Positions 1-64,000 of a DNA stretch of 64,000 nt are shown in pieces; position 1 is the stretch's first letter; the number at the start of each line of letters is the position of its first letter. The notes under the pieces are model-generated. The model did not search any database, was not told the origin of the DNA, and saw nothing but the letters and a program-made list of their open reading frames with translations. Source of the stretch: Siphonodentalium dalli (taxonomy: Eukaryota; Mollusca; Scaphopoda; Gadilida; Siphonodentaliidae); assembly GCA_032622095.1 (NCBI GenBank), contig CP136069.1, positions 104,560,278 through 104,624,277 of the forward strand, read 5' to 3'. Position numbers and translations under genes: made by a program.

Positions 1-120
1 AGAAAGAGGTGTGTGAATGAAATTTAATCCTATGTGTTTACAGCAATCTCAAATACAACTCTAACTGTTTGACAGTTTTCACATTTTATAATAGTATTAG
101 TATTAACCATTTCATTACCA

Positions 121-705
121 GAGCTATGCTGGTACAGCAATAAAGACCCTGCATCAGTGTATTCTCCTATATATAAGAGAATAGACTGGGGTTCAAGATC
201 AAGGAAATATTGTTAGGCCAATATAGTCAGACATCCAAATAAATCACATGTGTCCTATTCTCGCAGGGATGTCCCCACATATGTTTGGGAGGGGGCAAAT
301 TTCTCAGATTTGTTCATTGAGATGTAATTTGTTTTCCAAAACCAATTACATATACTAAAATAAAATGAATATAAAATAATAGACCATTGATCAAGAGAAA
401 TGAGCTCCTAGTTTTAATATTTGTCCAATATTTATTATTTTATAACAAGGTACTGATATCATGCCAGTGCATTGTCTTATATATGTGAGTGTCCCATCGA
501 TAGCCTCACCTAAGAGAATGCACTGGCTTTCAAGGTTAAGGAAATATTGTTAGGCAAATATAGACAAGCATCCAATAAATCACAGATGTCCTATTCTTGC
601 AGGGATTGAGGGGGTGGAATTAGCAGATTTGTTCAATGAGATGTAATTTGTTTTCTCAAAATTAATTATTTAGACTAAAATGAATATAAAATAGTAAACT
701 ACTTA
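121..705. repeat. Diverged direct duplication, two units
   Basis: A unit of about 250-270 bp occurs at about 121-395 and again at about 455-695. Both share the order: a stretch ending in AAGGAAATATTGTTAGGC, then CATCCAATAAATCACA, then a TGTCCTATTCT(C/T)GCAGGGAT block, then AGATGTAATTTGTTTTC and a closing AT-rich AATATAAAATA. The copies differ by many substitutions and small indels, so this is an old duplication. No coding potential is visible. Confidence 0.65.
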
Positions 706-1017
706 ATTTTTTAACCCCCAGATTACATTATATAAAATATATGCCATATTATATACCATTTGAAATAGCAAGCTCCAAAACATTGTATTATCAACTTATT
801 CAGTATAATAAACTGTGGACATGTTGTTTATATTGAGTTGCCAAAGAGTTTTGTCATCTAGATTGCAGTAAAAGCTAAATTATTTTCAATGCAGGGGGAA
901 TAACTCTATATATTAAAGATGGAGTTCTTCCCCTTCCATTAAAAAAGTTTGAATTCTGTTGCATTTTGGGATCCAAAGGGGGGGGGGGGGCCAGAGTCAT
1001 TCTATAATTTCAATAGT
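706..1017. other. No gene seen; G13 run
   Basis: AT-rich DNA with no credible reading frame. The only notable feature is a run of 13 G at 978-990. Confidence 0.6.
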
Positions 1018-1815
1018 TTATGGCTCACCTGAGACGAAGTCTCTGGTGGAGCTATAGTCATCACTCCTCGTCCGTCCGTCAACAATTCTTTAAACTTCTC
1101 CTGGAACCATAAGACCGTATGGGTTCATAGTTGGTGTGGATATTGCCTATGTGACTCACATTCAGATTTGTTCAAATGAGGTCACTGGGTCAAATGTGGG
1201 CAGGGCCAGGGACATAACTCCAAAAAATATTAAAAATTGCAAGTGAAGTTTGAGATTTTTTATAAACATTTCCTGGAGATCTGCTAGAGGTCATTAATTC
1301 CCAATTACAACATCAATCTATCATATGTATTGTTCAAATCTTTCAACAGGACATTTAACTCTCCCACACCCACCACTTCACCAGAACATATTTGGCAAAC
1401 TTGAAAAGTGTTCTTTGAAAGAACCACCAGCTCTATTTAGTTCACATTTAATATTGAGGCTCCTTTGGTGATGTGTAATTCAGATTTGTTTAATCAGGGT
1501 CACCAGGTCAAGTGGGTGCAAGGCCAGCTACATTACTCTTTCTCTCCATAGTAATTCATGATACGTCTTCTATGCAAGAATGAAATGGCCTATTTTGCTT
1601 ATATTTGGTAGGAAATTACCTTGGGTGACAGATTTGTGAAAATGGCATCACAAAGTCGAATAAGGGCATTGCCAGAGACATAACTATTTCACAACATAGT
1701 AATTCCTAATATATGTATGGAAGAGCCAAGAACTAGTTGGCTTATTTAGCATGGAATGTTCTTGTTTGACTGCAATACAGATATTTTTAATGGGGTAACC
1801 TGGAAAAATAGGACA
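1018..1815 (+). repeat. Family A repeat (palindrome, GTCC run, tandem monomers)
   Basis: Starts with an imperfect palindrome at 1023-1052 (GGCTCACCTGAGAC, GAA, GTCTCTGGTGGAGCT). A short GTCC-rich microsatellite and CAACAATTCTTTAAAC follow. Diverged monomers come next, with hallmarks such as CAGATTTGTTCAAATGAGG, GTCACTGGGTCAAATG and GACATAACTC. The same start and monomers recur at 49015. It is non-coding. Confidence 0.75.
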
Positions 1816-1830
1816 GTATCTCCGTCAAAG

Positions 1831-2019
1831 GTATCTTGCCCACTGAACTATATGGTATATCCCCAATATTAACAAGGAAGGGTTAACAAACCCGCGTTGA
1901 AAACGGAACGAAAATTCTGTGGTACATTTTATCCTGTTTCCTGACCGGTAACCTCTGATGACGTCATCTCCCAATGTCCATTTAAACTCGTCGCCAAATC
2001 GTTATTCTCACTTTTTCCC
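1831..2019 (+). repeat. Extended left arm, inverted match to 9575-9746
   Basis: This arm matches the reverse complement of 9575-9746 almost base for base, except for a 17-bp insertion near 1898-1914 and a few mismatches. It contains the palindromic CREB/ATF-type site TGACGTCA near 1959. The match links the large element to the short derivative at 9464-9787. Confidence 0.8.
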
Positions 2020-2235
2020 TTGTTAACGGAAGGAACACATCGAAGATAAGTTGACAGTTTTTTGTGTTATACAAAAAACATTATTTCCGTTAATTATTAT
2101 GTTGAATTGTGCAATTGACTCGCGTTGCTATAGCGATTAGCATCCATTTTTTAAACGATCGAGAACGTTCATAATTCAACGAATGCATCTTTTTTCTATT
2201 TGTCGTGGAACGGACGAATAAATTATTCAATAATA

Positions 2236-2780
2236 GATGCACATTTGGATATGACTAAAGACGCTAAAAAATCTTTATAGCACGAATCGATTGCACACAT
2301 GTGCGATTTTCTGTGGTCGAAGCAAAAATTACCACGTGCGTCGCTTGGTTAGTAACAGTATCACGAAATTAAGTGACTTACTTTCAGCGATCTGACGGCT
2401 TGGTAAACTGTAGCTACAATTTATTTATCAGAAAGAAAGCTGTATTAAAATCTTATGAAAGCGGATTGTAAGGATATGCAATATATCCCGGCTTTGTGTG
2501 AAAACTCTTTTCGTTTTAAGTCATTTCGTTTTCCATATTTTTTACAAATTCAAAATGGCATCTGTATATTATAGTCGTAAAAAGACAGAATGATATATGC
2601 ACATTGGAATATGACTAAGATGCTCATCTTTATTGCAAGAATCTATTGCATACATGTGAAATGTATTCCGTGGTCCAAGTGGAGGCGACACGTGCTCTGG
2701 CCTGTGCGATAAGGTATCGCGAAATTAGGTGACTTACTTTCGGCTTCTGACAGCTTCGTCGCTACAAGCTTTATGTATAC
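2236..2780 (+). repeat. Diverged direct duplication, ~360-bp period
   Basis: The block at about 2236-2420 recurs at about 2597-2775. Both carry GCACATT(T)GGA(A)TATGACTAA near the start and a GTGACTTACTTTC(A/G)GC segment near the end. They differ by many substitutions. Nothing coding is visible. The duplication lies inside the 1816-9465 element. Confidence 0.6.
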
Positions 2781-3338
2781 TAGAGTGTAAATTGACACTT
2801 GTTAATAATGTTTTCATTGTTTCAACTTAACAATATTGGTTTACAATATTGATTTCGTGCAAAACAACGATAGGTGCTTATCATTATCAACATAAAAATA
2901 ACAGATTGTTAGCAATTGTCAGAACTAGATCAGATACCAAGCTTGTCAGGCTGAAAAGTCTCATTCAAGATCACTGAATACAGATCCGAATGCAAAATGC
3001 CGACTTCCCCCCATTACAACACTTGTCCAGGTATGTTGTCGTGGGTGCAGTACGATGCACGATCGGTCGCGAACAAGTTAATAGCTGATCCGTGTACACG
3101 CCTCTGAGTGTGCACATTAAAGAATGCTACTGGAGTCACCACAGATCCCTGTAGCTCCCCTAGAGCTGCTTCCCCTCATTTCGAGGGTCCCAAGAGAAGA
3201 GAAGAAACCTTTGAGACCAGGACACTTGTAGCTCTATCCCCGAGGTAAAAAGGCTCTGGACATTCCTTTGGGGTCACCCATCCATGCGCTCACGAGGGAG
3301 CTCAGATAGTTGTTCAGGGTTCTCTGATGCAGACAAGA
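2781..3338. other. Interior of the TIR element, nothing recognised
   Basis: No gene, tandem array or transposon terminus was recognised here. Reading frames are short and broken on both strands. Confidence 0.5.
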
Positions 3339-3400
3339 GTCGTTGTAGCCGAGTGGTTAGGCCATCGGACTGCAAACCGAGCGACATGAGAGCGGACCAG
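3339..3400 (+). repeat. tRNA-like head, probably a SINE relic
   Basis: The stretch from GTCGTTGTAGCCGAGTGGTT through GGACTGCAAACC resembles the 5' half of a tRNA. It has an exact RNA polymerase III A-box (TAGCCGAGTGG at 3346-3356) and an anticodon-loop-like CTGCAAA. The B-box (GGTTCGANNC) and an acceptor-stem 3' half are missing. It is therefore read as the truncated head of a tRNA-derived SINE rather than a working tRNA gene. Confidence 0.45.
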
Positions 3401-4015
3401 GTATTCAAGTTTTATTGTTCTCGGATTGAGCAGAGTTCAGCTCCTTGCTTTATATTGTTTCTTTCAATGTGCCGTCCGGCGCCTGCGAGGTCGTGGTCAT
3501 GGCTGGAATAGAGTGTCACCCGTGTCAATAGTCTTCAGGAATGATCTTTGGATGATGGGTCAGTCATATCACGAAGAGCGGTACTGATACAATGGGTCAC
3601 TATATGAATCCATCCTAGACATATGCTCATCTTCTGAAAGCAACTGATTTCCTATCTTCACGATTCACATTAATAACGTTGTACGCTCTTCATACCGACA
3701 GAAGATCCTTACCAGATGCTTCCCCTCGGGCGAGGTATTCACTAGCATTGGGTGTAGGATGCCAGATCATATGCTCCGCACACTAGCTTCGCACTTCAGG
3801 CGATGGTTGTCTCAAGAACAAGGTGCAATCGGAGGGGCACCCCATCCGTCCCAGAAGGGGTACCTTGGACCATCGACCCGTCGGGGGTCCGTCAGAAGAT
3901 CAAGAATAGAGAGAAAAGAAAACTGGGTCTTTGTTTTTCAATAGTTCAACCGGCCATCTGTTTCGGCTGGTTTTGGGCTTGTGCCACAATCACGGTGCAT
4001 GTTTCCTGTGATTTC

Positions 4016-5100
4016 TCAGTTGGGTTTAACTTTGGAGCTAGCCGGTATTTCAACATATTGAATATCGCCAGGTTGGGAAATGAAAGCCTTCTCGAAATCG
4101 TGAAACATATAAATGCCAGGCTCCAAATGCATTTCCTTTTGGGAGAATCGAAGCGGAAGCAGGTTGGTCATACAGCACTGAACTTTGAAAAGTTTGCGAG
4201 CATCATTACGAGCATAGGTTTCGTGGTTCTCATTGAATCTCAAGGCTTGCAACCACTTGTTGCCTACTTTAGCGGACAGTTGAATAGACGTAGCCTTTCT
4301 AAATGGTCTATCTGATTTCTTCTCGTCCCATTATCTTCTCTTCTTCTCCATGACATGAGACACATTGACAGCGACGTTGGGGCTTCATTTAGACCTTTCA
4401 ATTTGTGAATGACTGCTTATGGTCCATAATGTTCACTGATTCATTAGGATCCTCTTGTTAACGTATTCAATGGTTTATTACAGATCTTGCGAAATTTGTT
4501 GTATGCATGAGCTAGTGTCCACACGCGGGTGTCTCCATTGGTATTCACGGCGGTCATCCGGACTACGTAAGCCTGTAATTTGCTCAATGTTGTTGCTAAC
4601 GCGGGCAGGCAGGGACTTCCTTGACGGGTCACCTGCAAATGGGGTAATTCCACGAATAGCTTATTCCTGTACTTCCTGGTTATAGGGTCAATCCAACGTT
4701 TCCTTTCTAGTACTCACTAATACTACACGGCCCTATTTGAATCTACATTGGTGGGTCATCTTGGCACATTTGATTCTTCTGGTGCTTTCTATAAACAGCA
4801 TTGTCATGTGCTCTGGTCATCAAAGCGACTCTAGGTTTCCTACAAATTGTCTTTTGGTTCCAACAATTACATGTATGGTTCCCTATATGTCGGATTAGGT
4901 CAGTATTCTATACATTCAAATTCCTCTGGATGTATTACAGGGGTGGTGCAATCGACTATTTCAGCGAGAGTCTCTTACCGGTCACTAGTATAGATTCTCG
5001 GTCCATGATATCTCAATCCTTATCAACAATGGCATATCTCGGGTTACTGGGTGTCTGGGCTCTTTTTGAGCTTGTAGCCGTTTTTTCATCGGGCTAGATC
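4016..5100 (-). other. Possible decayed minus-strand coding region, product unknown
   Basis: On the minus strand one frame is open over 4016-4252 (78 codons, including LPLRFSQKEMHLEPGIYMF) and another over 4444-4653. Protein-like but stop-riddled sequence continues towards 5100. The composition looks more like an eroded gene than random DNA, but it matches no family I recognise. A 170-codon plus-strand frame (3803-4315) overlaps it, so strand and even coding status are uncertain. If real, it would be cargo of the 1816-9465 element. Confidence 0.25.
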
Positions 5101-5637
5101 TCGTACTTGGACTCTGCCTCCTCAAGAATTGACTTTGGGATTTATTCTATGGTTTTTATAGGGGTCTCCTTTGTCCTTTGAGGCCTTTGCCTCTGGTTGT
5201 TTCTCCATGTTCCTTATAAGGCTGGTTATTCCTTATAGTATTTGTCTACACATGGGGTAGCCCTTTAAATACATTATTGCAAAATCCTCAATTTTCATTT
5301 TCTATTTCATCAGGAAAATAGATATTTCTTCCCTTCCGGGGAGGGGGGGGGGGGGGGGGGGTTATACATTCCTTGTCCAGCAAAATACTCAGCTGATACA
5401 TTGATAGCTCTAAGCTCCTACTTTATTTGCAGGATATTCAATCCAAGTCACCACTATTTGTTTAGTTTGGGCCCTCTGGTAGCTGGCCAACATATATTAG
5501 TCTTCCGGTGTAATTACGTACATTGGCTTATGTGATATTGTATATATTGTAGGTTATCAGGTCAATCCAGTTCTTTGATTGAGGTGCGTAGAGGTGTTTA
5601 TTTTTCCTCGTGGCCTCCACCTGCCAGAAAATTCTAT
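5101..5637. other. No gene seen; G19 run
   Basis: Interior of the TIR element up to the BEL/Pao insertion. It contains a run of about 19 G at 5343-5361 and nothing else recognisable. Confidence 0.5.
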
Positions 5638-5642
5638 ATTAT
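5638..5642. repeat. Left target-site duplication ATTAT
   Basis: ATTAT directly precedes the 5' LTR and is repeated directly after the 3' LTR at 9420-9424. Five base pairs is a usual duplication length for BEL/Pao integrase. Perfect conservation supports a recent, single insertion of the whole 5643-9419 unit. Confidence 0.9.
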
Positions 5643-5775
5643 TGTCGTGGATATTTGTGTGTACTCGTTTGCGACGTAATTGGGTACTGTGACGTCATAT
5701 GGATGTGTGTGGTTACGGTGAAGTAAATGGCTACCTACACATAGCATAGTCTTTAATGTCTCTATTTCCGTGACA
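5643..5775 (+). repeat. 5' LTR, 133 bp
   Basis: Begins TGTCGTGGATATTTG and ends TTTCCGTGACA, so it has the canonical TG...CA ends. It is base-for-base identical to 9287-9419. At 133 bp it is unusually short for an LTR. It carries a full palindromic cAMP-response-type site TGACGTCA (5690-5697), a plausible promoter element. No TATA box or polyadenylation hexamer is evident. Confidence 0.93.
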
Positions 5776-5780
5776 TAAAT

Positions 5781-5798
5781 TGGTCCCTCGAACCGGAA
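5781..5798 (+). promoter_or_regulatory. Primer-binding site (putative)
   Basis: TGGTCCCTCGAACCGGAA starts five bases after the LTR. It opens with the TGG that pairs with the CCA end of a tRNA primer, at the position expected for minus-strand priming. The primer tRNA was not identified. Confidence 0.7.
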
Positions 5799-5800
5799 AG

Positions 5801-7063
5801 ATGTCGATCAAATCAGAACTTTCGCTTAAGGCTATACGGATGAAACGCAGAGCACAGAGAGGACACACCACGCGGTTGATCAAGGATGCTGATATCATGT
5901 TGAACGCCGATCAAGTCGACATGAAGTTTCTTAAGGACGTTTTGGCGATGTTAAACGAAAAAGTTTCTCTTCCTGTTGAAATGGATGATGCAGTTCTTAA
6001 TTTCTTGGTTGATGATGATTCTGAGTTCGACAGAGAATCTGATGATATAGAGAGATACATGAGAGAAATAAAGAGTCAACGTAATTCTTATGTGGCTTTC
6101 GTGGACATTCATGATGCTTGTCGGGTTGGTGCAAGAAGGCCTGTCGCTTCGCCGGAGAATGATCGTGTATGCAATGTTCGTCAAAGTGTTGCACTTCCCA
6201 AACTTTCATTGCCGTTATTTGAGGGCGTATTGGTGCAATGGCAACCATTTTGGGATTCGTTCCATGCTGTGGTGCATTCAGTTCCTGAAGACGAATTACC
6301 ATCGATTCAGAAATTTCAGTATTTACAATCGTTGTTGCGTGGACCTGCGGCAATGTGTGTTGATGGACTATCTTTGACAAAAGATAATTACTTTCATGCA
6401 ATTGCTGTTCTGAAAGAGAGATTCGGACAGACGCATAAAATTATACATGCACATTTGCAGTTGCCTCAAAATAATGTGCACAGTCTTGGTCAGTTTAGAG
6501 ATGTTATTGAGTCGAATATTCGATCTTTGGACGCGTTGGGACAAGGGACATCTTACAGTGACATGCTTTTTTCAATGTTAATTCAAAAGTTTCTGGCGAT
6601 TCAGCGTGGCAATTTGGTGCGTCGATATGGTAATCGCCAATTTTCATTGGAAGACATTAGAGAATTTTTGCGTCTTAAAGTTGATATATTAGATGCCGCT
6701 GAACAAAGTTCTTCTTACGAGCCCACAACTTCAACATTGACCGCACCATCCAACAGGTTTTCATTTAATCAAGTGAAGGATCCGACTGCTTTTCCAAAGG
6801 ATTCAAGTGTTCCAGTTTGCTCGTTTTGCGACGGCAAACATTTACCGGCGAACTGTTCGATGGGTATTAAAGAACGGCTTGATATTGTAAGGTATCGGAG
6901 ACTTTGTTACAATTGCCTTTCTAGTACACATCGATGTTCTGAATGTGTATCGCGCTTCCGTTGTAGACTTTGTTCAAGAAAACATCACACTAGTATATGT
7001 GAGTCGAGCAGTGCTAAAGATGGCATGTTAGTGGAATTTTTGGACGAGTTTCCGGTTATGTGA
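5801..7063 (+). CDS. BEL/Pao gag polyprotein
   Basis: Structural (nucleocapsid/capsid) protein of the retrotransposon, 420 aa from the first ATG, which lies just past the primer-binding site. An upstream TTG at 5780 is open in frame but falls in the primer site and is not preferred. The DUF1759 region is marked by LPKLSLPLFEG near residue 133, FQYLQSLLRGPAA near 172 and a LKERFGQ block near 204. The C-terminus carries a CxxC...H...C zinc knuckle at about residues 340-352 and a second cysteine-rich knuckle beginning CYNCLSSTH, as in BEL/Pao gags. The frame ends at a UGA (7061-7063) and continues open in the same frame into the protease, so gag-pro expression would need stop-codon readthrough unless the UGA is a mutation. 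Confidence 0.9.
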   Translation: MSIKSELSLKAIRMKRRAQRGHTTRLIKDADIMLNADQVDMKFLKDVLAMLNEKVSLPVEMDDAVLNFLVDDDSEFDRESDDIERYMREIKSQRNSYVAFVDIHDACRVGARRPVASPENDRVCNVRQSVALPKLSLPLFEGVLVQWQPFWDSFHAVVHSVPEDELPSIQKFQYLQSLLRGPAAMCVDGLSLTKDNYFHAIAVLKERFGQTHKIIHAHLQLPQNNVHSLGQFRDVIESNIRSLDALGQGTSYSDMLFSMLIQKFLAIQRGNLVRRYGNRQFSLEDIREFLRLKVDILDAAEQSSSYEPTTSTLTAPSNRFSFNQVKDPTAFPKDSSVPVCSFCDGKHLPANCSMGIKERLDIVRYRRLCYNCLSSTHRCSECVSRFRCRLCSRKHHTSICESSSAKDGMLVEFLDEFPVM

Positions 7064-7090
7064 CGAACAATCAGAGTTCATTACATTGTA

Positions 7091-8692
7091 ATGTCAAATC
7101 TGACAGTGGAAATAATGGTAACTATATCAACGGTGCTGTACTACCGACGGTTTTCGCATCATTACTCCTTGTTAAAAACTGCAATTTCAGATGTATCTTC
7201 CGGGACGACTACTATTGCAGCCAACATTCTGTTAGACGATGGTTCACAGACTTTTTTTATCAGACAGGGTTTCGCTGAAGAACTAGGGCTCGTACCGATT
7301 GGACAACGGGAGATAAGTATTTCGGCGTTTGGGTCCACGAGTTCTGACAAGCGTTATTTGAATGTCGCAAAAGTGAATCTCTTATGTGACAATGGTGCGA
7401 TTGAACTTGAACTCCTTATTGTTCCTACAATTTCTACACCACTGAACATTAAGTTGAACAAAAATATTAGACATTATCCTCATTTGAAAAGACTCAAATT
7501 AGCACATCCTGTTACCGGTGCTGATACGTTTAACATTGACATTTTAGTGGGAGCTGATTTTTATTACGATGTAGTGGAGGATACGCAAATAAGAGGAGTT
7601 GACGGGCCAGTGGCTGTTAAATCGAAAGTCGGTTTCTTGATTACAGGACCTGTCCGTAATCAGACAACTGCTGAAGTGTTGGAGATCACTGATTCCTCTA
7701 GTAAAGCAATTAGAGATGAAGTGATCAGGATGAAGGAAAAATTGCTCAACTCTTTCAAGGATCAAATGGAACTCAGGAAAAGTCTAATGGAATTGAACAA
7801 CGCATCGATGGAAGTTAGTCTGGAAACAAACAGAAACCAGCTAACTGTCAGCCATTTTGAAGTAGAGAAAACTAAAATGTTACGCAAACGAGAACAAGAT
7901 GGCACAGAGCCTGATGGAAAGATAAAAGATTTAGATAATGCCACGGACTTGGCTGGTTCTGACTTGCTACAAGACCCCGATGATGTCAAGACAGCTAGAG
8001 ATGAGCTGAAAGTACTACACGCAGAGAAACAGAAAACGGAGAAAATACGCATCACAATTCAGAAAGAACTAGAGGAGTCCAAATCAAGAACGGGGATATT
8101 GGAGGAGGGTATTCCCGGAACCATTAACAGTGTAGAACACCGAGAGATTCTTCAGCCTTTGTGTAGGGTACATGAGCTGGAGATGAAGAATATGGAATCT
8201 CATTCATCGTGTCTGCTGCGTGACTTCCAAATCAAAAAGAAAGATATGATCCTAACGCAGTATCGGACACACAGGAATCTGTGTGATGAAATCATACAAC
8301 AACAGAAAGTCCTCATTGATGACAACAACGTCGATACTCCAAAGGATCTCGATGAATTGTACGATCTCTATTTCTTGGAACGGAAGAACAAAATATTCCA
8401 AGCCGACGAATCTGACTCAAAAGAGATGTTGAGCTACACAAGACTGGCGCCGATACCAAGCAGCAAAAACGACGAGAAAATATTTACACCTAGTGCTAAA
8501 CTGAAGGATATGAAGCATTCCGAGAGCAAACCTAACTCCAAAGCAAGGCATAACCCTCCGTTAAACCAAATATGGAGAAATAACTCGTTTGTTAACCTGA
8601 ACTCTGGGAGAAATTCTCCGTCCACTCCCGGATCTAAAGCTTACTCTGATGATCCGCGAGTTCGGCCGACAGATGGCTCTTTGTTCGGTTAA
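7091..8692 (+). CDS. BEL/Pao aspartic protease fused in frame to KIF19 coiled-coil tail
   Basis: 533 aa from the first ATG; the frame is open from 7064, directly after the gag UGA. Residues ~27-190 are a DUF1758 retroviral-type aspartic protease. The catalytic Asp is in LLDDGSQ (Asp49), with conserved LIVPTISTPL, LKLAHPV, ILVGADFYYD and GPVAVKSKVG blocks. Instead of reverse transcriptase, residues from about 205-215 onward match the post-motor region of KIF19, a kinesin-8-related ciliary motor. Landmarks are MELRKSLMELNNASMEV (225-241), HREILQPLCRVHELE (350-364), RNLCDEIIQQQKVLIDD (395-411) and LDELYDLY (420-427). The segment is helical and coiled-coil-like, then Ser/Pro-rich. There is no motor domain and no intron. 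It ends at a TAA, while KIF19-like sequence continues in another frame. Confidence 0.88.
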   Translation: MSNLTVEIMVTISTVLYYRRFSHHYSLLKTAISDVSSGTTTIAANILLDDGSQTFFIRQGFAEELGLVPIGQREISISAFGSTSSDKRYLNVAKVNLLCDNGAIELELLIVPTISTPLNIKLNKNIRHYPHLKRLKLAHPVTGADTFNIDILVGADFYYDVVEDTQIRGVDGPVAVKSKVGFLITGPVRNQTTAEVLEITDSSSKAIRDEVIRMKEKLLNSFKDQMELRKSLMELNNASMEVSLETNRNQLTVSHFEVEKTKMLRKREQDGTEPDGKIKDLDNATDLAGSDLLQDPDDVKTARDELKVLHAEKQKTEKIRITIQKELEESKSRTGILEEGIPGTINSVEHREILQPLCRVHELEMKNMESHSSCLLRDFQIKKKDMILTQYRTHRNLCDEIIQQQKVLIDDNNVDTPKDLDELYDLYFLERKNKIFQADESDSKEMLSYTRLAPIPSSKNDEKIFTPSAKLKDMKHSESKPNSKARHNPPLNQIWRNNSFVNLNSGRNSPSTPGSKAYSDDPRVRPTDGSLFG

Positions 8693-9234
8693 ATCCCTTG
8701 AATCGGAATCGATCACAGAGCCTATCTCCTGTTCCTAGGGCTTCACGCAAAGACGCTAATAGGTCAAGGACGGTAAGTCCAAAAAGCCCAACTGGATCTC
8801 TGAACTCTCTGGAGGAAAAGAGCGTAATTTCTGTGAGCACGCGTGGAATAGCTGCTCTGGCAGCGAAAAAGAAATCAAAAGTGCACGCTTCCAATTATGA
8901 GAGACAGAGAGTCAGTTGCCCACTTTTTCGGCCTGTTCGGGAGAATCCGGAAGAACGTGAGGACTATTTGTCACCAAGCAGGCTGGAGAGACACAATAGA
9001 ATATTCAGCGATCCGACAAGTTCACACGTGGCGGATCCTGATATTCAAACTAGCATGTTTCTTGACGATCGCAACAACCGACATGCAATCCACGAGGAGT
9101 ATAGTCGAAGTGGCGCAAGAAAAGCTGAATTGATGAGGCTTAGGAAGAACAGACCACCCGATAATGAGCGGCAGCATCAAAATAGACCTTCAGACATAAC
9201 ATCGGTAAGGACACTAAAGCGAAGACACGGATGA
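8653..9234 (+). pseudogene. Continuation of KIF19 C-terminal tail, out of frame
   Basis: This frame overlaps the end of the fusion and is open for about 193 codons without an upstream ATG. The product is Ser/Arg/Pro-rich (for example NRNRSQSLSPVP and TRGIAALAAKKKSKV) and ends KRRHG at a TGA. Its composition and position fit the disordered basic C-terminus of a KIF19 orthologue. A one-base indel near 8655-8692 would explain why it is not in frame with the preceding fusion. Only 52 bp separate its stop from the 3' LTR, so the captured segment probably reaches the natural C-terminus. KIF19 tails are poorly conserved here, so this part is less certain than the coiled-coil match. Confidence 0.6.
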
Positions 9235-9286
9235 TGAACTATATAAATGTTGCTAGAACTCAATTTATCCCCTCCCCACCGGAGAA

Positions 9287-9419
9287 TGTCGTGGATATTT
9301 GTGTGTACTCGTTTGCGACGTAATTGGGTACTGTGACGTCATATGGATGTGTGTGGTTACGGTGAAGTAAATGGCTACCTACACATAGCATAGTCTTTAA
9401 TGTCTCTATTTCCGTGACA
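9287..9419 (+). repeat. 3' LTR, 133 bp
   Basis: Identical in all 133 positions to 5643-5775. Upstream there is no clear polypurine tract: the preceding bases are pyrimidine-rich (CCCCTCCCCACC) and then GGAGAA. The plus-strand primer may therefore be very short, or it was altered at the capture junction. Confidence 0.93.
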
Positions 9420-9424
9420 ATTAT
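9420..9424. repeat. Right target-site duplication ATTAT
   Basis: Matches the five bases before the 5' LTR (5638-5642). Confidence 0.9.
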
Positions 9425-9463
9425 ACCATATAGTTCAGTGGGCAAGATACCTTTGACGGAGAT

Positions 9464-9787
9464 ACAATATTTTTCTAAATAAGTAAAATATATATCTCCT
9501 AGAAGTATCTTGCCCACTGAGCTCCCTCCCAGGGTTTCGCACCCACCCACCCCGCTCACGAGGAATGTCCTAATGGGGAAAAAGTGAGAATAACGATTTG
9601 GCGTCGAGTTTAAATGGACATTGGGAGATGACGTCATCAGAGGTTACCGGTCAGGAAACAGGATAAAATGTACCACAGAATTTTCGTTTGTTAACCCTTC
9701 CTTGTTAATATTGTGGATATACCATATAGTTCAGTGGGCAAGATACTTCTAGGAGATATATATTTTACTTGTTTAGAAAAATATTGT
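9464..9787. mobile_element. MITE-like derivative of the GTATCTTGCCC TIR family
   Basis: About 324 bp. The left arm (9464-9527) and right arm (9727-9787) are inverted copies that include TATCTCCTAGAA and GTATCTTGCCCACTGA. The loop holds 9575-9746, the inverted counterpart of 1831-2019. It reads as an internally deleted member of the family that bounds 1816-9465. It also carries TGACGTCA. No coding capacity. Confidence 0.65.
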
Positions 9788-9950
9788 TTCCTTCTTAATA
9801 TGCTTCCTTCACAAGGACCATCATGTCTATTTTATAAAAAGGCGCTTGTGAGATTGGAAATTTCCAACAATTGGGAAAGTTTGAGATGTCAATTGTGTAA
9901 TTCCAACCTAAGACTTGGGAGTCTGGAGCCCAGTCGGGAGGGGACTTGTT

Positions 9951-9976
9951 GGGGGGGGGGGGGGGGGGGGGGGGGG
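9951..9976. repeat. Homopolymer G run (about 26)
   Basis: A long G tract at the edge of the dispersed repeat that follows; run length may be unreliable in assembly. Confidence 0.7.
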
Positions 9977-10135
9977 TAGTGTAGAGTTGGTAATTTGGCC
10001 ACATATCCTGTTTAGATCTACTTCTTTTAAAGTGATTATGAAAAGTTCTGACTGTTGTGGTCTCCAGAGTCCCAGTGTTTGCAGTCTGGTGAGCGACCCC
10101 ACAGTCATTGACTGTCTTGTTATATTGCCATTTTG
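9977..10135. repeat. Dispersed repeat D with palindrome ACAGTCATTGACTGT
   Basis: Shares a stretch with about 48640-48875 and 53480-53895. The order is a TGACT/TAACT...GTGGTCTCCAGAGTCCC-type block, then CAGTCTGGTGAG, then ACAGTCATTGACTGTCTTGTT at the end. The 15-bp palindrome is kept in all three copies. Here it abuts the transposase remnant, apparently replacing its 5' part. Confidence 0.65.
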
Positions 10136-10140
10136 ATTCT

Positions 10141-10731
10141 ATGAGAGATGTGATGTTTCCAGATAGGAATATTCTGAAAAAGTCTGTGCCAAAATCACAG
10201 AAAGGATTCAAGAATGTACGGTGTTCCATTGACTGCACTGAATTATATGTGCAGATGCCAAGAAATCTGGCAAGACAAAGTAATTTGTTTTCAAATTATA
10301 AACATCACCATACATTCAAATGCCTGATAGCTGTGGCCCCTAATGGAACAGCAGTGTTCGTGTCTGATCTTTATGAAGGAGCTATGAGTTACCGAGACAT
10401 ATTTCAGAAATGTGGAATTTTGAACCATCTCCATCCAGGTGATCTTATCCTGGTGGACAGGGGTTTTACTGTGGAGGATATACTGATGTCACGTCAAGTG
10501 CATATGAACATACCTCCATTTTTGATGGGTCATGATAAACTCACTGCTCAGGAGGAACTTCTGACCAGGAAGATCACTAAAGCACGAATACATGTTGAGA
10601 GGTTCAATGAACGAATCAAAAAGTTTCGTCTAATATCTGGCATCATGCCACTCAGTATGACACCGATGGCAACTCAAGTTGTTTTTATTGCCTGTTGTCT
10701 TGTAAACTTTCAAGACCAGTTGGCCAAGTAG
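10141..10731 (+). pseudogene. ISL2EU/Harbinger-type DDE transposase, 5'-truncated
   Basis: 196 codons from an internal ATG. It matches the catalytic DDE_Tnp_4 domain found in ISL2EU (IS4EU) and Harbinger-type transposases. The catalytic triad is visible: Asp in CSIDCTELYV (about residue 31), Asp in LILVDRGF (about 108) and Glu in ARIHVERF (about 154). The PPFLMG and CCLVNFQ blocks near the end are also typical. The N-terminal helix-turn-helix and any THAP-like region are missing. Upstream sequence is an unrelated dispersed repeat, so this is a truncated copy even though the remaining frame is intact. It faces the minus-strand YqaJ-type gene at 11342-12569, the partner expected in this transposon group. 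Confidence 0.85.
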
Positions 10732-11341
10732 ATTACTGCATATACCGTACTATTACTATGTGTATATTGTACTAATTCTCCACTATAAATCTCAATCTCA
10801 AATTGGCACATAACTTTAAAGTCTCAAATTAAGCCTAATAATTACTTGTTTTCACTGTGACAGACATTCATCCACACAAACGCTCTCTATTTTACCATAT
10901 CAGACCATATATTACAATGAACCCTCATCTTTATGGCTATATAGCAAAGGGACCTTTTGATAACTCGAGGCAATAATTTCTGTAACTTAAATAGATCATA
11001 AAGGCATATATAGTGCGTATAGCATTATTCATGTATATGTTCAAATATCAGACGTGATGTTGTATTTATCCATCTTTATATAAAAAACAATTACACCACA
11101 ATACAATGTACGTGTAGGACTTAATTACTAGTTTTAATATGAGACTATAAGAATATGTGCCACTTTAAGTTTAATGTACTGTACTGTTGAATAGAATGAA
11201 TGCACAAACATATCAATGATAGAATGCTCAATGGTAACTTAGTTCATGTTATTATTCTGACAGTATGAAAGGCATCAGTCCCCTTGGTACTCTTTTTTCG
11301 AACACTTCAGGGGCAACAACAGATTTCCATAATTTTATATT
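10732..11341. other. Spacer between converging transposon genes, no gene seen
   Basis: AT-rich DNA without credible frames. It lies between the 3' ends of the two ISL2EU-type genes and is presumably their shared 3' region. Confidence 0.6.
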
Positions 11342-12569
11342 TCAAGTAAATAAATCACGAATACAGTTGTGATTTGGGTGTATTCTTTGAACAGAAGGGG
11401 GTCCTTTTGATGAAAATAGAACAAAATCACACCAGTCGAATCCTGTGACCCCCAACTGGACTTTAATCTGGTGGTAATATGAATGAGATTCCTTAAGAAT
11501 CAGCTTGTCCTCATCAATCCTGAAGCATGATTTCTTTATCGCAGGATCATTTGAATTTTTCAGTTCATCAACTGTGTACTTTTCCAGCAACTTTAAACAC
11601 CAGATGCCACATATTGTCTTCCTCTCATCAACTGCTTCTCCGTTATTGAGGCACCGAATTCATCACTGTCAGCCCCATCATCAGGCAGATTTGGCATTGA
11701 CTCCACAAGCCAAAAATACACATGACCATAATTAAATAATGGCAGCAGAGCATCGGCATGGAATTCTTTCCAGCCTGTGATTGGCAAAACTGTTGCCACG
11801 GCATTATTATCATTACTACTGATGTCCTTGATTCTCTTATCATACCATTTCCCTTTATCGATTTTAACGTCAATCACTTTGCACATCACTCTAGCTTCTT
11901 GACATCTGAAACATAAGAATATAACATCATGAGTCATTGAGTATTAAAGTAAGAATAATATATACAGCCTCAATGCCAATTTAGCACATGATATATATAC
12001 TTTTTTTACATTTACATTTCTCCCAACTAGTCTGGACTACATGTAATAATATTGATAAATGTCATGATATTACCATCATAAGAAACACAAACATTGTAAT
12101 ACTCCAGAAACCATTGACCATGAATGGTTTGATTCCAGCTCGAAAGGCTAAAGCTAAACAACAACAAACAAACAAAAAACTTTGCCAGTGTTTACAAACT
12201 TACAAAGCAAATAGCAAAAACAAAACAGAAGAAAATATGCCACGTAATGGGTTAATAGATACACGATCGGGGCAGTAATAAAATTATAATCAATTCATTC
12301 ATTGTCGAATATTAGTTAACTATCCGCAAACTTGGTAATAAAGTGATTTTAAAACAGTTTAGATCGTTCGAGTGTACAACAACTGAACGAGGAAGTAAAT
12401 GAAAACAAACTCACCGGTTGATAAGTTCCGATCGGTTTCCACTTAATTTCAATCCTCTACATGCCAACCATCGCTTCAATTGGACGCTGGTGTATTGGCT
12501 GAAAATTCCTTTCAGTTTGGCACCAGGTACTTCTTCTTCGGAAATGTTTATACACGTAAATTCAGACAT
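11342..12569 (-). pseudogene. ISL2EU partner gene: SAP, SWIM-associated and YqaJ-type nuclease relic
   Basis: Two exons can be joined. Exon 1 (12569 down to 12415) starts at an ATG and encodes MSEFT... with a SAP-like DNA-binding motif (TSVQLKRWLACRGLKLSG). It ends at a consensus donor (CCG|GTGAGT). Exon 2 begins at 11905 after TTTCAG, and the junction codon restores frame. It carries the GKWYDKRI, ITGWKEF and GHVYFWLVES blocks typical of the accessory protein of ISL2EU transposons. After GRQYVASGV the frame stops at 11593. A second frame, 11590-11342, resumes with the end of a YqaJ-type nuclease (SYYHQIKVQLGVTG, WCDFVLFSSKG, VQRIHPNHN). The SWIM region and the nuclease core between them are deleted, so the gene is dead. 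Confidence 0.75.
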
Positions 12570-13344
12570 TTTTGTGACAAAGAATTGCGAACAATGAAAC
12601 TCTGTCAAAAGACAGCTTGGTCGACTTCCGGCTATAGCAGACACATCTCATCAATATTCATGAGTTGTGACGTATCGAGTGCGCTGTGCTATTGATGTCA
12701 AACCAGAAGACATTTCCTTTATATTGAGTTCTTTCACGATCGATTAGGGTCGATGGCAGATATCAGAGGTCTTTTGCATGGTGTATTTGAAATATTTTAC
12801 TTGAACATATGGATATGTAGCAATCTCTAATATTGTAGTAATTTTGGAGATTATATTCAAAAAGTTTTTAATTATGTCTGTTTAGAATCCCGCCGAGATC
12901 ACAACAACATGACGGCATTCGTAGTTACAACCGGAAATAATATTCCGATTCTCTGACATAACCTGATTTCTCAAAGTAAATTTGTTCAATAAAAGCAGAA
13001 AATTCCGCTTTGATTCATCAATGTGGAATTACAATGTTCGAGTTCTCAAATTAAACAATTGTGAAACTTAATGAATATGTTTCACAACATTTTTTGTGTG
13101 GAGAGGTTCACCTAATCTGGATACAAATTTTGTCTTTGTCGCAACCACCATACCAGTTTAATAGGTACCACGTGTTTCTGTTTTGTTTGTTTTCATTTTG
13201 TCAACCAAAACGAGTATTCTATGTCAACATTTTGTAATATACAGGAAGTAAGGATGTAAATATGTGCCTTCATTATATTTTTGGTGAATAAAAAATATTT
13301 GATTTAAATAGTTTTTCTTCATGGCCAGAATGACAATGGAACTA
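12570..13344. other. No gene seen
   Basis: AT-rich intronic DNA. The right terminus of the ISL2EU remnant should lie here, but no inverted repeat with the left side was recognised. Confidence 0.5.
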
Positions 13345-13570
13345 GACAGGAAAAACATCCCAATTACACAACTGTTACTCTGAGATTTTGCTTATCCTTG
13401 CCCATTTAGGACTGGGAAAATAAGTTTATATTGCACTATTTGAAAATATAAAATCGCCACCTAAGAAATATTACATAAACCAACATAAATATCAATTTCA
13501 AGTGTCCAGTTGATACATAGATTGTCCTCGCAGCCCAGCATTACCCAGTCAACAAGGAAGCGTCTCTGAC
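13345..13570 (+). repeat. Inverted-repeat arm (left), pairs with 17490-17700
   Basis: The segment containing ACTCTGAGATTTTGCTTATC, TTATATTGCACTATTTG and ATCTCAATTTCAAG-type blocks is found reverse-complemented at 17490-17700, at roughly 75-80% identity by eye. The two arms bracket a Mutator-like element and GAK exon 1. Confidence 0.7.
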
Positions 13571-13688
13571 AACAAATTTCATCTTCATCGGAAAAAAATG
13601 TTTCTGGAATTTCGAGACCCATAAATTGCTAGAAGACCCTGGAATTAATTCATCTTGAATGTGTTCCCGAACCCTGCAATTTCATATA

Positions 13689-16282
13689 TAGCCCAAGTCT
13701 TCTCGTACTAAAACCAGCTAAGATATTGGGTTGGCTAGATGCTGGATTTTAGTCCGAGATTGTCCCGTATGGTCTCTTATGACACGACTTACGCCCAAGG
13801 TTTGTGGCGGGTATTTGTTGTGTATTTTACTCGATTTACCTAGCAAATCAATATGTGATGCTATATACATCGGAAAGAGTGACATCTTATGGTAATAATG
13901 GTGTATAATAATCTAACATAAAATATTCCGGTTGATTGCCACAAACATCGCTTTTTATGTTTACCCATACCATGTATGGTAAACATAGTGTCGTTGTCCG
14001 GATTGACCACTCGTCGTTCGTCCGTCCGTCCGTCCGTCTGTCCGTCCGTCCGTCCGTCTGTCCGTCCGTAGACACTTCACGTGTAATGCGATAACTCAAA
14101 CATTTTCTATCCAATCAGAAGCAAATTGTGTATATGGGTATATCAGCCCAAAATACAGATCGAGTTCGAATTTGGGTTTGATCCGAGTTTTTGTTACAGA
14201 GTTATGGCCCTTTTTCGACTTAGAATTCACACATTCTGCCATAACTCAAACATTTTTTATCTGATTGGAACCAAATTTGGTATGTGAGTTTCACAGCCCA
14301 AAATACAGATCTAGTTCGAATATGGGTTTGATCCGATTTATTTTAAAGGAGTTATGACCATTTAAAAAAAAAAAAATTGAAAAAAAAAATCGATTTAATT
14401 TTTTTTTTTTTCAACTTTTATAATAATAATAAAAAAAATGTCATTGACATTGTCATTTGTTTTCATTTAGATATTGATGATTATGATACAAGTTGATAAA
14501 AAGATTTCCAATGTGTCCCTTTAATTTTTTAATTAATTCACCAATTGCATTTGGACTACTTAGCTATTGATAAAGCTATATTATTTTCTGATGTCTCTTA
14601 TGCCAATGTGCAAATAATCTGATAAAGAAGGCTATGGTATCTAATTTAAAATAAGATTCAACAATAAACATCACATGATATTAACAGTAGACTTGGACAT
14701 CTGTGCTGCAGAGTTATATCTTCAGATGGTCTGATATCATTATAATTGTTATTGGTTTAATAGAGGTCAGTGTTCAACATAAACAATTCCTGTGATTTTT
14801 TGACAGCTGTGCTATATATTTGATATTAATGGGTCAGTGGTGAGGTTGCTTATCTGTATACTAGGACACATTATTATTGTAAACTTAAATTGGACTCTCT
14901 TAACCCAAGTATTCCATGTCCAGGTCACACCTACACATTTAACCCACGGACTTGCTGGCTGTGGTGGTTTAGCATTACAGATCCTGTACCAGTGCATTCT
15001 CTTATATAAATGCCAGTGACCCATAAATTCCAATAATTTGTGTTATGTACATTTGTCTATAATAGTACATAACAGTATACTCTATAATTCAACACCAAAA
15101 CTCTCATTTATCCGATCATATTAAATTTTTATCGCCAAGGGATGGGTTAACATCTGCCGATCGTGATCGGCCTCTCGTTTTCTCTGTTTGTTTACGTTTT
15201 AACTGAAAGCCGAAGTGGTCCGAATAACTTCGGTATAATCCGGAGTTTGTTTGGGTATACTAGTTTCCATTTCTATATATAGCGTGGGGTTTTCCGAACA
15301 AAATGGCGAAAACCGATCGCCCCAAAGTCCAGTTTCCTATGTGCTTTGAGAACAATTCCCGCACTAAAAACTTAATAACATAATGGAGGATCAGAACGGT
15401 AGTTTTGTTGACAATTTTCGCAAGCAACTTGTCAAATTGGAGCAAATTAGAACTCTTTTGTCTGACTTGCCATGTGTGTGATTTTCGTCCATGTGCATTT
15501 TGACTTTTGTGTTGATAAAATAATCGGAGAACCGAATCACACAGTTTCGAAATATAGTTCTTCCGTTTTAGTGGGACTTTTCAAACTTAAGGTTCAAAAT
15601 TTATACAAATTTTGTTTGATTTTTTGTGTGCTTAACAAGAGCAGTATATTGCTCTGTTCGCTTAGTATATATCTTAATTTCGCGGAAGTCCACCAAATGT
15701 TGGTGAAATGAAGCGCCATATTTATTGTAATGCTCGTTGTGTTTACACTGTTTTAAACTTTGAGGGTTGTAATTCCCGTAATTTATTTAATGTATTACAT
15801 TTATATCTTCAATGTTTACTTGATCTATTTATTTTTTATTTATTGACACACATAATTACGATTACAATGGAGAATTCATCGTAATTTGCGTGGTTAGTCG
15901 AAAATCTACGGAATATTTACAACGGAAAATGCCGAACACAGTTCGCGAGGTCAACTGAGTTCGCATACTTTAAAAAGTTTGTAAACAGTGCGGTAATTGT
16001 CTCTTTTTCACATTAAATTACCGCTTTCAATTCACAACTAAATTACCGCTTTCAATTCACAACTGATGTGGGTTTCAGATCAAATAGCATGTCTTCTGCA
16101 GAAAATATCCGTTTATTGTCGCAATTGTGATATTTTATTTCATATAATTGTGGTTTTATTTGAGCTGGTCATTAACGCTTAACTCGTGCCATAAGAAGGC
16201 ATAGGGCGCGATCTCGGACTAAAATCCAGCATCTAGCCAACCCAATATCTTAGCTGGTTTTAGTACGAGAAGACTTGGACTA
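13689..16282. mobile_element. Mutator-like non-autonomous element, copy 1
   Basis: Bounded by inverted repeats of about 65 bp that begin TAGCCCAAGTCTTCTCGTAC on the left and read as TAGTCCAAGTCTTCTCGTAC on the reverse right. It is flanked by a perfect 9-bp duplication TTTCATATA (13680-13688 and 16283-16291). A 9-bp duplication with long TIRs is the Mutator (MULE) signature. A family B element (13952-15177) has inserted into it; without that the unit is about 1.37 kb, like copy 2. No transposase is visible. A short open segment starting MEDQNGSFVDNFRKQLVK is shared by the copies but is not a recognised protein. Confidence 0.85.
13952..15177 (+). mobile_element. Family B element, complete copy inside Mutator-like copy 1
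   Basis: Starts TTTTATGTTTACCC with an imperfect palindrome around CATACCATGTATGG. Next come a (GTCC)n/(GTCT)n microsatellite (14008-14070) and about 150-bp monomers (AACTCAAACATTTT, CAAATTTGGTATGTGAG, GGGTTTGATCCGA, GAGTTATGGCCC). It ends in ATCGCCAAGG, a hairpin GCCGATCGTGATCGGC and CTCTCG. Comparison with Mutator copies 2 and 3, which lack it, gives the empty site: it went in immediately before a T run with no unambiguous target duplication. Confidence 0.8.
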
Positions 16283-16399
16283 TTTCATATAATGACCTAA
16301 TTCAGTACTGATAATAATGTGTTTTTGGTGATTCATTAGCCTTATTTTAATATAATAAATTCCTGGGAGGTAATTTCAAAACTCGTGCACTTGTCCTCA

Positions 16400-16860
16400 T
16401 TTTTATGCGCCTGTTTGAAAAAAACAGCTGTATTATGTGATTGGTCTGTCTGTCCTGTCCGTCTGTCCATGAAGCCATCCGTCTGTCCATTAACAGTCTT
16501 GGTTTCCAGATAATAACTTTAGTTTGGGTTATTTTATTGGAACTAAATTTGGTATGTGAGTTTTCCAGACCAAAATACAAGTCAAGCTTGAATATGGGTT
16601 TGATCCGTATATTTTTTACTGACTTATGGCTCTTTTCGACTTAGAATTTTCAATATTTGAGGTTTCTGGATGATAACTTTAGTTTGGTTTATTTTATCGG
16701 AACCAAATTTGGTATGTGAGTTTTCCAGACCAAAATACAGGTCAAGTTCGAGGATTCGGTCCAAATATTTTTTACTGACTTATGGCTCTTTTCGACAATT
16801 TATTGTAACTGCCATTGTTTGTTTTTTTTTCAGTTCATAAAAACACATATATGCATATTT
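16400..16860 (+). repeat. Family B-type fragment
   Basis: GTCT/GTCC-rich stretch followed by two monomers with GGAACCAAATTTGGTATGTG, CAGACCAAAATACA and TTATGGCTCTTTTCGAC. The start palindrome and the terminal hairpin are missing. It lies about 100 bp upstream of GAK exon 1. Confidence 0.7.
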
Positions 16861-16960
16861 TGCCATGCCTAGCGTAGCTCTTGTTAAAACTGTTTTGACA
16901 TATCAAATTAATATTGTTGAGTTTTTTTGACAATTAACCAACTGAGAAATTTATTTACAG

Positions 16961-17157
16961 GTATGACTTGGACCAGCTTGATAGCATAGACAAATATCCA
17001 GACCCATTCAGTATTTCGTTAGAGGTCAATGTTCCAGTAAAAGACCGACCAAAGGGTGATGTAAAATTTCCATGGGATAACTTCAGCCCAGAGAACATTA
17101 GCCCGAAACTGTTATTTTCTGATAAAGAAGAAATGTATCTGTTTGGAACAGAATTTG
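16961..17157 (+). CDS. GAK/auxilin exon: end of PTEN-like C2 domain
   Basis: Cyclin-G-associated kinase (auxilin family) uncoats clathrin vesicles together with Hsc70. This 197-nt exon follows an acceptor TTATTTACAG and ends at donor G|GTTAGT. It encodes YDLDQLDSIDKYPDPF... and continues SLEVNVPVKDRP, FPWDNFSPENISPKLLFS and KEEMYLFGTEFG. That is the YDLD...KYPD.F...LEV.V...DRP pattern and the SPK(L/I)LFS motif seen at the C2-domain end of GAK. It starts with the last base of a codon and ends after the first base, which fits exon 25759-26832 exactly (joining codon GGA). The C2-domain exons before it are not visible in the 16.9 kb upstream. Confidence 0.88.
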
Positions 17158-17489
17158 GTTAGTATTCTACAGACCTTAAAAGCTAGTTGTAAGTGCTGAG
17201 GCGATTTGCTCATAATGAGGGTGAACCCATCACCTCTGCATCCAGGTCTGCCGTCATAACGGCATTTGTCGGCGTCCAGGTCTGCCATCAGAACGGCATT
17301 TGTCTGCAGTAAAAAACGTATATTGTTACTCTCTGTTTGGCACCTTATTTCAGCGTTTTTAGCAAATCAAAGACCAACATTATTAGTATCAATAGAAAGC
17401 TGAGATCATAATATAGCTATTTTTCACCATGTAAACATTTTCAAGATAGCTTGTATTCCAACAACAAAATCTTCGCGTTTTCGTGTCAT

Positions 17490-17700
17490 AGACTTGTTGA
17501 CTGCGTTCTGTAAGGTCGCAAGGGCAAACTATGTGGAATCCGACAACTTGAAATTGAGATTTATATTGGATTATGTATTATTTCTTAGATTTTGATTTTT
17601 GATTTCCAAATAGTGCAATATAAATATATTTTTCCCAGCCCTAAATCGGTCACAGATAAGCAAAATCTCAGTATAACGTTTGCGTAATTGGGATATTTTC
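17490..17700 (-). repeat. Inverted-repeat arm (right), pairs with 13345-13570
   Basis: Reverse complement of the left arm, with CAAATAGTGCAATATAAA and GATAAGCAAAATCTCAGTAT as landmarks. It lies about 330 bp downstream of GAK exon 1. Confidence 0.7.
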
Positions 17701-18054
17701 CCTGTTCATTTGTAACAAGTCACATGACGATAACAAATATTAATATTTTAATTTGTTTATATTAACTAAAAAATATAAGTGAGTTCAATCATTTATATCG
17801 AATATTTAAAATATATTATTTAAAATGTATCGGATAACAATGCGATGAACAAATTAGAAGCTTCCAAGGAAACAGCACGTTTACCAATTTCTGAACACGT
17901 GCTTCCATCAACGCTGGGCGTGAATTTCAATTTTTTAATTATCAATAATTTTTCAAGAGATAGTCCTCATTTCACTATCAGTTTTATATGTCCTTTAATA
18001 CAAGTTGAACATGTACCGAACAATATTTCGATTTGATTAACTATGTACACTCAT
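17701..18054. other. No gene seen
   Basis: AT-rich intron sequence between two repeat arms. A 63-codon frame here has no recognisable content. Confidence 0.5.
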
Positions 18055-19890
18055 TGTGTTATGACACTAACTGTGATCGAGATTGCATCATCATTACATC
18101 AAGGTCAAGGTAACGCCTTGATGTGATTTATTTTTAGTAAATTTCGTCATCATTGTTCAACAGGTTGTCTTGCTAACTCTTATTAAGTTTGGCATCTCAT
18201 ATATTCACGAAGAGAAAGTACTTTTATCGACCTTAATGGTCATTCAATTTTTTTCAAATGACAATATGAGATGCACATGATCTGCGCATGTAATATATAA
18301 GTAGAGCTGGGACGGTTATGGGTTTTTCGTGACCGGTTATGAACGGCAAAAAACCGCGATTAACCGGTTAACCACATATTATAGGTACTATTATGGGTGG
18401 GTAAGCCCAGTATGCAGAACGGCGATGATTGTGATGCTCACTGACATGGTACGTTTGAGAACGGCTCCTGCCCATTATACAAAGAAGTTGTCACCCATGA
18501 CACACATAATCACATATCTAATTAAGTACTGTATACACCCCGTCAGTAAGCCCAGGGGGCACGTGCACGTTTTTGTCAAAAAAGTGGGTACTGCATGGGC
18601 TTACTCACGGGGATCCCCCCGTGCAAAATCTCAGTTAGCCTTGAGATGCTGGTTTACCATCGTATTTTATACTGATACCAAGAGTAGTTGCGTTATATTA
18701 TTTATATAAAGAGAATGATGCGTTTTATTAAGATAAAATCATATAATAACAAGATACAGATGTCGACAGGTAAAACAAAAAATACAATTTATACGTTGTA
18801 AACATGCGTATGGAACGGTTAATAGCGCACATAAATAGCACAAAGTTCAAACAACAAAGTTCAGAAGACGACAAGTCCATCGTCGTCGAAACCATCGAAC
18901 TCCAGGTCGTCGTCGTCAGAATCTTCCTAGAAGAAGAAAAAATTTATGAATTTCGCGGTAATCGACGAAACGTATTATGTACGTTCTGCAACAAGAACAA
19001 TAACTCTATAAATTCGACGTGGATTAATATTCGAATGGAAAAACTCATTATCTGATACTATTTTAAATGTAATGGTTCAAAAATGATTTAATATAAATAT
19101 TAGCTGCTCTGATATATATATTGCCTCATGTTAAAATGAAATAATCCAAGATTAATTAACGGAAATTGAGCCACAAAGATTGTAAACGAATTAACACCAG
19201 AGAACGTGGCAACTTTTAACAGTATATCATAGAAAGCAGGACTGCTCGTGGAAATTATTGGGCTCAATTTATATTTTCTTGGGATCAATTTGAAAACACA
19301 ATAGTTGTGTAATGAGTTCACACCCAAATTTAGTTGGAGTAATGCTAATTAAATGCTAATTAATCAAGCCTTCAAAGAGCCGACACACCGCGTTTGATGT
19401 TGTTCCGTCAATCTCGGATTCATTTTAATTGACGGAGACAGATTAACCCTCTTATAGCCAGTTATAGCTGACCATCACAGTGATCATACACTATAATAGT
19501 GATGTTACGGTTAACTGACCACGGCAAATCCGTGACCGGTCACGGCCATAGTTGGTGGTTAACCGGTTAACCGCATAACCGTCCCAGCTCTATATATAAG
19601 ATATATCGTAATTAACTGGGTCAAGTTCAAAGTATGTATGCATTACGTTCGTGAGGTACACGGAAGGAGTTGTTGTTAGCTCTGAATATATTGTTCTTGT
19701 GTGATTACTAAAGTTCATTTTCACTGCACATTAACTTACGGATATCCACTGGTAAATTCGCCAAATTCTGATGTGAAAAATCACAGAATGACTATGTAAA
19801 ATTTGGTTTATGTTTTATTTGAAATGCTTATGTCAATGTGGTGAAAACGCATAAAACGTGGCATGCCGTTTTCAAAAATAATGGTTGAAC
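18055..19890 (+). repeat. Large inverted-repeat arm (left), split by a hAT-like element
   Basis: 18055-18301 and 19593-19890 together match the reverse complement of 24345-24880. Landmarks are CATCAAGGTCAAGGTAAC, TTTCGTCATC, GTTCTTGTGTGATTACTAA and AAATTCGCCAAATT. The hAT-like insertion at 18302-19592 interrupts the arm. A further diverged direct copy is at about 20600-20960. Confidence 0.7.
18302..19592. mobile_element. hAT-like non-autonomous element
   Basis: 1291 bp with 19-bp perfect terminal inverted repeats TAGAGCTGGGACGGTTATG and a perfect 8-bp duplication TATATAAG (18294-18301 and 19593-19600). The 8-bp duplication is diagnostic of hAT. The subterminal regions hold repeated AACCGGTTAACC palindromes and GTGACCGGT(C/T)A blocks. 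No transposase is present. Internally 18500-18630 shares a CCCCGTCAGTAAGCCCA segment with the reverse strand near 47860. Confidence 0.85.
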
Positions 19891-20599
19891 GCATTTCGTT
19901 AACTCTATTTAAGAACTATCTCAGTTGACTATGTTGCCAATTTATATTGAGTATTATTTCTAAAAATGATACTGGGTGATATTACTTTTTTTATTTTGAT
20001 ACATTGAGTGACAAATTTTGACAATTCAATAAAGTTTTGATCGGAAAGTTGCACCAAGATTTTTGATTTTCTCTTCACGCATTGTCTACAGAAGAATGAG
20101 TTACACGTCCCAATGTCATGCCAATTCAGCTCAATGATGTGGGCACGGGGATTGCTTAGATTAATACCCAAATAAATTATGAATTTAAAGCGCATTGACA
20201 AATACATAATCTTGAGTATATTCTCCACAATATAATCGAAAAATACAAACGAATGGACACATGATTCAATCCAAATGGTTTATTTAAAAAACATTCCTGC
20301 CAAGAAACGCCCACTGATTACGTGCGCAGAAAATATGTACACGTGTTGTTGTCATGTGGGGCACGCAATGGGGAATGGCATCTATCATGGCTATAACTAT
20401 TACCCATTCTGTAATAAATAAATTACATTCATTGAAAATTCAAACAGAATATATCTTAGAGTTAGTATCAATTGACAATTTCTCGAGTTGCCATTGAATT
20501 TATTGATCAGCCGATGACGATGAAAAAATCTGGGAACATTGCCACGACGTCAGAGTGGCAATGATAAATTCGGGCCATTTTGTTCTCTTGTTTGATTCA
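19891..20599. other. No gene seen
   Basis: AT-rich DNA. A 99-codon minus-strand frame at 19929-20228 has no recognisable domain or splice context and is not called. Confidence 0.5.
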
Positions 20600-20960
20600 G
20601 AAAATGTTTATTCTCTGCGCTTTAACATTGCAAAATACTCCAGTAAATTGGCCATATCATGATGTGAAAAATCAAAGAAATGACATTGTAATACATTAGT
20701 TATGTTTATTTGGAAACACGTGTTCACGAGACATACGCGTTTTTTTTGTAAAATAAAAGTGCGCGAAGCAATTCGAAATATTAATTAGTGCGCAAGGCTG
20801 CATTTACCGCAAATTAATTATCAGCATTGTCTTGTAATTTTATATTGAATACGATTGCTCAGAATTCACTAAGAGAAAGCACTTTTCTCGATCGTAATAC
20901 ACAATGTAGCCACGAATGAATTGTTTACTTTACACAAGATCTATACGGGCGAATGTATTG
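20600..20960 (+). repeat. Third, diverged copy of the 18055/24345 repeat
   Basis: Contains ATGATGTGAAAAATCA, ATGTTTATTTGGAA and AGAGAAAGCACTTTT(C)TCGA in the order seen at 19593-19890 and 18180-18240, but with many changes. Confidence 0.5.
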
Positions 20961-21379
20961 ACTGCAATGTCAAGGTTAAAAGCTGGTGCCAGACAGAAGA
21001 AAACACGTGCGTGTATAAATCACTGGTACAACAACTGGTACAATATGGATTAGTTTTGTCTAATAATGCAGACAATTGTAACTGAATTTACACGTAACTA
21101 TCCAAGAATTGTTATGCCACTTGATAGTTTATTTTTATGTTTCTTTTTACCACGTACCATTGATTTAAACCATTAATAAATCACCCAATTTCGTGATGTG
21201 GTTTGCCGACAGAGAAATTGAAGACTGAAATTCACATTGAGAAAACAAAACTGACCTTTTGTTTGTTATTGTTATAAATATAACTATGAAACCTAATAAA
21301 TATTCACCATACTATCATGCTAGAGGGAGGGGATTCACAACTCTGAAAAACAATTACTCCCATCATGCAGTTGAACATA
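20961..21379. other. No gene seen
   Basis: AT-rich DNA without recognised features. Confidence 0.45.
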
Positions 21380-22985
21380 CAGTCAATTTCGCTTTATTGC
21401 ATAGGCGTCGGTGCATGGCCTTTCTCATGCAATTAACCGAATATGCATAAAGCCGAAATCACCCCATCACCCAATTTGAGGTTCTTAGATTTTTTGTTTT
21501 TACCGTAGTATGGCGAAATAGCAAATCATTCTGTCGCCGTCTATCAATTTCAAATTTCATCTCACAACTTGTTGTAAATTACTATTATGTCAATAAACTG
21601 ATTCATTAACATCTTTATTTGTTGTTATAAAATTATTACATACCATCATTATCACACACAAAAAACATTAAGAAACAAAACCATTTCTTAAACATGTTTT
21701 TATTTCTCCCATCCCATAATTTCTACAGCCTATCTATTTATAGACATTATGACATTGTATGGGAGGCCAAACCAAACACATTCCTTGTTATTTCCATTAC
21801 AGAATGGATTTTATATTGAGTAAGCAATTGTGTTTAATACTTTATTTTAATTTAAACGAACATGATAAAAACAGCAAAAGCAAATGATAAACAACAATTA
21901 CAACAACATTAATAATATACGTTGCGTTTTCGTTTTGAAGACATGATATGCTGTACACTGATAACCAGTAGCCTTATACTGAGAAATGTTTTGATAAAAC
22001 CCCGAGAGTGAATCCTAGTGAACCATTGTTACACTATAAATCAGTTGAATTCATTGAATAAACACGGCACCATGTGTGTCGGGATGAGAAACAAAGACAG
22101 TGTTGTTTTAGCATTTGTGTCTAACTTGGGGAAACAGTGATGTCAACCAGCTGTTCAGTTAATGAGAAGCCATCACCATGTAAACATGTTTCTATTCATT
22201 AAATTATTGTCGGCTCATAAACAAAGAGACCATTGTGTTGGCCTTCTTTTTTGTGTCGGCGACCTTGACACTTTGTTGATAGAATTCCCGAATCGTCCTT
22301 TCACATTCAATAGGATTTTCGGAATTCGAACTGCAGCTAGTTGTTTACAAATGTTTTTATTGTTATGAATCAGACACAAAACAAATATACAAACTTTAAT
22401 CAATCATACAATTCACAAAGAAATAAGGAAACATACAGGAAATGTGTGTGAACAGAAGCATGTTAGAAGAAATAGAAAAGCACTTGGGTTTAGTTGGCGT
22501 CCTTGACACTTTGTTGGTGGAATTCCCGGGAATTTTCCTTTCACTTTGAATTCTCAGAATTGCAACTGGAACTTCAGGTGTTTACAAACGTTTACAAACT
22601 CAACAAACAAACAAATAAATATACAAATTTTAATGAATCATGCAATTCACAAATAAATATGGAAACATACAGGAAATGTGTGTCAACAGAAGCATGTTAG
22701 AAGAGATAGAAATTTGTATTAAGCTTTCCCGTAAAATACGTATTTCAAACTAAATTTTATTTACAATTTGCTATAAATTCGGCACCATAAGGTGACTTTT
22801 TACCCCTTCTCAGAAACATTTTTGGCGATTTTCGTATTGCATAAAAACAGAATACAGTCTGACCCTTATGCAAATAAACGATTAAAAAATGGTCTTTTTA
22901 TGAGAAAATGGTTTGGTGCATGCATATTTTATGCAAATAGCCGAATTATGGATTTAAACGATATGCAATTAACTGAAATTGACTG
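21380..22985. mobile_element. Tc1/mariner (pogo-like) non-autonomous element
   Basis: Both ends read CAGTCAATTTC..TT.ATTGCATA when oriented inward, about 26 bp with three mismatches. Both are flanked by TA (21378-21379 and 22986-22987), the Tc1/mariner target. TTTATTGCATA-type motifs recur subterminally, which resembles pogo/Tigger-type ends. There is no transposase. The interior includes a 240-bp tandem duplication. Confidence 0.6.
22258..22722. repeat. Tandem duplication, two ~240-bp units
   Basis: The first unit (about 22258-22480) and the second (about 22497-22722) share CTTGACACTTTGTTG, GAATTCCCG, CATACAGGAAATGTGTGT and AGAAGCATGTTAGAAGA. A 1-2% to 15% patchwork of differences separates them. 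They lie within the Tc1/mariner-like element. Confidence 0.75.
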
Positions 22986-23123
22986 TATTACATAAAACAA
23001 GAGCCACCATAAAATTTAGTAAGAATACTTTTTTTCCCCCAATAACTTTGACGTCACCATAAAGTTCTGTTGGCTGGGGCGGCGACGTTCTCTCCAGTCA
23101 GTATTGGCTGGAGGTAATGATGT

Positions 23124-23330
23124 TAAGGGTCATCTCAAAACTACTATCGGGATCCCGATAAATATCCCGATAGGATCCCGATAACTCAAAACTATCTTCT
23201 AAATTTCCCGACAGATCCCGATAGAGCGGTCGCCATTTCCCGAAAATATTCCGATTCCGCATCTAAATATTCCAATAACACGCTGATTTCCCGAAAATTT
23301 CCCGATAACTTTCTGAAAGTAATGTACGTA
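23124..23330 (+). mobile_element. Harbinger-like terminus, CCCGATA type
   Basis: TAA at 23124-23126 is followed by GGGTCATCTCAAAACTAC and a dense array of CCCGATA / CCCGAAAAT motifs in both orientations (for example ATCGGGATCCCGAT). The terminus resembles the ends at 30858 and 63541. A matching right end was not found. Confidence 0.5.
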
Positions 23331-24034
23331 GCGTATTGCCGATAACTTTTCGATAATTTAACCATTTATTTCAAGAACAATTATGTCTGTTTTGATAATA
23401 GATGAATCGAGCATGTTGTTTTGTTTATTTCAGTGTTTCTGTTTCCGGTTCAATGTGTTGTCATTACTTTTGGATTCGTCCACAGCTTCCTTTGTAAGCA
23501 CATTTTTGTTCGGGTGGAAGCTTGTTTAAAAGAATTAAAACTCTACATGTTTCAAGCGTTTCGATTCAAAGTTATTAAATTGTCCATTGAATTATTTTTG
23601 CATATTATTCATACAGCACATATCTCCTAGAAGCGCTCTGAAGAAAACATAAAAAGGAATGGTTTCATAAAGGTAGTATCCCTTCAACACTAGCAATAGA
23701 CTGGTCCAAAGTGAACGTGATAAAAAATTCAAATATATATTTGATAAAAATCGAATGGATTACCAACATGTGAAATAAATGCCATAAGATTACGATAATT
23801 ACTACACATTGGCTTCAAATAGTTGATTTTCAATAGCAGGTAGCTTTCTTTAAACAATATTTGAGAACTATATTGTTCGGCTGATTTTCCCACCACCTGA
23901 TTTGCTCTTATTTTTTGGCGCCATCAGTGTCTTGTAAACAATTCACGCTGCCAGGATTTCGATTCATCATTCAAAAATAAATTTGTTCTCAAAACTACGG
24001 CCAATAAATATAATTTCTCCCAGTGTATTTTTTT
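23331..24034. other. No gene seen
   Basis: AT-rich DNA; one 69-codon plus-strand frame lacks any recognised feature. Confidence 0.5.
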
Positions 24035-24344
24035 AGCTCAACTTTACTTTGTAAAGTTTGAGCTATTGCCATGGCTTGGTATCCGTCGTGCGTGTGTGCG
24101 TGATTCGTCAACAATTTCCTTTAGCACGGGCTACAGTTCGTACCTTTGGTCCGATTATTATGAAATTTGTCATGGATGTTGACATTGACATGTAGATGGG
24201 AACGAGTCATTTTGGGGTCATTCGGCCAAAAAACATGGCCGCCAGCAGCCATCTTGGATTTTACTCTTTGCATGACTAAATCCTTTGGCATGGGCTACAG
24301 GTCGTACCTTTGGTCAGATTATTATGAAACTTTAAAATGCAGAT
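24035..24344 (+). repeat. Family C element, short copy
   Basis: Begins with a 30-bp palindrome (AGCTCAACTTTAC, TTT, GTAAAGTTTGAGCT at 24035-24064). Next come CCGTC/GTGC-rich DNA and CAACAATTTCCTTTAGC, and monomers with ACAGGTCGTACCTTTGGTC, ATGAAATTTGTCATGGATG and GCCAGCAGCCATCTTGGAT. Confidence 0.8.
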
Positions 24345-24880
24345 AACGAAATGCGCTAAATCATTATTTTTTTGAAAATGGCGCATTTTGCACGCGTTCG
24401 CCTCGCCGCCTATACTGACACAAATAAAACATAACGCAAGTTTTACGCAGTCAATTCTTTAATTTTTCACATCACAATTTGGCGAATTTCCTGGAGGCTA
24501 TCTAAGTGATAATGCGCAGTGAATGTGAACATTAGTAATCACACAAGAACAAAATAATCAGCGCTGACAAAAATGTTTACCCCTCCGAGAACCTCATATG
24601 CACCTAATGTTCGTACTTGACCCAATTAATTATGATCGATAGATCCCTCCCTACACATTTCAATGCGTCGATCATGCCCGTCATATATGACATAATATTG
24701 GCAAGTCATTTTAAAACGATGGACTGGCTATTAATATCGATAAAAGTATGCACATTTGAGATATCAAACTAACTAAAAGTTAGCAAGACATCTTTTTGAA
24801 AAAAGATGACGAAATATAGACCTACTACAAACAAATCGCATCGTGTTACCTTGACCTTGATGATGCAATCGTAAAATTCG
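24345..24880 (-). repeat. Large inverted-repeat arm (right)
   Basis: Reverse complement of 18055-18301 plus 19593-19890. The family C element ends exactly where this arm starts. Confidence 0.7.
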
Positions 24881-25224
24881 ACACTGTCAACATAATTAGG
24901 CTATGTTCAACTTATCAAAATTATTAATGCAGCCTATTTATATTAGTAATAATTACAGAAAACGAAATTAATGTAGAGTATATAGGCCTACAAAAGCAGC
25001 CCATGCACACATTGTCAGTTAAATGTTATGATTGCTTCGCGTATTTATAACTTTTGCACTGCAGATTTGCATGGAATTTTCCAGTCATATTTTCACAGGT
25101 CTGTATAGACGCTCTTTATTTACCATATTAGGATTCATGGAAACAACAACAACATTATGGAAAAACTATGGAATTACTACTAAATTGTTAATGCTAAAAG
25201 TTTACATATACAGCAGGACCCCCC

Positions 25225-25261
<37 letters not shown>

Positions 25262-25758
25262 ACATGTCATGTTACGAATCTCTATAGTCTGCATGTACTA
25301 AATGATAGAGAACAGAGTAGATATTCATGGCTTGCATGATCGATCTACCCCCCAGGTCAGGTCAGGTCAGGTCCAGTTAAAAGGTTTAAAATGATCTCAA
25401 ATAAAATTCCCCATACTGATAGAATGACATGTGTGAACAACCTGACAAATCAATATAATGATCAATATAACTGAAGCAGCATGAAACAAGTTAGATATTG
25501 CCAACCCACTCAAACAACTGTGTTCTAGTTTAATTACACACCCGGATGACAATGAAGGGTCACTCATTAATTTCTTGTTCAAAGGTATTCTTCATGAGCT
25601 GCTTAATTGCCATATAAATAAAACACAAATGTTCTGTTAAGATTATGTCTTTTCCAAGGATGTTGATGCATTATTTGAATATCTTGAAATTCCTTTTATT
25701 TATTTATTTATGATATGGCATGTAATATAATAATAACTCTGTTCTGGTCCATTGATAG
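24881..25758. other. Intron upstream of GAK exon 2; C35 run
   Basis: Contains a run of about 35 C at 25227-25261 and a (GGTCA)n stretch at 25355-25373. It ends in the acceptor ATTGATAG at 25758. No other gene is seen. Confidence 0.6.
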
Positions 25759-26832
25759 GAGCATCAGAGAGAGCTCGAAACAGAATGCAGAGAAGCTCAA
25801 GCCTAAGCTCAAATGAGAGTCCAGTTCATAAACCATTCAGCGACGAACCTAAACCAACCAGTAAGCCTTCAACGAACAACATTGATAAAGAAACAACTAA
25901 GAAGTCAGAGCCTCCCACTGGCTCCTTCTTTGATACACTTGATTGGAAGGACAATTATGGATCTGTTCCTGATGAGCCTGTGGTGCCACATATAATCCAG
26001 GAAATGGAAATCAAGTTAATAGACAATGAAAGCTCAGATGATGAAGATTTCTCATCTTTATCAAATAATGCTGGTCAAATAAAGGAGAACAAATTTAATT
26101 CAATATTTGGAACTCATTTCAAATCACCCCCATGTCCTCCAACTACCCCGAATCCTCCTGAGCAGGATGCTGACCTTTTAAACATAGGTAGTGGCCCAAC
26201 TCAAAATGTCAACAGTTTCGTTGACAAATTAGACTTATTAAATATTGGCGGGAGCATTGCTGATGGTAGTTCTAGGAATTTAGACTTATTATCTGGTGGC
26301 GGCGGCACCTCAGACTTTGATTTCTTTGGACAAATGGACAGTATGAACAAACCATCTCAACCATCTAGTCAAACTACAGTAAAAAACAATACATTTGACC
26401 CATTCAAAGCTGCCGGAGACAAAACATCAGCAGGTAATGACTTCTTCAATATGATGGACAGTAATTCCAACAATCCCCCTGCTTCAAATGACTTAATTGG
26501 CAGCTGGGGATCAACTATAAAGACAAACATGACTTCGACAGGTTCAGGTGGCAGTGACAAGGACTTATTCAGTAATTGGAATTCAGGAAAAAATAACCAG
26601 TTCCAATCTGACATTCCAAAGAACAATAGTTTTAGTAGTTTTGGTTCTGCTGGAGTTCCTAGAAATAATAGTTTTAATAATTTATCGTCTGGAATGACTA
26701 CAAATATGCCGAAAACAAACAGTTTCAATAACTTGGACAGTGTGAATTCTTCTGGATGCAATGATGGTTTAAATCCAAATACCACAGAGGCACAGTCCAA
26801 TCAGATGAAAAATGACCCATTTGCAAACTTCG
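25759..26832 (+). CDS. GAK/auxilin exon: clathrin- and AP2-binding linker
   Basis: A 1074-nt exon between acceptor GATAG and donor CG|GTAAGT. With the previous exon it reads FG|ASERARN..., and its phases match. The product is a low-complexity linker rich in endocytic motifs: FFDTLDW (equivalent to FLHTLDW in vertebrate GAK), an acidic ESSDDEDF stretch, and clathrin-box-like DLLNI twice and DLLSG once. Further on come DPF twice (FDPFKAA, NDPFANF), DFF/DLF motifs, tryptophan motifs DLIGSWGS and DLFSNWNS, and NSF-containing repeats near the C-terminus. In vertebrate GAK this region binds clathrin and AP2 and precedes the J domain. The J-domain exons should follow but were not found in the remaining 37 kb. 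Confidence 0.88.
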
Positions 26833-26867
26833 GTAAGTAATTATAAATTTTTAGACTCCCGTTTTTT

Positions 26868-27290
26868 AGTGCAACTTTACTTTGTAAAGTTTGAGCTATT
26901 GCCATTGCCGTGTGTGTGCATCCATCAACAATTTCCTTTAGCTCAGGCTACAGATCGTACCTTTGTGTCATTGCAGTTGAGATTGATATGTAGATGGGAA
27001 CGAGTCATTTTGGGGTCATTCGGCAAAAAAAATAAGGCCGCCAGTCATTTTGGGGTCATTCGGTCATAAAACATGGCTGTTGGCAGTCATCTTGGATTTT
27101 ACTGATTGCATGACTAAATTCTTTGGCACACCCTACAGTCCACTTCCCTCAGCCGATCATCACCAAACTTCATAATAATCTTGATATTGATATACTAGAT
27201 GGAAGCTATCAAATGTTTTTGAATTTCATTTGAAAACATAGCTGCCAGCAATCATCTTGGATTTTACTTTATATATATCTCTTCGTGTTG
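26868..27290 (+). repeat. Family C element next to the GAK donor
   Basis: Starts 35 bp after the exon boundary with a slightly damaged form of the family C palindrome. It has two to three shortened monomers, including ATCTTGGATTTTACT and GGGTCATTCGG. Confidence 0.75.
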
Positions 27291-27394
27291 ATAATCTAGT
27301 ATTACTTAGACTTTTCAACTTTCCGTATTCTTAATTGCTCCATTGAATGTAACGCATGAAATTATTCCATTTTCAAGTTGAGCTACAGTGTCAT

Positions 27395-28000
27395 TGACAC
27401 TTTCATTTATCTGATTGGAACCAAATTTGGTATGCGAGTTTCTCAACTCAAAATACGGATCACGTTTGAATATGAGTTTGATCTGATTTTTTTACTGGAA
27501 TCACGGCCCTTACTAAGAATTAAACATATTTGAGGTTTTCTGATGATTGCCCTTAGTTGCTTACCTAATTAACCTTAACTAATTACCAGTAATACCAGCT
27601 TAGCTGCAAGAGAGACAGGAGAGAATGAGGCTTATTGAATTAGTGTTGTTTTTAGCTCTATATAATAGAATTAACTGCAAAGAGTAGTGTAAGGTGTAAC
27701 CCATTCATGATTCAATGGAATCTCCCATTCAGTTCTAAAAGTATAAATTGGAATAGTCTATTGTTCATTTGTAGGCATGTTTTTGAGCAGTCAGAGAGAA
27801 CTCCATTCAGTATCACTATTTTAAATAATTTAAAAATTTCTGCAGGTTCTATGGGCAGATTTCCATTATACTTGGCATGGAGCATTGCCTTAAAGCATAG
27901 TTTATTATTTGTTCATATGTTCATGGTTGAGTGAATGCCATAGAGCATGGATAGTTGGGCGGATATGTGTAAAATCGTTCATTTTAATGAACAAGGTAGC
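27395..28000 (+). repeat. Family B-type monomers
   Basis: Has ATTTATCTGATTGGAACC and AAATTTGGTATG(C/T)GAG and a segment (27700-27800) shared with 51990-52050 (ATTGGAATAGTC(T/C)ATTGTT). Neither the start palindrome nor the end hairpin is present. Confidence 0.6.
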
Positions 28001-28289
28001 ATAGGTTGTAGCTCACTTGGTTATTAACCAAGTTATATAATCAACTGACAACCCAATGTTCTATTCTGGTTGTCCCAGTACCTTCTGGGGATGACAAATT
28101 CATTTTAAAGATGTAGTATGGAATTCTGCCAAAACGTCTTTTGGGATTCTGGTCATATTTCTGAATGGAAATGGGCAAAACTTCGAAACAGAACTGAGAG
28201 GAACCATATTATGTGGCTACTCTTGCCCATTAGTATCACAATTGATCAACTTAATACATGGTGTATGTCAAAATTGCGTGACTGCATGT

Positions 28290-29060
28290 GTGGTCATATG
28301 TGAGGTTTGAATATGTTTAGAGGGAGTTATTGTATGATCATGAATGATGTGAATAGTTATACAAGGAGTGGCCATATGGTCATTGGTGGGGTGTCCATGA
28401 GCTGCATATGTATACAAGGAATGGCTGTATGGTCATGGGTGAAGTGAATATGTATACAGCGAGTGGCTGTATGATAACAGATGTTGTGTATGGGTATAAC
28501 GAGAGTAGCTACATGGTCATCGGTGTGTTGTTTATGTATATATGAAGTTACTAGATATCCTTGTGTGTGATGCACAGGTGTATCTTGGAGGGCTATTGTT
28601 GTGGATGGGTATATATCTATACACGTGTTGGCTGTATGATCATGGGTTTGTGTATGGACAAATGGGGGAGTGGTTGTACTTATGGGTAATGTACATTGGT
28701 GTACATGGAATGACTGTATGGTCATGATTTTTGAAGTGTATATGCATACATGTATAGCTTGGTAGTCATTGGCGGGCTTGTGGGTATATAGGAAGTGTCC
28801 TTGTGATCATGGGTGTATATGGGATGTATATGCATCTCAGCTGTGTCTGTACTGTCATGGATGAGTGTATCAGTATCCAGCGAGTCGCTGGGTTGTCATG
28901 GTGATGTGTATATGCAGGTCTGGAGTGTACAAATGGCTGTGTGTGCGGGGTATTGGTATATCTATTGATGAGGTGTACTGTATGTGTATACATGCAGTGA
29001 CTCTACAGTGATGTGCGGGGTGAATATGTATATGTTGAGTGGCTATATATATACAACTAG
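28290..29060 (+). repeat. Minisatellite, ~45-55-bp units, first block
   Basis: Diverged units of the type TATACAAGGAGTGGCTGTAT then GGTCATGGGTGAGGTGTATATG. Long minus-strand frames rich in His and Thr over this block are by-products of the repeat. Confidence 0.8.
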
Positions 29061-29869
29061 AAGGTGACCCGACTTCGTCCGGGCTTTGACCTTGAATTGA
29101 CCATTTTGAAGGTCAAGGTCAGGTGGGGTCAAACACCAACACCCCAAAAATGGTGGAAATCGGCCCAGCGGATACCGGGAAATCGGCCCAGCGGATACCG
29201 AGATACCCTATGCATCAAATTTCGTCCGTAAAAATCCGCCAGTTTAACCCGATTTGATTTCCACTCAAGTATATAAACGCGCCTCATATACACACGCTCA
29301 TTAATTATCAAGTTTCAACGTAACGATAAATTACCATCGGTGCCCGAGATATCGCCAAGACGTCTGAAACAGTCAAATGCATCGGCCGGTTATTAAAGCG
29401 TTAACGTGATCTAACGTTATGACCTCTAACGACGTCATAGAAGTTACGCATTGTTTTTATCCTGATGGAAGATAGTACCACTTCTTCTTGATAATGGAGG
29501 CAGATAACTAAAACGGATACATACGCATTATATATCGTTGGAAAGAGGAAACACGAAAGATTCTCACAGTGTCATTATTATGACTGGCATTTTATTATTC
29601 GCGCTGTTTCGAATCGATTTGTAAGCACCGAACTCAAATGAAAGTCCTGTAACACAGCGTAAAAACAGATTTGACCTCGGCACGTGAAAAGTTGACCTCG
29701 GATCTGAAAATTAATATGCCTATGCCACTTCCCGACCGATAGTAACCTCACATACGAAGTTTCATCGAAATCGGGTCGGCCGTTTTCGAGTCCATCGCGA
29801 TCACACACACAGACACACAGATACACACACACACACACAGATCTTCCAAAATATATAATAGATGAGTGA
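29061..29869 (+). repeat. Inserted dispersed repeat ending in a CA microsatellite
   Basis: Starts CTAGAAGGTGACCCGACTTC and interrupts the minisatellite. It contains the duplicated phrase GAAATCGGCCCAGCGGATAC. It ends TTTCATCGAAATCGGGTCGG and then (CACA)n at 29803-29840. The layout resembles 3' ends of non-LTR or Penelope-like elements, but no coding part is present and the class is not settled. Confidence 0.5.
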
Positions 29870-30854
29870 GTAAATATGTATACAAGTAGTCATAAATGCG
29901 GTGTGTGAGTATATACAGCGATTGTCTGAATTTTCTATTGGCGAGGTGTATAAGCAAACATGGAGTGTATGGATGGCCACTCAAGTATATAAACGCGCCT
30001 CATATACACACGCTCATTAATTATCAAGTTTCAACGTAACGATAAATTACCATCGGTGCCCGACTGTTCAGGGCATTGGTATATATTGAATGACTCTATG
30101 GCCATTGGTGAGGTGTAGATGTATACCTGGAGAGACAATATGGTCATGAGTGAGGTGTATATGTATATATTGAGTGGCTATATGGTAATCAGTGTGACCG
30201 ATAGGTATACCTTGAGTGACCGTATGGCCAATGTTGAGGCGATATGTGGGGTATTGGTATACCTATGGTTGTAATGACATTGTTGAGGTGTTTATGTACC
30301 GGTATACCTTGAGTGACTGTATGCATGGATAGGGTTTATATGTATGTTTTGAGTGGCTATATGTCCATATGTGTGGCCAATAGGTGTACACGGAGCAACA
30401 ATATGGCTAATGGTGGAGTGAATATGTATACAAGGAGTTACTGTATGACCATGAATGTGGTGTGTGAGTATACAGCGAGTGGCTGAATTGCCATGAGTGA
30501 GGTGTACATTCAAGTCTGGCTTGTATGAATGGTCGTGTGCGCATAGTATGGTGATATATAGAAGGGCTGTATGGCCATTGATGAGGTGTATATGTTTACC
30601 TGGAGTGACTATGGTTATGGTTGCGGTGTATATGTATATCTTGAGTGTCTATGTGGCCATAGGTGTGGCAAATAGATATACAGGGAGTGATTGAATGGCT
30701 AATATGTATAGAAGAAGTGGCTGTATACATGGAGTGATCATATAGTCATGGTGAGGTGTACATGTAGGGTTATGCCTGCATGACTGTATAGTCACGTGTG
30801 GATGTACAGGTATACCAAGTGTGGCTGTATGGTCATGCATGAGGTGTATGTGTA
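29870..30854 (+). repeat. Minisatellite, second block
   Basis: Same unit as 28290-29060. It is interrupted at 29977-30063 by an exact 87-bp copy of 29261-29347. Confidence 0.8.
29977..30063 (+). repeat. Exact 87-bp duplicate of 29261-29347
   Basis: Starts CCACTCAAGTATATAAACGC and ends CATCGGTGCCCGA in both places. The source lies inside the 29061-29869 insertion, 716 bp upstream. No mismatch was seen. Confidence 0.9.
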
Positions 30855-31210
30855 TAAGGGAGCGTCTCAAAAGTCTTTGCGGAATTCCGAAAGTATTTTC
30901 CAAAAACAAATGACGTTATGAACACTTTGCGGAAAACTGTTTGCGGAAATTTTTCGGTAATTACGTTCCTTCTTTCGGAAAATAGCGCTAAGGCTTGCGG
31001 AAAAGAAGACGACGTTTGCGGATTTTTTTCGGAATACGTCCGACATTTTCGGAATTTGCGGAAATAATTGCGGAATTCAACCCAACGTTATCGGAATTTT
31101 AGTTTCCTCTTTCGGAATTTGCGGAAATAATTGCGGAATTCACCCTAACGTTATCGGAATTTGAATGCATGCGGACCTCGTTCCGGAAAATTTGCGGAAT
31201 ATATTCATGG

Positions 31211-33331
31211 GTGTCGGGCCGGTAAAATCGTAAACATCACCGCATACTAGAGTATATAGGTCTATTGCTTTTGGGTTTGTTTATTTATTAGGTTTACAGT
31301 GTTTATTAACTTAATAAAAACAATACAGCAATTAAAACACTTTTCCTTGACGAATCTTGGTATGGCTTCATCAAGCATTCATTGCCACAGCTATCTAGTC
31401 AAAACGTGTTTTAATTCACAAGCACGAATCATGTATATATATGGCATGCAGGGAGTGAGTACCGGTACCCTATATAAACCTCCTGACATGTACTCATATA
31501 TATTTGACACGAGAGTGCGCAATTATCGCTACATGTATAACAAGTTCCATGACACTGGAAAAGTTCACGGCCGACCTAGTTAATTATAGCAATGATGTCA
31601 GTTTGACACTGTTTGCAATGTCAACACTGTCCTCCCCATTGAAGTCCGTGCAATGCGTGTAGGCCTAATGACTTCTTTCATTAATAGTCGCATTGCGATT
31701 GGTTAGACAACAAACAAACACCGACGTCAATCATAGTATTTCAGGTATTGTTCCCACCGGCCTCTATCTCAGTCTGAATGGAGTTACCACTGATTGGTTA
31801 AATCGAGCTCTGCCCACGCAAAGTGCATGTCTTTTGTGGATTCCGTTTTCGTTAGCTAACGACCAGAATATGCGATGAGGTGTGACTGCATGCATCCTTT
31901 ATATTTCACTTAAATATATGATATATGTTGCCTATTGTGGACCCCCCCCCAACTTTTCGCAAGTAGGGGAACCTAATACAGTCGTAATAGTATATAATAC
32001 TGCCAATTTTAGAATCTAGTTATCGCCATAGAATGACATATTTTTTTTATCTTCCGAAACACTTATTTGCATATTACATTTTAGATACATTAGGTCCCGG
32101 CTTTAATTCGGCTTTACTCCTAACAATTTAATAAAGAGCGTTCCGTAGTTTTTTCATGAATCCTGATGGATAGTAAAAATTAAAAGAGCGCAGGAAATTT
32201 TGATACAAATCTCCAGTGCAAAGGTTATACGCGAAGCAGTCATATTTAACTGACAAGTGTACACGTGCATATGCCTATATGGGCTACTAGTTATAAGTAG
32301 CTGTAAATGAATGTTGTTTTCTTTAATACGGCTACACTTGATTTTTTTTAAATTGAAAAATAGACCCAACATTCTATAAATGTATCTTCAGCCAGATAAA
32401 TACGTATTGTTCCCAATACTGCATTATTAAGTCACACCCAACTATATTTGCAACTGTAACGTTTACTCAGGCGATTTGCATTGGAAGACATGTCCATTCA
32501 AATTAATCCGACCACTTTTTTTCTGGACATGTTGTGTGAATTCAACTGCGAAAATTAATGTGACCTTCAATTAATAATTCCGTCAGAAACGGCATGGGTA
32601 GAACTTAAGTACAAATCTCAGTATAAGCAGGTCATACACTGACACACTTGGGTATCTTTGACAAGACAATAAAGATTAACAATGTGGTCAGTTGATGACC
32701 TATATCATATTATTCATATATTTATATCATTAAGAGGTAAACCTATTATATGCCCATTTACAGTAGTAATCTTACGAACATTGCCAGAAAAAAGTGAATA
32801 AAACCCCTGATTGCGCGCATCTGTATCTCTCAAATGCCAGGTGCACACGTCAGCACGAGGACTGTGTAGCAATGGACATGGTTTGCTACATCGTATACCG
32901 TTGTTTGAGTGAACATGATTGTATGTCACTTTCTCTGCGATATTTTCATTCAAGTTTAATCAAAAGTCCACTGGCACGATGCCCCGCGACTTTGTCTTTA
33001 TAGTAACTATTGAAAAGATTTGAACACACATTCAAGAATGGTGGTCAACAATGCTCGATTTCACCAATTCCCATAATACACCGCGCGCTGGGTGCCGGTT
33101 TACGCTGTACAAGCAGATTCGCATTTTGCAGGATTATAAAGTCAAATTTGAACGAGAGAATTTATACCTATATCCCCTGATGATAATAGAGCAGTTCACA
33201 ATAATTTAGCTTTCCGCACTAGAAACCACAAACTGCCAAAAAGAACTCGGCGCTTGGACGAATAGGCCTACGGATTATTCGGACAGAATCTGCACTCTCT
33301 GTAATCTCGAAATCGGCGATGAATACCACAT
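31211..33331. other. Interior of the Harbinger-like element, no gene seen
   Basis: AT-rich DNA. Short frames (for example 31299-31583, 94 codons) have no recognisable domain. A C11 run lies near 31943. Confidence 0.5.
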
Positions 33332-33340
33332 GGTACTGAA

Positions 33341-34705
33341 TAGTTCAAGTCTTCTTGTACTAAAACCAGCTAAGATATTGGGATGGCGATTTGCTGTTTT
33401 TAGTCCAAGCCCGCTTGCATACCAATCCTATCACACGAGTTACGCCCACGATCTGTGGCGGGAATCTGTGGTGTATTTTACTCGATTTACCTAATGAATC
33501 AATACATGATGCTATATACATCGGAAAGAGAGACATCTTATGGTCATAATGGTGTATAATAATCTAACTTTCATGTTAAATTACGCATAGAATATTCCGG
33601 TTGATTGTCACCAACATCGCTGTTTTTTCTGTTTGTTTACTTAACTGAAAGCCGAACTCAGGTTCCGAAGAACTTCGGCATTGTCTGGTGTTTGTTCTGA
33701 GTATTCTAGTTTCCGTTTCTATATATTGCGCGGGGTTTTCCGAACAAAATAGCGAAACCCGATCGCCGCAAAGTCCAATTTCCAATGTGCTTTGAGAACA
33801 ATTCCCGCACTAAAAACTTAATGACATAATGGAGGATCAGAAAGGTAGTTTTGTTGACAATTTTCGCAAGCAACTTGTCAAAATTGGAGCAAATTAGAAC
33901 TCTTGTGTCTGACTTGCCATTCGTGTGATTTTCATCCATGTGCATGTTGACTTTTGTGTTGATAAAATAATCGGAGAACCGAATCACACAGTTTCGAAAT
34001 ATAGTTCTTCCGTTTTAGTGGGACTTTTCAAACTTAAGGTTAAAAATTTATACAAATTTTGTTTGATTTTTTGTGTGCTTAACAAGAGCAGTATATTGCT
34101 CTGTTCGCTTACTATATATCTTAATTTCGCTGAAGTCCACCAAATGTGGGAAATGTAGCACCATATTATTTATTCTAATGGTCGTTGTGTTTACACTGTT
34201 TTAAACTTTGAGAGGGTTGTAATTCCCCGTAATTTATTTAATGTATTACATTTATATCTTCAATGTTTAATTAATCTATTTATTTTTTATTTATTGACAC
34301 ACATAATTACGATTACAATGGAGAATTCATCGTAATTTGCGTGGTCAGTCGAAAATCTACGGAATATTTTCAACGGAAAATGCCAAACACAGTTCGCGAG
34401 GTCAACTGAGTTCGCATACTTTTAAAAATTTGTAAACATTGCGGTAAATGTCTCTTTTCGCATTAAATTACCGCTTTCAATTCACAACTGATGTGGGTTT
34501 CAGATCAAATAGCATGTCTTCTGCGGAAAATATCCGTTTATTGTCGCAATTGTGATATTTTATTTCATATAATTGTGGTTTTATTTGAGCGGGTCACAAA
34601 CGCTTAAGTCGTGTCATAAGAATGCATGGGCCTGGAACTCGGACTAAAGACCGGCACCTCCATCCCAATATCTTAGCCGGTTTTAGTTCGAGAAGACTTG
34701 GACTA
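33341..34705. mobile_element. Mutator-like non-autonomous element, copy 2
   Basis: 1365 bp, TIRs starting TAGTTCAAGTCTTCTTGTAC (left) and TAGTCCAAGTCTTCTCGAAC (reverse right). The 9-bp duplication GGTACTGAA is perfect (33332-33340 and 34706-34714). It lacks the family B insertion of copy 1 and so records the empty site. No transposase. Confidence 0.88.
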
Positions 34706-34889
34706 GGTACTGAATTGTAGGGAACTTAGCAAACTAAGAATAAAATATCTGAAACCCGACTTCTATCAGAGACCAAACACTTATAATTAGCCGCTCTATT
34801 TAACTCCCTAAATCATATATATTGTATTTATGTATACAACTCTTCTGTAATGTCTATAATTGACGACCAGAATAAACTTAATTGAATTG

Positions 34890-35260
34890 AATAGCCAGGA
34901 CAACTCTGTTAGCCGGGACAACTTGGTCCATGTAACAGCATAGATGAAGGAAGGATTTTTATGCTAACAGCGAGTCATCCCGGCTAGATATGGAACGTTA
35001 CACGATTCGTTGTTACTTTCATGACGTCAGCCAATAGAATGTTCGCGTCATGTGAGTGACGTCTAATGACCACCCACATTACGCCGTGACTCGGTGATTG
35101 ACAGCTAGTTTTGTGCACGTCAACCGAGTTGTCCCGGTTGACCGAGTTGTCTCGACTCATTTAACAGCGCGACCGAGTTGTCCTAGCAGACCGAGTTGTC
35201 TTGGCAGACCGAGTTGACTCGGCTAGCCGAGTTCTCCCGGCTCATGTAACAAGCCCCTTT
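34890..35260. repeat. Motif array CCGAGTTGTC / GACAACTCGG
   Basis: Left part: CCAGGACAACTCTGTTAGCC and GGGACAACTTGGTCCATGTA. Right part (35110-35250): about seven CCGAGTTGTC-like units ending GGCTCATGTAACAAGCC. The motif is inverted between the two sides, so this may be a small fold-back element of about 370 bp. Confidence 0.55.
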
Positions 35261-35589
35261 GGTTCATAAAATGTTCGCGAGCGAAACATACCTTACCACG
35301 CACAAACGCTCTTTATTTTTTATTGTGAAGAAAATTCTGGCTGGCAGTAAATTCCAAAAGGAGGCCCACATGGACCGATGTAGTCAATGTAATTTCAAAC
35401 CAAATAATTAGTTTAAATTAGTGTAATTTAATTTAGTATACCGGTAGGACGTCGACTATATACTTATAAGATTATCACACCTTGTCGCCTGACGTAGCAG
35501 ATCGCCAACACACTGAATAGATCGTCTGGCTAAACAATGGGCTCAATCAAACCACATTTATAGTGCCCTCTTTGTGTTTTTCAACACAT

Positions 35590-35830
35590 TCTAAAAACGG
35601 CAAGTACACTGTGACCGAAAGGCAAGTATACCGCGGGCGAACGGCAAGTATACCGCGGTCGAACGGCAAGTATACCGCGGCCGGACGGCAAGTATAGGCC
35701 TACATCGCGGCCGAACGGCAATTAAACCGCGGAACATTAACTGCAGTTAGCCGGTGTGGCCGCGATGTTGTTGCAGTTCGGCCGCGGTGGAAACACAAAC
35801 CGCACCGCGGTTAAGTGGACACTTGTTTTG
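35590..35830 (+). repeat. 22-bp tandem array, GGCAAGTATACCGCGG
   Basis: Five to six units of the form ACGGCAAGTATACCGCGGTCGA between 35590 and 35740, followed by CCGCGG-rich DNA with an inverted flavour to 35830. No gene. Confidence 0.7.
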
Positions 35831-36149
35831 TCCAGCGTGGTAGCTAATTGTGAATATGGAAATCCCTCATTTATATAGGTGAGAAGCACCCCAGTATATT
35901 GGGTATATAAACGATAATAGTAAAACTATTCTGATAAAACTATCGTAATGATAGAAGAGTTTATAAAACTGTGGATACAGTGTGTTGAATGATCATATTA
36001 AAATATAGCACGTTTGTTTGTTGATTCGAGCAATTATATTTACAGTGCTGATTAACAATCCCTTTAATGCCTTGTGTGTCAGGTTCCCGTTTGTGATGCG
36101 TCTTGTCTCGAGATTTAATTGCGACGTGACGATTTGCAGAAGTATATTT
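35831..36149. other. No gene seen
   Basis: AT-rich spacer between motif arrays of the Harbinger-like element. Confidence 0.5.
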
Positions 36150-36880
36150 CGCCGCAACAATTTTCCGGACACTTCGCCGAGATTTGGGACAGTTCGCCGG
36201 AAACTGACGACAACTTCACCGAAGGTCGGGACTATTCGCCGTAATTTAAGACATTTCGCCGAGATATACGACTTTTCGCCGGAATAGACAACTGTTAAAA
36301 AAAATCGCCGAAATAAATTTACTTATATGTGGGTGTATTGTGGGACAATTGAAAATTTCTGACATTTATTGCATTATTGTGCGCATACACAGTTTTATGA
36401 CAAGCAATAGCCTACACGACTATCCATCTTGGGTGGATATGGTAAATGTTGTAAAGCCAGTGATATATATGGATACCATATGAAAGTCGCTAAAACAACC
36501 TAGTTACTATACGGATCACCACCGCTAAAACAACATAGGCCTATAGGCTACTTACTTTTCGGATCACCAATGGCTTCGGGTGAATTGTAATATGAACACA
36601 CCTCAGGTAACAGTATTGTCGGTAAAACACAAATGATGGTAATAATCACACGTGCCAGGAAGGAAGCCCGAAGTTTGTTTTCATAGTACCTATGTCAAAC
36701 AGTCTTCACTAATGACTAATTAGCAGTTCGCAGGATTATAATACCTGTGTCAATCATTCTTCACTAATGACTAATTACGGGATTATAATATTCCGCCGAA
36801 CTGTCACTCCGTCGAAAATGACTTTCGGCGAAATGTCCATTCCGGCGAAATTTACTTCCGACGAGGAGTCCAGTCCCCAA
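36150..36880. repeat. TTCGCCG / CGGCGAA motif pair, possible nested element
   Basis: About seven TTCGCCG units at 36150-36290 face CGGCGAA-type units at 36780-36870. Such inverted subterminal motifs suggest a nested non-autonomous transposon, but clean termini and a target duplication were not found. Confidence 0.45.
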
Positions 36881-37203
36881 TCATGAATTTTCAACGTTTT
36901 CGGAAAATTACTTTTCGCAATGTCGACGTTACGGACTTTGCGGAAAATAGCGGAATGTTTGCGGAATTCTTTATTTAACGTTTCGGTAATTTTTGCGGAA
37001 AACTCAATTTAACGTTTCGGTAATTTTTGCGGAAAACTCATGGCGTTTGCGGAAATCTTTATGTAACGTTTCGGTAATTTTGCGGAAAACTCATGGCGTT
37101 TTTCGGAACATTTGCGGAAAAATTCAGACGATAGCGTTGCGGAAATCTCGACGTTTCGGAAAATATTTGCGGATTTCCCAAAGACTTTTGAGACGCTCCC
37201 TAA

Positions 37204-37330
37204 AGCGAGTGGATGCATGGTCATCTGTGTGGTGTTCATGTATATATATGGAGTGACTGCATGTTCATGGGTGGGTTGTACGGGTGTACCTTTGGGTGAC
37301 CATCGCTTTCCACAATAACTCATGGATATG
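37204..37330 (+). repeat. Minisatellite, last block
   Basis: Continues the unit of 28290-30854 beyond the Harbinger-like insertion (GCGAGTGGATGCATGGTCAT...). It ends at the right inverted arm of the host element. Confidence 0.75.
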
Positions 37331-37667
37331 TTATTCGACCGAGAGGTAGTGTCAGAGTGTTCTCTAGCTTGATGGCGTCTTATCTGCACAATGGAAGAAA
37401 TGGGTTTTCTGACATAAGTCAATCAATTTTAATGCCAATGGGCCAGAATTTTGATGTTATTGGGCAGAGTAGCCACATAATATGGCCCATCTCAGTTTCA
37501 AAGTTCTGCCCATTTCAGTTCAAAACATGGCTAGAATCCCAAAAGAAGTTTTCATTAACATTCCATGCTGCATCATTTAACATGAGTGTGTCATGCCGCA
37601 TAAGGTACTGAGACAACCAGAACAGAACATTTTGTTATTTTGTTCATATTTAACCAAGTATTTGCTA

Positions 37668-40089
37668 CCTTTTTGGAACAGCAGAGAATAATGTTCGGGA
37701 TATATGTGAGAATTTATTTTTTTTACCAAATTTGGTTGCCATTTTGCAAGCCATCTTGGGTAATATTGTCTGAAAACACCTCAGTGTCATGCATTTTAAT
37801 AAGACAGATCAACACAATAAACAAATTTTATGCCAAAGATAGTTCCATTTTACTTGAAAAAATCGTCTAAACCCGAAAAGTGATTTTTTTGCTGTTTTCG
37901 GTGTCAAGTTTGTGATAGAGAATTTAAATAATTCTGGTAATGTCAGTGGCTATATACATAAATGTTAGTATTCAATGTATACAATACACAATAGCCAATT
38001 TTAGTAATCAACCCCAACTTTTAACCAATTGTATGACACGATGGGGTGATATCTACCATTTTCCATATTTTGGCCTCCAGATTTGGTACATATGGTCCTC
38101 GCCCCGAAATACAGATCAGGTTCGAATTTGAGTTTGATCGGGTATATTTTAACAGAGTTATGGCCATTTAAAATTAAAGTGACTGATAATGTAATTTAAT
38201 AATGCCTGCACTGTGAAGAGAAGATATCACATAACACAGAGTGTATTATTGGCAATGTTTTAGCTGGACACCAGATAGAGATAAATAACATGGCTCTGGT
38301 TATAAAGTCTCACAATCCAATTTGATGTGCTATTAATCTGTCTGATCTCACAGCTCACTGTACTGGCCTAGAGCTTATTAACTCCCACATAGGTCTCTGG
38401 TTTGTCCTATTGTGTTCATATTTTATATTCAGGTTTAATTATGATGGCATTTGCCTCACCTGTATAGTTTTTGGTTTTGATTGGTTGATCGGTTTAGAAA
38501 TAATTTACCCTTTCTTACCGATTCAATAATTCAAATACTTTTCTTCTGATTTACCTCATATGTCTTACCTAGGTTTTCCTTAGCACACTCTTCCTTTGTA
38601 TGGATTTTGGTCTTGATTAAATAACCCTTATACTATTGAACCAGGGTTATAAATGAACATTCTACATGTATTTTGATAGTTTTATACCATTACTTAGGTA
38701 TGATGCCCTGTATTGAAAATATGAAGATTTTATTGCAATAGTTGCATGTAATATAAAGATATCAATAAATTATCATGTGGACATCCAATATCCAGAATAT
38801 TTGAGAGTATATTTTATACATTTTGTCATTCCACATGAAATGAAATGAGTAATGACATATGCTACAGAGCTATGGCCAGTGGTTAGATGGAGACCAATAT
38901 AAACAGTAGTGATGGTTGGCTAATTTTTTATAATATGTCAAATTTGATAAAATGACATGAGACCCTTGTTTATCCTATTTTGAATTTTCATTACAGGCTG
39001 TCTGATAATGGACCCCTCACCTTTTAGTCTTCTATATTCCATTGATATGCTTAGAAAATAATTAATCCTTTCCAAGGTTCCAACAGTCTCATGCTGTAAT
39101 GCACATGGGCTCTTCCTCATATGTCTTATCTTGGGCTATCTTCACACTATTCACTTCTATGGATTGTGGTATTGATTGTTTAATTGATTTAAAAAAAATA
39201 TATTAACCCTTCAGACACTTCTTTCGATATTACATTAAAATAATGGCTAATAGCCAATATGATTTTATATGCAATGGGTTACAAGCAGATAAATCTACAT
39301 TATTGTTTGAATTATGCAGAAACATATTAAACGAACCCTCTTGTTGAATCAGGTTCATTAGTTAATGAACACTCAATAAGACACCAATTGAATATGCTTA
39401 CAGATTATAGGTGATACATTATTTTGAAAATCAATATGGCAGATGTTGTTAATATTGCCAGGAACCTTATTTTCCCATCTGTTCATATTGTCATGGTTGA
39501 CTGAATTTTGGGGGGCCACAGAGCGCTTAAAAGATTAACAGTGAAGGTTATGTGTTTTAGTCTCTAAGCTACTTGTAAAATATTGTTATGTCTGGAAACA
39601 ATTTGATTGAGTGCTACTTACTTTCCTTTATATGAACTATGGTAATCTTTTCGATTTAGGGGTCGGGTCATATGGGCCAGCATCCTCATCATATAATGTC
39701 ATATAATGGCTGTATAACATTATATAGATAACACTTTTGTATTGTATAAACTACAAGCATTTTTGACATATTTGATAAACAAATAATTAAATTAAAGTTC
39801 AAATTAAATATGAGATGGAATCCCACATGTTGTTTTAAGCAGTCTGGCTTGTCAACTAATTATAATTTCTCTTTAGAAGTGAGTGAGATTTGAATAGCTG
39901 GTAGGTCAAAAGTGGCAGAGATAGATATTTAATAGTTTTGCTTCCAATGAGTTAACTTCAACTTATAAACATATCCTCAGAAATAACTAAACCATTGGAT
40001 CTCACATAGAGAGGTCCTTGGATGAATAAGGATAGAGTTATTAGATTTAAAACACTCCCCTCCACAACCCCAAATACTTTAACCCCTTC
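37668..40089 (+). repeat. Family B-type array interrupted by piggyBac
   Basis: Contains monomers with AAATTTGGTACAT-type and CCCGAAATACAGATCAGGTT blocks (38080-38180) and longer units shared with 51360-52700 and 60000-61150 (CTTACCTAGGTTTTCCTTAGC). The matching terminal hairpin appears on the far side of piggyBac at 45297-45322, so one family B copy seems to have been split by the piggyBac insertion. Confidence 0.6.
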
Positions 40090-40562
40090 TTAACTCTTTA
40101 ACACTTACGCCCATTTGGTGACAGACACTCAGTGACGTGATTTGACGTGGCTGTGCCACTCCTCAATGACGTGATTTGACGTGTTTATTTTACACAGAAC
40201 TGTGTGTGTACATAAACTTGTGAATCATTTCGTGCTGTCGTATAATTTGCAAAAATATGAAAATAAACAATTCTCAAACTTGAGCTGTTGTTGATAAATC
40301 ATTACCAAAACCCTTCCAGCATGTTCTTCAGTCCATATTAAATCCCTCTAATAATTCATGTTTGTGTGTATATTATTGCTACTGATATGTATGTATTTGA
40401 TTGGAAAAATAAAAAAAAGAATGATGTTCGGCAAAACACGAACGAAAAATTCGCGGCACACGTGTTGTTTACTTGAGCGACAGGGGGGATAATTCGTGGG
40501 GTACAAGGGAGGTAAAATTGAATATGTAAATGCAGACGAGTTCAAATATGTTGGGGTAGATT

Positions 40563-42770
40563 ATGATGGATTCAATTTCAATTATGGATTCGTTATTATT
40601 AACAAATGAAGAGGCATTACAGGTGTTAGAGGAGTCGGACAGTGAAAGTGATTTTGGTGGATACGATTTTGATTTGTTAACAAATAAAGAGGCATTTGAC
40701 ATATTTAATTCGGACAGTGAAGCCAGTGATTTCAGTGGGTTCTATTCCGAGTCGGACGAGGAGCGAGATTTATCGGAAGATGAGAGTGATGGAGAAACAG
40801 TTGAAAACGGCACAGTAAATTCAAACTGTGCAAAGGTTGGCCCCATACTCCCGGACGGGTTTGAGAAAGTCACACCACTTGCTTATTTTGAACTGTTTAT
40901 GGAGGATGGCATATATGAACATATAGCAAAAAATACAAATGCATATGCCGAAATGATTACTTGTGAAAAGGGAGTGGGAGATCCCCGTTGGTCCCCAACA
41001 AATGGTGCCGAAATTCGGGCCTATTTCGGCCAAGTTATTCCGATTATTGGAGTAAGAATGAGTTCATGGGCAATGCTGGATTCCAGAAAGCGATGACGAA
41101 GGCGCGGTACGAAACGCTGACACAATACTTGCATTTGAATGTTGATGCAGCAAGAACACCGAGAATTGATCCAGATTACCACCCGATAAACAAAGTTAAG
41201 CCAATGTTTGATATGACCAGTAAAATTTTATGAAACATTTCAAACATTCCAAAGAGATCTCTATAGACGAAGCCATGTAGGGTTACAGAGGTCAATCGGA
41301 AATTAGACAGTATATGCCAAATAAACCCGACAAATTTGGTATCAAATTCTTAGCAACGTGCGATGGGAGGAATCATTTTATGTCTAAATATCAATTGTAT
41401 ACAGGTAAAAGAGATCGCACTGCTATCCAAAACCAATATGGTCTAGGCTATAGAGTTATTCGGGATATGAGCAGGGAGCTGACAAACAAAGGACATGTGT
41501 TATACTATGATAGGTACTTTACTGGGATTCCACTCATTCGTCACCTGAGAATTAAGGGATGGTCTACATAGCTGTGCCACTATTAACCTTAACAGAAAGG
41601 GTCTGCCGGACGAAGTTAAAAATAAGGCAGCTCTTAAGAAAGAAATTCCGTCAAGAGGTGCGGTATATTATATAGCCCAACAAGAAATGATAATTATACA
41701 TTAAGTAACACGATCTTCTTTCTAAATTGAAACAAAACTAAAGAAAACGTGTCTGATATGTTTGTAGGCCTACATGTAAAAAATAAAACAAAACACTATG
41801 TATATACATGTAACATTCAATAGTACATTATAATTTGCTTATCTTGTTGTGGCTTGCCATCGCTTGAATGTTACGATTTCGTACGGATATATACGCATAA
41901 GTATGTGTAGGCCTAAACTGTACATGTAAAGTGCAGCATATATGCTGTTAACTAGATATATATGATTTTATAAATTGAATTTAAAAGCTATGAAAAAGAT
42001 AAACATAAATTGAACAAAATTTCACAGGTTTATATATATATATGTATATATATATATGTTTTTCCCATCTGAAGAACCATGTCTGTAAGCAGTTTTGTTT
42101 TTAAGTTATTAAAATATACTGGTACGGTACGATATCTAAAACTCATTTTTCAGGTGACAGTGTAACATACCAGGAGCACCATAGTCGAATTGTCGCATGG
42201 AACGATAACAATATTGTTGTACTTGCACACAACCTGTCAGAGGCAGATGGTAGTTCTGTTTGTAAGAGGCGAGTTAATGGGCAATTAGTCGAGATTCCTC
42301 AACCTAATGCAATTAAATTGTATAATCAACATATGAACGGAGTGGATGTACATGACCAAATGCGAAAGAAGTACCCAAGCGGAAGATCATCAAAGAAATA
42401 TTTGAAGTTCATTATGTGGTTCATGGTTGATTGTAGTAGGGTCAACTCGGCTGTATGTTACAATTTGGTCTCTAAGAGAGTTATTAAAGGAAAGAAAGGG
42501 GTCAAGATGGACCAGAAGGACTTTATCCTTGAACTGGGAGAATTGCTCATTAATGGGTATACTTGTCGAAAACGACAGTGTTCCGATAAGCCCGGTGTTG
42601 GTAACCACATCAAACTAACACATATGCATGTAAAGCTTCCAGGAAAGCAGAAGCGCTGCAAATCTTGCTTTGCAAATCAAATTCGCAGGGAGACAGTGTA
42701 TGGATGTCCGACCTGTGACATACACTTATGTTCAGGCTGTTTCACCAAGAAACACTCAATTGAGTCATAA
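40563..42770 (+). pseudogene. piggyBac transposase with an intron, several breaks
   Basis: Starts at ATG 40563 with an acidic Ser/Asp-rich N-terminus (LEESDSESDFGGYDFD). The DDE_Tnp_1_7 domain is readable in pieces: SYSDYWSKNEFMGN, ISIDEAM (first catalytic Asp), YYDRYFTGIPL (second) and MNGVDVHDQM (third and fourth Asp). The C-terminal cysteine-rich zinc finger is intact (CKSCFANQ, CPTCDIHLCSGCF). Breaks are a frameshift near 41040, a TGA at 41231-41233, a TAG right after ISIDEAM at 41278-41280, and a frameshift near 41570. A 496-nt intron at 41658-42153 (AGAG|GTGCGG ... TTTTTCAG|GTGAC) restores SRGDSVTY when removed. All catalytic Asp residues remain, but the gene is dead. Confidence 0.85.
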
Positions 42771-42917
42771 ATAGCCCGATAATCAGGGATAATTATAATT
42801 ACCTAGCCATTTAGGACTCAGCGGTGTGCTTCGGAAGATGACTTATCTCGTCCTTGGTTTTATTTGTACTCTGCCTTATTCTATCTCACTTTCTCTCCCC
42901 TAAAATTGGCGACATTA
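42771..42917. other. piggyBac 3' region
   Basis: No gene; short AT-rich spacer after the transposase stop codon. Confidence 0.5.
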
Positions 42918-43431
42918 AATGGGTACTTACACTAAAGTTGGCCATCTGTGGGATCATCTCATGTTATACTCAACAGAATATATGCAACAAATGAATGAAT
43001 TTGAGTCATGGATTTTGCAACATACACTCGTGTGCTATATATGAACAATGCAAACAACATGGTAATTATAATGAAAGAGAATTTATGATTCCAGTAAATA
43101 AATTCATTTTTCATTATAAATACATGTTATTTGCATCATTCATATAGCACATGCACAAACTCATTCATTTGTTGCATATACTCTCTTGAGTATAAAAGGA
43201 GATGATCCCATAAATGGCCGGATTTACTGTGCAGTACCCCTATAATATCGCCAATTTTTAGGGGGAGAGAAAGTGAAATTGAAAGTGTTTCTTGGTACAT
43301 TACAATTTTGTATTTTGCACTAACCCAAGGCTCAAATTCACTTATTTGTTGCATATACTGTTGAGTATATATAAAAGGAGATGATACCTTAAATGACCGG
43401 ATTGAGTGTGCAGTGTCCCTTTAACCTTCAC
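42918..43431. repeat. Inverted/direct repeat cluster
   Basis: CATATACTCTCTTGAGTATA and AAGGAGATGAT(C/A)CC with a GTGCAGTACCCC/GTGCAGTGTCCC tail occur at 43160-43250 and 43340-43430. An inverted relative lies at 42925-43060. This is probably a small palindromic element plus a partial duplicate. Confidence 0.55.
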
Positions 43432-44541
43432 TTGTGTGGTCATGCACTTCATTTTTCTCACACTCCTTTTGCTTTTTTCTCCATATACCATGTGGTCAAA
43501 CTGTTTATAATGACCAAGAGGTCGCAGATATTACCGAGATTAATAGATATATAGATAGATAGATACCCGGTAGTCACTTTGTTACTATTTTTTAAAACAC
43601 TGAAGAGTTTCAAGAGTCAGTTTGTGAACTACCCGTGTTTCTCCATTGAATCACTACCTTGGAACTAACTAAACAAAAGTTTGCCAACACAGGCCTATGT
43701 ATTCCTCATATTACTTGTTTTATTACTATTACATTTGTGCCGCCCAGGAAGAGATACAGCATCTTCAAATAAAATGCCATGCAACTATGTAATGTATTGA
43801 TGTTCACTTTAAAATTATTTAATTTCGAATTTCCATAACATATGTACGTTAATATGATGATCACATCAATGAAGATCTAAGTATATAGATCTGAGTAAAT
43901 ATGTGACCGGAAATGTATGTGGGGATGAGAATTATATGTTTATTCTAATAAATATGTTATTCACATAAATATAATTTTTGAATTTAATTTGAGTAATTGA
44001 CCATCTAATTTATTTTAAAACAAACCCGCTTCATGTGCGAGAAACTGAAGAAAACATTTTTTCAATATTTTATGAAATTAATCAAATTATCTCAATTTAT
44101 AATGATAAACCAGGATAAACCAAAACAATATATTAAGCCGGTAATAATACAAATGGGAAGAAATTACAACATTCTGCAATAAACATTTTAATAATCGATA
44201 CATAATGTATATTTATCTAACGTAAAACTTGTATTCTCTTGGATCTTGTTGATAGACCTGTATGTTCCTCAGTTGCGTGCTCTAAATTACGGATGGAGTA
44301 TTCCACTTCACTTGGGGGTGCTTGGCAATTACACGTGTATTCTGTTGATTGTCACGCTTTGTATGGATTGAAAAAGTTTATATCAGTCGATTCTGTATAT
44401 GATTACAATATTTTTGTTTCAGAAATAGTTCATTAGAAGAAATTATAAGTATAAGTTGTCTTTTTGTGACCAAATTGCATGATCATCAAATAATTACCGG
44501 TTGTGCCGATGCAGGTAAGTTCTTCGAATTTAGCTAATTCA
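43432..44541. other. No gene seen
   Basis: AT-rich DNA inside the piggyBac boundaries. A (GATA)n-like stretch lies near 43540-43565. Confidence 0.5.
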
Positions 44542-44769
44542 AACAGCGGTTACAATAACCTCCCGCTGTAGGGCGGAGTAATTAGTAACAGCCATGCTGG
44601 TAGACGAAAACGGCACATTCTGAACTCCTCGACCTGTGACCTTTGTGGGCCAAGGGTGACGGAATCTGACGAGGTTTGCCGAATGGAAAACGGCACTGTG
44701 CAGTTTACTGCCAGTGTCTCTGAGCTGTTACAATTTACTCCCCCCGTGCAGTGGGGGTGAATTGTAACA
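44542..44769. repeat. Pair of long hairpins
   Basis: 44546-44593 and 44722-44769 are each near-perfect hairpins of about 48 bp. The second reads GCTGTTACAATTTACTCCCC, a short centre and the complement ending GAATTGTAACAGC. The two hairpins are also related to each other. They enclose about 130 bp without a gene and may be the ends of a fold-back element. Confidence 0.6.
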
Positions 44770-45187
44770 GCGTTGCTAATAAAACGCTTCCGGTGAATCT
44801 TTTCGTTTTGTTTTTTTTTCTTTGGGGCGAAGCCTGAAAATAAATATGATTTAATTCAATATTGTTAAATGGTGATGGCGAATCACTAATTGACAACACC
44901 ACTAAAACTATATTAATTAGATAATATGGTGTTAGTTACTTAACTTGACACAAAACGTCGCAATAATATACAAAAAGTAAAAATTATACAAGACGACGTA
45001 TTGTGTTGAATATAAGTGCCGGTGGCTGCATCGGTAAGAACAACTTTCAACATTTATTTCACCGATGATTACGCCGCGTTTGACGTTACGTACACAATAG
45101 ATCTGAGGGTTGCGCCAGGTAACGTCACAGCTGACATAGGTAAATGCCAGACACGTCAAATCACGTCAATGAGGGTTAAAGAGTTAA

Positions 45188-45322
45188 GACAAATTATTTG
45201 AGCTATTCAATTCAAGATGGTGCTGATATATGGATACCTGTGATCATGTATTTGATAAATTATCAGTTATTGCTATTGCTGGGGTATGGGTTAAACATCT
45301 GCCGATCGTGATCGGCCTCTCG
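45188..45322 (+). repeat. Family B right end, separated by piggyBac
   Basis: Carries GGTATGGGTTAAACATCTGC, the hairpin GCCGATCGTGATCGGC and the terminal CTCTCG (ending 45322). Its array part lies to the left of the piggyBac element. Confidence 0.75.
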
Positions 45323-47153
45323 TTATTTCGTGTTAACATTGATTAAAAGTTGAGGGACATCATAAGCAAGAAAATGAGTCAGGTGAAGTTAAAATTATGG
45401 GGGGTGCGTGAGTACCCTACCAACTCCTGGATTGGTGTACGTATTAGCAGATTTAATTGGGGAACACTTGTTCCCATGGCAACTAGGACCTAAATGTGGG
45501 CATGGTGAAACCTGCTTTCAGGATATATATAACATTTCAGAGCTGCGAAGGTAATCTTATAGCAGGAATTCCCATTCTTAACATGCACACCAAAGCTACT
45601 ACCTGAACTTCAATTTGTCAACAACCGGCCAATGTCGAAACTGCCAATTCGCACCAACCAGTAATCATACAAAACTTCGTTTATTGTGGTCAATCACTTA
45701 CTAAATCAAAAAAATCTGTTATATTGTTTGTATGGATTACCGACGATGATATTATCATAAATTGAAACTTATCACATCAAATTTGTGCTGAAGGGTACAA
45801 ACTACTAAAGTAAAAAAAAAAAAAAAAATTAATGTTTTTGGAGAAAATCCATTCGTTTCCAAACAAAATGTTGGTGACCTGGGCCCAATTTTTACAGTCT
45901 ATTATATATATATATAGGCCTTTTTTCCATTGGACAAAGCAATGCTTACATCAATGTGGCTGATACTATTCACATAGTTGGCATCAAAATAAACTGCCCT
46001 ATACTGTAAACTAAATTAGGGGTTGGTTGCTATGGCAACTGCTTAATCACCCTAACTGACCTCGGATTTTTGTGCCTACCACTTTTTTTAACTGAGACAT
46101 ACCAAAGATTATGTATGCGAAATTTCGTATTTTATTCACAAAGTGTAACGATTCCCCTATTTTCTGGCACATATCTGCTCCACCAGGATACTATATTGTT
46201 GATGTCTACTGGTGTGTGTTATAACCGCTCCTTAGCCATGTGAATCTAATCAACTAGAACAATGGAGCTCTAATGTAGGTCCTTGGATGCTTGGATTTAT
46301 ATTTGATCAAACAAGGCCACATATAGGAGATTAACCCATTTTACCCATTCCATGTCTTTTAACCTTTTCCAGTATCAAATAACTATATTATTTTGATATC
46401 TCACATATCTCACAATAATATAAATAGATCTGCTTACACTATGATAGTGGTGACAGCCTCTATGGTTTAGATGTTATATTAACCCTTCTCTTTTGAAACA
46501 TAAATTCGAATAAATTTGTGTTATTATGTACATTTGTCTATACCACTTTGGTACTTAACAGTATACTCTATAATTCAGCATCAAAACTCTATTTAATAGG
46601 TATCAATTATTTTATTGCTATAAACCATGTACTATACTTGCTATTATGCATTACTATAATACCTAGTTATAATTTGTTCATAGGGTCATGGTTGAGTGAA
46701 TTTTAGGGTGCACCGAGTGGTCAGAAGATTAACATTGATGGCTATGGGGTTTCATGGATTTCATCTCGAGAACATAAAAATGCTGTTCATTGTATGTAAA
46801 AATCTATTGAGTACTTTTGAGCATTTAGGCCTGTTATCGGTTTATCATATTAGGGGCTTCAGGGGGGGGGGGGGGGGGGGGGGGTCCTAGACAGAAGGAA
46901 ACAAAAGGGTCAGATAACACTAAATCAAATAAGTACATGTACCTCAAAATTCTTTTTCTCCAGTCCAAGATGGCAGATGTTATTAATACTTGGTTTGGAT
47001 TATTGCCAGGACTCTAGTTTTCAATTTGTTCATACTGTCATGGTTGACTGAGTGCTTTGAAGATTAACATTGAATATTATGGATTTTAGCATACAAGCTG
47101 ATCACTATCGCCAAGGTATGGGTTAAACAGCTGCCCTTGTGATCGGCTTTTCG
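45323..47153 (+). repeat. Family B copy, left end unclear
   Basis: The interior at 46500-46610 matches 15040-15110 (GTTATGTACATTTGTCTATA). The end at 47105-47153 has a damaged hairpin (GCCCTTGTGATCGGC) and TTTTCG. The start palindrome is missing. It contains a run of about 23 G at 46862-46884. No gene is seen. Confidence 0.55.
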
Positions 47154-47275
47154 TTTGCCATATGTAGCTGCTGGGTGGGCAGGGGACTCAATCAACCATT
47201 TTTTGTATAAAGTTAATTTCTCGCCATTTCATGATTATAAAGCAAAATAAGCAATAAAATCATAAGCTGATTTTC

Positions 47276-48513
47276 AGCTCAACTTCACTTTGTAAAGTTT
47301 GAGCTAGTGACATGGGTTGGTGTTAGATGTCTGTGCATTTGTGCATGCATGTGTCAACAATTTCCTTTGGCTCACCCTGCAGACTGCATCCCTCCTCCGA
47401 TCATCACCAAACTTCATATGTATCTTAGGGGTGACCTCTACTCTAGATGCGACCCATAATTTTTTTCCGAAATTCGTTAAAAACATGGACGCCAGCAGCC
47501 AATTTGGATTTCAAATTTTAATCCATCGGCACACCCTGCAACCCACATTTATTGGAGAAATGTTTTGAAAATTTACAGGCATGTTTAGGATCACCTCTAG
47601 ATGGGAGGTATCAAATTTTTAGCAATTTTGATGAAAAACGTGGCCGCCAGACCTGTTAACCCTCCCGGATTGTGCGGGAGACTCCCGGATTTGAGCACGA
47701 TCTCCCGCACTCCCGGACAGGCTCCTATTCTACAGGATAGAAAGACATTGTATTCACCTTCCAAATACTCAAAATGGGGGTGGGCTTATCTACGAGGACC
47801 ACCCCATGTTTTGTTTAGGGTAAAAAACCCAGACTGGGCTTATCTTCGAGGATGGGCTTACTGACGGGTGTATACAGTAATACCTTTGGTTGGATCATCA
47901 TGAAATTTGTCATGAATGTTAACATTGACATGGAGATTGGAACGAGTCATTATGGGGTCATTCGGCCAGTGGCTCTCTTGGATTTCAAAATTCAATCTAT
48001 TAGCATGGGCTACAGACCGGAGTGTTCGTCTGATCATCATGAAATTTGTTGTGGATGTTAATATTGACATGTAGATGGGAATAAGTCATTTAAGGGTCGT
48101 TTGGCCATCAAACATGGCCACTGGCAGCCATCATGGCCACTGGCAGCCATCTTGAATTTTACTCTTTGCATGACTAAATCCTTTGCCACGGGCTACAGGT
48201 CCTGCCTTTGGTTGGATCATCATGAAATTTATCATGGATGTTAATGTTGATATGTAGATGGGAATGAGTCATCTTGGGGCCATTCTACCATAAAATATGG
48301 CAGCCATCTTGAATTTTACTCTTTGCACAACTAAATCGTTTGGCATGGGCTGCAGATCGTACTTTTGTTCGGATCTGATTCTGAAATTTTGTCATAGCTG
48401 TTGACATTGCCATGTAGATGGGAACAAGTTATCTTGGGGTCATTTGGCAAAAAAAACAAAAACAATGACATAAACTTCACCGGCAGCTGCACACCCTGCA
48501 GCCCTCATTTATT
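47276..48513 (+). repeat. Family C element, long copy
   Basis: Start palindrome at 47276-47305, then about six monomers (ATCATCATGAAATTTGTCAT, AGATGGGAACGAGTCATTTT). At 47640-47880 it is interrupted by other repeats, including CTCCCGGATTTGAGC-type DNA and a segment related to 18390-18630. Confidence 0.7.
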
Positions 48514-48620
48514 AGCTCAACTTTACTTTGTAAAGTTTGAGCTATTGCCATGGCTTGGTATCCGTCATGGGTGCGCGTGAGTGTGTGAGGCATTAACAAT
48601 ACAGGCTACAGGTCGTACGA
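48514..48620 (+). repeat. Family C start, truncated
   Basis: Exact start palindrome at 48514-48543 and the GTGCGCGTGAGTGTG stretch, after which the element breaks off into repeat D. Confidence 0.7.
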
Positions 48621-48639
48621 ATTTTACGAACTTGGGAGT

Positions 48640-48875
48640 GTGTTTGCTTCAGTTGGGAGGGAGCAGACTATGGACTATGTGGGGTGGGTGGATCTGGACC
48701 ATATTTCAAGGTGGACACCCCACTGCTCAACGGAGACCCTCTAGGCTACATCCTTCTTTAGGACTACTTGTTTTTAAGTGAATTTGACAAGTACTAACTC
48801 TTATGGTCTTCCGAGTCCCAGTCTTTACAGTCTGATAAGCGTCTCCACAGTCATTGACTGTCTTGTTAAAATACT
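48640..48875 (+). repeat. Dispersed repeat D, second copy
   Basis: Shares GACTACTTGTTTTTAAGTGA, GAGTCCCAGTCTTTACAGTC and the terminal palindrome ACAGTCATTGACTGT (48848-48862) with the copies at 9977 and 53480. Confidence 0.65.
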
Positions 48876-49014
48876 AGACCATAAAATGTGGATTTTAACT
48901 AATTCTTAAGAAATTGAGGCTCCGAAATTAGACAAACTCACAATTTTGGAGGCACATAACTCGAAAAATTCTCAACATATCTGGAAAATGAAGGACATGT
49001 GAAATTAAGTTGTT

Positions 49015-50614
49015 AGCTCACCTGAGACGAAGTCTCCGGTGGAGTTATAGTCATCACTCCTCGTCCGTCGTCCGTCCATCCATCCGTCCGTCCGTCCGTC
49101 CGTCAACAATTCTTTGAACATCTTCTCCTCTGGAACCGTAAGACCAAACGGGTTCATATTTGGTGTGGATGTTCCCTCTGATTCAGATTTGTTCAAATGA
49201 GGTCACTGGGTCAAATAGTTGCGAAACCAGGGCCATAACTCTATTCCTCCATAGTAATTCTTACAGTGACTTCTTCTCGAATTTCATTGGGCCGAATGGG
49301 TTCATATTTGGTACAAAGGGTCCTTGGGGGACTGTGGTTCGGATTTGTTCAAATGGGGTCACTGGGTCAAATGTGGGCGGAGCCAGTGACATAACTAAAA
49401 AAAAAAAAAAAAAATTTAAATTCAGATTTTCGGAATTTTCAGGTCGACATTTCTCAAAAAACATTTTTTTTTTTTTAAACATGTTATAAAATTTTAAAAA
49501 AGTGACACCATTATAACATCTGCACAGTTATGAAACTTTACTCTTTAATGAAATTATGGAAACATTCCACCCTCCCCCACCCATGCACCCCCTCCCACAT
49601 GGCCCAGACCCACCCCACCCTGCCATCAACCAACATCCCTTCCAAGCCATATCACCTCCCAATTTAATTAATACCTCTTCTCACCACAGAAGCATATATA
49701 TCTGCAAAGACACAGGTCATTAATTTAGATTAGAATAATAGATGTCATCTGGCTGGTTTATGTTAACATATCTGTAGCAATTTAAAAACAAACTGGTGCT
49801 CCCAAGGTTAGGTGATGACTGATATGTTTCCCTGACATACAATGGTACTGTGAGTGGCTTAGATTTCTTCAAGTCTTGAAATAGTGTGTCTGACATTTAC
49901 AGAATGAGGTCCCCAGAGGGTGAATTTAGTGTTGCTACCCCATACAGCATGCTAGCATCACCAAATACACCCTCCAGGGACCTAATTCTGCTTAGGCCTC
50001 ATCTTCAAGTATCAAATTGAAAGTTTGTTTTAGTCACTTTTTTCCACCTTTTCAGTTTCAATGTCCCCCTAATTTGCAGAAGATAAAATGCATAATTGAG
50101 GTGCTCAATGGGTGTGTATCACCAACTTCAACTGTAGGACTTCAATCTGTTCCCAGGTTTTTATTGGCCTAATCAGATTGAGGATGAATTTGGTGATGCT
50201 AGCCTACCTTACTGAATATTGTCATTAAATCACGCTTTTGGGGACCTAATTCTGCAAATGTCAGACAAACTAAATTCAGGCTTGGCCATTTCATATTATT
50301 TTCTTAATCACCACTTATCCAGATGAAATCATACCTCTATTTTTCAAAGAAAAATTGTGGGGTATATATTGGATTAAATTTGTCTTCTATCTGTCAGGCT
50401 TCCATCCGTCTGCCTATTGGGATGTCTATCCATCCATCTATCGACAATTGTTTTCTTCTCCATATTAAAAACGGAATGTGTTTATATAGTTCAGTGTGCA
50501 TGTTCCCCAGGTATCTCACAATCAGATTTGTTCAATTAAATTCATCAGATCAAATACATGTAGGTGCGAAGCCAGGGCCATAACTCTTTCCCTCCATAGT
50601 AATTCTTAAAACAG
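49015..50614 (+). repeat. Family A element, left part
   Basis: Start palindrome at 49015-49045, GTCC/ATCC microsatellite (49062-49104), CAACAATTCTTTGAAC, then repeated monomers with GGGTTCATATTTGGT(G/A), CAGATTTGTTCAAATG and CCATAACTCT. An A18 run lies near 49400. It breaks at 50614 where a family B element has inserted, and resumes at 52870. Confidence 0.7.
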
Positions 50615-52869
50615 TTTTTATCCCATACCATAGTATGGTAAACATAGTGTCGTTGTCCGGATTGACCACTCGTCGTTAGTCTGTCTGTCTGTCTGTCTGT
50701 CTGTCTGTAGACACTTTACGCATGGTGCGATAACTCAAACATTTTATATCTGATCGGAACCAAATTTTGTATATGAATTTGTCAGCACCAAATACAGATC
50801 GAGTTCGAATATGGGTTCGATCCGATATTTTTCAATGGAGTTATGGCCCTTTGACATAGAATTTCTGCATATTTTGATAAATCAACCATTTTTATGTTTA
50901 CCCATACCATAGTATGGTAAACATAATGTCGACGTCCGGATTGACCACTCGTCGTGTGTCCGTCCGTCCGTCCGTCTGTCTGTCTGTCCGTGGACACTTT
51001 ACGCATGGTGCGATAACTCAAAAATTTTCTATCCGATCGGAACCAAATTTTGTATATGAGTTTCTCAGACCAAAATACAGATCGAGTTCAAATATGGGTT
51101 TGATCCGAATTTTTTTTACGGAGTTATGGCCCTTTTTCGACCTCGAATTCACGCATGCTGTCATAACTCGAACAATTTTTATCTGATCGGAACCAAATTT
51201 GGTATGCGAGTTTCAGAGCCCAAAATACAAATCGAGTTCGAATATGGGTTTGATCCGATTTATTTTAAAGGAGTTATGACCCTTTTTTTCAAAAATAAAA
51301 TTAAAAAAACAAAAATCCGATGCTAAAACCGAAGTATATTTTGTCCGATTGTGTTCATATTTGATATGTAGGTTTATGATGACATGCCCCTCATCTGTAT
51401 AGTTTTTGGTATTGATTGGTTGATCGGTTTAGAAAATAATTAACCCTTTGCACACATGCTATCCAATGCAATAAGTTGAACATATTTCTTCTGATCTGCC
51501 TCATATTTCTTACCTAGGTTTTTCTTAGCTTGTTCTCCGTTTGTATGGTTTTTGGTATTGTTTAATTAACCCTTTTCACTCTTATGTTTACTTAGAATTC
51601 ACCCAAGCTGCTATGACTCAAAATATTTTTCATCTGATCAGCACCAAATTTGGTATATGAATTTATCACCCCTAAATACAGATCGAGTTCGAATATGGGT
51701 TTGATCCGATATATTTTAACAGAGTTATGACCCTTTATAATTCAAGTAATTACTGGTGGGAATTTTAAGAGAACTTATCTGGCAGACCATGTGTGTAATT
51801 GAAATGAGTTAATTATCACTAGGGACATGCTATAAAGCCTGATAGCGGTACTCTTGGCTGGCAGGATTTGTTATCATATTAATGTCAAATTGATTGATGG
51901 CTATCTGGTGGAGTTCTGTTTTCTGTGCAATATTAAGTTAACCCCTTTACTGAAACAGGTTCATTACTAAAGTTTATGTAAACACTATAGGACACCTATT
52001 CTAAAATATTAAATTGGAATAGTCCATTGTTACTTTGTAGGGATGTTTTACAGACATTGTTGTCTACATACACTGTTGTCTTATCTTAGACAAAAATTAA
52101 TCCACACATTCCCAGTTCCATGATATGATGTCATTGCAAATGATTAACCCTCTCCACACATCATATGGTTTTGATGCTTTTCATTTGATCATTCTCCTAT
52201 ATTATGTCCAGGTTGATGGTGATCCACTTTTGATTTGCATGGATTTGGGATTAAAATTAAACCATTCCATAGACACATATTATGCAATAGACAGATATAA
52301 TATTATCCATTTCACTTTGATCCAGGTTCAGTAAGGGTTTCAATAAATCACCAATTATATATTCATCATTAGAGGAAATGTCTTATTTTGAAATTCCCTC
52401 AATTGCATTTGGGCTCCAGAGTAATATTAATGGTGCTGGTATTCTTGAGAGTGACTTATTGTATGGGTTTCTAAATCCAATGACATGCTTTGTATAGACT
52501 ATTTTGTGTTTATCAGTTCATTAGTTTGGGTAAGATTAACCCTATTCTAACCGATTTGATAACTCAAATATTTCCATTGATTATGTTTATACATGTAGTT
52601 CTTGGCATAGTTGACAAGAACACACCCCTAACCCGCATAGTGAGGGTCATTTGGTTTATTTGCTTAAAAATATTAACATCCTCCGCCAATCCTGTTGACA
52701 CAATGTGATAACTAAATATTTTTCACATGATCACTATATTAAGTTTGAATTGTTGAAACTTTAGCACTCATGAAAAGGTTGATGTAAGGATTTATAAAAT
52801 TTATAAAAATAGCTAATCTCTATCGCCAAGGTATGGGTTAAACATCTGCCGATCATGATCGGCCTCTCG
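50615..52869 (+). mobile_element. Family B element inserted in family A
   Basis: Starts TTTTTATCCCATACCATAGT with a GTCT microsatellite. A second start palindrome and GTCC run occur at 50889-50990. Monomers and longer internal units follow. It ends with GCCGATCATGATCGGC and CTCTCG. The flanks join as ...AAAACAG|TTTCTCAAGAACC, which continues the family A sequence, so insertion again occurred before a T run. Confidence 0.8.
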
Positions 52870-53230
52870 TTTCTCAAGAACCATTGGGCCTTATTAGCTT
52901 ATATTTGGTATGGAGGGGCCTTGTGTGACCGGGGTTCAGATTTGTTCAAATGGGGTCATTTTTAGGAAATGAGGTCCCCAGAGGGTGAATTCAGTGATGT
53001 TAGTCCACCTTGCTGAATACTGTCATTAAATTCACCTGCAAAGGTCAGACACACTAAATACAGACTCAGCTGTTCCAATATTAGTTTCTTAACCACCACT
53101 TATCCAGGTGAAATCATACCCTGATTTTTCAAAGAAAAATTGGGGGGATATTGGGGGTTATATTGATATTACTAGATGAATGGATCTCATAGATGGGGAT
53201 TCACATTTGTTCTAATAGGGGCATATATAA
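52870..53230 (+). repeat. Family A element, right part
   Basis: Continues family A: GGGCCTTATTAGCTTATATT, CAGATTTGTTCAAATGGGG, and a block (GAGGTCCCCAGAGGGTGAAT) that also occurs at 49905. Confidence 0.65.
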
Positions 53231-53479
53231 GAGATTTAACTCTCCTCTATGGCGTTTGGTACTGGTATAATAATATTGATTTCTAGACAGCCTGGGTGGG
53301 GGCAATGTTTGAGGGGGAGGGGGTGTAGATTTGACCCCCTACTTTGATCAAAAGTTAAAAACAGTTAACAATTTCATGCCTGATACTACATTAGTTGTAG
53401 ATTAGATATTCACACCAAAAATAAGTTAGAATTGTTCTCGTAGTTTGGTTTGATTTTCTAACATGTATGTTTTTAAACC

Positions 53480-53895
53480 ATCAGTCCATATGTTCCTACT
53501 TCAGGTTAAACTATTGGACCGAATTGGCCACATATTTTAACTTTATGGGGGGTAGTTGGTAATTTTCAAACGTTTGAGAGCTTGAAGTACTGGTACTAGT
53601 CGTAAAATTCAACCTAAGAGGAATGTACAAAAGGATTTTTGTGAACTTAGTACTGTGGTATGGTTGTCCTCTTTAAAAGGTAAGAGGTTGGAGATTTGTC
53701 AGTGATGTGCGATTAGAAATTTCAAGGTGAAGAACCCTGCTCATCTGAGAACATCCCGCTATATGTCCATGTTTAGAACTACTTGTCTTAAGTGATTTTG
53801 TCAAGTACTGACTCTTGTAGTCTTCAGAGTCCCCGTCTTCTCAGTCCTTACAGTCTGGTGAGAGACCCACAGTCATTGACTGTCTTGTTTATAAA
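53480..53895 (+). repeat. Dispersed repeat D, third copy
   Basis: Has GGCCACATATTTTAAC, GGGGGGTAGTTGGTAATTTT and AACTACTTGTCTTAAGTGA blocks and ends with CAGTCATTGACTGTCTTGTT (53871-53890). Confidence 0.65.
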
Positions 53896-53919
53896 CATCC
53901 TTGAAAAGCTATAAATGGG

Positions 53920-54356
53920 AAGCGGCTTCAGCTTTTCTCGTTGGGCATGACAGCAAAGCAAACAGTTATTACCGTGTGGTTATTCATTTACGTAATAGGA
54001 TTGTGCGAGGTTAGCGGCCTCCACAATCCCCTCAGCTTGAATGCTACTTCATACATCATGCATGAGTTGGATAATATGTCATATAACATTCACGACGCAA
54101 TTAGTTATAGCATATTATAGCAGACTACAATCCAAGTATGTTTTCTTCATTTAAGCAATAAGATTGCGCGAGGTAAGCGGCCTCCGCAATCCCCTGAGCT
54201 TGAATGCTACTTTCTACACCACATGTCAGATCACATTCCATGGGAACTATTTGCTATATTACACCAGCCTGGGCAAGCGGCTTTTGCTGGTGACCGTTCT
54301 TACACCTATCTGGATAGCTATCTTATTATTAAAGGGGGGTATACTGTTTTGCACCT
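53920..54356 (+). repeat. Tandem 164-bp duplication with hairpins
   Basis: GGATTGTGCGAGGTTAGCGG, CCTCCACAATCCCCTCAGC at 53998-54036 recurs at about 54163-54201 with few changes. Each forms a hairpin (GGATTGTG...CACAATCC). A related stretch is at 56640-56800. The 67- and 82-codon frames here are not called. Confidence 0.6.
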
Positions 54357-54364
54357 GTCCGTCC

Positions 54365-55673
54365 TAGTCCAAGTCTTTAGTCCGAGTTCGTCCCGTATAG
54401 TCTCTTATGACACGACTTACGCCCACGATCTGTGGCGGGAATCTGTGTTGTATTTTACTCGATTTACCTAATAAATCAATACATGATGCTATATACATCG
54501 GAAAGAGAGACATCTTATGGTCATAATGGTGTATAATAATCTAACTTTCATGTTACATTACGCATAGAATATTCAGGTTGATTGTCACCAACATCGCTGT
54601 TTTTATATTTTGTTTACTTAACTGAAAGCCGAAGTCAGGTTCCGAAGAATTCCGGCATTGTCCGCTGGGTATTCTAGTTTCCGTTTCTATATATAGCGCG
54701 GGGTTTTCCGAACAAAATGGCGAAAACCGATCGCCCCAAAGTCCAGTTTCCTATGTGCTTTGAGAACAATTCCCGCACTAAAAACTTAATGACATAATGG
54801 AGGATCAGAACGGTAGTTTTGTTGACAATTTTCGCAAGCAACTTGTCAAAATTGGAGCAAATTAGAACTCTTATGTCTGACTTGCCATGCGTGTGATGTG
54901 CATTTTGATTTGTGTGTTGATAAAATAATCGGAGAACCGAATCACACAGTTTCGAAATATAGTTCTTCCGTTTCAGTGGGACTTTTCAAACTTAAGGTTC
55001 AAAATGTATACAAATTTTGTTTGATTTTTTGTGTGCATAACAAGAGCAATATATTGCCCTGTTCGCTTAGTATATATCTTAATTTCGCGGAAGTCCACCA
55101 AATGTGGGTGAAATGTAGCACCATATAAGGCATATTATTTATTCTAATGCTCGTTGTGTTTACACTGTTTTAAACTTTGAGAGGGTTATAATTCCCGTAA
55201 TTTATTTAATGTATTACATTTATATCTCCAATGTTTAATTAATCTATTTATTTTTTATTTATTGACACACATAATTACGATTACAATGGAGAATTCATCG
55301 TAATTTGCGTTGTTAGTCCAAAATCTACGGAATATTTTCAACGGAAAATGCCGAACACAGTTCGCGAGGTCAACTGAGTTTGCATACTTTAAAAAAATTG
55401 TAAACATTGCGGTAAATGTCTCTTTTCGCATTAAATTACCACTTTCAATTCACAACTGATGTGGGTTTCAGATCAAATAGCATGTCTTCTGTTGAAAATA
55501 TCCGTTTATTGTCGCAATTGTGATATTTTATTTCATATAATTGTGGTTTTATTTGAGCGGGTCAATAACGCTTAAGTCGTGTCATAAGAGACTATACGGG
55601 ACGAACTCGGACTAAAGACCGGCACCTCCATCCCAATATCTTAGCCGGCTTTAGTACGAGAAGACTTGGACTA
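54365..55673. mobile_element. Mutator-like non-autonomous element, copy 3
   Basis: 1309 bp. The right TIR is full length, but the left TIR lost about 45 bp just after TAGTCCAAGTCTTT. It is flanked by GTCCGTCC on both sides (54357-54364 and 55674-55681), inside a GTCC microsatellite that starts family J, so the duplication cannot be separated from the microsatellite. The interior matches copies 1 and 2 closely. No transposase. Confidence 0.8.
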
Positions 55674-56570
55674 GTCCGTCCGTGCGTCCGTACGTTCGTC
55701 CGATGTCTGTTCATGTCATAACTTGAACAGTAGTGCTCGAATCTCAATGAAATTAGGTATGGATGTTCACTACTATGAGGACATTAAATAGAGGTTTCCA
55801 TCGTTTAGTTCGGATTTTCCATTCTAGAGTTATTCATCTTTGTTTATCTGGAAATAGTGGCTTTTTGGTCTGTCTGGTGTCTGTTCATGTCGTAATTTCA
55901 ACAATTGTGCTGGGATCTCAATGGAATTTGGTATGGATGTCCACTGCTATGAGGACATCAAAAAGAGGGTTCCATCGTTTTGTTTGGATATTCCATTCTA
56001 GAGTTATACATCTTTGTTCATCTGGAAATGTTGGCTTTTTGGTCCGTCTGGTGTCTGTTCATGTTGTAACTTCAACAATTGTGCTGGGATCTCAATGGAA
56101 TTTGGTATGGATGTTCACTGCTATGAGCATATTCAATAGGGGGTTCCATTGTTTTGCACCTCTCTTCCTTTCTAGAGTTATTCATCTTTGTTCATCTGGA
56201 AATATTGGCTTTTTAGTCCGTCTGGTGTCTGTTCATGTTGTAACTTCAACAATTTGCTGGGATCTCAATGGAATTTGGTATGGATGTTCACTGCTATAAG
56301 GATATTCAATAGGGGGTTCCATTGTTCTGTTCCGCTTTTCCATTCTAGAGTTATTCATCTTTGTTTATCTGGAAATGTTGGTTGTTTGGTCCATCCGATG
56401 TCTGTTCAGCTCATAACTTGAACAGTAATGCTCGGAACTCAATGAAATTTTGTATGGATGTTCACCACTATGAGGACATTTAATGGCACATTTAAAAGTT
56501 TGTTTGGTTTTTTGTTCTATAGTTATCTTTGTTTATATGAAAATGCTGATTTCTGGGGCCATATGTCTGA
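55674..56570 (+). repeat. Family J tandem array, ~177-bp monomers
   Basis: GTCCGTCCGTGCGTCCG is followed by about five monomers beginning near 55705, 55880, 56058, 56230 and 56402. Hallmarks are CTGTTCATGT(C/T)(A/G)TAACTT, CTCAATG(G/A)AATTTGGTATGG, ATGTTCACTGCTATGAG and TAGAGTTATTCATCTTTGTT. A 178-codon frame over the array results from the period being nearly a multiple of three. Confidence 0.8.
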
Positions 56571-57529
56571 GTATAGCCATCATAAGTTATAGATGTGCCC
56601 ACACTAGTTTTGGCTGGGAATAAATAATTGTGCAAGCAATATTAGCTAGGATATTCGGTTATTAGCAGATAATAGCAGACTATATATATATACTAAGTAT
56701 GTTTTAGGTTTGGAGATGAATGCTGTTACTTACATCAGTCTGGACAAGCAGCTCAGGCTGGTCACAGAGACGGTACTTATCTCAAAATACATTTCTCAAT
56801 ACATGCTTAATTACACAGGGACCCAATTAACTAGTAGTATGAGGGTTTGTCCCCTTGTAAATATTGTACAAATGTTGCTTCCTGAGGTAGTTGGGTGGGG
56901 TCAGGTTCCTAGAGCCGGAATCGGTGGCGGCTTATGGAACCTTGTGGCGTTTTTATATATAATAGTCTCCCACCTTTGAGCCTGACTATCATTTTTACAT
57001 GTATATAATTTCATCTTGCCAAAATTTTAATAAATACGGTTACCATTTGATTGGGTAGCCATTTACCTCAATTGATAGTTGGCTCAAACCAAGCAACTCC
57101 CTCCAGGCCTCAGATTTGAACAACAGGGTAAATATGGTAAAAATCAGTAGGTCTCAACTTGAGTGGGGTGAGGTGTCGCAATGATGGTTTATAGTGAACG
57201 GACTCACCCCAAGGAGAGTTTTCTTTCTATAACTGGTTGTTGGTCATCCTCACTTCTCTCGAGTTGAGACAAACATTTTTAATATGAGCTTGGGTTGCGA
57301 ATTGTTCTGAATTCGGATAGTCTGTCCTACTCTGGTAGCTGCATAAAATGGGTATTTTACCAAACTTTACTAAATTTATTTCACAAAATTTATCAAATTC
57401 GCCTTTCTTGATCCTTTTTGATTTTTAGTATGTTGTTTATAATTGGTTAATAGACTTGTTCCTGCTAAGAAACAATGTGTTGCAATTAGTTTGAGGTTTG
57501 GCACTTTATTCTCATAAATGCACTGGACT
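56571..57529. other. Dispersed repeat fragment and unassigned DNA
   Basis: 56640-56800 resembles 54110-54310 (CAGTCTGGACAAGCAGCTCAGG). The rest shows no gene; an 89-codon frame at 56710-56979 has no recognised content. Confidence 0.5.
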
Positions 57530-58860
57530 ACAGGCTACAGGTCGTACCTTTGGTCGGATCATTATGAAATTTGTCATGGCTGTTGCAATTGACATATAGC
57601 TGGAACGAGTCATTTTGAGCTATCTTGGATTTTTCTCTTTGCATGACTAAATTATTTGGCATGGGCTACAGGTCGTACCTTTAATAGTCGGATCGTCATG
57701 AAATTTTTCACGGATGTTGACAATGACATATAGATGGGAATGAGTCATTTTGGGGTCATTCGGCCAAATAACATGGCTGCCAGTGGCCATCTTTGATTTC
57801 AAAATTCAATCCATTAGCACGGTTACAGGCCATACTGTTTGTCTGATCATCATGAAATTTGTCATGGGTGTAATGACATTTAGATCAGAACGAGTCATTT
57901 TGGGGTCATTCGCCAAAACAAATGGCCACCAGCAGCCATCTTGGATTTTTCTCTTTGCATGACTAAATCCTTTGGCACAGGCTATAGGTCAGACCTTTGG
58001 TCGGATTATTATGAAATTTGTCATGGCTGTTGCAATTGACATATAGATGGAACGAGTCATTTTGGGGTCGTTCGGCAAAAAAACATGGCCGCAAGCGGCC
58101 ATCTTGGATTTCGCAATTCAATCCATTAGCACAGACTACAGGCCGGTGTGTTCGTCTGATCATCATTAAATTTGTAGTGGAAGTTAATATTGACATGTAG
58201 ATGGGAACGAGTCATTTTGGGGTCATTCAGCCATAAAACATGGCCGCTGGTAGCCATCTTGGATTTTACTTTGTATGACTAAATCCTTTGACGCAGGCTA
58301 CAGGTCGGATCATCATGAAATTTGTCATGGATGTTTACATTGACATGTAGATGGGAACGAGTCATTTTGGGGTCATTTGGCAGAAAAGCATGGCTGCCAG
58401 TGGCCATATTGGATTTTAAAATTCAATCCATTAGCATGGGCTACAGGACGTACTTGTTTGTCTGATCATCATGAAATTTGTCATTTATGTTAATATTGAC
58501 ATATAGATGGGAACAAGTCAATTTGGGGTCATTCGGCTAAAAACATGGCTGCCAGCAGCCATATTGGATTTTACTCTTTGCATGACTAAATCCTTTGGCA
58601 TGGGCTTTGGTCAGATCACGGATGTTAACATTGATATGTAGATAGGAATGAGTCATTTTCGGGTCATTCAGCCATAAAAATTGCTGCTGGCAGCCATCTT
58701 AGACTTTACTCTTTGCATGACTAAATCCTTTGGTACGGGCTACAGGTCGTACCTTTGGTCGGATCATCATTAAATTTGTCATGGCTGTTAACATTGAAAT
58801 GTGGACGGGAACGAGTAATTTTTGGGTGTCATTCGGCCATAAAACATGCCTGTTTCCCGT
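57530..58860 (+). repeat. Family C monomer array
   Basis: About nine monomers of about 150 bp with ATCATGAAATTTGTCATGG, AGATGGGAACGAGTCATTTT, GGGGTCATTCGGCC, CAGCCATCTTGGATTT and GCATGACTAAATCCTTTGGC. The start palindrome is absent. Reading frames on both strands follow the repeat period and are not genes. Confidence 0.8.
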
Positions 58861-59569
58861 GGGGACTGAAGGGGACCAAAGGCGATATGTCAAGTTTGTC
58901 GAATGTCGGTTTAATGAAGTTTCAAACCTGCGAATAAACAAACACAAAAAATATATATAAAGCGAAATGAAATCGACACAAATGCATGATTTAGATGCAA
59001 CAATTGAATAAACCGAGAGTAAGCCATTTGCATGTGAGATACAGAACAAGATAAGCCCATGACATATGCAAATATAGTTCACACGCATGTGACATTGCAA
59101 CTAAATATAACTAAATCCATAAGCATGCAACATTGTGATACCCAACACAAAATAACCGTAAATGTATTGCTATAGAGTATAACTGTGTGAAAGGTATTAA
59201 TACATGATTGTCGATGATATTCACATTTCTTGAAGATAAACTACACGTGCAGGCTGTATCACATCACAGCAAAGATATCACACGATTTATAGTCAGAGTT
59301 CCAATATTGCTTCCAATATATCACACCATAGCGTTCACGATTTGCAAAGTAAAAGTTATAACACATAGTTTGTGTCCATATATATAGTCACATGTGGAGT
59401 GATGATTGACTCCCATCAATAACGCTGATCCCGATGTCCAAGACGTCAAACAAGCCATATAGTCCAGGAGATATTGGTCGAGCTGTGCACCCCCCCCCCC
59501 CCCCCCCCAGGACTCAACTTCACCCCAATAATTTTCTTCCTTAAGGTCTCCTCTAATTTTTTTCACTTG
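58861..59569. other. No gene seen; C19 run
   Basis: Unassigned DNA with a run of about 19 C at 59490-59508. The 133- and 108-codon frames around it have no recognisable domains. Confidence 0.5.
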
Positions 59570-59810
59570 TTAACAAGAAAAAAAAGTGGCCGCAGAGACT
59601 CCAGACAAGATGGCGTCCATCATGGTGGCCATTTAAAAAAAATGCACCAGGTCTCTTTGATCGCCGTTATAGTAAAGATGATATCACATGCGGTCTTGTT
59701 TTCCACTCAATTCGTTATGCTGATATACAACCCTTACAAATTAGCCCAAAATCTGACACCAGAATCCAATATGGTGGCCAAGATGGCCGCCGAAATGTGA
59801 AAATATGCTA
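59570..59810 (+). repeat. ATGGCGGCC-type repeat fragment
   Basis: Contains CAAGATGGCGTCCATCATGG and CCAAGATGGCCGCCGAAAT, similar to the array at 62280-62700. Confidence 0.5.
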
Positions 59811-61973
59811 TTTTTATGTGTACCCATACCATCTATGGTACACATAATGCTGACGTCCGGATCAACCATCCGTCTGTCCGTCTGTCCGTCCGTCCGTCTG
59901 TCCGTAGACACTTGCTATCCGATTCATTTACTTGAATATTTTTTATCGGATCTTGTTAAAATTTATGTGCTGTTTATGATGACACACTCCTCACCTGTAT
60001 AGTTTTTGGTATCGATCGGTTGATCGGTTTAGAAATTATTAACACTTTGCATCCGCACATAGGCATGAGCTATCCGATGCTGTAACCAAAGTATTTTTTG
60101 TCCGATTGTTTTCATATTTGATATGTAGGTTTATAATGACACACCCCTCACCTGTATAGTTTTTGGTATCGATTGGTTGATCGGTTTAGAAAATAATTAA
60201 CCCTGCACACAAATGCTATCTGTTGCATCTAAGTCAAACTGTTTTCTTCTGATATGCCTCATATTTCTTACCTAGGTTTTTCTTAGCACGTTCTTTATCT
60301 GTATGTTTTTTGGTATCGTTTATTTAACCCTTTCTGCTCTTGTTTTTAAATAGAATTCATCCAAGCTGTGTTGACTTAAATATTTTTCATCTGATCAGCA
60401 CCAAATTTGGTACATCTGGTCCTCACCCCGAAATACAGATCAGGTTCGAATTTGAGTTTGATCTGGTATATTTTAACAGAGTTATGGCCATTTAAAATTC
60501 AAGTAGCTGATAATCTAATTAATGCCTGCAGGAACTGTTAGCTTAGAAGAGGAGATCTTATTACACAGCCAGTGTCTTATTGGAAATGAGTTTTGTTTAG
60601 CTTGACATTAGATAAATACCATGGCTCACAGAGTCAAATGTCTTTAGACACATCACATGCAGTGATAGTGGTTCTCTCCTGTATGGACCAGAACACCTGA
60701 TCAAACAAATCTCTCAACACTAATACAATTTCTCTCCTGACTCTCAGACTCTATCACACACAGTGTGCTAGCATCTCTAAAACATTGACAAAACCATGAT
60801 TGATGACTCTCTGGTCCATTCTGTGTTCTGTACAAAATTAATTTAACCCCTTTGTTGAAACAGGTTCATGACATTAGAGACTGACTTATTGTATGGGTTT
60901 CTAAATCCAATGACATGCTTTTATAGACTGTTTGTGTTTATCAGTTCATTATTTTGGGTAAGATTAACCCCATTCTATCTGATTTTATATCCATTGATTA
61001 TGTTTATAGTTTTTGGCATAGTTTATGATAACACACCCCTAACCTGCACAGTGAGGGTCATTTGGTTTATTTGCTCAAAAATATTAACATCCTCCACCAA
61101 TCCTGTTGACACAATGTGATAACTAAATATTTTTCACTTGATCACTATATAAATAATTGCATCCATGTTAATGATGAAACATTCTTCACCTGTATAAATT
61201 TTGGTATCAATTGAATTATTTTGATAATATATTAGCTGTAACTTCAATTATATTTCCGCTGTTTAGATACATTATATCTTTCCAATGATCAGCTTAGAAG
61301 AAAATTAACCCACCCCATTCCATAGTCATACAGTATGCTATTCAATGTAATGAATCTAATATTTTCAATCTGACCAATCTCATATCCTACCTCTAGCTAT
61401 CTGAAAATTCTGCATAAAAACATTTTATATCCAATCATTATCAATCATTTTATATCCAGGTTTATACATCCCTCACTTGTATAGTTGTTCAGGTATTGAT
61501 TAGTTTTTGAATCGGGAACTATTAACTCTTTTGTCCCATCTAAATGATCCCAATAATTTTTAATATGCAGCTAACACAAAACATAATAAAAAAAATAACA
61601 ATATTAAAAAAATCATAATATGTTATGTCTCACATTCCAGTGTAATAAGCAAATAAATAACTATTTTGTCTTTAACTGCTATGGTGCTTCTCTCTGACTA
61701 TGGATTGAGCTTAATTAGCTTTATCACTCTATAAGATATATCTGTGTTGAAGTGACTTAATAGGTTGAAATGGAATGCCACATCCGTGTTCCTATTGTGT
61801 TTATGTGAGCAAGGTGCCCAATAAGTCTGATTCCACTTGTGACCTTAATAGTAAGGTGTCAATTATTGAAACTTTTGCACTCGTGAAAAGGTTGGTGTAA
61901 GGATTTATTAAAATAGCTAATCGGTATCGCCACGGTATGGGTTAAACATCTGCCGATCGTGATCGGCCTCTCG
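59811..61973 (+). mobile_element. Family B element, complete copy
   Basis: Starts TTTTTATGTGTACCCATACC with its palindrome and a (GTCC/GTCT)n run at 59866-59905. Monomers and long internal units follow, and it ends with ATCTGCCGATCGTGATCGGC and CTCTCG. Length about 2.16 kb. Confidence 0.8.
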
Positions 61974-62279
61974 TTCTGATACGTTACCACCTTTCGTTTG
62001 TCTCTGTGGGAAATGTTGGCATCTTTGCGTCATGTTATACATTTATCATATAGAGGAATCATTGGCGACCATATGGGGACCATAATATACATTCATTGCG
62101 GGATATTTTTGTCCGATATCACGTTTTCCCAAATGCCGGTATAATAGGTCAAAGCCGAATCTACGTTAATAACGCGATGTAATGTTTCGAATCAATGAAT
62201 GTTATTGTTATTGTAACAACACCCATGCATATATATGTGCAGGAGATACTCAAGCTAGGATTCCTCTTATACCTGAGTT
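61974..62279. other. No gene seen
   Basis: Unassigned DNA of about 300 bp. Confidence 0.45.
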
Positions 62280-62700
62280 GAGGAATATTTACCCAAATCC
62301 AAGATGGCGGCCAAAATGGCCACCAGAAATAAAAAATCACGGAAAATCGCCGATTTTAACATCAGTGAGCATTATTGTCATGACAACTCCACACCTGCTT
62401 ACTATTGTGAGTTGGGAACACTTAGGCGAAGAACTTTCCTTGTACCATATCCAAATAAAAGTCCCCCAAATACAAAATGGCGCCCACAATGGCGGACAGA
62501 TTTTGAAAAATTACCGAAATTCCCTCATATTCACATCATTGGGCATTATTGTCGAGATAACTCCACCCATGCTTACAGTTGAGTTGGAAATACTGAGGTG
62601 AAGTAATTACATTACACCTCATGCAAGTAATTGTTTTCAAAAGATGGCGGCCAAAATGGCGACCAAAATTTGAAAACAAGTCTACATTACTTTACTTTCT
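62280..62700 (+). repeat. Tandem repeat, ~170-bp units with AAGATGGCGGCC
   Basis: Two to three diverged units with AAATGG(C)GGCC(A/C)AAATGG, GGGCATTATTGTCGAGATAA and CTCCACCCATGCTTAC. The 139- and 92-codon frames here are repeat by-products. Confidence 0.65.
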
Positions 62701-63537
62701 TAGGACTGGCGTTATTGTTTCGCGATTTCTATCCACCATTACATGTTGATATGGAATAGTGACATGAAGTATTCATTAGGGTTTGGCAATTGATACTCAC
62801 AGCCAATATCGCTGCTAAATTGGCGGTAAGAAATTGAAAATAAATCGATTTTAATTTCAACTATTTGTCATAATATCAGTATGTATGGATGAAACTATAC
62901 ATACACCATCTACTAGTTCAACTTATAGGTATCAAAACGCATAACATAGCTCGTATCCTTCTGGAAAGACGAAAAACCACAATTAATATCGCGATGTGGC
63001 ATTTCGAAATCCATTTTCCACTTAGCGCCGATAATGGCCGTAAGCGTAGGTGCGCCTAATAGTTATATCAGAACAATTACCTGATAACAGATTCTGATTT
63101 TCCACGTCACGTCCATAATTATCTGGACCAGCTTCCATTGTTTGTCTGATAAATCTAGGTCGCTCACACCGACAAAGTATTCACCACTTCCTGGGAGTAG
63201 GGTCCCTCTAATCATAACGTTTCAAACAATTCATTTTCCGGTGTCTAGCTTACGATTTTAAATGTTTGCTAAATATGATATTTGTGCGTCATCTTGAACT
63301 AGGAAGGCATATGACCGATGAGTATACAAGCTTACAGAAGGTCATCTCTATGTATGTGTCTCATACCCCATGGGGATAACGACATGTACACCTAGCGAAC
63401 CAGTTAGCTAGTCACTTCTCAATAGATGGTTCGTCAACTCAGCGAACGCATTGGCATATGTGGACAACTTCGACAGTGTTTCGAAGGTTGCTAGCTTTCT
63501 CATTCCCTTGGACAGATGTCTATCTGCTAAGGGAGCA
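62701..63537. other. No gene seen
   Basis: Unassigned DNA; no termini or arrays recognised. Confidence 0.45.
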
Positions 63538-63675
63538 TGTCAAAACCTCTTTCGCATATGTGAAAAAAATGTGATAAAAGTGTGAAAAATGTGACGTCAT
63601 TGACGTTGTTTTTTTCGACATTATCGGAGTTTTTTCGTCGTTATCGCCCGCCGTAACGTTGTACGTTTTCGTCAA
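63538..63675 (+). mobile_element. Harbinger-like terminus, TGTGAAA type
   Basis: TAA (63538-63540) is followed by GGGAGCATGTCAAAACCTCT, then repeated ATGTGAAAAAA / GTGTGAAAAATGTG motifs. It resembles the TIR at 30858. It is cut by a family B insertion at 63676. Confidence 0.5.
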
Positions 63676-64000
63676 TTTTTATGTTTACCCATACCATAGT
63701 ATGGTAAACATAGTGTCGTTGTCCGGATTGACCACTCGTCGTTAGTCCGTCCGTCCGTCCGTTCGTCTGTCTGTCTGTCTGTCTGTATGTCTGTAGACAC
63801 TTTACGCATGGTGCGTTAACTCGAACATTTTATATCTGATCGGAACCAAATTTTGTATATGAATTTCTCAGCACCAAATACAGATCGAGTTCGAATATGG
63901 GTTTGATCCGAGTTTTTTTTACGGAGTTATGGCCCTTTTTCGAATTAGAATTCATGCATGCTACCATAACTCAAATTTTTTTTATCTGATCATAATCAAA
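63676..64000 (+). mobile_element. Family B element, running off the window
   Basis: Starts TTTTTATGTTTACCCATACC, with palindrome, (GTCC/GTCT)n at 63745-63796 and the first monomers. The right end lies beyond the window. Confidence 0.75.

Follow-up and report, generated by a model that had tools for sequence, protein, structure and literature searches.

In the 64-kb window (the whole stretch of 64,000 nucleotides analysed), the region 5643..9419 was confirmed as the LTR unit described in the first-pass annotation: both 133-bp LTRs have TG...CA ends, they are identical at 133 of 133 positions, and ATTAT is found immediately outside each of them (Table 1). A 16-base stretch, TGGTCCCTCGAACCGG at 5781-5796, lies 5 bases internal to the 5′ LTR and is a plausible candidate for the proposed primer site, possibly one for tRNA-Tyr. 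The window contained no second copy of the LTR, the internal part, gag or the protease.

Table 1. Positions of the features of the element in the window.
Feature	Position	Strand	Basis
Target-site duplication, left copy, ATTAT	5638..5642	.	Read from sequence
5′ LTR, 133 bp, TG...CA	5643..5775	+	133/133 identical to 9287-9419
Putative tRNA primer-binding site	5781..5796	+	Sequence-based candidate
gag: DUF1759, three C/H knuckle-like motifs, TGA end	5801..7063	+	E 6.1e-29
533-codon open frame, protease and KIF19 tail joined in frame	7091..8692	+	
Protease (DUF1758)	7169..7684	+	E 5.4e-6; 38% identity to P0037
Junction interval protease/KIF19	7655..7711	+	Limits of both similarities
KIF19 tail, first part, Haliotis KIF19 434-742	7682..8650	+	tblastn, protease frame
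Frame-change interval within KIF19 part	8653..8692	+	KIF19 protein alignments
KIF19 tail, second part, other frame	8698..9234	+	28/32 proteins match this frame
3′ LTR	9287..9419	+	133/133, same basis as 5′ LTR
Target-site duplication, right copy, ATTAT	9420..9424	.	Read from sequence

The gag and protease of BEL/Pao type, also proposed earlier, were recovered as DUF1759 (E 6.1e-29) and DUF1758 (E 5.4e-6), two domains associated with BEL/Pao. The three C/H knuckle-like motifs of gag were identified by eye, and the 38% protease identity was measured across 7169..7684 against P0037, a gag-protease relative. In a further gag relative, P0038, DUF1759 and DUF1758 co-occur with Peptidase_A17 in the order DUF1759, DUF1758, RVT_1, Peptidase_A17; therefore, a reverse transcriptase would be expected downstream of the protease. 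The scan of four pieces of the element revealed no polymerase or integrase Pfam domains. As Pao-type reverse transcriptase, RNase H and integrase were not found in these pieces, we regard the element as a non-autonomous BEL/Pao-type derivative, in a class that rests on the reverse transcriptase and to which it is assigned here by gag and protease only. Among bacterial and archaeal contigs 62 pattern matches were obtained and among viral contigs 30, none of which was confirmed as a relative of the element, and a further viral search gave no matches.

The sequence that follows the protease resembles the tail of KIF19. Its best protein match had an E-value of 8.6e-75 with 49% identity over 96% of the piece, so that the predicted KIF19 similarity of 7730-8650 is borne out. 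All 31 proteins matched by the piece carry a kinesin motor domain, and 21 of them are named KIF19, KIF19-like or KIF18_19. With tblastn, 32 of 32 KIF19-type proteins aligned in the protease frame and 28 of these also in a second frame; Haliotis KIF19 aligned at 7682-8650 and, in the other frame, at 8716-9222. The similarity tapers off over about 9150-9231, and the captured piece would span approximately residues 434-880 of Haliotis KIF19. The conserved C-terminal motif of KIF19 is absent, and thus the piece derives from the interior of the tail, with a stop codon (9232-9234) that probably does not belong to KIF19. The claim of a captured KIF19 tail therefore holds for tail coding sequence without the motor, but not for the end of the protein. 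In the 333-residue piece starting at 7691, helices were predicted with good confidence at residues 3-69, 97-144, 148-211 and 218-240.

A chance likeness of a coiled coil to kinesins was also considered. A Pfam scan of the KIF19 piece alone gave nothing above the cut-off, the best hit of a PDB sequence search had an E-value of only 0.062, and an initial protein search, which a length limit confined to short proteins, returned one match among 970 candidates; these three results were counted in favour of chance. Chance was ruled out by the E-value of 8.6e-75 of a match that spans loops and the disordered tail as well.

The protease similarity stops at about 7651 in comparison with P0038 or at 7684 in comparison with P0037. 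For 24 of the 32 proteins the alignment with KIF19 begins at 7682 (range of starts 7616-7778), and the first clearly conserved KIF19 residues occur from 7712 onward. The switch reported near 7690-7730 is indeed in frame, but its position is now an interval, 7655-7711, rather than a single base. Since no pol or integrase was found and the gag relative has a reverse transcriptase after the protease, the KIF19 piece, joined in frame to the protease, occupies the place of pol, as the first-pass annotation had suggested. Host coding sequence thus lies between the two LTRs, as in host-gene transduction. All 54 tblastn hits to KIF19 in the window fall inside the element. Two other arrangements were ruled out: an intact element that had received a processed pseudogene, because no pol was found on either side, and a host KIF19 gene into which the element had jumped, because within the window no KIF19 match lies outside the element.

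The conserved core of the tail, 7682-8413, comprises 244 codons in the copy compared to 241 residues in P0029 and contains no intron-sized gap. Over 7682-9222, about 513 codons correspond to 447 Haliotis residues. The extra length sits at about 8540-8790, a weakly conserved region that contains the frame change and may include a short retained intron. No GTRAG motif was found between 7682 and 8772. At 9205, where the KIF19 similarity fades, there is a GTAAGG; it could be the boundary of an exon, in which case the RNA would have been only partly spliced.

The element displays its ends, the target-site duplication, gag, the protease, the KIF19 identity and the conserved tail core without an intron-sized gap directly, and no detectable pol. 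Its origin was very probably the capture of the KIF19 tail from an mRNA source, by template switching into a BEL/Pao-type element and with help in trans. In such an event, a KIF19 mRNA would be packaged in a virus-like particle, and the reverse transcriptase would jump from the element RNA onto the spliced KIF19 message and then back. An internal piece of the tail would thereby land after the protease and before the element's 3′ end, displacing pol, and the chimeric cDNA, with LTRs and primer site retained, would be integrated by enzymes supplied in trans. The recombination with host mRNA claimed at the outset fits the published mechanism, as given in the available part of PMC5408686, and template switching has been described for maize Bs1 as well as for animal LTR-mediated retrocopies; the mRNA source, the template switching and the help in trans are what we infer. 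On the other hand, no poly(A) was seen at the 3′ junction of the element, which counts against capture from mRNA.

The element had also been called recently mobile. The identity of the LTRs supports this, but weakly because they are short: 0 differences in 133 positions allow up to 2.2% divergence (one-sided 95%). It is possible, although we rather doubt it, that the copy is not itself the capture event but descends from older gag-protease-KIF19 elements moved by an autonomous BEL/Pao partner. Such a family would be compatible with template switching and differs by an older capture. Two coding lesions already present while the LTRs are identical would fit it, as would the long branch of the tail (0.81, median 0.19) in a tree of the window sequence and 19 orthologues hand-picked from the 32 proteins. 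In this tree the tail falls outside the sampled bivalves and gastropods, and no well-supported group contains it. However, the lesions may postdate the insertion, no second copy lies in the window, and neither the 31 matches nor the one match of the length-limited search, all with a motor, is a protease-KIF19 fusion. Moreover, the copy departs from KIF19 at just 3 of 43 invariant positions, which is not what a long period away from the gene would suggest; the capture is therefore probably recent compared with the long branch.

An origin at the DNA level, in which part of the KIF19 gene joined a decaying element by rearrangement and was later mobilised without an mRNA step, is improbable. It could account for the surplus length at about 8540-8790 and the GTAAGG at 9205, but not easily for a core without an intron-sized gap, as several introns are usual in this part of animal kinesin tails. 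Also improbable is a multi-copy transducing BEL/Pao lineage, probably of a lophotrochozoan, that has kept the KIF19 tail as cargo. The tail would be expressed either within a protease-KIF19 fusion or as an RNA that feeds small-RNA silencing directed at KIF19 in ciliated cells or the germ line.

KIF19 encodes a kinesin that regulates the length of cilia, and the captured piece had been suggested to act as a dominant partner of the host protein. In the accessible part of PMC5045296, KIF19 dimerization depends on the neck coiled coil that directly follows the 353-residue motor construct, and a 379-residue construct is dimeric. Mouse residue 354 corresponds in the alignment to Haliotis 387, which places the end of the motor construct at about Haliotis 386; by extending the same offset, mouse 379 would correspond to about Haliotis 412, upstream of the start of the capture at 434. 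The piece thus begins downstream of the dimerizing neck coil and has neither the motor domain nor the neck coil of a functional KIF19 (kinesin-8). In addition, an in-frame TGA at 7061-7063 lies between gag and the protease-KIF19 frame, and this frame ends in a frameshift within the tail. As a consequence, a role as dominant partner is unlikely and that suggestion is not supported; the present copy most likely makes gag at best and no working kinesin competitor. For the same reasons (the TGA before the frame, the frameshift inside, the missing neck coil and C terminus), a domesticated or selected protease-KIF19 fusion, maintained by element or host, is very improbable, despite 533 codons open across the junction and the well-predicted helices. 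An open run of 336 codons would arise by chance with a probability of about 1e-9 at this composition, but inherited coding sequence explains the openness. An assembly artefact is scarcely credible, as misassembly does not usually yield LTRs without a single difference, a perfect 5-bp duplication and a junction that stays in frame.

At the sequence level, the element is a clean instance of an LTR retrotransposon from an animal with a host gene piece where the polymerase genes belong, and it seems to be a clear further case of something already known, the joining of host mRNA to a mobile element by reverse transcription. A small literature search of partial coverage found no description of a kinesin captured by an LTR element or of a BEL/Pao element with a host gene piece replacing the polymerase. 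If other copies exist, the family would allow the timing of the capture and the finding of the helper element, would show whether host cargo is retained or lost, and would be a non-infectious counterpart of retroviral oncogene capture. Acutely transforming retroviruses carry part of gag fused to a host coding piece, have lost pol and need a helper, and the element resembles them in all these respects. Unlike them, it has no visible envelope or growth-promoting gene and gives no sign of infectious spread. LTR-mediated retrocopies are known from mosquito, Drosophila, zebrafish and chicken (Tan et al. 2016, as summarised in the available part of PMC5408686). They likewise consist of a host mRNA piece, often partial, in an LTR element via template switching, whereas the present element is of BEL/Pao type, has kept gag and protease, and carries the host piece in frame at the place of pol. 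Maize Bs1 also has host gene fragments between its LTRs, but according to the part of PMC13317346 available it belongs to a plant and contains pieces derived from three host genes, while here an animal element carries a single kinesin tail. A mosquito retrotransposon, apparently Bel-Pao, has also gained foreign coding sequence (PMC7642597 and PMC10084718, both as far as available); there, a viral glycoprotein was captured, and here a host gene stands at the position of pol.

To characterize the captured part of the LTR retrotransposon at 5643-9419, a 333-residue piece of it was searched against protein databases. The first search gave a single match, KIF19 of Nucella lapillus (63% identity over 57 residues). 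At its C terminus this database protein (P0003) repeats a 12-residue motif several times (LETTRNQLIVTH and variants), which may stem from faulty annotation or from local repeat expansion. A second search, with a wider length range and scoring confined to the tail (3132 candidates), found 31 proteins, the best being Haliotis cracherodii KIF19 (E 8.6e-75, 49% identity over 96% of the scored piece). A kinesin motor domain is present in all 31, of which 21 bear the names KIF19, KIF19-like or KIF18_19, five are called hypothetical and five are unnamed. The closest KIF19 proteins are mostly molluscan, which suggests a lophotrochozoan host.

When 32 KIF19-type proteins (P0003-P0034) were compared with 7000-9419 by tblastn, all matched in the protease frame, 24 of them from 7682 (range 7616-7778) and with ends up to 8671, and 28 matched in a second frame, starting at 8653-8806 and ending at 9000-9231. 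The matches thus switch frame, and stop codons confine the change to 8653-8692: one at 8692 closes the first frame, while others interrupt the second upstream of 8653. The in-frame protease-to-KIF19 switch proposed in the first-pass annotation holds at the junction, but the frame changes downstream. The conserved KIF19 end, of the form LPTIPxYRKGDITVTGF, was absent from all three frames up to the LTR, so the piece is truncated at both ends. Elsewhere in the window no KIF19 match was found.

Features of the retrotransposon in window coordinates
Feature	Position	Details
5' LTR	5643-5775	133/133 positions same as 3' LTR
Candidate primer site TGGTCCCTCGAACCGG	5781-5796	presumably resembles the end of tRNA-Tyr
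gag	first ATG 5801, TGA 7061-7063	DUF1759, E 6.1e-29
Open frame after gag	7091-8692	533 codons, same phase as gag; first part DUF1758 protease, E 5.4e-6
3' LTR	9287-9419	133/133 positions same as 5' LTR

The identical LTRs, ATTAT duplication, gag and protease described earlier were all recovered. The LTRs begin with TG, end with CA and are spaced 3644 bases start to start, ATTAT borders the element on both sides, and three knuckle-like C/H motifs were seen by eye near the gag end. The gag search found seven proteins (24-33% identity), of which five (P0035, P0037, P0038, P0039 and P0041) have gag and a protease match within one predicted protein; the TGA that separates the two in the window therefore marks either recoding or damage to the frame. 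The P0037 protease matches the window to about 7684 (38% identity), where KIF19 starts. In P0038 the domain order is DUF1759, DUF1758, RVT_1 and Peptidase_A17, with no integrase listed. Scans of four pieces of the window revealed neither a polymerase nor an integrase domain, and the gap between the last stop and the LTR is just 52 bases. As none of these enzymes was found in the element, movement requires those of a partner. Gag and protease point to a putative BEL/Pao placement of an element that has no reverse transcriptase to classify.

The right flank is occupied by a probably MITE-like repeat (9422-9790; inverted arms 9461-9523 and 9728-9790), with reverse-oriented pieces at 1816-2019 (97-100% identity). 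Further on, an open frame at 10108-10731 contains a DDE_Tnp_4 transposase domain (E 7.9e-42), and two matches to DDE_Tnp_1_7, which we take to be piggyBac-type, lie at 40563-41096 and 42318-42770, the second under the Pfam cut-off. A Ser/Asn-rich open frame of 362 codons (25752-26840), for which Pfam gave no match at E 0.001, is perhaps a host-gene exon.

The conserved core of the copy (7682-8413) has 244 codons versus 241 residues in the KIF19-type protein P0029, so it shows no intron-sized gap. Over 7682-9222, about 513 codons correspond to the 447 residues of Haliotis 434-880, and the weakly conserved stretch at about 8540-8790 is longer than its Haliotis counterpart. Low-complexity coding sequence makes up part of this extra length; the stretch may also include a short retained intron. 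GTRAG motifs occur within 7682-9231 only at 8773, 8833, 8957 and 9205. The donor-like GTAAGG at 9205 coincides with the fading of KIF19 similarity and may mark the end of an exon, in which case partly unspliced RNA would have been captured.

The absence of differences between the LTRs (0/133) allows a divergence of up to 2.2% (one-sided 95%). The insertion is thus young, in line with the recent mobility first suggested, but the short LTRs date it imprecisely. For the capture, a 222-residue core of the window piece was compared with 19 orthologues, with identities of 47-58%. In the tree the piece has a long branch (0.81 versus a median of 0.19), placed outside the bivalves and gastropods that were sampled, though this position is not strongly supported. 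Among 43 positions invariant across all 19 orthologues it alters three, all mildly; when each orthologue is left out in turn, Lineus departs at 9 of 52 positions and no mollusc at more than 1 of 43-44. At positions invariant among the molluscs alone, the piece alters 4 of 52 and each mollusc 0-2. The degree of change in the piece therefore lies between that of the molluscs and that of Lineus. By a rough calculation taking positions as independent, about 24 of 43 would have changed on an unconstrained 0.81 branch, and three or fewer changes at 0.2 unconstrained change per site have a probability of 0.035. This argues that most of the branch was probably travelled within a working KIF19 gene, with unconstrained change after capture probably below about 0.2 per site; the parent would then be a KIF19 from a lineage that the hits do not include.

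In PMC5045296, KIF19A is described as a controller of cilium length. Mouse residue 354, just past the 353-residue motor construct, aligns to Haliotis 387, and residue 379, the end of the dimeric construct including the neck coil that dimerization needs, to about 412 (same offset, extrapolated). The captured piece begins at Haliotis 434, so motor and neck coil are absent. An AlphaFold model of the 333-residue piece, built with 22 relatives of KIF19 (mean pLDDT 71.8, pTM 0.56), shows four long, confidently predicted helices and disorder at the end, and some association via these helices may occur. The KIF19 frame, however, sits behind the gag stop and is interrupted by the frameshift, and the dominant effect on KIF19 envisaged in the first-pass annotation is unlikely.

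The capture would have occurred by template switching onto a cellular mRNA packaged with the element RNA. Maize Bs1 is an early example of host pieces in an LTR element, according to PMC13317346. In the model of LTR-mediated retrocopies outlined in PMC5408686, an mRNA of the cell is packaged and the template is switched where short similarities occur, often with just part of the mRNA being copied. The element fits this model in that LTRs, primer site and gag are retained, with host coding sequence within that lacks both ends of the host gene.
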